The notes beneath the pieces are model-generated. The model was not told the origin of the DNA. It ran no database searches and saw only the letters and a program-made list of their open reading frames with translations. Below, one piece after another: positions 1-34,704 of a stretch of 34,704 nt of DNA. The position numbers and the translations under genes were made by a program. Location of the stretch: positions 1 to 34,704 of IMG/VR virus record IMGVR_UViG_3300049791_000035. One strand, written 5' to 3'. Each line of letters starts with the position of its first letter. Position 1 is the stretch's first letter. The DNA comes from a virus.

Positions 1-54
1 GCTGGTCACATGGACACTGTGGTTCTCTGCGGCCCACATGTACACGAACAATAG
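1..54 (+). other. Possible 3' end of an upstream ORF (truncated by window edge)
   Basis: Frame 1 is open from the first base and stops with TAG at 52-54, giving 17 codons. It could be the tail of a gene that starts left of the window, but the piece is too short to judge coding character or homology. The hairpin that follows directly would fit a gene end. Confidence 0.2.
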
Positions 55-79
55 CTATCGCTTTACCACTGACGATAGC
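54..79. other. Perfect 7-bp inverted repeat upstream of the early unit
   Basis: GCTATCG (54-60) and CGATAGC (73-79) are perfectly complementary with a 12-base loop. No T tract follows on the plus strand, so it is not a canonical intrinsic terminator. It may be an RNA hairpin at the end of the upstream ORF or a protein-binding site next to the promoter at 89-117. Confidence 0.35.
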
Positions 80-88
80 CAATCTCAA

Positions 89-117
89 TTAGCTAAATTA
101 TGGTAGAGGACTATAAT
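89..117 (+). promoter_or_regulatory. Candidate sigma70-type early promoter
   Basis: A perfect -10 hexamer TATAAT lies at 112-117 in a very AT-rich stretch that continues as a TA run to about 128. At 17-bp spacing the -35 position holds TTAGCT (89-94), a poor match that lies inside an 8-base palindrome (TTAGCTAA). The position just ahead of the first plus-strand gene, with no other gene between, supports a promoter. The weak -35 keeps confidence moderate and would fit an activator-dependent promoter. Confidence 0.45.
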
Positions 118-160
118 TATATATATATGAGAGGCATATAGCAGCAGAAAGGAATATAGT

Positions 161-493
161 ATGAGTGCATCAAAAGACATCAAGAAATACAGTGACAATT
201 GGGCCATTTTGTTTGAACGCTTCAATGACCATCCTGAAGAAAACTATGTAGTGCATTGCGACAGTCTAAAAGAGGCGCAGAAAGTACGACTTGAGTGGTA
301 TAAAGCACGGAAAGCGCAGGAAGCTTGGGAAGCTACGTTGTCGCCACAAGATTCTGAATACAAACTTCCTAATTTGGCACGTAAGGAAGTAGTTATTTTT
401 GGTACTGACGTTCATTTTCGCTTCAAGGAAGATAGCGATGTGGCAACTCTGCTTGGACGCAGTTTTGAACAGAACAAAAAGGATGAAAAATGA
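161..493 (+). CDS. Hypothetical early protein, 110 aa
   Basis: First gene of the plus-strand unit. The start ATG at 161 follows an AAAGGA ribosome binding site at a normal distance. The protein is soluble, charged and rich in Lys and Glu, with no signal peptide, no membrane segment and no motif I recognise. Its stop codon overlaps the ATG of the next gene (ATGA at 490-493), so the two are probably translationally coupled. As the first gene after the promoter it would be expressed very early, where phages often place host-takeover proteins, but nothing in the sequence shows such a role. Confidence 0.75.
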   Translation: MSASKDIKKYSDNWAILFERFNDHPEENYVVHCDSLKEAQKVRLEWYKARKAQEAWEATLSPQDSEYKLPNLARKEVVIFGTDVHFRFKEDSDVATLLGRSFEQNKKDEK

Positions 494-750
494 AAATCAT
501 AACGACGCCGATGGAGAGTATGCCGGGCAACCGCACCATTGTGTTGATGGCGAATGGTGAGCAAATTGTCTATTATCAAGAGGAAGTGATAGCGTACCGC
601 ACGGTTGCAGGATTGTGGGGACGACTTGAAGTACCAAATATTGAGATGCCAGTGCATCGCTGGCTCAATTGGTATCTCGCAAAAGTTGAGGAAGACAAGG
701 TTACGGAGTACAACAAGGCGGAACTTGAGTTTGATGTGAGTAAAATATGA
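490..750 (+). CDS. Hypothetical early protein, 86 aa
   Basis: Starts inside the stop codon of the preceding gene (ATGA) with AGGA upstream, and its own stop overlaps the ATG of the nuclease gene that follows. The sequence has alternating hydrophobic residues in its first half, suggesting beta strands, and a Trp-rich middle. I see no catalytic motif, membrane segment or metal site. Coupling to the nuclease gene suggests co-expression, but a functional link is only inference. Confidence 0.7.
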   Translation: MKIITTPMESMPGNRTIVLMANGEQIVYYQEEVIAYRTVAGLWGRLEVPNIEMPVHRWLNWYLAKVEEDKVTEYNKAELEFDVSKI

Positions 751-1661
751 GCTTCCCAACTGTTATTGACAATACGATTCTCAAGTCCTTCGTGACTTGC
801 CCAACGATGACCAAGCATCGCCACATTGAGAATTTGCGACTCATTAATGAAAAGATGGTGGACCTACATTTTGGGAAGTGCTTTGCGACTGGCGTTGAGT
901 TTGTTCGCAAACTCTTTTGGGCGGTGCATGCTACCTCAGATATGGCGGTACAAGGCGGCATTGAGGCCGCAGCCAAGGAATGGGGCAACTTTCAAGAACC
1001 TACTAAATCGTATAAATCGTTAGGTACGCTTGTTCGTTCGCTCCGATACTATTTTGAAGTGTGGCCTCTCGGGCAAGATGGCTTTACACCGGTTGGAAAT
1101 GGCATTGAATGCATGTTCAGCATACCTATCCCTATTTTGCATCCGATTACCGGGGAATTCTTAGAGTATGCAGGGCGCTACGATATGCTGGCAACGGAAG
1201 ACGCGACAGGACGCCTGTACATCGTGGATGAGAAGACAGCGAGCAAACTTGGCGACAGTTGGGTTAATCAATGGGATCTTGACTCACAGATGACAGGTTA
1301 CATTTGGAGTGTTCAACAAGAGCGAATTTGTGGGGAAGGACTTGGGGAATTCCCTTCAATTTTGGCGCAAATTCGTGGCGTTTCGATTCTTAAAGATGGT
1401 AATGGGCATGTGGAAATTCCAATTAGCAGACCACAATGGATGGTTGATCGCTGGTACACCAATATGCTAGGGCTGGTACATCGCATGGTGGATGCTTATC
1501 AACGTAACGATTGGGATATGGCACAACATGGTAATGCATGCGTAAGCTACAATAGACCATGCGACTATACAGCATTATGCTGTAGTCCGAATCCTGAACG
1601 GCTTATAGAAGGAACGTATCACACAGTTGTATGGAATCCTGTTGCTGGAATGAAGAAGTAA
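747..1661 (+). CDS. PD-(D/E)XK nuclease, Cas4/RecB-like with probable Fe-S cluster, 304 aa
   Basis: Likely a DNA exonuclease or endonuclease used in phage recombination or end processing. Visible PD-(D/E)XK elements in order are H41, the motif GRYD with D146, then DEK at 161-163 (the D/ExK step), then Q181-x3-Y185, the QxxxY motif of RecB/Cas4-type nucleases. One early Cys (C18) and a C-terminal group C265-x6-C272-x5-C278 match the split four-cysteine [4Fe-4S] pattern of Cas4/AddB proteins. The length is typical of phage members. The gene is ATGA-coupled to its upstream neighbour, and a Sak4-like ATPase and SSB-like protein lie downstream, fitting a recombination module. No cas1 or CRISPR array is present, so a role in adaptation is not supported. 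Confidence 0.75.
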   Translation: MSFPTVIDNTILKSFVTCPTMTKHRHIENLRLINEKMVDLHFGKCFATGVEFVRKLFWAVHATSDMAVQGGIEAAAKEWGNFQEPTKSYKSLGTLVRSLRYYFEVWPLGQDGFTPVGNGIECMFSIPIPILHPITGEFLEYAGRYDMLATEDATGRLYIVDEKTASKLGDSWVNQWDLDSQMTGYIWSVQQERICGEGLGEFPSILAQIRGVSILKDGNGHVEIPISRPQWMVDRWYTNMLGLVHRMVDAYQRNDWDMAQHGNACVSYNRPCDYTALCCSPNPERLIEGTYHTVVWNPVAGMKK

Positions 1662-1677
1662 TTTTTAGGAGATTAAA

Positions 1678-2355
1678 ATGAACTTTAATGACTTGGCTAT
1701 TAAGCTTTCAGAAGGTGCCCATAGCAATCCGCAAGATGGTATGTGCATTATGGAATGTGTTGCTTATATTGAAGGAGAGAAACATACAGATCATCCAAAA
1801 TGTGCTTGTCCTGTTGTAACAAGTTTTGCTATTCGGACAAATGACTGGATGAATGGGGAAGAACGGCAATTGCTGCTTCCATTTGTATTACGGATTGCTG
1901 GAAGCAAGTCTTCATTGGAAGTTGAAAAACAACGTGCATTTATGGCGGCAGATTACGCTGTACGAAAATTTGCTCCAATTGCATTACGGGTACAAAAGCT
2001 GGAAGCACAAGCTAAAATGTTAGAAAGCTGCGACAAAATTGTGGATAAGAAAACTGCATTGAAGGGCAAAGCCGCCGCTGCTGCCTACGCCGCCGATGCC
2101 ACCGCTGTCGCCGCCTACGCCGCCTATGCCACCGCCGATGCCGCTACCAATGCCGCCTATGCCGCTGCCGATGCCGCCGATGCCGCTGCTGTTTATGCCA
2201 CCTATGCCGCTGCCGATGCCGCCGCCGTTTACAAAGAACTTGTTGAATCGCGGTTACAACTCTTAGACGATATGCTTAAACTTACAGATCAAGTGGAAGA
2301 AACTCCCGTTATTTGCAAAAAATTGCAAGAGCTTGAAGTTTTAACGGGAGGTTGA
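1678..2355 (+). CDS. Conserved phage hypothetical with Ala/Tyr/Asp-rich repeat tract, 225 aa
   Basis: The start ATG follows a clean TTTAGGAG site. The N-terminal 130 residues are a recognisable but uncharacterised phage/bacterial type (DGMCIMECVAY, then HPKCACPV, then a stretch on managing a pool of residues around LLPFVLRIAGSKS). From about residue 130 to 186 comes a low-complexity tract built from Ala-Ala-Tyr and Ala-Ala-Asp units, encoded by repeated GCC codons (about 2068-2232). It probably forms a long Ala-rich helix. The last 40 residues are a charged helix. GC content jumps sharply in the tract compared with flanking AT-richer sequence, and copy number could vary by slippage. No function is known to me. 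Confidence 0.75.
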   Translation: MNFNDLAIKLSEGAHSNPQDGMCIMECVAYIEGEKHTDHPKCACPVVTSFAIRTNDWMNGEERQLLLPFVLRIAGSKSSLEVEKQRAFMAADYAVRKFAPIALRVQKLEAQAKMLESCDKIVDKKTALKGKAAAAAYAADATAVAAYAAYATADAATNAAYAAADAADAAAVYATYAAADAAAVYKELVESRLQLLDDMLKLTDQVEETPVICKKLQELEVLTGG

Positions 2356-2357
2356 TT

Positions 2358-2414
2358 ATGGCATGGGTATTGATGATACTGTTTATAGCATTAATGTATT
2401 ACGATTGGGAGTAA
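2358..2414 (+). CDS. Micro-ORF, 18-aa predicted membrane peptide
   Basis: A very short ORF with a strong ribosome binding site (GGGAGG, 7 bases before the ATG at 2358). The peptide is one hydrophobic stretch with an acidic end (MAWVLMILFIALMYYDWE). It may be a tiny inner-membrane peptide or simply a coupling ORF that carries ribosomes to the next gene, whose GGGAG site lies inside its stop region. Size alone makes this uncertain. Confidence 0.45.
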   Translation: MAWVLMILFIALMYYDWE

Positions 2415-2417
2415 CTG

Positions 2418-2567
2418 ATGGATATATTAGAGCGAAGAGATAAGGCATGGGTGAAATTTGCAGCAGCGGCTTTGAAAAGTCTTATACCAACTTACGGGCC
2501 AGAAGAAGCCGCGATCCGAGCAGCAAAATTTGCCGACGAAATGCTAAAGGAATGGGTAAAGCGATGA
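2418..2567 (+). CDS. Small hypothetical protein, 49 aa
   Basis: The start ATG at 2418 has GGGAG six bases upstream, overlapping the end of the micro-ORF before it. The product is a charged, Ala-rich helical protein (contains LIPTYGPEEAAIRAAKFADE) with no membrane segment. Its TGA stop overlaps the ATG of the next gene (ATGA at 2564-2567). That overlap is the main reason to believe in this frame rather than the longer reading frame that crosses it from 2447. Confidence 0.6.
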   Translation: MDILERRDKAWVKFAAAALKSLIPTYGPEEAAIRAAKFADEMLKEWVKR

Positions 2568-2821
2568 AAACTTTTTACTGCACCTTTGGCATGGGAACGC
2601 GACTCCACGATAACTATGTGCGTATTGAAGCAGAAACTCATAAGGAAGTCATCGATAAGATGTACAACGAGTACGGCAGCATGTGGAGCATATGCTATCC
2701 CGAAGAGAAGATGGACTGCATCTTGCGATGGGGTCTTACAGAAGTACCGTTTGGAACACCAAACGCAACCGGGCGCAACAACTGCCCTAATCCACTAGGA
2801 GAAAATAATGGCAACACGTAA
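2564..2821 (+). CDS. Hypothetical protein, 85 aa
   Basis: The frame is open back to an ATG at 2447, but I place the start at 2564. That ATG overlaps the stop of the 49-aa gene, and the region before it is explained by that gene. The protein begins MKTFYCTFGMGTRL and has an alternating strand/helix look (HDNYVRIEAETHKEVIDKMYNEYG). It resembles small phage proteins of unknown function with one alpha/beta unit. The end overlaps the next gene by 14 bases. No catalytic residues are recognisable. Confidence 0.65.
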   Translation: MKTFYCTFGMGTRLHDNYVRIEAETHKEVIDKMYNEYGSMWSICYPEEKMDCILRWGLTEVPFGTPNATGRNNCPNPLGENNGNT

Positions 2822-3077
2822 GTATGTTTCAGCAGATGGCGCGGTTTTTGATACGGCGAAGGATGCAGATGCGCATGACGCACGGCAACCCCTGCTCACG
2901 AAAATGGATGATGATATGGTGCGGGATATGCAGCATAAAGATATCTTATGCTGGTTTGAACGTAACTTCCGCGCGCCCGTTAAGCGCGCTAAGAAGGTTA
3001 AGCCGCCCACACCTACACCAACTCCAACTCCAACTCCAGTTAGCGCTGCCGCCAAGACTGTTATGAAGGGAAAGTAA
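2808..3077 (+). CDS. Hypothetical protein with Pro-Thr linker, 89 aa
   Basis: Preceded by CTAGGAG at good spacing. The N-terminal 55 residues look like a compact fold starting RKYVSADGAVFDTAKDADAHD. A basic patch (PVKRAKKVK) comes next, then a Pro-Thr repeat linker of about ten residues from imperfect CCAACT repeats (about 3007-3042), and a short basic tail. The build suggests a small domain tethered by an extended linker to a positively charged end that could touch nucleic acid. Function unknown. Confidence 0.7.
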   Translation: MATRKYVSADGAVFDTAKDADAHDARQPLLTKMDDDMVRDMQHKDILCWFERNFRAPVKRAKKVKPPTPTPTPTPTPVSAAAKTVMKGK

Positions 3078-3079
3078 CT

Positions 3080-3295
3080 ATGGCTGAACAAATTCGCAAA
3101 CGAAACGATGTGCATCCTTCTAAAATTTATGATGACCATGGTGCAATTGTTGGATGGTCCTGCCCGGAAGGATATGAATTCCCAAGATGCACAGGTTGCG
3201 GACATACCTTTTATGAAATGGAACCATGGATTTACCCGGAAGAAAAGTTGGTATGCAAGTGGTGCGCTATGGAACAAAGTGAAGGAGAGCAATGA
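3080..3295 (+). CDS. Small zinc-ribbon-like protein, 71 aa
   Basis: Two CxxC knuckles, CTGC and CKWC, separated by about 20 residues form a plausible four-Cys zinc site. An aromatic/acidic segment (HTFYEMEPWIYPEE) lies between them. Such small ribbons in phage early regions often bind proteins or DNA, but no specific family is evident. The gene is one base apart from its upstream neighbour, and its TGA overlaps the ATG of the next small gene. Confidence 0.65.
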   Translation: MAEQIRKRNDVHPSKIYDDHGAIVGWSCPEGYEFPRCTGCGHTFYEMEPWIYPEEKLVCKWCAMEQSEGEQ

Positions 3296-3456
3296 TGGAC
3301 ATTCTTGGATTTCTAATTGGGTATGGGCTAGGTGTTGGAGTGGGTTGGGTAGCTCAGGATTTGTGGACCAAGTACTGGAACAAGTACGGCACCAAAGTGA
3401 AGGCCAAGCTTGCCGACATGAAGAATGAGGATAATGATACTGGGGGTTTCGAGTGA
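3292..3456 (+). CDS. Small membrane protein, 54 aa
   Basis: Starts at ATG 3292 (or the adjacent ATG at 3295) overlapping the previous stop, with GAAGGAGAGCA just upstream as a strong ribosome binding site. The first 20 residues are one glycine-zipper-like membrane helix (IGYGLGVGVGW). The rest is a Lys-rich amphipathic tail ending in acidic residues. The topology suggests one helix with the charged tail in the cytoplasm. Role unknown; its place directly before the ATPase gene has no obvious meaning. Confidence 0.6.
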   Translation: MMDILGFLIGYGLGVGVGWVAQDLWTKYWNKYGTKVKAKLADMKNEDNDTGGFE

Positions 3457-3548
3457 ACAACTACGATGATTACGACGACTATTGTCCGTATGATGATGGT
3501 CTAACAGAAGAAGAACTTGTTGGCTTTACGCCTGGGGATCAAGGATGA
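3453..3548 (+). CDS. Micro-ORF, 31-aa acidic Asp/Tyr-rich peptide, GTG start
   Basis: A GTG at 3453 overlaps the stop of the membrane protein gene, and the ORF's own TGA overlaps the ATG of the ATPase gene at 3545. The peptide opens with Asn-Asn-Tyr-Asp-Asp repeats and is strongly acidic. The double overlap supports translation; whether the peptide itself matters is unknown. Confidence 0.5.
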   Translation: MNNYDDYDDYCPYDDGLTEEELVGFTPGDQG

Positions 3549-4186
3549 GTACCGCAGTCTTAATCCTTGGAGAGAGCGGAGGCGGCAAGTCGGCATCCAT
3601 GCGCAACATGGACCCCGCCAAAACTCTTTTGTTGCAGGCCCTAGCCAAGCCCTTGCCTTTCAAGAACCCGGCATGGAAGCCCTTCGATAGCGCTGCCAAA
3701 ACGGGTAACATTATCGTTACAGACAGAGCAACTGACATTGTGACGATCATGCAAAATACGAAGCGCAAGATCATTGTGCTGGACGACTTTCAATACACGA
3801 TGGCGAATGAGTTTATGCGCCGCAGCGATGAGAAAGGGTACGACAAATTCACTGAAATTGGACGCAATGCATGGAATATCTTGATGATGGCGGGGCAATT
3901 GCCGCCCGATATCCGGGTCTATGTGTTGGCGCACACAGATACCAACGATGCAGGGCGCGTTAAGATGAAAACCATTGGACGCATGCTGGACGAGAAAATC
4001 ACGGTGGAAGGAATGTTTACGCTTGTAATGCGTGCAGTAGTACGGGATGGTGAGTACCTGTTCACAACGCGCAACAATGGTAGTGACACCGTAAAAACTC
4101 CAATGGGCATGTTTGAAACGGAAACAATTCCTAATGATCTTAACGCGGTAGATGAAGCAATTTGTAAATATTATCCAACAGTCTAA
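3545..4186 (+). CDS. P-loop ATPase, Sak4-like phage recombination protein, 213 aa
   Basis: The Walker A motif GESGGGKS is at residues 9-16 and a Walker B strand KIIVLDDFQ ends in D80-D81. A later strand VYVLAHTD carries the polar sensor-type residues expected of RecA-fold ATPases. Phage proteins of this size and order (AAA_24/Sak4 type) are ATP-binding partners in single-strand annealing recombination. The SSB-like gene two positions downstream and the PD-(D/E)XK nuclease upstream fit such a module. There is no N-terminal extension or extra domain. The exact subfamily (Sak4 versus a generic phage nucleotide-binding protein) is inference from context. Confidence 0.7.
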   Translation: MSTAVLILGESGGGKSASMRNMDPAKTLLLQALAKPLPFKNPAWKPFDSAAKTGNIIVTDRATDIVTIMQNTKRKIIVLDDFQYTMANEFMRRSDEKGYDKFTEIGRNAWNILMMAGQLPPDIRVYVLAHTDTNDAGRVKMKTIGRMLDEKITVEGMFTLVMRAVVRDGEYLFTTRNNGSDTVKTPMGMFETETIPNDLNAVDEAICKYYPTV

Positions 4187-4198
4187 AGGAGCAATAGC

Positions 4199-4732
4199 AT
4201 GAGTATGAGTATACAAGAAATATTTAATAAGGTTGCATCACACTTGCTGCAACAAAATGCACGATCCCTAAATGGAAAAGGTATTTGCTATTATAGAGGG
4301 GAAGAAGGATTGAAATGTGCAGTAGGTATTTTAATTCCAGATTGCCTTTACAATGAAAATTTAGAAGGAGTGCGAGTAGATTCTTTTAGCGTTTTAGGCT
4401 GCCTGCTGAAAGCTGGTGTATTAGAAACTATTTATCCTTCTAATTATTGTGATGAAAAGAAAATAGCATTACTTATGCTATTACAAACCATACATGATAA
4501 AAGTACTGTCTTGGATTGGAAAGATGAGTTAAAGCTTTTGGCTGAGCAAGCAAACTTGGATTCTTCCATCTTAGATAACTATAATGGGGAGCCAATCATT
4601 TCTATTTTTGCCTCAGAAGATATAACTTTTACTATGATGATGACTAACCTCATTAAAAAAGTTCCGCAACCTGCTGCGCCAGTGCCAACGCCAACACTTG
4701 TAGTAGCAACTAAAGAAGGAGTAACAGCATGA
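4199..4732 (+). CDS. Conserved phage hypothetical, 177 aa
   Basis: AAAGGAG precedes the ATG at the right distance. The N-terminal half follows a pattern I know from uncharacterised phage proteins: a helix (QEIFNKVASHLLQQNARS), then CYYRGEEGLKCAVGILIPD and a later Leu-rich helix with a conserved Cys. The C-terminus has a Pro-rich tail (PQPAAPVPTPT). The coding sequence is noticeably more AT-rich than the genes on either side, hinting at separate origin. No enzymatic motif is visible. Its stop overlaps the next gene's start. Confidence 0.7.
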   Translation: MSMSIQEIFNKVASHLLQQNARSLNGKGICYYRGEEGLKCAVGILIPDCLYNENLEGVRVDSFSVLGCLLKAGVLETIYPSNYCDEKKIALLMLLQTIHDKSTVLDWKDELKLLAEQANLDSSILDNYNGEPIISIFASEDITFTMMMTNLIKKVPQPAAPVPTPTLVVATKEGVTA

Positions 4733-5391
4733 GCAACGAAAATGAAACCAACGCTGCAAGCAGCACAGAGTACGACTATACGTTCAATGATGCCGCAATC
4801 ACTAAAGCGGACAAGAACGCCGCTCGCGTTACAGAAGGCGGCGCATACCTCGGCCACTTCAACAGCGCAGCCGCAATCACAACAGATGGCGGCGCGAAGG
4901 GCATCGAATTTGAATTCGAGAATAACGATGGGGGCAAGGTAAACTTCACTGTCTACACTGTTGGCAAATCCGGCCAAGCAACCTTCGGCGCTGACCAAGT
5001 GGCGGGCCTCCACTTTCTGCTTGGCGGTAAAGGCACACTTCGCGGTGCACCGGGTAAAGTGATGAAGTGGGATGGGCCGGATGGACACCGTGAGAAAGTA
5101 GAAGCGGACGGCACTATCTATCCTTCGTTGATTGGCAAGCCAATTGGCCTCATCCTTGAGAAGGAACTTACTGGCAAACGTAGCGACGCTGGGGAGAAAT
5201 TCCGTTTCAATCTGTACGGTGCATTCGACACCACAACGAAACTTACTGCGAGCGAAATAAAGGAGCGTAAATCTGTACCACAAAAAGTGGACAAGATGTT
5301 GCGTGGTCTCAAAACTCGCGACGGTCGCAAGGGAGACGCCAATGAACCCGGCCAACCTTCGATTGGCGCATCACTTGGGGATGGGTACTAG
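4729..5391 (+). CDS. Probable ssDNA-binding protein (OB-fold-like), 220 aa
   Basis: The protein is Gly- and Thr-rich with many short strands, for example a run around GIEFEFENNDGGKVNFTVYT and another around KFRFNLYGAF. It ends with a flexible Gly/Pro/Asp-containing tail. Composition, length and position just after a Sak4-like ATPase match phage single-stranded DNA-binding proteins that work with replication and annealing proteins. I see no motif that proves DNA binding, so this is a context-led call. The start ATG is coupled to the preceding gene (ATGA at 4729-4732). Confidence 0.5.
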   Translation: MSNENETNAASSTEYDYTFNDAAITKADKNAARVTEGGAYLGHFNSAAAITTDGGAKGIEFEFENNDGGKVNFTVYTVGKSGQATFGADQVAGLHFLLGGKGTLRGAPGKVMKWDGPDGHREKVEADGTIYPSLIGKPIGLILEKELTGKRSDAGEKFRFNLYGAFDTTTKLTASEIKERKSVPQKVDKMLRGLKTRDGRKGDANEPGQPSIGASLGDGY

Positions 5392-5596
5392 CATGAGCCG
5401 AGTATCACGAGAAGTTTGGTTGACCGTCAAAAGCTCGGAAGCAGCGGACAAATTTGCAGATCAACTTCGCCTTGAAAAACACATTGCAGGCGGAAGGTTG
5501 CGTGCCGATTCCTACTTTAACGGTGGGGAATTTACAGTTGCCATTGACCCGGAAACTATGATGGCGCGTATTGTCAAACTTAATGATGTAGCATGA
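5342..5596 (+). CDS. Hypothetical protein, 84 aa (start uncertain)
   Basis: Three in-frame ATGs compete. The one at 5342 has the best site (GGGAG six bases before) but overlaps the SSB-like gene by 50 bases. One at 5393, just after that gene's stop, has almost no ribosome binding site and would give 67 residues. The 67-residue core (REVWLTVKSSEAADKFADQL, then GGEFTVAIDPETM) looks like a small alpha/beta domain. The last codons of the gene form the 5' strand of the long-range helix of the structured RNA described next. Confidence 0.6.
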   Translation: MNPANLRLAHHLGMGTSMSRVSREVWLTVKSSEAADKFADQLRLEKHIAGGRLRADSYFNGGEFTVAIDPETMMARIVKLNDVA

Positions 5597-6232
5597 TGCA
5601 CTGCGGTTGCCGTTACTTCCGGGATGACGCTAATGGCAGCAGCTACCAACGCAATGTTGGCGACTCGGTGTAAGGCCGGGACAGTTTTGGATTCACCGTC
5701 GCCTAGTCAGCGATTCCATGCACCGAAACCCCTGACCGGGCAGTAGGTGATTAGGACGACCATCGCGACAAACTGGGATGGATAGAGGTGAATCCTCCCG
5801 AGAGGGGGTAAAGCTAAGTGGTACTTGTGAGTATGACACCACTTGGAGTCCCGGCTTACAAGGGCCGGTCCCCGCGTAACAAGTTGGAGCGTTGAGCGAG
5901 CAAGCCATCTGCACTTCGCCTCCTAACCGCAGCCTGCGCGGGTGATGGCAGCAGGCCAGCGACGTTTTCGGTGCACCATCATGCGTAGTGGGGAACCGTT
6001 CAAACACGCAGGTTCGATTCCTGCTCGTTGGTCGAGTCGTTGGTGCGAAGGAAATGCAGTTCGATTCTGTGATGGACCTCTGGTGAGGACAGGACCGCCA
6101 GTTTTAAGCAGGAGCAACCAACACTGCATCATGCGCCGGGAGAACGTATTGATGTGGCATTGGGTAGTAGCTCCTGCCCTCGTACTGCATGGCAACAAAA
6201 GATTTCTCCCGGAATCGACCGGAGGTCGATGA
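5591..6232 (+). ncRNA. Large structured non-coding RNA with pseudoknots (GOLLD/ROOL-like or new class)
   Basis: No convincing gene occupies about 640 bases of an otherwise gene-packed region, while perfect or near-perfect inverted repeats fill it. Main helices: 5591-5600/6125-6134 (10 bp), 5606-5615/5631-5640 (10 bp, two GU), 5646-5650/5656-5660, 5666-5670/5694-5698, 5760-5764/5777-5781, 5814-5822/5838-5846 (9 bp), 5851-5855/5864-5868, 5904-5909/5944-5949, 5932-5937/5951-5956, 6008-6012/6020-6024, 6077-6080/6085-6088, 6108-6115/6170-6177 (8 bp), 6136-6144/6204-6212 (9 bp) and 6214-6220/6224-6230 (7 bp). The 6108/6177 helix crosses both the 10-bp and the 9-bp long-range helices, which implies pseudoknots. 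GOLLD and ROOL RNAs are known from phages, often near tRNAs. The class here is inference; that the stretch is structured is seen directly. Confidence 0.7.
5956..6032 (+). ncRNA. tRNA-like acceptor plus T-arm element inside the structured RNA
   Basis: CCAGCGA (5956-5962) pairs with TCGTTGG (6025-6031) as a 7-bp acceptor with one GU. It is followed by a one-base discriminator and preceded by a 5-bp T stem GCAGG/CCTGC around the loop TTCGATT (6008-6024). The total of 77 bases is tRNA-sized. Between the arms I find no standard D-arm or anticodon arm; instead GTTT-CGGT pairs with ACCG-AAAC as one long hairpin. No CCA is encoded. So this is a tRNA-like domain or a decayed tRNA, not a normal tRNA gene. 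Confidence 0.5.
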
Positions 6233-6265
6233 CAACCCACTCATTAATTGATTAAGGAGACGAAC

Positions 6266-6610
6266 ATGAACCAATACAACGCAACATTCCTGCACTTACG
6301 CCGACCATTCGTTACAATCCGCTCCGACAGCATGACGGGTTTCGACAAAGGCCCAACTGGTGGACTTACAATCGCTTATCGCAAAGTAGAACCGGTGGGT
6401 TATGCTGTAGGCATTGCACGCTGCAATCCAACCGATCATTACAATAAGCACTATGGTCGTCAAGCCGCTCTTTTACAGCTTAACGAAGCGCCGTTATTTA
6501 TGAAACTCGCTACTAATGAAACCATTATGGAGCTTCTTTGTGTGTTGGCCGGGGAAGCTTTCCCAAAGAATTTGGCAGCACAAATTCGTGTGATAGGTGG
6601 AGGTAAATAA
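6266..6610 (+). CDS. Hypothetical protein, 114 aa
   Basis: First gene after the structured RNA. The frame opens at 6248, but the ATG at 6266 has a strong AAGGAG six bases before it and is the better start. The protein is mixed alpha/beta with no signal, membrane segment or metal site. A C-terminal part rich in Leu and Ala (NETIMELLCVLAGEAFPKNLA) looks helical. I do not recognise the family. Translation is presumably independent of upstream genes because of the RNA insert. Confidence 0.65.
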   Translation: MNQYNATFLHLRRPFVTIRSDSMTGFDKGPTGGLTIAYRKVEPVGYAVGIARCNPTDHYNKHYGRQAALLQLNEAPLFMKLATNETIMELLCVLAGEAFPKNLAAQIRVIGGGK

Positions 6611-6611
6611 A

Positions 6612-6947
6612 ATGAAACCGCTTGTTCTTCTGCTGTTGTTCGCGTTAGTAAGCGTGGCGGAAGGGAGAGCATTTAATCAAAATGAATGTCGTGGACTTGC
6701 TGCAACCGCTGGTGCTGCCGCTCTCCTACGAACGGAGCAGGCTCCTCTTATGAAAGTTTTGGCGGCTCTTGATGATGCTATAGACGAGAGTGATGGGAGT
6801 TTGGTGCGTTTTGATGGGGATGCGCAATTAATTACACAACTTGTTATTGTAACGTACAACAGCAATTACACATCTGAGCAAGCAGCCCGCATCGTCTACG
6901 ATATGTGCAATCGTCATGACCTAAGTATAAGTATAAAGGAGGTATGA
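6612..6947 (+). CDS. Exported small protein with signal peptide, 111 aa
   Basis: The ATG at 6612 follows GGTGGAGG at acceptable spacing, and the in-frame ATG at 6597 is less likely. Residues 1-18 form a classic Sec signal (Lys, then LVLLLLFALVSVAEG, with cleavage likely after AEG or GRA). The mature part is helical with two Cys that could form a disulphide in the periplasm. The C-terminal segment SEQAARIVYDMCNRHDL resembles small secreted phage and proteobacterial proteins of unknown function. Export of an early phage protein suggests action in the periplasm, for example superinfection exclusion, but this is speculative. Confidence 0.65.
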   Translation: MKPLVLLLLFALVSVAEGRAFNQNECRGLAATAGAAALLRTEQAPLMKVLAALDDAIDESDGSLVRFDGDAQLITQLVIVTYNSNYTSEQAARIVYDMCNRHDLSISIKEV

Positions 6948-6948
6948 T

Positions 6949-7320
6949 ATGTCGCAATGTGTTAAATGTCAGATGAATATAGATTTAATGAAAGCTTGCC
7001 CCGCCACTCCATCTACTTGCCCTGCTTTTACGGGGACAATATCGACAATAGGAGGTAAAGTATTAATGAGTCAACGTCCAGCTGTTATTGGCACTGGCAT
7101 CGTTGCAGCCGCCAGCGCTGACATTTGGATTGAAGCGGAATTCGCACACAAAAAAGTAATCAATGGGACTAAACTTGACTCCCTTTACGTTCAATACAAA
7201 AGCAACGGCAACTGGGCGGTCTTAGGCACTATTGGCGACCGGGACATTCTCATTAAGACTTGTGCTTGTGAACGTGATGCAAACGACTGGCTTGATGCCC
7301 TGCAAAAGAAGCTATCGTAA
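6949..7320 (+). CDS. Cys-containing hypothetical protein, 123 aa (alternative internal start)
   Basis: AAAGGAGG precedes the ATG at 6949. A second in-frame ATG at 7066 also has a perfect AGGAGG upstream, so two products (123 and 84 residues) may be made. The N-terminal 25 residues contain CVKC and two further Cys, a possible metal knuckle absent from the shorter form. The rest contains strands (DSLYVQYKSNGNWAVLGTIG) and a C-terminal helix with a CxC. Function unknown. The gene ends just before the promoter candidate at 7347. Confidence 0.6.
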   Translation: MSQCVKCQMNIDLMKACPATPSTCPAFTGTISTIGGKVLMSQRPAVIGTGIVAAASADIWIEAEFAHKKVINGTKLDSLYVQYKSNGNWAVLGTIGDRDILIKTCACERDANDWLDALQKKLS

Positions 7321-7346
7321 GGGGTGGTACGATTGCTAAAAATTTT

Positions 7347-7376
7347 TTGACTAGAAGGCCATAAGAAGCTTATCAT
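7347..7376 (+). promoter_or_regulatory. Candidate internal sigma70 promoter ahead of the replication genes
   Basis: TTGACT at 7347-7352 and TATCAT at 7371-7376, spaced by 18 bases, each differ from consensus at one position. They lie in the only clear intergenic gap (7321-7399) of this part of the plus-strand unit. A promoter here would boost the downstream nuclease, polymerase and helicase genes. Confidence 0.5.
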
Positions 7377-7399
7377 GACTATGAAAGAGGAAGGTTGGT

Positions 7400-7507
7400 A
7401 TGGAGGTATTCATTGCGGTAATAATGACTGTAGGGGGCATTGGCTTCATGTTGTTGTTCGCCTTTGCCATTGGTGCATTATGGGAACTTTTGACTAGGAG
7501 AAAGTGA
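7400..7507 (+). CDS. Small membrane protein, 35 aa
   Basis: GAGGAAGG precedes the ATG at 7400. The product is a single membrane helix (FIAVIMTVGGIGFMLLFAFA followed by IG) with a short basic tail TRRK, giving an N-out, C-in orientation by the positive-inside rule. Its TGA overlaps the ATG of the next gene. An overlapping 40-residue reading frame starts at 7375 but has no good ribosome site. Confidence 0.55.
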   Translation: MEVFIAVIMTVGGIGFMLLFAFAIGALWELLTRRK

Positions 7508-7704
7508 TGGACGCGGAGAAACGTCGGAACGCTGCTAACGGCTATGTGTGGGCAATTACCTTACTCACGAATGGACAAACAACTGATTATGTGGAGAAGC
7601 GGGGCTTTGAAAATCCGCTTGTTGGGTGGATGGATGGGGTAGATGCTGCGATTGATGATTGGATGGCTGATGCTGATAGCATAGACAGGAGGGATTATGA
7701 CTAA
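7507..7704 (+). CDS. Hypothetical acidic protein, 65 aa
   Basis: The ATG at 7507 overlaps the preceding stop (TGATG); a GTG at 7504 is a possible one-residue longer start. The upstream CTAGGAG serves as ribosome site. The C-terminal half is strongly acidic with repeated Asp and Trp (WMDGVDAAIDDWMADAD). No domain is recognised. Its end overlaps the following 25-residue ORF. Confidence 0.55.
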   Translation: MDAEKRRNAANGYVWAITLLTNGQTTDYVEKRGFENPLVGWMDGVDAAIDDWMADADSIDRRDYD

Positions 7705-7774
7705 CGAGGAAGGAATTGCGCAAGTTGGAGCATTGACGCGTTTTCTTGATTGGGCAGAGGAACAAATAAAATGA
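7697..7774 (+). CDS. Micro-ORF, 25 aa
   Basis: AGGAGGG lies immediately upstream of the ATG at 7697, and the TGA at 7772-7774 overlaps the ATG of the nuclease-like gene. The peptide is a short acidic amphipathic helix containing ALTRFLDWAEEQ. It is probably translated; it may serve only to couple ribosomes to the next gene. Confidence 0.45.
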   Translation: MTNEEGIAQVGALTRFLDWAEEQIK

Positions 7775-8193
7775 ACGGCTATTGTAGCTACTGTGATTTG
7801 CCTTTGCCAGCTAACGCTAAATCCAACCGCAAATTCTGCAACAAAGTTTGCGCACGCAACTACGTACAGCGGCAATGGCGTGAACGCAATCCCAAGTCCG
7901 CCGCAGGGGAACTAGCTAAAGGTACAGTTGCGGAAGCAAATGAGATGCGCGTTGCAATTGACTTGCTGCATCGTGGCTTTGAGGTATATCGGGCAGCGTT
8001 TCAAGGAATGCCTTGCGATATGCTTATAAAAACTCCTCACCCGCATTCAATGTATCGTGTGGAGGTCACTACTGGAAATTACAGTCCGAATGGTGCACTT
8101 GCTCATCCAGTACGTGATCCAACAAAGTATGATGTTCTTGCAGTCGTTGTTGGCGAGCGCATTATCTACAAACCACAATTATGGAGGTTGTGA
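7771..8193 (+). CDS. Zinc-finger plus PD-(D/E)XK (intron-endonuclease-like) protein, 140 aa
   Basis: The start at 7771 is chosen because it overlaps the previous stop (ATGA). Residues 5-27 hold CxxC and CxxxC (C5, C8, C23, C27), a small zinc finger of the kind that ends in RKFCSxxCRN. Residues 50-135 follow the PD-(D/E)XK layout: a helix with E55/E58, then MPCDMLI with D83, then the strand RVEVTTG with E98. The position of the catalytic Lys (ExK) is Thr100. The fold resembles PDDEXK proteins of the group I intron endonuclease type. It may be an inactive or altered nuclease, or may recruit a Lys from elsewhere. It sits two genes ahead of the DNA polymerase. Confidence 0.6.
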   Translation: MNGYCSYCDLPLPANAKSNRKFCNKVCARNYVQRQWRERNPKSAAGELAKGTVAEANEMRVAIDLLHRGFEVYRAAFQGMPCDMLIKTPHPHSMYRVEVTTGNYSPNGALAHPVRDPTKYDVLAVVVGERIIYKPQLWRL

Positions 8194-8393
8194 TGGCTGA
8201 CTTTTGCAAACAATGCAGTATCGAAATTTTCGATGAGGACTTTGGGGACTTGGCTGATCTTACGGAAGGAGATTTGACAGTTTATGTGCAAGTGCTTTGT
8301 GAAGGTTGCGGAACACACTGTTGGGTGGACTCGACTGGTAAGTGTGTAAGCCATAGGTGCCTCAAAAAACATGGACTGCAAAATGCTGAATGA
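8193..8393 (+). CDS. Small zinc-binding conserved phage protein, 66 aa
   Basis: The ATG at 8193 overlaps the previous stop and follows ATGGAGG. The protein begins MADFCKQCS and later has CEGCG, so two CxxC knuckles flank an acidic region (FDEDFGDLADLTEGD); additional Cys/His residues follow in the C-terminal part. Small phage proteins with this exact layout are common next to replication genes, but their function is unknown. It overlaps the DNA polymerase gene start by 23 bases. Confidence 0.65.
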   Translation: MADFCKQCSIEIFDEDFGDLADLTEGDLTVYVQVLCEGCGTHCWVDSTGKCVSHRCLKKHGLQNAE

Positions 8394-10785
8394 CAATGGT
8401 CTTCGTCGTGTTTCCGGCTACGGTCCTGCCCAAGCTGACATCGTGATCGTTGGGGAATGCCCTACTATTGACGATGAAGTTGAAGGCAGACCCCTTACTG
8501 GGCAAGCCGGTAGGCTACTTGGAACGATGCTTCGTGAAGCTGGTATTGATCCTCGCGCATGCTACATCACAAATGTCTGTAAGTATCGTCCTCCCACAAG
8601 CAAACAAGTATCTAATCCTCTTGAACATTGGATGACAGACAAAAAGAAACTCGGAATAGCTAACGAATGGGAGTACAAAGATGGGCGCTATTACAATGAA
8701 GAAATTGGCGAAGGCCTTGCAGAATTGCGGGGCGAGATACTTGACCGCAACCCCCGTATCATTATTGGCCTCGGGAACACTGCTCTATGGGCGCTCGCAG
8801 GCGAGTGGGGCATACTGGATTGGCGCGGAAGCGAAATGGGGGTGGCGTTATCAGACGAGCGAAACTGCCCCTTCGTACCAACCCTTCATCCAACCTCAAT
8901 TCTGCGCAACTGGTCCACTCGTCCTTTCGCAGCGCATGATCTCAAACAACGAGTTGCCCGCCGTCTCCGCAGTGGCTTTATAACCCCACAATGGGACTTC
9001 AACTATGAACCTACTCTGGCTGATGCTTTATCGTTTATCGAATCTCTTGCAGGCGATGTTGCCGTGGACGTGGAGACTTCAAGGAATCGTATTGTTTGTG
9101 TTGGCCTTGGTGTATCAGCTACGCATGCTATGTGCATACCGTTTATATCTGAGAACTACGGCGCGTATTGGTCGGCCCTTGACGCGCAAATCGTTATCGC
9201 GGCACTCCAACAAAAACTTTCGTCGCCAGAAGTAAAGATTATTGGGCAAAATTTTAACTATGATGCGAGCTACTTTGATGACAATTTCCAATTTATTCCA
9301 CGCGTTGCGTTTGACACGCTTATTGCCCAAACTGTACTTTTTCCGGGAACTCCCCGAGGACTTGGATACCTCTCTAGCATGTACTGCGATTGGCATTGTT
9401 ATTGGAAGGATGACGCTAGAGATTGGTCTAACCTCAAAGACTTCGATAGACTTTTCAGATACAACTGTCGTGATGTATGTGCAACTTGGGAGGCCGCGCA
9501 AAAGCAACGTGTAGCTATAGAACGAGGTGGATTAATGGCACAATTTTCTGAGCGCATGACCTACAATCATTCGGTGTACGACATGATGCAGCAAGGAGTA
9601 ATTCGGGATGAAACCGTTACGCAAAAACTTGATGATGAAGTCGAGGAAGCACTCCAAGAACGCAAGATCATCATTTGCGATGCGGCTGGCTACCCAATTA
9701 ATCCTACGTCGCCGGTACAGGTCTCTAAGCTACTTTACAATGAATGGGGCTGCCGTAAACCGGGGCGAAAAGGTAAGACTCCAGGTGGTACAGGAGATGA
9801 AGAATTGCGCCAAGTGGCGCTGTGGCACCCGGAGTACGCGGCAGTTCTCACCGCCATACTGGAACACAGATCGCTTGCAAGTATGCGCAGTAATTTCCTT
9901 AGAGCGAAACTTGACCCGGACGGAAAATTACGGTCCTCTTTCATGGCGACTGGAACAGAGACTTTTCGCCTTACGAGCAGCAAAAACAATTTTAGGCGCG
10001 GAACGAACCTACTTAACGTATCAGGAAGTGGCACAACGCATAGTGGAAACAAGGTTCCAAACTTCCGACGCGCTATTATTCCTCCGGTTGGATATACGAT
10101 TTTTGACTGCGACCTAGAGCGCGCTGACTTGCAAGTGGTGGTGTGGGAAGCTGACGACGCCGACCTAAAAGCCAAATTACAGGCAGGAGTAGACATACAC
10201 TATGAAAACGCTAAAGAGCTATTCGGCATCGCTGAACCCACACCTGTACAGCGGGAAAAGGGTAAGACTTTCGTTCATCTTACTGACTATGCAGGTTGCG
10301 CACGCACATGTGCGATTAAGACTGGTAGCACCGTTCACGAAGCTGACATGGCTCAACGGCGTTGGTTTGTGCTACACCCAGGCATCAAGACTTGGCACAC
10401 CAGAACGGCGGCGCAACTTGCTGATGGCCGCATGGTACGGAATGCCTTTGGTTACAAGATGACATTTTTTGATAGGGTGGAGGGGTTGTTGCCGGAAGCG
10501 CTGGCTTGGATTCCACAATCTACAATTGCAATCGTTGCCAGTTTGGTGCACATGAATATGGAGAAAATTCCCGGTGTGACTGTCTTGCTGCAATGCTATG
10601 ATAGTGTTGTAGGCATCTACCCTACAGCTAGGGAAGCAGAAATTCTTCCGCAACTGTACGCAGCAACGCAAGTAGTCGTTCCCTATGATGATCCGTTGAT
10701 TGTACCTATGGGCCTCAAAACGAGTATCGTAAGTTGGGGGGACTGCGGCAAAGGAGAAGGAAGTAGGAAAGGATGGCCCAAATGA
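8371..10785 (+). CDS. Uracil-DNA glycosylase / family A DNA polymerase fusion, 804 aa
   Basis: Residues 20-200 are a family 4/5-type uracil-DNA glycosylase domain: GECPTIDDEVEGRPLTGQAG (29-47 region), NVCKYRPP (68-75) and LHPTS (172-176). Residues 215-385 carry a DEDD 3'-5' exonuclease: DVET at 233-236, GQNFNYD ending at D298, and YNCRDVC with D368. Residues 400-790 are the polymerase: motif A around D579 (FDCDLERADLQVV), motif B with R628, K632 and Y640 and His at the usual Phe position, and motif C as QCYDSVVG with D743, where Tyr and Ser replace the common His and Glu. The replicative enzyme is thus joined to a uracil sensor. A later ATG at 8383 is an alternative start; the ribosome site is weak for both. 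Confidence 0.9.
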   Translation: MDCKMLNDNGLRRVSGYGPAQADIVIVGECPTIDDEVEGRPLTGQAGRLLGTMLREAGIDPRACYITNVCKYRPPTSKQVSNPLEHWMTDKKKLGIANEWEYKDGRYYNEEIGEGLAELRGEILDRNPRIIIGLGNTALWALAGEWGILDWRGSEMGVALSDERNCPFVPTLHPTSILRNWSTRPFAAHDLKQRVARRLRSGFITPQWDFNYEPTLADALSFIESLAGDVAVDVETSRNRIVCVGLGVSATHAMCIPFISENYGAYWSALDAQIVIAALQQKLSSPEVKIIGQNFNYDASYFDDNFQFIPRVAFDTLIAQTVLFPGTPRGLGYLSSMYCDWHCYWKDDARDWSNLKDFDRLFRYNCRDVCATWEAAQKQRVAIERGGLMAQFSERMTYNHSVYDMMQQGVIRDETVTQKLDDEVEEALQERKIIICDAAGYPINPTSPVQVSKLLYNEWGCRKPGRKGKTPGGTGDEELRQVALWHPEYAAVLTAILEHRSLASMRSNFLRAKLDPDGKLRSSFMATGTETFRLTSSKNNFRRGTNLLNVSGSGTTHSGNKVPNFRRAIIPPVGYTIFDCDLERADLQVVVWEADDADLKAKLQAGVDIHYENAKELFGIAEPTPVQREKGKTFVHLTDYAGCARTCAIKTGSTVHEADMAQRRWFVLHPGIKTWHTRTAAQLADGRMVRNAFGYKMTFFDRVEGLLPEALAWIPQSTIAIVASLVHMNMEKIPGVTVLLQCYDSVVGIYPTAREAEILPQLYAATQVVVPYDDPLIVPMGLKTSIVSWGDCGKGEGSRKGWPK

Positions 10786-10907
10786 AACCACATATTCGTA
10801 AGCTTGAAACTGGTTGTTGGGGAATGTTCCGTGACCGCAATACCTCCATTCCTTATTACGTTTTCGTAAGTTTTCAAAGAATGAAGGGGTGGGCAATTGG
10901 CTTCTAG
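10773..10907 (+). CDS. Small basic protein, 44 aa
   Basis: AGTAGGAAAGG precedes the ATG at 10773, which overlaps the polymerase gene by 13 bases. The product is basic and aromatic-rich (contains MFRDRNTSIPYYVFVSFQRM) with no membrane helix. It ends where the next gene begins. Short length keeps confidence moderate. Confidence 0.5.
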   Translation: MAQMKPHIRKLETGCWGMFRDRNTSIPYYVFVSFQRMKGWAIGF

Positions 10908-11367
10908 AAAACGATGTCCGCGTTGTGGTGATCCGGATATGCTACATGAAAATTTTAGTAATCATTCATACGATTGTTGGGCTTGTGGGGCTACATTTAA
11001 TGAGGAATATATGAACGGATTTGATAATTTTTATCGAAATGCCCAACGACAAAGGGCGGCGGAAGAAGCTATACGTCAACAAGCTAAAGCAGACTTCCAT
11101 CAATACAGACAGAACCAAGAAACTGCGGAAGAATTTTTTCGTAGACAATATGAGCAACAATGGAAGCAACAATCACGGCAAAATAGCAGCGGCTTCCACT
11201 ACAATGATACCACTTCAAAATCAGCCAGCAGCGAAGCAACTTGCGTCATATCTAAAGATCTCTTGAAGCGGCTTATAATGTTGTGTCATCCAGATAAACA
11301 TTCTGGAAGCGAAATGTCGAATGCCGTCACTAAAGAGTTATTGGCTATAAAGGAAAAGTTAAAGTGA
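10897..11367 (+). CDS. Zinc ribbon + J-domain-like (HPD) protein, 156 aa, TTG start
   Basis: The TTG at 10897 with GGGGTGGG upstream keeps the first zinc knuckle; the next ATG would cut it off. C7-x2-C10 and C27-x2-C30 form a zinc ribbon. A long charged, Gln-rich helical segment follows (about residues 45-100) with a low-complexity Ser/Asn stretch. The C-terminal 40 residues (LLKRLIMLCHPDKHSGSE, then KELLAIKEKLK) contain the HPD signature at 131-133 between two helices, as in the core of a J domain. J-domain proteins stimulate Hsp70/DnaK. A phage version could recruit the host DnaK to replication or assembly complexes. Whether helix I of a true J domain is present is unclear. Confidence 0.6.
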   Translation: MASRKRCPRCGDPDMLHENFSNHSYDCWACGATFNEEYMNGFDNFYRNAQRQRAAEEAIRQQAKADFHQYRQNQETAEEFFRRQYEQQWKQQSRQNSSGFHYNDTTSKSASSEATCVISKDLLKRLIMLCHPDKHSGSEMSNAVTKELLAIKEKLK

Positions 11368-11558
11368 AGCCATTTGTTTGTAAATCTGCAAACAATATGT
11401 GGCGTTGCTACTCCAAACGTGTACCAGATTGGGATCGACATTGGCGAGCAAAGAACGGGCGGTATGAATGGATTGGTTGGGGGTGGACCCCCTGTGAAGC
11501 TTATAAGAATTGGGTAACGTTGAACTTTGGTAAAATTGCAGCTAGGAGAATGCTATGA
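11364..11558 (+). CDS. Trp-rich hypothetical protein, 64 aa, GTG start
   Basis: A GTG at 11364 overlaps the TGA of the J-like gene and has AAAGGA upstream. The protein is basic and very rich in Trp and Tyr (for example YEWIGWGWTPCEAYKNW), with a motif typical of small phage proteins that resemble modified WW or DUF-type mini-domains. The helix-like C-terminus overlaps the next gene. Function unknown. Confidence 0.6.
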   Translation: MKPFVCKSANNMWRCYSKRVPDWDRHWRAKNGRYEWIGWGWTPCEAYKNWVTLNFGKIAARRML

Positions 11559-11899
11559 ACATTGAAGACTGGAAAGTCGTTATTGAGGTTCTTGAAACTG
11601 CCGAAGAAAACGCGGTGCATAGGCTTGAAGAAGAAAAGCAATCCCGGCTTGCCAGCTTGCGAGTAAATCGTATTAAGGCCTTTGGAGAGGAATTGATGGA
11701 AGTAAGGCGCGCATTACATAAATGTAAGGCGGAATTATCGTGGGCTGAATGTCAAAAAGTTACTGCATTTCCTGTTAAAGCTGCAAAAGATTCTCAAACA
11801 GCAGGTAGCGTTACTGTTATTATTGAATATGGACAAGACCCTACTTTTGCTTTAATGCAGGAAGCTCTTTTGAAGTCTAAGAAAGCAGCAGATGAATAG
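11555..11899 (+). CDS. Coiled-coil hypothetical protein, 114 aa
   Basis: The ATG overlaps the preceding stop (ATGA) and follows GCTAGGAG. The first 65 residues are one long charged helix (VLETAEENAVHRLEEEKQSR onward) expected to form a coiled coil. The last 35 include a short strand (SVTVIIEYG) and another helix. It ends 8 bases inside the next gene, the DUF3987-like ATPase, so it could be a partner or loader, but there is no motif to show this. Confidence 0.65.
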   Translation: MNIEDWKVVIEVLETAEENAVHRLEEEKQSRLASLRVNRIKAFGEELMEVRRALHKCKAELSWAECQKVTAFPVKAAKDSQTAGSVTVIIEYGQDPTFALMQEALLKSKKAADE

Positions 11900-13082
11900 C
11901 TGGTTGGACGACTTCACAGAATACGCCAGTTACGGGGAAGCGAGTCCTCGCGTTATGTATTGGGTGGGAGTTGCTACGGTTGCTGCTGTCTTACGTCGTA
12001 AGGTTTGGTTCGACCAAGAGTATTTCCAATGGTCCCCCAACTTCTATATCTTGATCGTTGGTCCTCCCGGTGCAATCAAAAAATCCACCAGCATAGACAT
12101 TGGGATGCGCCTCTTAAAGAAGATCGAGGGCATTAACCGAGGTCCTGCAATTGTAACATGGCAAAAACTAATCGAATATATTGCGCAATCTATGGAGGAA
12201 GTGGCGTTGCCAGATGGTGAAATCTTTCCTATGTCTTGCATTACACTCGCATTATCAGAGTTTGGTTCGTTCTTTGATCCACAAAATCGAGAGCTTATCG
12301 ACAATTTAACTGACCTTTGGGATGGTAAGCTGGACACTATCACGAAGATGACCAAGACCAGCGGTAACGATGAAATGGTGAATCCGTGGATAAATATAAT
12401 TGCAGCTACTACGCCGAAGTGGTTGGCTCAAAATTTCGGGGAAAACTTGGTTGGTGGGGGCTTGGCTGGTCGTTTTATATACCTCTACGAAGATATGCCT
12501 ACAGTGGACAAGGATGTTTCGTATCCGAAACGCAAGATGGGAAATATGAAGGAGCGCCGCCAGCAAGAATCTGCATTAGTAGAACGACTAAGCGCTATTG
12601 CGAGATACTCTGGCGATTTTGAACTTACAGAAGAGGCCTACCAATGGGGCGACGAGTGGTACAAGAACGAGAGGATGAAACTTCGATTATTGGGGTCGGA
12701 GAATCTGGAAAGTGGGTTTGTTGTCCGCAAACAAGTTCATCTTCACAAATTGGCAATGGTGATTTGTGCTGCCCGTTGCGAATTTCCATTGATAACAGTC
12801 TCACATATGGAGGAAGCAGAGCGACAATTGAATGCACTCGATGTGGACACACGCAGAGTATTCGGGTACGTAGGGCAGTCGAAGGTGACGAGTGCAGCGC
12901 GGGAGATAGTGGAAGCAGTTTTACGCCTAGGAAGCGTAGAAAAACGGATACTTTATAAAACACAATTTTTTCGGACATTAACGACAGGAGAATATAATGA
13001 AGCAGTAGCAAGTGCAATTCAAGCGGAGCTTATCATGGAGCAAGACACGGTGGCAAAACCGCTGCTGATGCCCCGAAAATAA
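11892..13082 (+). CDS. DUF3987-like replicative helicase/primase-type ATPase, 396 aa
   Basis: The protein has a P-loop region at 57-66 (GPPGAIKKST), an acidic Walker-B-like strand LALSEFG with E122, a sensor-like strand INIIAATTPKW near 167-176 and an arginine-containing GGGLAGRFIYLYED near 187-200. This order is typical of DUF3987-type phage/plasmid proteins thought to act as helicases or primase partners. The P-loop lacks the second Gly of a textbook GxxxxGK; the variant GPPGxxKKST-like form occurs in this family. No separate primase domain is present. With the UDG-polymerase upstream it completes a minimal replication set. The ends are clear: overlap with the upstream gene, and TAA at 13080-13082. 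Confidence 0.65.
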   Translation: MNSWLDDFTEYASYGEASPRVMYWVGVATVAAVLRRKVWFDQEYFQWSPNFYILIVGPPGAIKKSTSIDIGMRLLKKIEGINRGPAIVTWQKLIEYIAQSMEEVALPDGEIFPMSCITLALSEFGSFFDPQNRELIDNLTDLWDGKLDTITKMTKTSGNDEMVNPWINIIAATTPKWLAQNFGENLVGGGLAGRFIYLYEDMPTVDKDVSYPKRKMGNMKERRQQESALVERLSAIARYSGDFELTEEAYQWGDEWYKNERMKLRLLGSENLESGFVVRKQVHLHKLAMVICAARCEFPLITVSHMEEAERQLNALDVDTRRVFGYVGQSKVTSAAREIVEAVLRLGSVEKRILYKTQFFRTLTTGEYNEAVASAIQAELIMEQDTVAKPLLMPRK

Positions 13083-13111
13083 CAAGCAACTTTGGAGGTG
13101 CGAAGAATGAA

Positions 13112-13393
13112 ATGGAACGTCATAACGAAAGCGTGGAATGCATTGAACGACGGCATCGAGCAATAAGGGAAAAGGATGGGTGGCACCGAGCAACGGCTTG
13201 GGCGCACGCTTGGAAGCGAGACCTCCACGGCCATCATATCCTCGTCTACCAACCAACCTGTGCAACCGGCGACTGCTGGTACAAATGGATTGATGGCCAC
13301 TTCCGTGGAACTGCGCCAACTGCTAAATTGGCTAAATCACAGTTAGAGCGAGAAGCTGCTGGGGAGGCATCAGCGTGGTGTGGGCACAAATAA
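13112..13393 (+). CDS. Hypothetical protein, 93 aa (start uncertain)
   Basis: The GGAGG at 13094-13098 is ideally placed for an ATG at 13107 that encodes only a 19-residue peptide in another frame, ending at 13166. The ATG at 13112 for this gene is 13 bases away. Either the short ORF is a leader that couples translation, or this gene starts inefficiently. The product is Trp-, His- and Ala-rich with a central HILVYQPT...CWYKWIDGHFRGTA stretch that looks like a small beta hairpin. Function unknown. Confidence 0.5.
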   Translation: MERHNESVECIERRHRAIREKDGWHRATAWAHAWKRDLHGHHILVYQPTCATGDCWYKWIDGHFRGTAPTAKLAKSQLEREAAGEASAWCGHK

Positions 13394-13406
13394 AAAGGGG
13401 GAGTAA

Positions 13407-13937
13407 ATGATTAGTAACATAAAGGAAGATGGAGAAGTATTAGAATTTCCAAAATGGGAAGGAGAATGTATTTACATGGAACCATTCACAATAGGAAAAG
13501 CTTTACCATTTTTATTGAGACGGTGGCAAGAAGTAATAAAGCGCATGACTAATGGATTACAAGAAGAGCAAGCTTTTTTAATGGTAGATCAAGCTTATGT
13601 AAGACAAGGAACTTTTCATCGAAGAGCAGGACTACATATAGATGGTTCTTGGAATGGGGTGGATCACGGACATCGCATACAAAAGGAGGCAGATACGTTG
13701 ATACTAGCAACAGATGTATTAGGGTGTATAGCGTATATAGGAGAGTACGACGAAAAGTTAATTAAGGAGGGAGGAAATTGTGAATGTGTATCATTGCAAA
13801 ATATGAAGGCAATTCCATTGAGAGCTAATACCATATTCAAAGGAAATGCTTATACATTACATGCCTCTTTACCTATGTTAGTTTCTTCGCAGAGGACTGT
13901 TGTACGTATTAATGTAAGCGCAAAGCATCTACAATAG
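13407..13937 (+). CDS. Possible Fe(II)/2-oxoglutarate-dependent oxygenase-like protein, 176 aa
   Basis: Last gene of the plus-strand unit, with GGGGGAG before the ATG. A HxD pair (H77-I-D79 in GLHIDGSW) is followed 73 residues later by H152 and then R163, within TLHASLPMLVSSQRTVVRI. This matches the HxD...H...R arrangement of double-stranded beta-helix Fe(II)/2OG oxygenases, and the length suits a minimal core. Such enzymes in phages modify bases, proteins or small molecules; no substrate can be named. The sequence is AT-richer and uses more A-ending codons than its neighbours, a sign of separate origin. The gene overlaps the convergent Rz1 gene by 29 bases. The family call rests on a motif only. 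Confidence 0.45.
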   Translation: MISNIKEDGEVLEFPKWEGECIYMEPFTIGKALPFLLRRWQEVIKRMTNGLQEEQAFLMVDQAYVRQGTFHRRAGLHIDGSWNGVDHGHRIQKEADTLILATDVLGCIAYIGEYDEKLIKEGGNCECVSLQNMKAIPLRANTIFKGNAYTLHASLPMLVSSQRTVVRINVSAKHLQ

Positions 13938-14250
13938 CGTTGTGGCGGTCAGCGCATTCATAGTATTGTGCTGCCACTTCCCCAAGTTTTCGGAGTACGC
14001 TTGCCGCAGTACCATCTTCAAGGGGCGTCAATGCTTCACATTTGACTAAGAGATTAGCGGGGACTGCTGGTGCCGCTAAGCGCGGCGTTTGCTGCGCGCA
14101 ACCCACTATCATCCAGACACAAATTGCGGTAAATAGAGCGCTCCACAATCTTGTTGATGGTGTGAGTCGTTTCTTTGGCGGTGGTTCGGTGGGCGGCAAG
14201 CACAGCTTCAAGTTGCCCCGATGCTGCGTTGTATTGAAGTTCGATGACAT
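13909..14250 (-). CDS. Rz1: Rz1-like outer-membrane spanin lipoprotein, 113 aa
   Basis: A minus-strand frame nested in and extending past the Rz gene. The start ATG at 14250 has GGGAG eight bases upstream. After a Pro-rich basic N-terminus comes a hydrophobic segment (LWSALFTAICVWMIVGC) ending in a lipobox, so Cys51 is expected to be lipidated and the mature part anchored in the outer membrane. The mature part has a Pro/Ala segment and a helix. It would pair with the Rz i-spanin to fuse the membranes at lysis. The signal region is longer than usual. The overlap with Rz is partial: about 145 bases lie beyond the Rz stop. Confidence 0.75.
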   Translation of the reverse strand: MSSNFNTTQHRGNLKLCLPPTEPPPKKRLTPSTRLWSALFTAICVWMIVGCAQQTPRLAAPAVPANLLVKCEALTPLEDGTAASVLRKLGEVAAQYYECADRHNAIVDALRLH

Positions 14251-14377
14251 TGTATTTCTCCCTTGCCGCATTCGCAGCAATAAGTTCCTTAGCATCAGCG
14301 GCATTGCTCGCAATTTTGTAGCCTACCCCTACGCCAATTGAAGCAGCGATAATTGCAGCGATAATAGTGAGGTTCAT
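14054..14377 (-). CDS. Rz: Rz-like inner-membrane spanin, 107 aa
   Basis: The N-terminal membrane helix (IIAAIIAASIGVGVGYKIA) is followed by a periplasmic Ala/Glu-rich coiled-coil segment, the layout of i-spanins. The C-terminal 35 residues are Ser/Asn-rich. It starts inside the stop codon of the holin gene (ATGA at 14374-14377) and encloses most of the Rz1 frame, a standard spanin arrangement. Together with Rz1 it performs the last step of lysis in Gram-negative hosts. Confidence 0.8.
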   Translation of the reverse strand: MNLTIIAAIIAASIGVGVGYKIASNAADAKELIAANAAREKYNVIELQYNAASGQLEAVLAAHRTTAKETTHTINKIVERSIYRNLCLDDSGLRAANAALSGTSSPR

Positions 14378-14643
14378 TCCTTTGCCTCTTTAAGAGCTAC
14401 TGGTAAAGGTTTTTCTTCTAACGGTACTTCTGTTTTGAAAAAACGCAACAGAATGTTCCCTACAATGGAGACTACGAATGCCCATGCATAAAGCGGAGCA
14501 GGGAGGTAGTCATGCAACAAGGGAAGATGTTGTTGTGCGTAATCAAGGGAAGCTGGGAGTTGCGCCATGAAGACGTTGAACCATATTGTCAAGGATTGGA
14601 GGGAGCCTTGCAGCTTTTCTTTCATAAGTTTGAGCGTAGTCAT
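14374..14643 (-). CDS. Holin-like protein, 89 aa
   Basis: It lies between endolysin and spanins. GGAG six bases before the ATG gives a good start. The first 50 residues are amphipathic helices (LTIWFNVFMAQLPASLDY, then HLPLLHDYLPAP). One clear membrane helix follows (YAWAFVVSIVGNILLRFF), then a charged C-terminus KTEVPLEEKPLP. The segment GNILLRF followed by a Lys/Thr-rich tail is a mark of a widespread phage holin-like family. It would release the endolysin at a timed point; pore type is not evident. Confidence 0.7.
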   Translation of the reverse strand: MTTLKLMKEKLQGSLQSLTIWFNVFMAQLPASLDYAQQHLPLLHDYLPAPLYAWAFVVSIVGNILLRFFKTEVPLEEKPLPVALKEAKE

Positions 14644-14646
14644 GAT

Positions 14647-15102
14647 TTACTCCATTGGTTTGTCGAAGAGGGCGCGCTCTGCTGCGCGTCTTGTAGTTAA
14701 TCCATTACTTACATCATGACGACCAGTATTAGTATTAAAGACTTTGTTCCAACGTCCAAATTGTTGGCTGGCTCCCTCGTAGCTGCGCCGATTCAAGAGA
14801 TTGCGCATACTGCTATCCGCAAATGCTCCAACTCCAATGTTGTATGCAAAGACAACGAGTGCATCAAATTGATTTTGATTGAGGTGGCAACGGACACTAA
14901 CGTTGATGCAGCGCTCCGCATCCTTTACATCATTAAAGAGAGCATCTTCCGCTTGTTGTTGATTCCATGTTGTACGACCTGTAATGCCCGGTGAAGTATG
15001 CCCCCAGCCGATTGTCCAAATTCCTGCTGAATCTTTATAAGCTTTTAGACGAAGACCTTCTGCGTCTTTCAATAACTGATACCCATTGTTTGACAGCTTC
15101 AC
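14647..15102 (-). CDS. Endolysin, T4-type lysozyme (GH24), 151 aa
   Basis: The catalytic triad of GH24 lysozymes is exact: E15, eight residues to D24, five to T30, inside DAEGLRLKAYKDSAGIWTIG followed by WGHT. Other family blocks follow (NQNQFDALVVFAYNIGVGAF and the C-terminal LTTRRAAERALF). There is no signal peptide or SAR helix, so it is a classical cytoplasmic muramidase needing the holin to reach the peptidoglycan. It uses a GTG start at 15102 with AGGAG six bases before it. Confidence 0.92.
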   Translation of the reverse strand: MKLSNNGYQLLKDAEGLRLKAYKDSAGIWTIGWGHTSPGITGRTTWNQQQAEDALFNDVKDAERCINVSVRCHLNQNQFDALVVFAYNIGVGAFADSSMRNLLNRRSYEGASQQFGRWNKVFNTNTGRHDVSNGLTTRRAAERALFDKPME

Positions 15103-15121
15103 TTGTTACTCCTATATGTGA

Positions 15122-15319
15122 TTAAGGTTTCATGTAAGTAGAAATGGAATTCCAAATAACAGCAATGCCAAATGCTACGCTGCAAAGAATTTTGATGAAT
15201 GTCCATGCACCTGTAGCTTGCTCCATTTTTGCACAGATGATGTCCACTTTATTTTCGAGTTCATTCATGCGCTCGTAAAGGTCTTGGTTAGTGACCATAG
15301 TTGGTTTTTCGTATTCCAT
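15122..15319 (-). CDS. XhlA-like coiled-coil membrane protein, 65 aa
   Basis: I start it at the ATG at 15319, preceded by GGGAG, rather than the in-frame ATG at 15331. A charged heptad-like segment (NQDLYERMNELENKVDIICAK) leads to one C-terminal membrane helix (FIKILCSVAFGIAVIW). This coiled coil plus tail anchor, placed beside the endolysin, matches the XhlA-type accessory lysis proteins. It may help the holin, but homology was not tested. Confidence 0.6.
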   Translation of the reverse strand: MEYEKPTMVTNQDLYERMNELENKVDIICAKMEQATGAWTFIKILCSVAFGIAVIWNSISTYMKP

Positions 15320-15348
15320 GATGACTCCCATATTGGTATTTATTATTG

Positions 15349-16875
15349 TTACCGGGGACCGAATAGGCCAGTCTGTTCCAAGCCAGTTGGCAAGGCGTTG
15401 ATGACTGAGGGATTGCCAGCGAGGCGAGCAAGAATGTTGGGATCAAGTTGAGGGCCTATCATGCGTTGGGCAGTGGACGACATCATGGCTTGACGAAGGC
15501 CAGCTTGCCCAAGAGGAAATCCAGCAATCATTGCAGCGGGAATTTGCCCACCGGGAATCAATGAAGCAAGTCCTGCGGTCCCAAGTGCTGTACCAATGGG
15601 ATGACGATAAACAGGGACAGATTGCATCTGCGGAACCTTCGTTACTTTTTGGGCGTTGGCAGCGAAGTTGCCAATTGTGGAGAGTTTATCCGTAAGGTAG
15701 TTCTCACCATTGCGTTTAAGCATCCCTGCAATTTTCTGCGCATTGACTTCCCCGGTGCCTTTTTCTAAAGCTTTGGCAATGACGTTTTGCTTGGCAAGTT
15801 GCACACGGCTCGCCCGAAATTCGGCCAACATTTTTGCGCCGTCTTGCCCCATGCCTTGCAAATTTTGCTCTACATTATTCTCTAAAGCTTTGGCTACAGC
15901 ACTTTGAGCTTGCCCAAGATTGGGATTGCCGCTTCGAAAGGATTGAGTTGCGTCTTGCCGCAAGTTTTGGATAGCTTCGATAGCGTGTGAACTATCAAAA
16001 CTGCGAACTCTATAGGCATCGACAAGCCCCTTCACATCGTTCTTTGTGGCGAGAGGGAAGCTGCCCGGCGCACCTTGGAAGTCTGTAAGAACCTTGTCAA
16101 GCGCTTGCCGGTAGGTCTTGCCTGTGGTAATAGTGCCGATTGCTTTAATAGGCTCATAACCTGCCGCATAGGTTGCTTTTTTGGCAGTATCAATGGCCTC
16201 CTGTGTAATACGTTGGCCGGGGGCGAGGCCGACCACTTGCCGGGAAAGTTTATCCGTGAGGTTTTGGTTCTCTAGGGCCATCGTATTGTAGAGAGGCTCC
16301 TTACCAGCAGTGCGTTCAAGTTGGGTCCCGATGACGCCGCCTGTCGATTCGGATGGGGGGACTTTGTAGCCGAGTTGCTGACCTTTGAGAATGGCGTCTT
16401 CGCGAGCAGTAGGAATGCGACTGGTAGCAGGAGGCAAGTAACGGGAGGTTGCAGCATTCATGAGTGGGTCACGTGATCCGGCCAGCATCGAGCCAAGAGT
16501 TTCCATGACGCGTTCTGTAGTATTGCGAGCCTTTGGGAAGGTTTTGCTGATTCCTTGGGAGGGCAATCGCATATTGGAACCAGTAGCCATATTTGCCATC
16601 GCTATAAGGGGATCGGCAATCATTGTGCCACTACTAGTTACTCCTTGAGTAAGAGCTTTTGCGGCAAGACCAGTTCCTTGCGCGAGATTGGCAAGTGTTG
16701 GGTCATCGAATGGTTTATCCGACAGGAAGCGCTGAACAGGGTTCATAGCAGCGTAACGAGGGTCAGGCGTGGCTTGCTGCGGGGCTTGAATTGCGGCGAG
16801 TTGTGCCAGTAATTCCGGTGTTGGATTATCGGGCATATCTACAATTTCGCCGGTTGGCATACGAACGCGAGGCAT
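15349..16875 (-). CDS. Large internal/ejection-type virion protein, 508 aa
   Basis: The N-terminus (MPRVRMPTGEIVDMPDNPTP) is a short motif often found at the start of phage internal or ejection proteins. The rest is Ala/Gln-rich and mostly helical with long segments (for example 220-400 region around NVEQNLQGMGQDGAKMLAEF). A hydrophobic Gly/Ala-rich stretch near the C-terminus (GTALGTAGLASLIPGGQIPA) may insert into a membrane. It overlaps or abuts the stop of the SLT-domain gene; a TTG at 16890 is an alternative start. Role inferred: DNA ejection apparatus. Confidence 0.6.
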   Translation of the reverse strand: MPRVRMPTGEIVDMPDNPTPELLAQLAAIQAPQQATPDPRYAAMNPVQRFLSDKPFDDPTLANLAQGTGLAAKALTQGVTSSGTMIADPLIAMANMATGSNMRLPSQGISKTFPKARNTTERVMETLGSMLAGSRDPLMNAATSRYLPPATSRIPTAREDAILKGQQLGYKVPPSESTGGVIGTQLERTAGKEPLYNTMALENQNLTDKLSRQVVGLAPGQRITQEAIDTAKKATYAAGYEPIKAIGTITTGKTYRQALDKVLTDFQGAPGSFPLATKNDVKGLVDAYRVRSFDSSHAIEAIQNLRQDATQSFRSGNPNLGQAQSAVAKALENNVEQNLQGMGQDGAKMLAEFRASRVQLAKQNVIAKALEKGTGEVNAQKIAGMLKRNGENYLTDKLSTIGNFAANAQKVTKVPQMQSVPVYRHPIGTALGTAGLASLIPGGQIPAAMIAGFPLGQAGLRQAMMSSTAQRMIGPQLDPNILARLAGNPSVINALPTGLEQTGLFGPR

Positions 16876-16886
16876 GGCGATTCCAA

Positions 16887-18446
16887 TCAATGTTTAGGCT
16901 TGCTGTACTTCTGAATATATTGTTCTGGTGTGAGGATTTCATTTGTGCTGGAAGTTGGGCTAGGAGAAGCTGAGTCTTTAATCGCTTCTTCACCATAAGT
17001 TCCTTTAACGCGATCACGAACTCTAGCTTTAGTAAGATCAGCGAAGTCCATCAAGTCTTTAAGAGCTTTTTGTCGAGCAGGAAGACTAGTCGCTTTACTG
17101 AGATTTACTTGATATGTTTCCAGAAGACGCAATTCAGGGCCGGATAACGCGCCAAACCCGCTTGCGCCGTTAGCGGAAAGAGCTTTCATTTTCATGAGTT
17201 GGTCAACGGCTATTTTACTTTGAAGAGTTTCAAGAGCAGCAGCAGCATCACGGCCTTCTTGTGTGAGGTTGTAGATTTTTGCAACACCACTTAACCCGGT
17301 AGTCGAAGGAAGACCGGGCATAGCTAGAAGTTCTTTAGCAGCTTTGGAGAGGTTATCCATAGAGTCTGTAACTTCACGAAATCCACTAATGGCTCCTTCT
17401 TTTGCAGTTACAACTTTTTGGTTTTTCTCATCGATGGTAGCATTGGCGCGTGCAGTGTCGTTAGCTGTGCGTTGCTGCTCCAATGCGATACGAGCAGCTT
17501 CCTGTTCATTACGTACAGCTTCCTTGGGATCTGGAACGTACTGCATTTGCCCATCAGAAGTACGTTGATAAGAGCCAGCAGTTACATTTTGTGGAGCCAT
17601 GATTTTAGCGAGTTCCATAATTTGTGCAGCGCCCGGAACTCCAGCAACACCAGCGCCAACACCAAGACGCGCAATATCTAGTCCTTGATTAGCCATGCCA
17701 CCCGCAACAGGGACAGGAGAACCAGCAGCAGCTTGCGGTTGTTGCGGCTGCATGCCAGCACCCGCCATTACTTTTTGAATGTAAGCTGTTGGGTCCTTCT
17801 TCTTAAAGCCCCCGTAAGCGGCGAGAGCGCGCTCAAGAGAGCCTCCATGTTGGGCTGTAAGAGTTTGCAAATATTGTTGTGCAGCAGTGCGAGCCATTTG
17901 CGGATTCATTGGATCGAATTGCGGATTTCGTTGTTGGATCATACGAGTTGTGGCTGGCATAAATTGATACATGCCTTGCGCACCACTTTGCGGATTAATG
18001 GCAGTAGGATTGCCGCTGCTTTCCACTTGAGCGAGCGAGTCCATTAACTGAGGGGTAATGCTACTTTGTGGATCTTGTTGAGGGGCTGGCATTTGTTGCT
18101 GTTGAGGCGGTGCGCCTCCCATAATGCCAAGTCCTTGCAATTGCTTCATAAAAGCATCTTGAATTTGTTGCTTACGTTCTTCAGCTACGGCTACCCGTTC
18201 TGCAATGTCATTTTGGCGATCAAGTTGACCTTGCGCGATACGAGCGCGTTCTTCTTCTGCGCGGCGTTGTGCCTGCATATTCTCAATTTGTGCTTTCTGC
18301 AATTCTTGCTGTTGCTTGTACTCTTGTAGCTTTTGGATGGACGAAAAGGCATTGCCAATCGCACCCGGTTGGCGTGCGGAGCCAAGCAGGGTTGTACCAA
18401 ATTGAAAGGCAGGATTTTGTAGGAGTGCGCCGAAGTCGAAAGCCAT
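16887..18446 (-). CDS. Internal virion protein with lytic transglycosylase (SLT) domain, 519 aa
   Basis: Start at the ATG at 18446, preceded by GGGGA. The first 110 residues are a long Gln/Glu coiled coil. A Pro/Gln linker leads to an SLT transglycosylase domain: catalytic Glu in LAQVESSGNPTAINPQSGAQ, followed by GMYQFMPATTR and, later, ERALAAYGGF. It is expected to cut peptidoglycan locally so DNA can pass during infection, like the muralytic ejection proteins of podoviruses. The C-terminal 250 residues are helical with no recognised domain, with a hydrophobic Gly/Val-rich stretch just after the SLT domain. Confidence 0.75.
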   Translation of the reverse strand: MAFDFGALLQNPAFQFGTTLLGSARQPGAIGNAFSSIQKLQEYKQQQELQKAQIENMQAQRRAEEERARIAQGQLDRQNDIAERVAVAEERKQQIQDAFMKQLQGLGIMGGAPPQQQQMPAPQQDPQSSITPQLMDSLAQVESSGNPTAINPQSGAQGMYQFMPATTRMIQQRNPQFDPMNPQMARTAAQQYLQTLTAQHGGSLERALAAYGGFKKKDPTAYIQKVMAGAGMQPQQPQAAAGSPVPVAGGMANQGLDIARLGVGAGVAGVPGAAQIMELAKIMAPQNVTAGSYQRTSDGQMQYVPDPKEAVRNEQEAARIALEQQRTANDTARANATIDEKNQKVVTAKEGAISGFREVTDSMDNLSKAAKELLAMPGLPSTTGLSGVAKIYNLTQEGRDAAAALETLQSKIAVDQLMKMKALSANGASGFGALSGPELRLLETYQVNLSKATSLPARQKALKDLMDFADLTKARVRDRVKGTYGEEAIKDSASPSPTSSTNEILTPEQYIQKYSKPKH

Positions 18447-18464
18447 GATATTCCCCAATTACGA

Positions 18465-19856
18465 TTAGCCGAAAAGGCCACCGAGTAATGCACCGCCAAG
18501 CATCCCCGGCCATCCCATGAGCATACCACCTAATCCACTACCTGCTCCTAATGCACCACCAATCCCATATGCAGCGCTTGCACCTCCGAGTGCGGAAGCG
18601 AATGGGTTGCGATTGAGAGATTGGTTACTGGTGGATTGAGAACCACTATATGCGGAACCACCTTGCAAAAGTTGATTGAGAGTTTGTAAATTTTGAGTTG
18701 GCAATTGTTGTCCATAATTATAACGAGCCATGTCCGCATTGATGATGTCTTGTTGCTGGCCTTGCTCATATTGGCCGATGCCAAGTAGCTGTGACAAATT
18801 TTGTTGTTGAGCAGCTTGCATCTGCGGTACAGCGAGTTGTGCTTGTTGCTGTAACCCACGTTCAAGTCCATATTGGCTGGTTTGCATTTGCATAGCTTGC
18901 AATTGTTGGGCACGTTCTGTGGAATTAAGGTTGGCAAGACCTTGTGCGCCTTGTAATTGGAGATTAGCACGATTCATACCAAGATTGGAGAGACCTTGGG
19001 CCGCACCAAGTTGGCCGGATGCGCCTTGCAGTTGCATACCACGTTCAGTGTTGTAGTTACCAGAAAGCATGCTAATTGCTTGTTGCTGGCGTTGACGTTC
19101 ATTCTCATATGCGCCGCCGTAGATGCTGCTGGCGGCATTATTGAGGGTACGACCAAGAGTACCGCTGGCATTGTCGAATGCGTTTGCGGCTGCACCGCTG
19201 CCTGTCCGCCCTGCTGCGCTAAATTGAGAAGCTAAGCCGGGAGCGATGGCATTCTTAAATTGGTCTGTAATTGCTCCAGTAGCGTCGTTGAACATGCCGC
19301 GCAAATATGGATTGGTTTGTTCGGTGAGGTAGTTGCCATTGGCTGTGCTATTTAAGTAAGGATTAGCTGTGTTGCCCCCCATGAATGCGCCACTGCCGAA
19401 TTGCCCAAATGTACCGCCATTGCCAGCAAGTTGCTGTTGGATATCTTGACCGGGAGTTGTACCAGATCCATTGAAAACCCCATGACCTATGTCCCAAAGT
19501 GTTCCGAATGCAGGATTACTATCAATGTTGCCGCCTTGAGAGACTTGTTGAAGTTGGGTGTAAGCCGGATTATCCCATGGAGTAAGACCAGCAGCAGTTC
19601 GTCCAAGTTGGCTTTCCGCTGTGTTGATTTGATTTAAATTATTAGCGCTGGTGCCCCATCCTAAATTGAGAGCAGAACTAATTTCCGGATTACTACCAGC
19701 AAGCGTTTGCCCCGGATAATATTGGGGACCACCACTTTGATAGTTGGAAAGCGCACTATTGTATAGCTGTGACAGGGCTGGTTGAAGACCAACCCAAGGG
19801 TCCGCTTTCTGGACGGTAGTGGTTGAACCGCCTCCGCTGCTGCCGCCTTTACTCAT
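18465..19856 (-). CDS. Gln/Asn-rich virion (probable ejection) protein, 463 aa
   Basis: The protein starts with a Ser/Gly/Thr-rich leader (KGGSSGGGSTTTVQKADPW) seen in uncharacterised structural proteins of tailed phages. The body has many short repeats built on Leu-Gln-Gly and Asn-Leu (QGASGQLGAAQGLSNLG, then NLQLQGAQGLANLNS) and is helical. The end is a very hydrophobic Gly-rich segment (GIGGALGAGSGLGGMLMGWP) that might cross a membrane. Position between the SLT protein and the GNAT-like gene fits an ejection protein. Function is inferred from context. Confidence 0.6.
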   Translation of the reverse strand: MSKGGSSGGGSTTTVQKADPWVGLQPALSQLYNSALSNYQSGGPQYYPGQTLAGSNPEISSALNLGWGTSANNLNQINTAESQLGRTAAGLTPWDNPAYTQLQQVSQGGNIDSNPAFGTLWDIGHGVFNGSGTTPGQDIQQQLAGNGGTFGQFGSGAFMGGNTANPYLNSTANGNYLTEQTNPYLRGMFNDATGAITDQFKNAIAPGLASQFSAAGRTGSGAAANAFDNASGTLGRTLNNAASSIYGGAYENERQRQQQAISMLSGNYNTERGMQLQGASGQLGAAQGLSNLGMNRANLQLQGAQGLANLNSTERAQQLQAMQMQTSQYGLERGLQQQAQLAVPQMQAAQQQNLSQLLGIGQYEQGQQQDIINADMARYNYGQQLPTQNLQTLNQLLQGGSAYSGSQSTSNQSLNRNPFASALGGASAAYGIGGALGAGSGLGGMLMGWPGMLGGALLGGLFG

Positions 19857-19857
19857 T

Positions 19858-20277
19858 TCATATCTCCTTCACCAGCACAGAATGCTTGTGCTTGTAACCG
19901 AATGGCTCCATCTTGGGGACCAGTCCTTTACGAACATAGGATTCTAGGGCGTTGCAACCTTGCTCCTTAGCCCATTCCGATAGTGTAGCATCAGCAAGTT
20001 CAACCCATTCAACAAAATTACTACCGGCCAACGTTATGACGCGGCAGTGCTTGCATTGAGGATAGACGACAATTTCAGTTGTTATTGCTCCGACAACCCG
20101 ATTTTCCTTGCTGATGAGCCAAAGTTGAACGACTCGATTGATGCACATTTGACGGAAATCTTCAAGTGTAAATTCCCCATTAGCATGGTCGAGAGCGCGC
20201 TTGATGTATGGTTCGGCGTAGTGCCAAAGGTTGGCGACAACTTCGGCAGGAACGCCGCGCATGTGGAGGTCACTCAT
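19858..20277 (-). CDS. GNAT-fold-like virion-associated protein, 139 aa
   Basis: The pattern of strands and helices (VVQLWLISKENRVVGAITTEIV, then RVITLAGSNFVEW, and a terminal EPFGYKHKHSVLVKE) resembles GNAT acyltransferase folds. The acetyl-CoA loop (Q/RxxGxG/A) is not clearly present, so activity is doubtful. T7-group phages have a comparable GNAT-like internal protein (gp13) next to their ejection proteins, and this gene holds the same place. It is coupled to the fibre gene by an ATGA overlap at 20274-20277, with GGAG upstream. Confidence 0.6.
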   Translation of the reverse strand: MSDLHMRGVPAEVVANLWHYAEPYIKRALDHANGEFTLEDFRQMCINRVVQLWLISKENRVVGAITTEIVVYPQCKHCRVITLAGSNFVEWVELADATLSEWAKEQGCNALESYVRKGLVPKMEPFGYKHKHSVLVKEI

Positions 20278-21833
20278 TTCTTCTCCAATGCTTCAAGACG
20301 CGCAGTAAGTTCTTCAACTTTTTTAGCAAGAGCAATCGCTGAAATCATCGCAGCAGGACCATAATTAGCGAGAAGAACCCCGTCTTGTTCAAGAACAGCT
20401 TCCGGCATCAATTGTTGTAAATCTTGAGCGGGGACGCCAATTGCGCGTCTGTCATTCTTAATTTTGGTGTAAGAGCCAGCTTGCATATCAGCTAAACGAG
20501 ACACAAAATCGGAAGCAAGTGGCGTCCAATCTTTTTTAGTAGCGGCATCAGAGGTGACAGTATAAGCTTGACTAACGAAGCCAGTGCTAAGAAGGCGTGC
20601 TTCTTGTACCCCATTGCAAGCCCAACCAAGAACACCACTACTTACCCAATAAGGGCCAGTTGTAGTATCAGTATTATCATAGAAAATAGCTGGTGTACCT
20701 TCACTACCAGTCCCTACTTGGAGACGTTGACCTGCATTAGTCATGAAAATACCATATTGCGAGATACCGACTGCTGCTGTACCCCCGCATGCAATACTTA
20801 TAAGTCCTGCACCGGGCCAATAAAAACCTGTATTAAGGTCTCCCACATCAAAAATAATGCTTGGGGAAGCGGCAGTTCCATTCTTGCCTCGTAATTGTCC
20901 TAAAACAACTACTGCGGAAACTGTGAGAGTAGTAATTACTCCACTACCGATGAAACAATTATTTATAGTAGCGCTACCTGCTGTCATTGTCCCAAAGTTG
21001 GCGTTGGTAGTAAAGACACCTGATGCACTGAGATTATTAAGGGCACGGAAATTACCGCTCGTATCGATTATAGCGAGTTCAGTTTGAGTAAGGCCATCAC
21101 CGTTTGTATTGGAAACTCCAAATTTGTTGCTGGAATCGATGTACCACATGAAACCTGCGCCAGCTTTATTGAGTTCCACGCGGGGGCCACTGGAAACAAC
21201 CGTGATATAGCCACCTTGAGTGAGAGTTCCTACCAAATGGGTTGTACTACTAACTGAGAGGACATTAACAAAAAGAGTTGCAATAGTTGCAGAAGCTGCG
21301 CTTAAACGACTAATGTGAACATCAGTAGCGGTTATTGTGGTTGCCACTAATGAAGCAATGTTTATATTTGCAAATGTAGCCGATGCAGCGGAAAGCACAG
21401 CAACTTCAATTGCCGATGTGCTGAAACGATTTGGAATTGCACCATTCGTGTTACTAAGAATTCCGACTGCAAATGACGACAAGGATGAGTCTACGGCTGT
21501 TCCGGCATCCATTACTACCATTGTGGTAGCACTCGCGCTTACAGTCGCAATGCTGCGATAAATTACGGCAGCACCATCGTAAAGTTTAAGTTTGCCCCCT
21601 GCTTGCAGAAATGCGCTTTGATCGCCAGTTACGGTAAAGGCGTCGCCACCAACAGTGATAGGAAAAAAGCCGTGGTCAAACCATTGAATATCTTGGAGGG
21701 CAGTGCGAAGTGCTGCCATCATTTCCCGCGCACAATCATTGACCGTAGAGGGAGCTTGCCCTTCCGGCCATCCATCCGGGGGAGTGTTGTTGTTGCTTGC
21801 GGCGGTCGTGGACCAAGTGCCGATTTTAGCCAT
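20274..21833 (-). CDS. Tail fibre/spike with C-terminal S74 intramolecular chaperone, 519 aa
   Basis: Start at the ATG at 21833 after AGGATAATTATC. The N-terminus looks like a virion-attachment domain (PPDGWPEGQAPSTVNDCARE is typical of phage fibre anchors). The middle has many Ser/Ala/Thr-rich beta repeats (SAASATFANINIASL, SAASATIATLFVNVL). The last 92 residues are a Peptidase_S74 chaperone: TSDAATKKDW, with the expected cleavage Ser at 428 and Lys nearby, then IKNDRRAIGVPAQDLQQLMP and a terminal coiled coil EELTARLEALEKK. The chaperone should trimerise the fibre and cut itself off. Confidence 0.85.
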   Translation of the reverse strand: MAKIGTWSTTAASNNNTPPDGWPEGQAPSTVNDCAREMMAALRTALQDIQWFDHGFFPITVGGDAFTVTGDQSAFLQAGGKLKLYDGAAVIYRSIATVSASATTMVVMDAGTAVDSSLSSFAVGILSNTNGAIPNRFSTSAIEVAVLSAASATFANINIASLVATTITATDVHISRLSAASATIATLFVNVLSVSSTTHLVGTLTQGGYITVVSSGPRVELNKAGAGFMWYIDSSNKFGVSNTNGDGLTQTELAIIDTSGNFRALNNLSASGVFTTNANFGTMTAGSATINNCFIGSGVITTLTVSAVVVLGQLRGKNGTAASPSIIFDVGDLNTGFYWPGAGLISIACGGTAAVGISQYGIFMTNAGQRLQVGTGSEGTPAIFYDNTDTTTGPYWVSSGVLGWACNGVQEARLLSTGFVSQAYTVTSDAATKKDWTPLASDFVSRLADMQAGSYTKIKNDRRAIGVPAQDLQQLMPEAVLEQDGVLLANYGPAAMISAIALAKKVEELTARLEALEKK

Positions 21834-21838
21834 GATAA

Positions 21839-22180
21839 TTATCCTAGAATGCAAAAGCGAAAAGTACGATCACCAGTTACGTCATTGGCATGCGTGAGAG
21901 TTGCTGCACCTTCGCTTTGTGAACCAACATATAGTGTACCACCACCAATTTCTGCCGCTGCATTCGCTGTTTTGGGCATGAAGCCAATGAAGGAGTTGAG
22001 GCCAATGCGACTATCAGTGAGAATTGTAGTGGCAGTACCAGACAAAAGAGAAACACTGCCGCAATTATCGATGTGACCTTGATTGGTTTGCAGCATCCAT
22101 GTAACAGCTTTTCGTTGCCATTCTGTAATATTGGTCATGAAGAATGGAGGTGGAAGCTTGGTTCCGGCACTGATGCTCAT
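21839..22180 (-). CDS. Small virion-associated protein, 113 aa
   Basis: Resembles a frequent uncharacterised phage structural protein. A helical N-terminal part is followed by a beta domain with SRIGLNSFIGFMPKTANAAA and a terminal strand pattern ending in NDVTGDRTFRFCILG. It lies between the tail hub and the fibre and starts at the last base of the hub gene's stop region, so it is probably a tail accessory or fibre-connecting protein. There is no enzymatic motif. Confidence 0.65.
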   Translation of the reverse strand: MSISAGTKLPPPFFMTNITEWQRKAVTWMLQTNQGHIDNCGSVSLLSGTATTILTDSRIGLNSFIGFMPKTANAAAEIGGGTLYVGSQSEGAATLTHANDVTGDRTFRFCILG

Positions 22181-23661
22181 TATCGGACTCCCGCTGGGCG
22201 ACCACTTACTTCAACACCAGTAAGTTGTTTGAAATTGACACTGACGGCAGTATTGAGTTGAATCTTGAAATAACGAGCACTACATCGGGTTTGCACGAAG
22301 CCAGTAGCATTCGGAACTGTGGCGCTACTACCTACACTAGCACTTTCAGTAAGCGTGTTGCGATTGACAAGTGTGATGGTTGTACTGGCGGATAAGCCGT
22401 GGACAACAGGGCGTACTTCCGTAATCATTGCACGTTGATCTTGGTAGAGCATGAATTCACGAGTAGTGACTGTTGCTGCCATTGCGCTACCATTGAAACG
22501 ACCAAGAACATGCTCGGAGTTGAATGCGGCGGCAACGATGGTCCCGCCTGTCCATTGCAAAGAATCGAGGGAAAAGGGCAGCAAATCAAGATTGGTTGTA
22601 ATGGCATCAAGGCCATCGAGGGTATAGCCAGTTGTGACCATCGACAAGATGTATTCAACATTAAGGTTTTGTACGATAGTCCAACGGTCAAAAGCCCAAG
22701 AATAAATCAGAAGTTTATCAGGGTTAGTGCCGGGAGCGTCATTACTGACGTAAGCCCACATAACATATTTGTTGATGGGATCAATGGCAGCGATGATGCG
22801 CTGAATGTAACTTGGATTTAGGTCGGAGCGAAAAAACTTGTCTACCTTGGAACGCCCAATGGGATTGAGTTGAGAGCCGTCGAAAGTGTAGAAGCCGTCT
22901 TCGGAGAGAAAGAATACAAGGTTCTGGTAGTTGGCGACGCATTGTGGAACGAGCGCACCAATCTTATTGTGAACCGGGTCAAATTGAAATATGAGTGGGG
23001 AGCCAACAAAGGTCATGCGCCAGATGCGCCGTTGTTGGAAGATGACGCCGTATTCGCCGCCCACAATTCGCTGAACTATTCCCCCTTCCGAAGGGAGGTC
23101 TTGATAGTCGGCGAGGGTAGCAGCATCAGCAGTGAAGCTGGTTGGATTGTTAATAGCGGACCAACGTACACGATAGACGTTTGCTGCACTGTCGCTAACA
23201 TTGCCAAGAACAAGGAAGTCACGCATCGTTGCAATGTGTTTAGCTTTAACGCCAATGGACATATCCGCGAAGTTGAGAGCACCAAGCGAAATACGTTGGG
23301 GAAGATCAACGAGACCATTGACGCCGATAACAGTGTTACCCCAATTGGCGAACTCCCAGTACTCTTCGGCGTTAGTAGTGTAGCCTCCTCCAACTAGCCG
23401 GGTGGCATCGGAGAAGCTGGAACCAGTCAATGCGTAGAGGGCAGCGCCGGTAGCGGCATAATTGTAGTTGTTCCCGGCTGGGTCAGTAGCATAGATACCA
23501 CCAACTACACGAGCGCCAACACTAGTTGTGTAGGGGACTAGTTGCGGGAATGGGCGATATGATTCCGCATCCGGAAGGACGTTAGTCGCGACTGTAGCCC
23601 CATTCAATCCGTAAGGGGGAAGGTCAGGTAGCCATTCACCAAACGGAATTACGGTTGACAT
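22180..23661 (-). CDS. Tail hub/nozzle-type protein, 493 aa
   Basis: The first residues (IPFGEWLPDLPPYGLNGATV) and the Ala/Asn/Asp-rich loops repeat through several strand-rich blades (for example DFLVLGNVSDSA, FFLSEDGFYTFDGSQLNPIG, PINKYVMWAYVSND, KLLIYSWAFDRWT). This suggests a beta-propeller-like protein such as the packaged-DNA stabilisation/tail hub proteins of P22-like phages. It follows the two adaptor genes in order, as expected for a short tail. The family name is inference from fold pattern and position. Confidence 0.65.
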   Translation of the reverse strand: MSTVIPFGEWLPDLPPYGLNGATVATNVLPDAESYRPFPQLVPYTTSVGARVVGGIYATDPAGNNYNYAATGAALYALTGSSFSDATRLVGGGYTTNAEEYWEFANWGNTVIGVNGLVDLPQRISLGALNFADMSIGVKAKHIATMRDFLVLGNVSDSAANVYRVRWSAINNPTSFTADAATLADYQDLPSEGGIVQRIVGGEYGVIFQQRRIWRMTFVGSPLIFQFDPVHNKIGALVPQCVANYQNLVFFLSEDGFYTFDGSQLNPIGRSKVDKFFRSDLNPSYIQRIIAAIDPINKYVMWAYVSNDAPGTNPDKLLIYSWAFDRWTIVQNLNVEYILSMVTTGYTLDGLDAITTNLDLLPFSLDSLQWTGGTIVAAAFNSEHVLGRFNGSAMAATVTTREFMLYQDQRAMITEVRPVVHGLSASTTITLVNRNTLTESASVGSSATVPNATGFVQTRCSARYFKIQLNTAVSVNFKQLTGVEVSGRPAGVR

Positions 23662-23669
23662 GGGTTACC

Positions 23670-24329
23670 TCATGTTGGTTTGTGTGGAATTTTTGGAGAC
23701 TGGCCTTGGTTGGAGCCGGTTACTGCGCCTTCCATGCCACTACCTTGCCGCATGTCATTGCCAAATTGGATCATCTTGAAGGCTTCCATTTCCATGCTCT
23801 TGTAACTTTCTAGGGTGGAAGCGTCGCCAACACGAAGGACATTCGCCATCATGTCGTAGGTAGCGCGGAAGACAATGAGGTCTTCGCATGCGCTGGTCCA
23901 CCCGTTTGTATCGCTATCCGCCGAAAGCGTTGGTAGGGAGAAGGTGTAATGAAGCGTAATGCTGGTTACTGAAGAAGGTTTAGGGGCGAAGGCAAGCCCA
24001 TCGCGCCAATAACAAATCTCAGTAGGAACTCCACTTGCTCCAGTTTTGTTTTGGTAAGCAATGCGGTCAAAACTACGAATGGTGAGAACTTGTTGATTAC
24101 CATCAACGGCAACCGTAGCAAAATCCATCGCGAGGAAGTCTGTGGGAATGGCAACGGTTGTAGAGGCGGTGCCAATGGCTACTGCGGTTGCAGTCAAGTT
24201 GAACCAGAACCGCTCTTTCTCATAGTGCTTGATGGCGCGAATGATAGCTCGCTTTGTCTCGGCATTGAGGTCAGTACGGTTCAGGTAATCGAGATTGATT
24301 CGATCCTGCATTTCTTTAAAGGTAGCCAT
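23670..24329 (-). CDS. Head-tail adaptor, paralogue 2, 219 aa
   Basis: The N-terminal 65 residues (KEMQDRINLDYLNRTDLN..TKRAI) are closely similar to the next gene upstream in transcription. The helix/strand layout, including FWFNLTATAVAIGT, then IPTDFLAMDF and the motif LSADSDTNGWT, matches phage adaptor (tail tubular A/gp4-like) proteins that join portal and tail. It differs from its paralogue mainly in the middle and has a Gly/Ser/Gln tail. The 7-base gap to the paralogue indicates tandem duplication. Confidence 0.7.
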   Translation of the reverse strand: MATFKEMQDRINLDYLNRTDLNAETKRAIIRAIKHYEKERFWFNLTATAVAIGTASTTVAIPTDFLAMDFATVAVDGNQQVLTIRSFDRIAYQNKTGASGVPTEICYWRDGLAFAPKPSSVTSITLHYTFSLPTLSADSDTNGWTSACEDLIVFRATYDMMANVLRVGDASTLESYKSMEMEAFKMIQFGNDMRQGSGMEGAVTGSNQGQSPKIPHKPT

Positions 24330-24336
24330 GATAGCC

Positions 24337-24951
24337 TCAAAATATGGTAGGGGTAAGGCGGTGCAGGAATTTGGTATCGTTACGCATGCCTAGTTCATAA
24401 AGAGCCATGTACATAGCGCGTTCATGTCGATCAATTTTACGTTGGTCATCTACTTGAAGGACACCAGTTAGGAGTTCAACGGTTGCGGCATGCGCAATGA
24501 GATTGGAAGCTTCAGTTGTCCATGCGTTTGTGTCGCTATCAGCGCTGAGTGCAGAGAGAGACTTGATGTAATAGATATTGACGGCGTATGCGGAATTAGG
24601 AATAACGGCGAGTTCAAAGCGGTCGCCACGGTACGCGTAACTAGTTGGTTGACCAGGAGTCGCTACGCTATCCATATCACGTACAAAATCAAAGGTATCT
24701 TCACGCAATGGGAAGAAGCCACCACTGTAATTTATTTCAATGCGGTCAAGATATAGGAAGTCGCTGGGGACAGCGATGTAAGATTGGCTGATGGTTGTAG
24801 CTACTGCGGTTGTAGCTTCATTGAACCAGAATCGACGTGCCTCATAGCAGCGAATTGCCGTTGCTATCGCTCGCTTCGTTTCCGGCACAAGTGTCATCTG
24901 GTTCAGGTAGTCCAGATTGATCCTGTCTTGCAGTTCTTTGTACGTTCCCAT
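24337..24951 (-). CDS. Head-tail adaptor, paralogue 1, 204 aa
   Basis: Start at the ATG at 24951 (AGGATTCGTG before it) rather than the GTG at 24954. It shares QDRINLDYLN, ETKRAI, RFWFN, SDFL and LSADSDTN with the gene that follows and is probably an adaptor-type protein of the same family. Two divergent copies side by side suggest either a hetero-oligomeric ring or two stacked rings between portal and hub. The 5' end overlaps the small zinc-finger ORF. Confidence 0.7.
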   Translation of the reverse strand: MGTYKELQDRINLDYLNQMTLVPETKRAIATAIRCYEARRFWFNEATTAVATTISQSYIAVPSDFLYLDRIEINYSGGFFPLREDTFDFVRDMDSVATPGQPTSYAYRGDRFELAVIPNSAYAVNIYYIKSLSALSADSDTNAWTTEASNLIAHAATVELLTGVLQVDDQRKIDRHERAMYMALYELGMRNDTKFLHRLTPTIF

Positions 24952-25039
24952 CACGAATCCTCAATGCACATTTGCGTTCATGCGCCAACAGATGAAGAAA
25001 GCTGCATCCACAATGTCGGCATACATGCTGCTTGACCAT
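24842..25039 (-). CDS. Small zinc-finger-like protein, 65 aa, overlapping the adaptor gene
   Basis: AGGATAGAATC precedes the ATG at 25039. The first 29 residues (HVCRHCGCSFLHLLAHERKC) form a plausible CxxC...H...C zinc finger of a kind seen in very small phage proteins. The rest lies in another frame of the adaptor gene and is polar and low in pattern, so only the first part may matter. The 85-base gap before the adaptor start is otherwise unexplained, which supports a real gene. Confidence 0.5.
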   Translation of the reverse strand: MVKQHVCRHCGCSFLHLLAHERKCALRIRDGNVQRTARQDQSGLPEPDDTCAGNEASDSNGNSLL

Positions 25040-25048
25040 GATTCTATC

Positions 25049-25738
25049 CTATTTCTTGGCCGACATAGCATGATTTAGTTCATCGCGCCACTCCTGCGCA
25101 AACTCACAATCCTTATACTCATCGAACCAAGGACCACCTCTTGTAAAATGAACAATCTTAGCATTTGGATTAGGGGCGTACTCACCTACAAGATGGTTCC
25201 ATTCAACGGGGAGTTCCCCAACGTCCTCAATACTGCGGCACCAACGGAATTGATGGAGGTCCATCGCAGTGACAGTGTTGATGTAGTCGGGAGTAAGGCG
25301 TTGGACGGCACTGCGGTAGCCATTGAAAAGCATGAGAGAGGACCAGTTTTTGCAGGGGTAGGTGGATTGGGCTTGACCAAGGAATTTTGGGTCCGGGTTG
25401 GGCGTGTAATCATGCTTGACCACAAGTACATCGCATGCAGTTTGATTGCGCGCAATTTGTTCTAGATCATAAATATCGCCAAGGCAGAGCATGTCGCAAT
25501 CCATGAAGATTGTATGAACGCCATTACCGCCAAGCCAAGGAGCAAGGAAGCGGGAATAGGTGAAGTCGGTAGATTGGGTTGGATCGCGTTGTCTGGTGTA
25601 AAGGCCTTGCGCCTGCAACTGCGGCAGGTAGAGGGGCATGATGGAAATAGGTTTGGAGGCCCTGCGCATGATGCTATGCGCAAGGACATGGTAAGCCACG
25701 GATTCATTGCGATCGTAGCCAATGACGACATTAAGCAT
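25049..25738 (-). CDS. GT-A-fold glycosyltransferase (GT8-like), 229 aa
   Basis: Start at the ATG at 25738 preceded by GGGAGTGAAGAGG; further upstream ATGs would run far into the neighbouring gene. The N-terminus MLNVVIGYDRNES is a first nucleotide-binding strand and helix. FMDCDMLCLGD contains the DxD metal/nucleotide-sugar motif at 80-82. Near the end KIVHFTRGGPWFDEY holds the His typical of GT8-type enzymes. It should move a sugar from a nucleotide-sugar to an unknown acceptor. Its place with another glycosyltransferase and a methyltransferase inside the structural operon suggests virion or cell-surface glycan modification. Confidence 0.75.
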   Translation of the reverse strand: MLNVVIGYDRNESVAYHVLAHSIMRRASKPISIMPLYLPQLQAQGLYTRQRDPTQSTDFTYSRFLAPWLGGNGVHTIFMDCDMLCLGDIYDLEQIARNQTACDVLVVKHDYTPNPDPKFLGQAQSTYPCKNWSSLMLFNGYRSAVQRLTPDYINTVTAMDLHQFRWCRSIEDVGELPVEWNHLVGEYAPNPNAKIVHFTRGGPWFDEYKDCEFAQEWRDELNHAMSAKK

Positions 25739-25994
25739 CCTCTTCACTCCCATATGTAATAGTAGCTTTTGTTGTACTAGGAGGAAATACAACTAAGCGA
25801 TGCGTCATTAAATCATGATGCTCAGAAGTGTCGTGCAAAGTATGCTCGAAAATAGCTCCTTGTAAATCTCCATTACTTTGCGAGCAAGCAAACTCTGGAA
25901 TGCTTAAAAGGTAAGCTAACATAGTATTTACACGCTCGGTATACGTAGGATGAGCTACTTCTTCCAGTTCTAGCGTAATTATAACTTTAAGCAT
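25731..25994 (-). CDS. Hypothetical protein, 87 aa
   Basis: The start at 25994 (AGAAGCAG before it) overlaps the end of the methyltransferase gene by 8 bases, and the end overlaps the glycosyltransferase start by 8 bases. The N-terminal strand MLKVIITLELEE, a central helix, and a C-terminal strand (TTKATITYGSEEDA) suggest a small alpha/beta domain. Its position inside the modification cassette suggests involvement there. No motif is recognised. Confidence 0.6.
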   Translation of the reverse strand: MLKVIITLELEEVAHPTYTERVNTMLAYLLSIPEFACSQSNGDLQGAIFEHTLHDTSEHHDLMTHRLVVFPPSTTKATITYGSEEDA

Positions 25995-26523
25995 CTGCTT
26001 CTTTCGGTGCATCCAATTCATTGGAAAAAAGAACAGCGGTAAAGTCGCCACTAGTTGCTTGCATGGCATGAAGATTGAAGCGAGGTAAGAGCCATGTCAG
26101 CCACCAATTTGGGTTCTGGATAATGAGGTGGGCATTACGACCATCCGGCAGAATCTTTTTAGCAGGGCGGCAGGCAATGTTGAGGAAGAGGGCTTTCTTG
26201 GTAAGGCCGCGAATATCGTCCAGAACTTCTTTTAAGCAATCTGGTTCAATGTGTTCAAGGACATCTGTACAGACAACAAGGTCGGCGGCAACTGGCCGTT
26301 TGTTGAATTCTCCCATGCAAGGATCGTAGTTTTGAATTGGGAAGGGAATTCCTTTTTGGAGAGTGGATTTGCCACAACCGTAATCGAGGATATCGCGAGT
26401 GCCAAGATTTTTGGCAAGCGACAAAATAACATCGGTGTGCTTAGCTGCGGAAGTGCCGTAATCAGGGCGATCAATATGGAATTTGGTTTGCATCGCCTGA
26501 TACGAAGGAGTAATGAGAGGCAT
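25987..26523 (-). CDS. SAM-dependent methyltransferase, 178 aa
   Basis: Start at the ATG at 26523 after TTGGAG. Motif I DILDYGCGKSTL (residues 45-55) binds S-adenosylmethionine, and DLVVCTDVLEHIEPD (81-95) is the second signature of class I methyltransferases. The C-terminus lacks a long substrate domain. Proteins of this build often sit with glycosyltransferases and methylate sugars or lipids; a DNA target is not suggested by any recognition domain. Confidence 0.8.
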   Translation of the reverse strand: MPLITPSYQAMQTKFHIDRPDYGTSAAKHTDVILSLAKNLGTRDILDYGCGKSTLQKGIPFPIQNYDPCMGEFNKRPVAADLVVCTDVLEHIEPDCLKEVLDDIRGLTKKALFLNIACRPAKKILPDGRNAHLIIQNPNWWLTWLLPRFNLHAMQATSGDFTAVLFSNELDAPKEADA

Positions 26524-26534
26524 GTTTGCTCCAA

Positions 26535-26705
26535 TTAACATTTTGGGCCGGTTACACCGGGTTTCTTCCCCGTAGATGGGGAAGGTTTGCCAAGTGGGGC
26601 AGTGACACCGGGTTGCCGCGATGTAGATGGGGAAGGTTTGGCAATGCCGCTGCTGCTAGTTGGTTTTTGCTGATTTGCGTAGTGGTCATGAGACTTGGAT
26701 TTCAT
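26535..26705 (-). CDS. Small Pro/Ser-rich repeat protein, 56 aa
   Basis: AGGAG lies six bases before the ATG at 26705, which overlaps the end of the TPR-glycosyltransferase gene. The protein is built from two copies of a unit, AKPSPSTSRQPGVTAP and GKPSPSTGKKPGVTGP, encoded by an imperfect direct DNA repeat of about 40 bases. It is disordered and basic with Ser/Thr-Pro stretches and a final Cys. Such sequence could be a glycosylation acceptor of the nearby transferases, which is speculative. Confidence 0.55.
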   Translation of the reverse strand: MKSKSHDHYANQQKPTSSSGIAKPSPSTSRQPGVTAPLGKPSPSTGKKPGVTGPKC

Positions 26706-28272
26706 TTTGTTCTCCTAAGAGGTGAGTGAGACTGAGAGCTACTTCGGCAATGACTGGGGTCCAATCAATCAAGTCAGGGCTCATGCGGAATAAAGTGGTT
26801 TGCCCGTACCAAGGCATTGTATCGAGGTCTAGGCGATAACGCCATGCAGGACGACTTGGAACGATTACCCACGTTGGAACACCCATGCTGCTAGCAAGGT
26901 GCACAACGGAAGTACATACAGTGATAACGAGGTCCAGATTTGCGACAAGACCGGCCGTATCATTGTAGCAAGGACTGTAAACCGCTTCTGGAAATTGGTG
27001 AATCTTGATGCCATGTTTTCGTTCGAATTCACGGATTTCATCCTCTTGTGTGGTGTATTGCAGTGATACGAACTGGCAACCCTTTTGTTTGAGGATAGGG
27101 AGCATTTGTTCAAGAGTGAGGGAGCGGACTTCAATGCGAGTCTTCTTGTGACCCCCAATCCAACTTATACCGATTTTTGGGCCGGGGGGAAGTGCCGCTA
27201 AGCGTTCATTCCAAGTCAATTCAGCAGCAGGGGTAGGTTGAATGTATGGTTTACCGGGAAAAGATTCAATGTTGGGACGGTAGAACTTGCCCAGGGAGCC
27301 TATGGCGACACGATGCGTGAATGCATAGCGAGGAGTGCCGTCACCAAGACAAGGCCAAGTCACATGCTCGTCCTCACGGGTTGGGTAGATGTCGATGGTA
27401 GGGAAGGAGTTCGCAAAGAGCTTGTGAAGCTTCTTATGGCATTCGAAGACCACTAATTCACAGTCAGCAATCAAGTCTGGGAGCATGGAGGAAAAGAGGA
27501 TTTCATCGCCAATACCTTGTTCACCGTAGACGACGACACGAGCACCTTTCTCGCCATTCCAGATTGGAAGTTGTGGAACGTTGGCGGGGGTAAAGTTGCG
27601 ATCTACCCGAACTTTGGCGGGGATACCCCAATTATATTCGGTCCATCCTTCCGTGTAATTGCCTTCTTCCAGCATGGCTAGGGAAAGATTCCAATGGGCT
27701 TGCGCGTGGTCTGGGTCAACGCGGAGAGCTTCGCGGAGGTGGTAGTAAGCTTTGTCGGGACGACCTTCATTGATGTAGAGGGTACCGAGGTTGTTTTGAA
27801 TGTCGGGGTTGATGGGAATGTTTTCTTGAGCCATGTCGAACCATTTGCGGGCTTCGTCAATGTGATTTTCATGTTTGTAACAGGTGCCGATGGCATTTTG
27901 AATTTCGGAGCGCTTGATGTTGATGAAGTCCGCCATCGTCTTATCGGTGTTGGGCTTTGGAGTGATGCCAAGGCGCTTGAAAGCTTCCAGCATGTCGGGG
28001 AGGCGGTCATAAGCATTACGAAGCAGAAGATGGGCAAGGCCATTCTTTTCGGCGACGGCGTAATTCATGCCTAGGGCGGCCATGAGGACCGGGTTGTCGA
28101 AGTCAGAGTTCAGGAGGTCTAGGTAGATGTGTTCGGCTGTTTTACGGTCACCGGTTTGTTCAATTTGAACTGCATTGTAGAAAGGATTGTTATTCTGTAC
28201 CGCAGGAGGGGACAGGCCAAGGACACTGGTTTGTTGGGGAGTGTCCAATTGCATCTTGATTTCCGAGGGCAT
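26686..28272 (-). CDS. TPR-repeat glycosyltransferase (GT9/heptosyltransferase-like), 528 aa
   Basis: The N-terminal half holds tetratricopeptide repeats (for example NALGTLY/NNLGTLYINEGRPDKAYYHL and the following REALRVDPDHAQAHWNLSLA). The C-terminal half is a GT-B-type domain with YGEQGIGDEILFSSMLPDLI near its start and the nucleotide-sugar site VITVCTSVVHLASSMGVPTW near its end, as in GT9 (ADP-heptose-type) enzymes. TPR-GT fusions glycosylate proteins or surface glycans. It is the first gene after the terminator behind the capsid genes and starts the modification cassette. GGAG precedes the ATG at 28272. Confidence 0.75.
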   Translation of the reverse strand: MPSEIKMQLDTPQQTSVLGLSPPAVQNNNPFYNAVQIEQTGDRKTAEHIYLDLLNSDFDNPVLMAALGMNYAVAEKNGLAHLLLRNAYDRLPDMLEAFKRLGITPKPNTDKTMADFINIKRSEIQNAIGTCYKHENHIDEARKWFDMAQENIPINPDIQNNLGTLYINEGRPDKAYYHLREALRVDPDHAQAHWNLSLAMLEEGNYTEGWTEYNWGIPAKVRVDRNFTPANVPQLPIWNGEKGARVVVYGEQGIGDEILFSSMLPDLIADCELVVFECHKKLHKLFANSFPTIDIYPTREDEHVTWPCLGDGTPRYAFTHRVAIGSLGKFYRPNIESFPGKPYIQPTPAAELTWNERLAALPPGPKIGISWIGGHKKTRIEVRSLTLEQMLPILKQKGCQFVSLQYTTQEDEIREFERKHGIKIHQFPEAVYSPCYNDTAGLVANLDLVITVCTSVVHLASSMGVPTWVIVPSRPAWRYRLDLDTMPWYGQTTLFRMSPDLIDWTPVIAEVALSLTHLLGEQNEIQVS

Positions 28273-28295
28273 TTTTGCTCCAAGTTAGCCATTGA

Positions 28296-28332
28296 TAAAA
28301 AAGAAACCAGCGAGGGTTGGTCGCTGGCTTCA
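28296..28332 (-). terminator. Rho-independent terminator after the capsid genes
   Basis: On the minus strand the stem CCAGCGA/TCGCTGG (28321-28327 with 28307-28313), extended by three more pairs with one GU, closes a 7-base loop and is followed directly by TTTCTTTTTT. The position, between the small capsid-region gene and the TPR gene, would lower expression of the modification and tail genes relative to the capsid. Confidence 0.8.
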
Positions 28333-28345
28333 TTGTAGTGCAAGT

Positions 28346-28361
28346 CTATCCAGAAGGATAG
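28346..28361. other. Hairpin in the capsid-unit 3' untranslated region
   Basis: CTATCC and GGATAG pair perfectly around AGAA (28346-28351 with 28356-28361). On the minus-strand transcript this lies just upstream of the terminator and lacks a U tract, so it may protect the capsid mRNA 3' end or be a processing site. Confidence 0.4.
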
Positions 28362-28377
28362 TGGCAAACACGCAACA

Positions 28378-28788
28378 TCAAGGCATGTTGGTATAGTCCA
28401 CGCGGATAGTCAGATCGACTGTGCCGGGAACCGCCGAAAGGACGGTTACAACAAGGTCAATGGTGTCTTCTGCGGAGTAGCTACGACCAAGGCCCCGGTA
28501 GGTCATGGCAGCAAGGGAGACTGCCGAACCTGAAAGGACAACGGAAGCAGCGTATGCCGAAGTATCGTTGCCGTCACCGCAATTCACAGTGATTGCGCCA
28601 GCGGAAGCGGAACAAGCAAATTGGACAGCAGAGACATTGCAGCCATTTGGTACACGTACCATTTGAATGACATCACCAACGGACAAGGCGACTGGATGTG
28701 TATAGTGCACGATCCGGGTAACAGTGCCATTGACGATATATTGCGCTGGCGACGTAGAAGAAGCAGCAGATGCAGTGAAGGTAGCCAT
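28378..28788 (-). CDS. Small capsid-associated (decoration-like) protein, 136 aa
   Basis: I start it at the ATG at 28788 with AAAGGAG upstream; the frame is open far back into the capsid gene but without a ribosome site. The protein is Ser/Ala/Thr/Val-rich and almost all beta (SAVQFACSASAGAITVNCGD, then VDLTIRVDYTNMP). It is directly behind the major capsid gene and shares its transcript, so a head decoration or other virion protein is likely. Confidence 0.65.
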   Translation of the reverse strand: MATFTASAASSTSPAQYIVNGTVTRIVHYTHPVALSVGDVIQMVRVPNGCNVSAVQFACSASAGAITVNCGDGNDTSAYAASVVLSGSAVSLAAMTYRGLGRSYSAEDTIDLVVTVLSAVPGTVDLTIRVDYTNMP

Positions 28789-28801
28789 AATCGCTTCTCC
28801 T

Positions 28802-29875
28802 TTAGTTAGTAGTATGAGCGGCTGCCCATGTACGGATTGCGATAGTGGCGAAGTCGCTGCCGTTAAATACAGTTTTCTTGAGACCGGCAATGCAGCCTGC
28901 CGCCACACCAAACTGATTTTCGTAATCGAAGTAGTCTTCGACCCAATCGTAACGTTCGGGAGCGTTGCCGCGACCGAAAGCCATGACGGCAGCTTGAGCG
29001 CCGCAAAGAACAGCAACCCGCCCAGTGTTGGCTACAAGAGAAGTACCAGCTGAGAATCCACTCACACGATTCGATGCATGCAAAATCACACCATTGTACT
29101 CACCAAGAGCACCAGTATAGATTGGATTTTTGGTGACGTTGCCACCTTGCATTGCAGCTTTTTGAATATCGAACCATTGATTGGTAGAAGTGGAATTCTT
29201 CATGTCTGTCACTTGGTAGTGATGGAGGAACATGACGTATTTCATTTCACCACCGACCATAACTGGACGGATTGGAACAGCAAGGGTTTTTGCTTTTTCA
29301 ACGGCGACATCAACGAGAGTCAGCGAAAACTTATAGCTGGCACTATTTGAAAGGGAAGCGTCGGTGGAGGCAGAACCCGCATAGATCAAGTGATCGGCAT
29401 CGGCTGCAATTGCGGTTTGGTTGCCGGTATAACGGGTATCGGTTTGGCCTGTGTTACCGCAGATTTGATTAAAGAACCAAGTATCGATACGGTCGGCCCA
29501 CCAATCCTGCAAGGAAAGACGAGCATGTTCGCGGACATCGAATGGAACAAGTTGACGACTAAATTTACCACCTTCACGGACTGCATGGCGAAGTTGATTG
29601 ATATAGAGGTCATCGTTGTAGTAGTTGATTTTTTCTTCGCTGCCTTCAAGGGTAGCGTCACCTTGGACGCCATCACCGGACAGGAGGCGGCGCAATGGAA
29701 TGCGAATGCGGTCGCCCGGACCTTTGGAAGTGTCATCGTGAATTTGGATAACGGCGGAATCGTCATTACCCATGAATTTGAAAGCCCACGTAGCCTTGAG
29801 GGCTTCGACGGATACTTTCTTGGACCACAATTTAACGGCGAGAGCATCACCTGTGGCAAAACTGGTAACAGCCAT
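28802..29875 (-). CDS. Major capsid protein, N4-gp56 type, 357 aa
   Basis: The sequence follows the N4-gp56 family of HK97-fold capsid proteins: an N-terminal arm ALAVKLWSKKVSVEAL, then GDRIRIPLRRLLSGDGVQGD, a central LYINQLRHAVREGGKFSRQL and EHARLSLQDWWADRID, and a C-terminal part with RVAVLCGAQAAVMAFGRG and FDYENQFGVAAGC. The length is usual. TAGGAGG precedes the ATG, one of the best ribosome sites in the window, fitting high expression. A promoter candidate lies about 150 bases upstream. Confidence 0.9.
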   Translation of the reverse strand: MAVTSFATGDALAVKLWSKKVSVEALKATWAFKFMGNDDSAVIQIHDDTSKGPGDRIRIPLRRLLSGDGVQGDATLEGSEEKINYYNDDLYINQLRHAVREGGKFSRQLVPFDVREHARLSLQDWWADRIDTWFFNQICGNTGQTDTRYTGNQTAIAADADHLIYAGSASTDASLSNSASYKFSLTLVDVAVEKAKTLAVPIRPVMVGGEMKYVMFLHHYQVTDMKNSTSTNQWFDIQKAAMQGGNVTKNPIYTGALGEYNGVILHASNRVSGFSAGTSLVANTGRVAVLCGAQAAVMAFGRGNAPERYDWVEDYFDYENQFGVAAGCIAGLKKTVFNGSDFATIAIRTWAAAHTTN

Positions 29876-29939
29876 GATGGCCTCCTATGAAAATTAGGAA
29901 GGTTAGGTTGCAAGAGTAAATTTGCACCATCACGGTGTA

Positions 29940-29957
29940 CCGCAACTTCATTGCGCT
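29940..29957. other. Small inverted repeat in the capsid leader
   Basis: CGCAA and TTGCG flank a five-base loop in the untranslated leader of the capsid gene, near a second short CACC/GGTG repeat. A leader hairpin may stabilise the capsid mRNA; there is no U tract to suggest termination. Confidence 0.3.
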
Positions 29958-30015
29958 TATCACAAGCACATATAAAGTGGAGGTAAGTTGCAGGTATTAA
30001 ACTGCGTTTGGAAAC

Positions 30016-30044
30016 ATATTGGTACAGGAGAAACGGAATGTCAA
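30016..30044 (-). promoter_or_regulatory. Candidate promoter for the major capsid gene
   Basis: On the minus strand a perfect -35 TTGACA (30044-30039) is followed after 17 bases by CAATAT (30021-30016), a half match to the -10 consensus. It lies in the only sizeable leader (29876-30040) of the structural unit, ahead of the most strongly expressed gene, and overlaps the end of the upstream gene by four bases. The weak -10 leaves doubt. Confidence 0.45.
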
Positions 30045-30481
30045 GTAAATTTTGCAGGCAAATATTTGTAAAGGCGTTTTTTTAGGGATGGGATTTCTGC
30101 ATCGATAGCGCGAAGACGAATGGCAGCAGCTTTTAATTCAGCTACGGAAGGAAGATTTGGCATATTTTGCATCAACGCCGTATGCTCAGCAGTAAGGGCA
30201 TCCAGCATGTTGGCTACCTCTTGATCTAGAACGAGAGTTGGCCCTTCCAATTTCTTGCCGAAAGGGGTGGTATCAAAAAGAGGTTTAGGTTTGTCCTCAC
30301 GAATATTTTGGGCGCGATTTTCCCATTCATCTTCCGACATGGGAATATAACCATCAAGAAAAGAGCGATTATGACCGTGATTTTTGCCGCTGCCACGACC
30401 CGGAGTAGTGGGAGGAGGGCTGGTAACAGGAGCAGTGGAAGTAGACCCCCAATCCCAAAAGTACTCTAAAAGGGCAAGCAT
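30041..30481 (-). CDS. Hypothetical virion-region protein, 146 aa
   Basis: The N-terminal 35 residues are Pro/Thr/Ser-rich and disordered (TSPPPTTPGRGSGKNHGHN). A middle charged part and a C-terminal helical hairpin (LDALTAEHTALMQ, then AELKAAAIRLRAIDAEIPSL) follow. The arrangement resembles small accessory proteins encoded before capsid genes. No enzymatic motif is visible. AGGATGCTGAT before the ATG is a fair ribosome site. Confidence 0.6.
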   Translation of the reverse strand: MLALLEYFWDWGSTSTAPVTSPPPTTPGRGSGKNHGHNRSFLDGYIPMSEDEWENRAQNIREDKPKPLFDTTPFGKKLEGPTLVLDQEVANMLDALTAEHTALMQNMPNLPSVAELKAAAIRLRAIDAEIPSLKKRLYKYLPAKFT

Positions 30482-30482
30482 A

Positions 30483-31127
30483 TCAGCATCCTAGCAACAG
30501 CATATGCTGTGGGCGAGTATTGACAGCAGTTACACTAAATATGAGATTAACGCCAGCATAAACCATATTGTTGCCAACAGCGGCGCAAGACCAACTCAAT
30601 GAATAGGAATTGGAAGGACCAGCGGTATCGTACCAATAGGCGGCAAGGTGAGCTGTATCAAATTGACGACGGGTAGCATTTTGACAAGTCATCACATCCG
30701 CACGAGCAACCCCATAGCAAGCGATTACATCGGTAGTAGAGGTTGAGAAGGAGACGATGACGCTTGCAACGGCGGAAGCTGTTTGAAAACGATAATCTCC
30801 AAAAGCACCAGCGCCAGTATAAGAAGCGGCCATCATGCCCATGCTTGGAGTGGCAGCGCCGGTTGTTTGGCAAGAAAGAGAGAGCCCAGCCCCGGAAGGC
30901 GCATTCATCAAGCCAAAAAGGGAAACTGCAAAGCCATTACTGGAATGGATGGTACGGCCAAGGAAATTGAGAGGAGTGCCGGTAATCGTGCAAGACGAAA
31001 TTGTAGTGTCATTATGCGTGTGGATGCCGACTACAACGCAAGCATTCGCTGCAATAGTTATAGTCAATACACACGTTGAAGTTGCTGTATGAATGGACTT
31101 CGCGGAAGAATCGTAGACAACAGCCAT
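30483..31127 (-). CDS. Beta-rich structural-type protein, 214 aa
   Basis: The protein is rich in Ser, Thr, Ala and Cys with a repeating strand pattern (TCVLTITIAANACVVVGIHTH, then ASVIVSFSTSTTDVIACYG). It starts MAVVYDSSAKS, a start common among phage appendage proteins. It lies downstream of the two adhesin-like genes on the same transcript and may be a fibre-associated or capsid-surface protein. It ends with a hydrophobic MLLLGC. Confidence 0.6.
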   Translation of the reverse strand: MAVVYDSSAKSIHTATSTCVLTITIAANACVVVGIHTHNDTTISSCTITGTPLNFLGRTIHSSNGFAVSLFGLMNAPSGAGLSLSCQTTGAATPSMGMMAASYTGAGAFGDYRFQTASAVASVIVSFSTSTTDVIACYGVARADVMTCQNATRRQFDTAHLAAYWYDTAGPSNSYSLSWSCAAVGNNMVYAGVNLIFSVTAVNTRPQHMLLLGC

Positions 31128-31136
31128 GATAATTCC

Positions 31137-33041
31137 TTAGAGGTTGTTGACAAAAAAGTTAACGTTGAAATAAACGTTCCCGCTGCTATTTGGTTTGACA
31201 CGGCATTGAACAGCTTCATTAGAGAGAACTTTCCAAGGTGGGTCAAAATTCATTACAAAACCGCCGCCCGCTGAGACTAAGTACATGACAACTACATCGG
31301 GGGAACCTGACCAGCCGATATGAGCGCCGGTTGTTACAGTACCACCGTTGGTAACGGCAAGAGATGTGACGTAAACGAAGTTGCCAGCGCCCGGTGCCGC
31401 AATAAGTGTAGCTGTTGCACTTGTGGAGATTTGCAGCATCTTCGGACCGTGGGAAGCGGATTGAATATTGATGACGTAGGCGTTGGTTGTAGCGACAGTG
31501 ACGGTAGCGCTGATATTATTGATAAAGCCAATATTCGCTGTACCAGCAGCTAGGGAGACAGCACCCATAAGCGCGGTGCCTGCCGCGATAGAAACTGCGC
31601 CAATAAGCGCGGTGCCAGCACCAATAACTGTATTAACTGTAGCGGAGATATTATTAATGAAACCTATGTTGGCTGTCCCTGCTGCAAGCGACACAGCGCC
31701 CATGAGAGCTGTACCAGCAGCATTGACGACACTGACTGTTGCGCTGATATTATTTAGAGTACCGAAGTTAGCAGTACCAGCGGCAAGGAGAACGGTTACG
31801 GTTGCACTGATATTGTTAATACTACCGATATTGTTCGCACCAGCAGCAAGGACTACTGCGGCAGAGATATTGTTGACGGTGCCAATGTTGGCAGCACCAG
31901 CGGCGAGAACAACTGAGGCAGTTTTACTGATGCCTTCAACATTGACGTAAAGAGGGGCGGCTGCGGTCCCAATTTCAGTACCAGCATTGGCGCGAAGATT
32001 AACGTGAAGACCCCGGAATTCAGTCATACGAGCAGCCCCCATACGGCCGTCTGTCATGGCGGTAGAAGAAGCTGAGAAGAACATAAAGCCAGCGGGAGCG
32101 GTATTAGTGACACCAGTTGAATAGGTAGTGTTATCAACAATGCTTGGGCCACTAGCGGAACCAGCTACTACATTCACGCGGAGGGCAGCATTAGCACTAT
32201 CTTCCATCTTGACGCCACCGTCCGTCCGTAAATTGGAGTGAACACCACGATATTCAGTCATGCGAGCAGCAGCAACCCGACCATCTCCAACTGTGGTTGC
32301 GGAAGCTGAAAAGAAAATGTAACCGCCTGGAATGACTTCGTGGACACCAGTTGAGTAAAGACTACCATCTTGATTGGAAGGACCACTTGCTGAACCAGCA
32401 ACCACATTGACACGAAGTGCGGAGTTTGCGCTATCTCCGACATAAACGTGATTGGAAGTTTGAGTGCTGTCATGAACGTAAGCCATGCCAGTAGTGACAG
32501 TTGCGCTAATATTGTTGATGAAGCCGATGTTGGCAGTTCCAGCAGCTAGGGAAATACCCCCGGCAAACGCAACATTGACCGTAGCACTGATATTGTTGAT
32601 GAAACCGATATTGGCGGTGCCTGCGGCGAGTGAGATGCCACCTGCAAAAGCTACATTGACGGTCTTGGAAATATCATTGATCGTCCCCATATTGGCAGTA
32701 CCGGCAGCAATAGTTACACTACCTGCGACTGTGACGGTTGCACTGATATTGTTGAGTGTAAAGGGAGTGCCAATAGCAACTTGCACAGTTCGGCTGATAT
32801 CGTTAATGGTGCCGATATTGGCTGTACCTGCGCCCACTACGACTGAGGCAGTTGCACTGATATTTAGATTTCCAGTAACAGTAAGTGCACCGTTAGTGAC
32901 AGTCGCAAATTGTGCTGTAGCTGAATTATCGCCAATAACAATGCGTTGACGAATTACGCTGTCTGCGCCCACATCAAGACTGGCGGCATCAACCTTCTTG
33001 CCGGTACTGTCCGGTGGGACTTGAATATTGCCGTTAGCCAT
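31137..33041 (-). CDS. Highly repetitive virion/fibre-like protein, 634 aa
   Basis: The N-terminus (NIQVPPDSTGKKVDAASLDV) is shared by many phage structural proteins. Two arrays of a repeat of about 18-30 residues (cores LAAGTANIGFINNISATV and variants) cover roughly residues 55-190 and 375-520. Between them lie two copies of a 70-residue domain (SALRVNVVAGSASGPS, then FFSASATTVGDGR and MTEYRGVHSNLR). A C-terminal 100-residue beta domain has FVYVTSLAVTNGGTV and VVVMYLVSAGGG. Repeats probably build a beta-solenoid shaft. Near-identical DNA repeats at 31500-31780 and 32490-32660 make length changes by recombination likely. Confidence 0.7.
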   Translation of the reverse strand: MANGNIQVPPDSTGKKVDAASLDVGADSVIRQRIVIGDNSATAQFATVTNGALTVTGNLNISATASVVVGAGTANIGTINDISRTVQVAIGTPFTLNNISATVTVAGSVTIAAGTANMGTINDISKTVNVAFAGGISLAAGTANIGFINNISATVNVAFAGGISLAAGTANIGFINNISATVTTGMAYVHDSTQTSNHVYVGDSANSALRVNVVAGSASGPSNQDGSLYSTGVHEVIPGGYIFFSASATTVGDGRVAAARMTEYRGVHSNLRTDGGVKMEDSANAALRVNVVAGSASGPSIVDNTTYSTGVTNTAPAGFMFFSASSTAMTDGRMGAARMTEFRGLHVNLRANAGTEIGTAAAPLYVNVEGISKTASVVLAAGAANIGTVNNISAAVVLAAGANNIGSINNISATVTVLLAAGTANFGTLNNISATVSVVNAAGTALMGAVSLAAGTANIGFINNISATVNTVIGAGTALIGAVSIAAGTALMGAVSLAAGTANIGFINNISATVTVATTNAYVINIQSASHGPKMLQISTSATATLIAAPGAGNFVYVTSLAVTNGGTVTTGAHIGWSGSPDVVVMYLVSAGGGFVMNFDPPWKVLSNEAVQCRVKPNSSGNVYFNVNFFVNNL

Positions 33042-33050
33042 GATATGTCC

Positions 33051-34184
33051 TTAAAATCTGAAAGTTCTACGATTACGACCGCCAAATGCGTAGGAATTGG
33101 AACCTGCCGGTGGTGGTGGAGGTGGTGGGTCTGGTACGCCAGTGTACTCTAATGCACCAACATCATATGCGCCACCTTGCGGTCGAGCAACACCATCGTA
33201 GTCGGTAGAGGGAACGTAAGCCGTGTTGGCCGCTCCAATTGCTAGCGAAGTAGAGGAAAGATGGTAATCCCCGGTGCCATCATCAACGTAATTGATGAAT
33301 GTAGCACTTTTTGAAATCCGACCAGATTCCACACCATCTTGCGCAGGATTGTCGCCGTCTGTGGCAAACTGATTGGCAGAACTATGCCCGAAAAGCATAT
33401 TGTTGACATAGACGTTACTGCCAACTAAACCGAGTTCCCGAATACCATAAGCACCATTGAAGACGGAAATGTTGTTATAGACTTTATTATCTGTACTACC
33501 ATTTGGAAGTTGGCCGCTGTCACCACTGCCGATGATGATGCCACCAGCCCCGCAATTGCCAACCGTGTTGTTGTAGAAAAAGGATTCATCGGCTCCATGC
33601 CATTGATGCAAGCCGTAAGCGGCAATGTCAAAAACGATGTTGTTGTAGACGACGGCACTGGTACCGCCGCAATAGATGCCTTGAATTTGTGCTGTGCCGG
33701 TAACATGAGCAGCATCAATGCGACAAACCAAATTATTAAAAACTTGCCAACGAGCCCCAATGCAGTCAATGCCAGCGCCACCACTAGTAGGGCTACCTTG
33801 GCAGAGAACATCATGGACATAACAATTTTTAGTCACACAATCATTTCCTGTACTGTAATAGCCGATACGCCCATGAGTGGAAAGATCAAAACCATCGATG
33901 GTTACACCATTGCCGGAATTATTCCAAAGGATGGAAGCAGAGGAATCCCCACTACCCAAACCGGTAATGATGGCAGCTTGCTTGGTGAGTGCTTGGTAAG
34001 TGATATTGGCTTTGGCAGTTGCAAAACCAGAAATATTGTAGGTGCCACCAAGGACGATTACAGTGTCGCCAACCGTAACTACAGAAGCAGCAGAACCAGC
34101 GCGAGCAATGGAAGCCCATGCACCAGCCGTAGTAGTCCCGGCGTTGGCGTTATTGCCGGTAGTGGAAACGTAATAAAGGGTCAT
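33051..34184 (-). CDS. Right-handed beta-helix protein with poly-Pro tail, 377 aa
   Basis: The start YYVSTTGNNANAGTT is the opening of DUF1565/pectate-lyase-like beta-helix proteins. Successive coils follow with Asn-rich turns (NNLVCRI, YNNIVFDIAAYG, FYNNTVGNCGAGG, VYNNISVFNGAYG). The last part (DYDGVARPQGGAYDVGALEY) matches the choice-of-anchor Q end of such proteins. It then runs into about seven Pro and a short aromatic/basic C-terminus (SYAFGGRNRRTFRF). Likely a virion-bound glycan-binding or depolymerase protein. Catalytic residues cannot be assigned. Confidence 0.75.
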   Translation of the reverse strand: MTLYYVSTTGNNANAGTTTAGAWASIARAGSAASVVTVGDTVIVLGGTYNISGFATAKANITYQALTKQAAIITGLGSGDSSASILWNNSGNGVTIDGFDLSTHGRIGYYSTGNDCVTKNCYVHDVLCQGSPTSGGAGIDCIGARWQVFNNLVCRIDAAHVTGTAQIQGIYCGGTSAVVYNNIVFDIAAYGLHQWHGADESFFYNNTVGNCGAGGIIIGSGDSGQLPNGSTDNKVYNNISVFNGAYGIRELGLVGSNVYVNNMLFGHSSANQFATDGDNPAQDGVESGRISKSATFINYVDDGTGDYHLSSTSLAIGAANTAYVPSTDYDGVARPQGGAYDVGALEYTGVPDPPPPPPPAGSNSYAFGGRNRRTFRF

Positions 34185-34196
34185 GGCAGCACGCGA

Positions 34197-34704
34197 TCAA
34201 AAAAGTTCGTGAGAGGGTTTTCCACCTACCAGAGTTTGCCACATTTTGTCATCTTGAATCAATTTGTTCAAGTCATTATTTGACAAGTCCTTGATACCTT
34301 CAAGAGTGAGTTCAGATTCAGTAGCAGCGCGACCGGGATTATGATCGGCGGCAGTTCCTACTTTTAGTTGCTCCATCTTTTGTGCTGGATTTATCGCAGC
34401 AGCCGAAGCAGCCGCTTTGGGAGCGTAGCCATAGCGTTTTGCCATAGCATACATTTCTTCCGCTGGATTCCTGCCACGCTGGATGGCGTGTTGGGCAAGC
34501 TGAAATTCATCCTGCAAGAGAACTTGGGAGATTTGCGCATCAGTCGCCCCTACTGCCCGGAGGTCCTCCGTCCGCAAAGCTCGAATATGAGCGTAGGCAT
34601 CTTTGAAGTCGGGAGTTGTAGATTCAAAGGTAGTTTTGGCAGCTTGAACGGATTGGGTGAATTCGTTGAGTTGGGTACGCAAAGAACTTTGTTGTTCTTG
34701 CTGC
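34197..34704 (-). CDS. Partial Gln-rich helical protein, scaffold-like, N-terminus outside the window
   Basis: The frame is open to the right edge (it reads Gln-Gln-Glu-Gln-Gln before the TTG at 34682), so the gene is cut. The visible 168 residues are helical and charged: a coiled-coil start (NEFTQSVQAAKTTFE), a central helical part (QISQVLLQDEFQLAQHAIQR), an Ala-rich linker and a C-terminal acidic helix (LTLEGIKDLSNNDLNKLIQD). A helical, linker-containing protein upstream of the capsid gene fits a scaffolding protein, which would have to leave the procapsid. The call is positional. Confidence 0.5.
   Translation of the reverse strand, partial: QQEQQSSLRTQLNEFTQSVQAAKTTFESTTPDFKDAYAHIRALRTEDLRAVGATDAQISQVLLQDEFQLAQHAIQRGRNPAEEMYAMAKRYGYAPKAAASAAAINPAQKMEQLKVGTAADHNPGRAATESELTLEGIKDLSNNDLNKLIQDDKMWQTLVGGKPSHELF

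Follow-up and report, generated by a model that had tools for sequence, protein, structure and literature searches.

Why does a phage carry genes for sugar transfer and methylation in the middle of its virion operon? The question is raised by the window analyzed here, which is the stretch of IMG/VR record IMGVR_UViG_3300049791_000035 from position 1 to 34,704 (34,704 nt). An earlier note on this DNA had placed a glycosyltransferase-methyltransferase cassette between the capsid genes and a tail adaptor, and all the genes that it named were found in this arrangement on the minus strand, as were the flanking genes described next. The immediate upstream neighbor is the major capsid protein (MCP) gene (28802..29875; Phage_capsid_3, Pfam, 1.3e-71; phrog_334, PHROG, 4.4e-85). 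At 13 bases past the end of this open reading frame (ORF) starts the gene of a 136-aa protein (28378..28788; N terminus MATFTASAASSTS). The downstream border of the cassette is an SU10-like head-tail adaptor (24337..24954; PF24175, 3.7e-16), followed by a second SU10-like adaptor (23670..24329; PF24175, 8.3e-14).

The first gene of the cassette (26686..28272) encodes a 528-aa protein. Pfam TPR matches and a structure model (pLDDT of 94.4) revealed a TPR superhelix at approximately residues 28 to 222 and a GT-B domain at approximately residues 239 to 522. The model resembled GT9 folds (3tov, Z of 18.5, 3.1 Å over 262 residues; WaaF, 16.8; TibC, 16.1), and the top Foldseek ranks were held by the TPR-bearing protein O-glycosyltransferases SPINDLY and OGT. 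The structure search thus confirmed the description "TPR-GT9-like," as the TPR superhelix is followed by a GT9-type domain in a single polypeptide. Because Pfam family PF01075 (GT9) did not match the window protein up to an E value of 0.1, this TPR-glycosyltransferase (TPR-GT) is classed as GT9-like and not as a GT9 member; PF01075 did match some of the proteins encoded at bacterial loci (4 of 101). TibC and the GT9 heptosyltransferases (4rap, 4rb4, 1psw, and 3tov) share the GT9-type GT-B fold with it (Z of 16 to 18.5 over about 250 to 260 residues) but are 11 to 13% identical in sequence and lack the TPR superhelix. TibC is a GT9 enzyme that glycosylates a protein, its target being an autotransporter; the target of WaaF is LPS.

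Mean column identity among the TPR-GT proteins was 31%. The N-terminal GxGD motif was present, and Q252, G253, G255, and D256 were invariant in all 52 sequences, as were W371, G373, G374, and Y406; we take D256 to be the catalytic Asp, as in WaaC. His458 was kept in 49 of the 52 and replaced in 3. This variability of a GT9 residue and the common use of TPR domains as chaperone modules would fit a TPR-GT that is inert as an enzyme and helps the capsid or cement protein to assemble as a chaperone, with the other enzymes acting elsewhere. However, the invariance of the eight remaining positions despite such low identity and the co-occurrence of two further transferases make this reading barely credible.

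The other glycosyltransferase gene (25049..25738; phrog_28018, 2.5e-48) lies in an ORF that is open to 25792, and its relatives begin at the equivalent of MLNVVIGYD. GlyE was the top match of its structure model (pLDDT of 93.6; Z of 17.5), tied with other GT8 folds (LgtC, 17.1; LARGE1, 16.5). The proposed GT8-type GT-A fold was thereby confirmed, with a DxD motif, a C-terminal His motif, and invariant D98, D100, H215, and P221. GlyE, LgtC, LARGE1, and glycogenin share the fold, the DxD motif, and the C-terminal H..G.P motif but are only 12 to 19% identical to the phage enzyme. The PF01501 score (20.5 bits) was under the curated cutoff of 24.3, and the enzyme was hence filed as GT8-like. A single-sequence search of the PDB returned nothing relevant, and a profile search returned weak matches to WbbM and to GlyE, an enzyme of glycan assembly on a serine-rich adhesin.

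The third enzyme (25987..26541; phrog_24759, 2.2e-24) carries the motifs LDYGCGK, NYDP, DVLEH, and LPDGRNAH. Motif I (LDxGxGK) and the post-I acidic region were conserved among relatives (L52, D53, G55, Y72, D73, and P74 invariant), in agreement with its initial designation as a class I SAM methyltransferase. Its match to Methyltransf_23 (E value of 0.00033, 20.9 bits) was under the cutoff of 27, and profile matches to Hen1 and an Mg-protoporphyrin methyltransferase were marginal and not decisive. The match to Hen1, an RNA 2'-O-methyltransferase (E value of 0.004), could be taken to favor modification of the phage DNA, such as the hypermodified-base glycosylation of T-even phages, and DNA is a frequent target of phage glycosyltransferases according to PMC12619734. 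Against this stand the GT9 and GT8 folds and the location of the genes in the structural operon, outside the replication block; moreover, no base-hydroxymethylating enzyme is annotated within 38 of the 44 kb of the complete relative MW202512. We regard a DNA target as very unlikely.

The three small ORFs of the cassette region were all present, the third of them just beyond the range of 25049 to 28272 first assigned to the cassette. A 56-aa Lys/Ser/Thr/Pro low-complexity ORF (26535..26705) overlaps both of its neighbors. Between the methyltransferase and GT8-like genes lies an ORF of about 87 aa (25731..25994; longer ORF to 26069) that is confined to the window, no relatives having been found among the compared loci. 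A zinc-ribbon-like ORF (24842..25039; CxxC..H..C) overlaps the adaptor start and has a relative in L002 (41% over residues 6 to 44). The cassette does lie behind a terminator-like hairpin, with an 11-bp stem and a TTTTTT tail (28303..28331, minus strand), in the gap that separates the cement and TPR-GT genes. Terminator-like matches in the whole sequence were not in excess (9 versus 8.3 in shuffled sequence); this hairpin has the longest stem among them and sits in an intergenic gap.

The arrangement of the three enzyme genes is more than chance, since related contigs keep them in the same order and place at 53 to 67% protein identity and the full set occurs in 57 distinct uncultured viral loci. 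The usual order is TPR-GT, methyltransferase, GT8, in a slot behind the MCP gene and before the adaptor or phrog_3287, and two capsid families precede it (phrog_334, 35 members; phrog_1328, 7 members). Among capsid-seeded loci, the glycosyltransferase domain was found in 26/26 cassette-bearing loci, and the GT8 or methyltransferase gene never occurred alone. Some GT8 and methyltransferase relatives lie distant from capsid genes. A large contig of Reyranella sp. CPCC 100927 (locus L256) also holds a relative. The earlier note had held that tailed phages rarely carry such a set in this place; this is true of cataloged phages, where a match over most of the TPR-GT occurred in 1 of 50,697 records, but not of uncultured viral contigs.

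Which protein, then, would receive the sugar? The 56-residue Ser/Thr/Pro protein, which had been put forward as an acceptor, proved a poor candidate: it is lineage specific, with one significant relative (L002) and a loosely similar ORF in L005, and at many loci the TPR-GT gene is followed directly by that of the methyltransferase. It was therefore rejected as a general acceptor. The gene directly after the MCP gene, by contrast, is on sequence grounds that of an Ig-like phage cement (decoration) protein, because its family profile is related to solved structures (cement protein 7eel, E value of 1e-6; virion-associated protein 8h89, E value of 1.8e-6) and because it adjoins the MCP gene.

A comparison of phages with and without the cassette, as the earlier note had suggested, separated the two groups by cement type. 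This cement type occurred in 51/51 cassette-bearing but 1/26 cassette-free genomes, and the separation was also seen in a test with held-out profiles. Relatives that lack the cassette have an empty site. The sole contig with the cement type but without the cassette was L216. The cement type followed the cassette over about seven state changes on the MCP tree, and the control proteins (capsid, adaptor, and stabilization) showed no separation by cassette presence. Because of this cosegregation, the cement protein is a better candidate acceptor than the 56-mer. The Ser+Thr content of the cement protein was higher with the cassette than without it (21% versus 18%, P = 0.002; nearest pairs, P = 0.019), but this was dropped as independent evidence, as it reflects the different cement type. 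The N terminus has alternating Thr residues at positions 3, 5, and 7. These may form a structural strand rather than glycosylation sites, since the N-terminal loop of the Pam1 cement protein lies at the capsid interface (PMC9698820).

The linkage could also be physical only, because the cement gene adjoins the cassette. The cement protein would then be a passenger moved along by recombination, and another virion protein, such as the MCP, a tail fiber, or the repeat protein at 31137 to 33041, would be glycosylated. Phages with the phrog_1328 capsid hold the three enzyme genes and have no recognizable cement relative, so their acceptor may be a different one; in addition, the GT8 and methyltransferase relatives of CcrColossus, a Caulobacter giant phage, sit behind tail genes. 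Capsid and tail tube proteins are glycosylated in mycobacteriophages, according to PMC12619734 and PMC12363180. Yet the adaptor, the other neighbor of the cassette, showed no cement-like separation of the genomes, and a comparison of MCP Ser+Thr content with and without the cassette found no difference. An acceptor other than cement is thus a possible but doubtful explanation.

Bacterial relatives of the TPR-GT lay 94 to 1,249 bp from a PilA-like major pilin gene in 13 of 78 loci and within 0.4 kb of a flagellin gene in 2 of 78, neighborhoods that point to protein acceptors. Among the closest known systems is the experimentally studied FlmG of Caulobacter crescentus, which joins a TPR domain that binds flagellin to a GT-B domain and is required for flagellin O-glycosylation (PMC7591256). 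Both proteins are cytoplasmic, with TPR at the N terminus and GT-B at the C terminus (a likeness of architecture), and flagellin, the FlmG acceptor, assembles itself into a surface filament. Unlike FlmG, which transfers pseudaminic acid, the phage system is phage encoded, lies beside capsid genes, and has GT8 and methyltransferase partners. The CcrColossus genes gp126 to gp131 include adjacent GT8-like and methyltransferase relatives and an annotated family 9 glycosyltransferase but differ in having no TPR-GT match, another virion type, and an extra sialyltransferase-like gene.

The earlier note had proposed modification of virion proteins or of host surface glycans. The first is consistent with the folds, motifs, placement, and protein-acceptor neighborhoods. 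Remodeling of host glycans for receptor masking or superinfection exclusion would accord with the LPS heptosyl- and galactosyltransferases of the GT9 and GT8 families and with the well-known phage seroconversion enzymes. It is nevertheless unlikely, because neither TPR-GT nor GT8 has a clear membrane anchor (highest 19-residue hydropathy of 1.81 and 0.87, respectively), most relatives lie in the virion operon, TPR-GT fusions are typical of protein acceptors, and the bacterial relatives are often beside pilin or flagellin genes.

The folds, conserved catalytic motifs, gene order and site, empty site, cement cosegregation, and bacterial pilin and flagellin neighbors together form the observed basis for O-glycosylation of the virion by phage enzymes in the cytoplasm, which we consider the probable function of the cassette, with cement as the likeliest acceptor and with sugar extension and methyl capping. 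The TPR superhelix would bind a capsid surface protein, most likely cement, during its synthesis, and the fused GT9-type domain would move the first sugar from a host NDP-sugar onto Ser/Thr. The GT8-type enzyme would add a second sugar, and the methyltransferase would O-methylate the terminal sugar as a cap. Assembly of the glycan-bearing cement protein into the capsid would then coat the head with sugar. In this scheme, we infer the catalytic activities, donor sugar, step order, acceptor residues, and effect on the virion.

No description of the three-gene set was found in the literature searched. Phage-encoded glycosyltransferases are already known to decorate capsid and tail proteins of mycobacteriophages (Freeman et al. 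2023, as cited in PMC12619734 and PMC12363180), much as proposed here; the available parts of these two sources do not describe the TPR-GT9/GT8/methyltransferase set or a cement linkage, and no mycobacteriophage was among the TPR-GT or GT8 matches in the phage collection. Thus, the architecture and linkage found here appear to be a new variant.

More tentatively, and with slightly less than even confidence, we propose that the cassette is a self-contained glycosylation island, widespread in uncultured podoviruses, which has coevolved with a cement acceptor bearing a methyl-capped glycan from a TPR-guided GT9-like enzyme. If so, hundreds of cement copies would give the head a sugar coat, and pilins and flagellins would be modified in the same way by bacterial relatives of the initiating enzyme. 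The phage enzymes are tied to this bacterial TPR-glycosyltransferase group, suggesting a shared logic in which the enzyme gene adjoins that of the abundant self-assembling protein it modifies. Few phages have documented virion glycosylation, and here the module is recurring and genetically defined, with a specific predicted acceptor. Natural genomes with and without the cassette, together with the empty site, would make the role of capsid sugars in stability, shielding, or surface adhesion directly testable.

The window is a single 34,704-base record from an uncultured virus. The virion operon stretch that carries the cassette lies on the minus strand and starts with the major capsid protein (MCP) gene (28802-29875), followed by a small gene of the cement (capsid decoration protein) family (28378-28788). 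An 11-bp terminator hairpin separates this gene from that of a TPR-glycosyltransferase (TPR-GT), after which come a 56-aa ORF, a class I methyltransferase (MT), a small ORF and a GT8-like enzyme (together 25049-28272). Next are a small zinc-ribbon-like ORF, two SU10-like head-tail adaptors and a virion structural protein of phrog_3287, annotated in MW202512, a 44-kb circular genome, as a phage stabilisation protein. The coordinates and gene calls of the earlier note were correct, with the genes found as placed. On the same strand, a 139-aa protein (19858-20277) lies among fibre and ejection genes, with 51-63% conservation in relatives covering that place, where it is annotated as an acyl- or acetyltransferase. 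Two further minus-strand proteins have no PHROG match: a 634-aa protein (31137-33041), which is conserved in relatives, contains a NISATV...AAGTANIG unit in many tandem copies and may be a fibre of the head or tail, and a 377-aa protein (33051-34184), which by eye looks like a parallel beta-helix with a proline-rich C-terminal stretch and is a possible depolymerase-like fibre.

In the TPR-GT model (mean pLDDT, 94.4), the C-terminal half aligned best with GT9 structures (3tov, Z 18.5, 3.1 A over 262 residues; WaaF, 16.8; TibC, 16.1) and the N-terminal half with TPR proteins; a Foldseek search with the whole chain put SPINDLY and O-GlcNAc transferases first, at low whole-chain TM scores. Across 52 sequences (mean column identity, 31%), W238, Q252, G253, G255, D256, W371, G373, G374, Y406 and W504 were invariant. 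The GT8-like model (pLDDT, 93.6) aligned with GlyE (Z 17.5), WbbM, LgtC, LARGE1 and glycogenin, Z gaps under 1 being ties, and D98, D100, H215 and P221 were invariant. In the MT, class I motifs are present and an LPDGRNAH signature is conserved. Because the GT8-like enzyme and the MT scored below Pfam's curated thresholds for their families and the TPR-GT had no Pfam GT9 match, family labels are written as "-like."

The cassette is a module rather than a one-off. In MW202512 and the other close relatives readable across it (L002, L003 and L005-L008), the order is TPR-GT, MT, GT8, adaptor, and the three enzymes are 53-67% identical. When viral contigs were sampled by MT alone, the trio was complete in 50 of 80 loci; both partners lay within 5 kb in 24 of the 38 with enough flank, in exactly this order in 22 of the 24. 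At 57 distinct trio loci, the upstream neighbor was in most cases a major head protein, from either phrog_334 (35 members) or phrog_1328 (7), and downstream were the adaptor and the phrog_3287 protein. Sampling by capsid protein gave the cassette in 26 of 53 informative loci (by row tally, 25 of 39 with at least 4.5 kb downstream). These 26 contained the GT domain in every case, GT8 in 24 and MT in 20; GT8 or MT alone was never seen in capsid-sampled loci. Cassette-free loci had an empty site, with 0.4-1.6 kb (2.2 kb in one) from MCP to adaptor or stabilisation protein. The annotations of the cultured phages RHph_Y1_10, KLEP18-1 and BcepIL02 lack such a cassette, and among 50,697 catalogued phage records only MW202512 gave a near full-length TPR-GT match.

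Parts of the cassette occur in other viruses. GT8-like and MT relatives are paired behind tail genes in Caulobacter giant phages and also in Stenotrophomonas phage DLP_6; MT relatives adjoin the coat protein of Roseobacter phage CRP-9 and, in Tetraselmis virus S20, lie in a glycosyltransferase cluster that precedes the gene for head closure. In two phrog_1328-capsid loci (L158 and L184), ORFs starting MLCIVGHGPSVL and MIVIVGHGPSVG between MCP and TPR-GT look by eye like the alpha-2,3-sialyltransferase-like proteins found in phage glycan clusters.

The spacer between TPR-GT and MT holds Lys/Pro/Ser/Thr-rich ORFs of 55-61 aa (26535-26705 in the window, two in L002, a loosely similar one in L005), an HNH-endonuclease-like ORF in MW202512, or a trypsin-like serine protease ORF, so judged by eye (L028 and L030). 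Such varied occupants suggest a hot spot for insertion. The proposal that the Ser/Thr/Pro-rich 56-aa protein is the acceptor does not hold in general.

Bacterial TPR-GT relatives (28-40% identity) often adjoin filament-subunit genes: in 13 of 78 loci a PilA-like major pilin gene lay at a distance of 94-1249 bp, in two a flagellin gene lay within 0.4 kb, and some such loci also contain GT8 and MT relatives. FlmG, a TPR plus GT-B enzyme, binds flagellin by its TPR domain and is needed for flagellin O-glycosylation (PMC7591256). Together these observations favor a protein acceptor. Modification of host glycans or of DNA by the cassette is less likely. Five betaproteobacterial contigs (L254, L257, L262, L264 and L304) carry several TPR-GTs with GT8 and MT relatives, adjoining type IV pilin genes in L262 and L304, and possibly represent a pilin-modification locus type. 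In the TPR-GT tree, phage proteins fall on one side (60 rows: 56 phage, 2 prophage and 2 other; SH-aLRT, 95). Two bacterial contigs with MCP, cement and trio, from Reyranella sp. CPCC 100927 and a Thiotrichaceae MAG, are integrated or co-binned relatives.

The family profile of the 28378-28788 protein matched a solved cement protein (7eel, 1e-6) and a virion associated protein (8h89, 1.8e-6). In phage GP4, the outer surface of the head carries 540 copies of Ig-like cement proteins, arranged as trimers (PMC9698820). Cement type co-segregates with the cassette (51/51 cassette-bearing versus 1/26 cassette-free genomes), but as that profile was partly trained on the same sequences, a held-out test is the fair one: with six cassette-bearing genomes excluded from the profile, these scored 82-126 bits, and 22 cassette-free genomes 2-39 bits. 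In the same test, scores of the two groups overlapped for MCP, adaptor and stabilisation protein. The Fisher value (2e-19) overstates independence because the sequences are related; on the MCP tree, cassette state changes about seven times, and well-supported branches force at least two of these changes. The cassette-type cement N-terminus has alternating Thr at positions 3, 5 and 7. These could be acceptor sites or, by analogy with the N-terminal loop of Pam1 (PMC9698820), only part of a beta-strand that lies at the interface with the capsid. Phages with phrog_1328 capsids carry the trio with no cement match, so cement is not a universal acceptor.

The analysis shows the folds and motifs of the enzymes, the synteny, the presence or absence of the cassette and its co-segregation with cement type; the enzyme activities, the sugar, the acceptor residues and the benefit are what we infer for this cassette. 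Its best explanation is that a virion surface protein, probably the cement protein, is O-glycosylated in the cytoplasm, and that the sugar is extended and methyl-capped.
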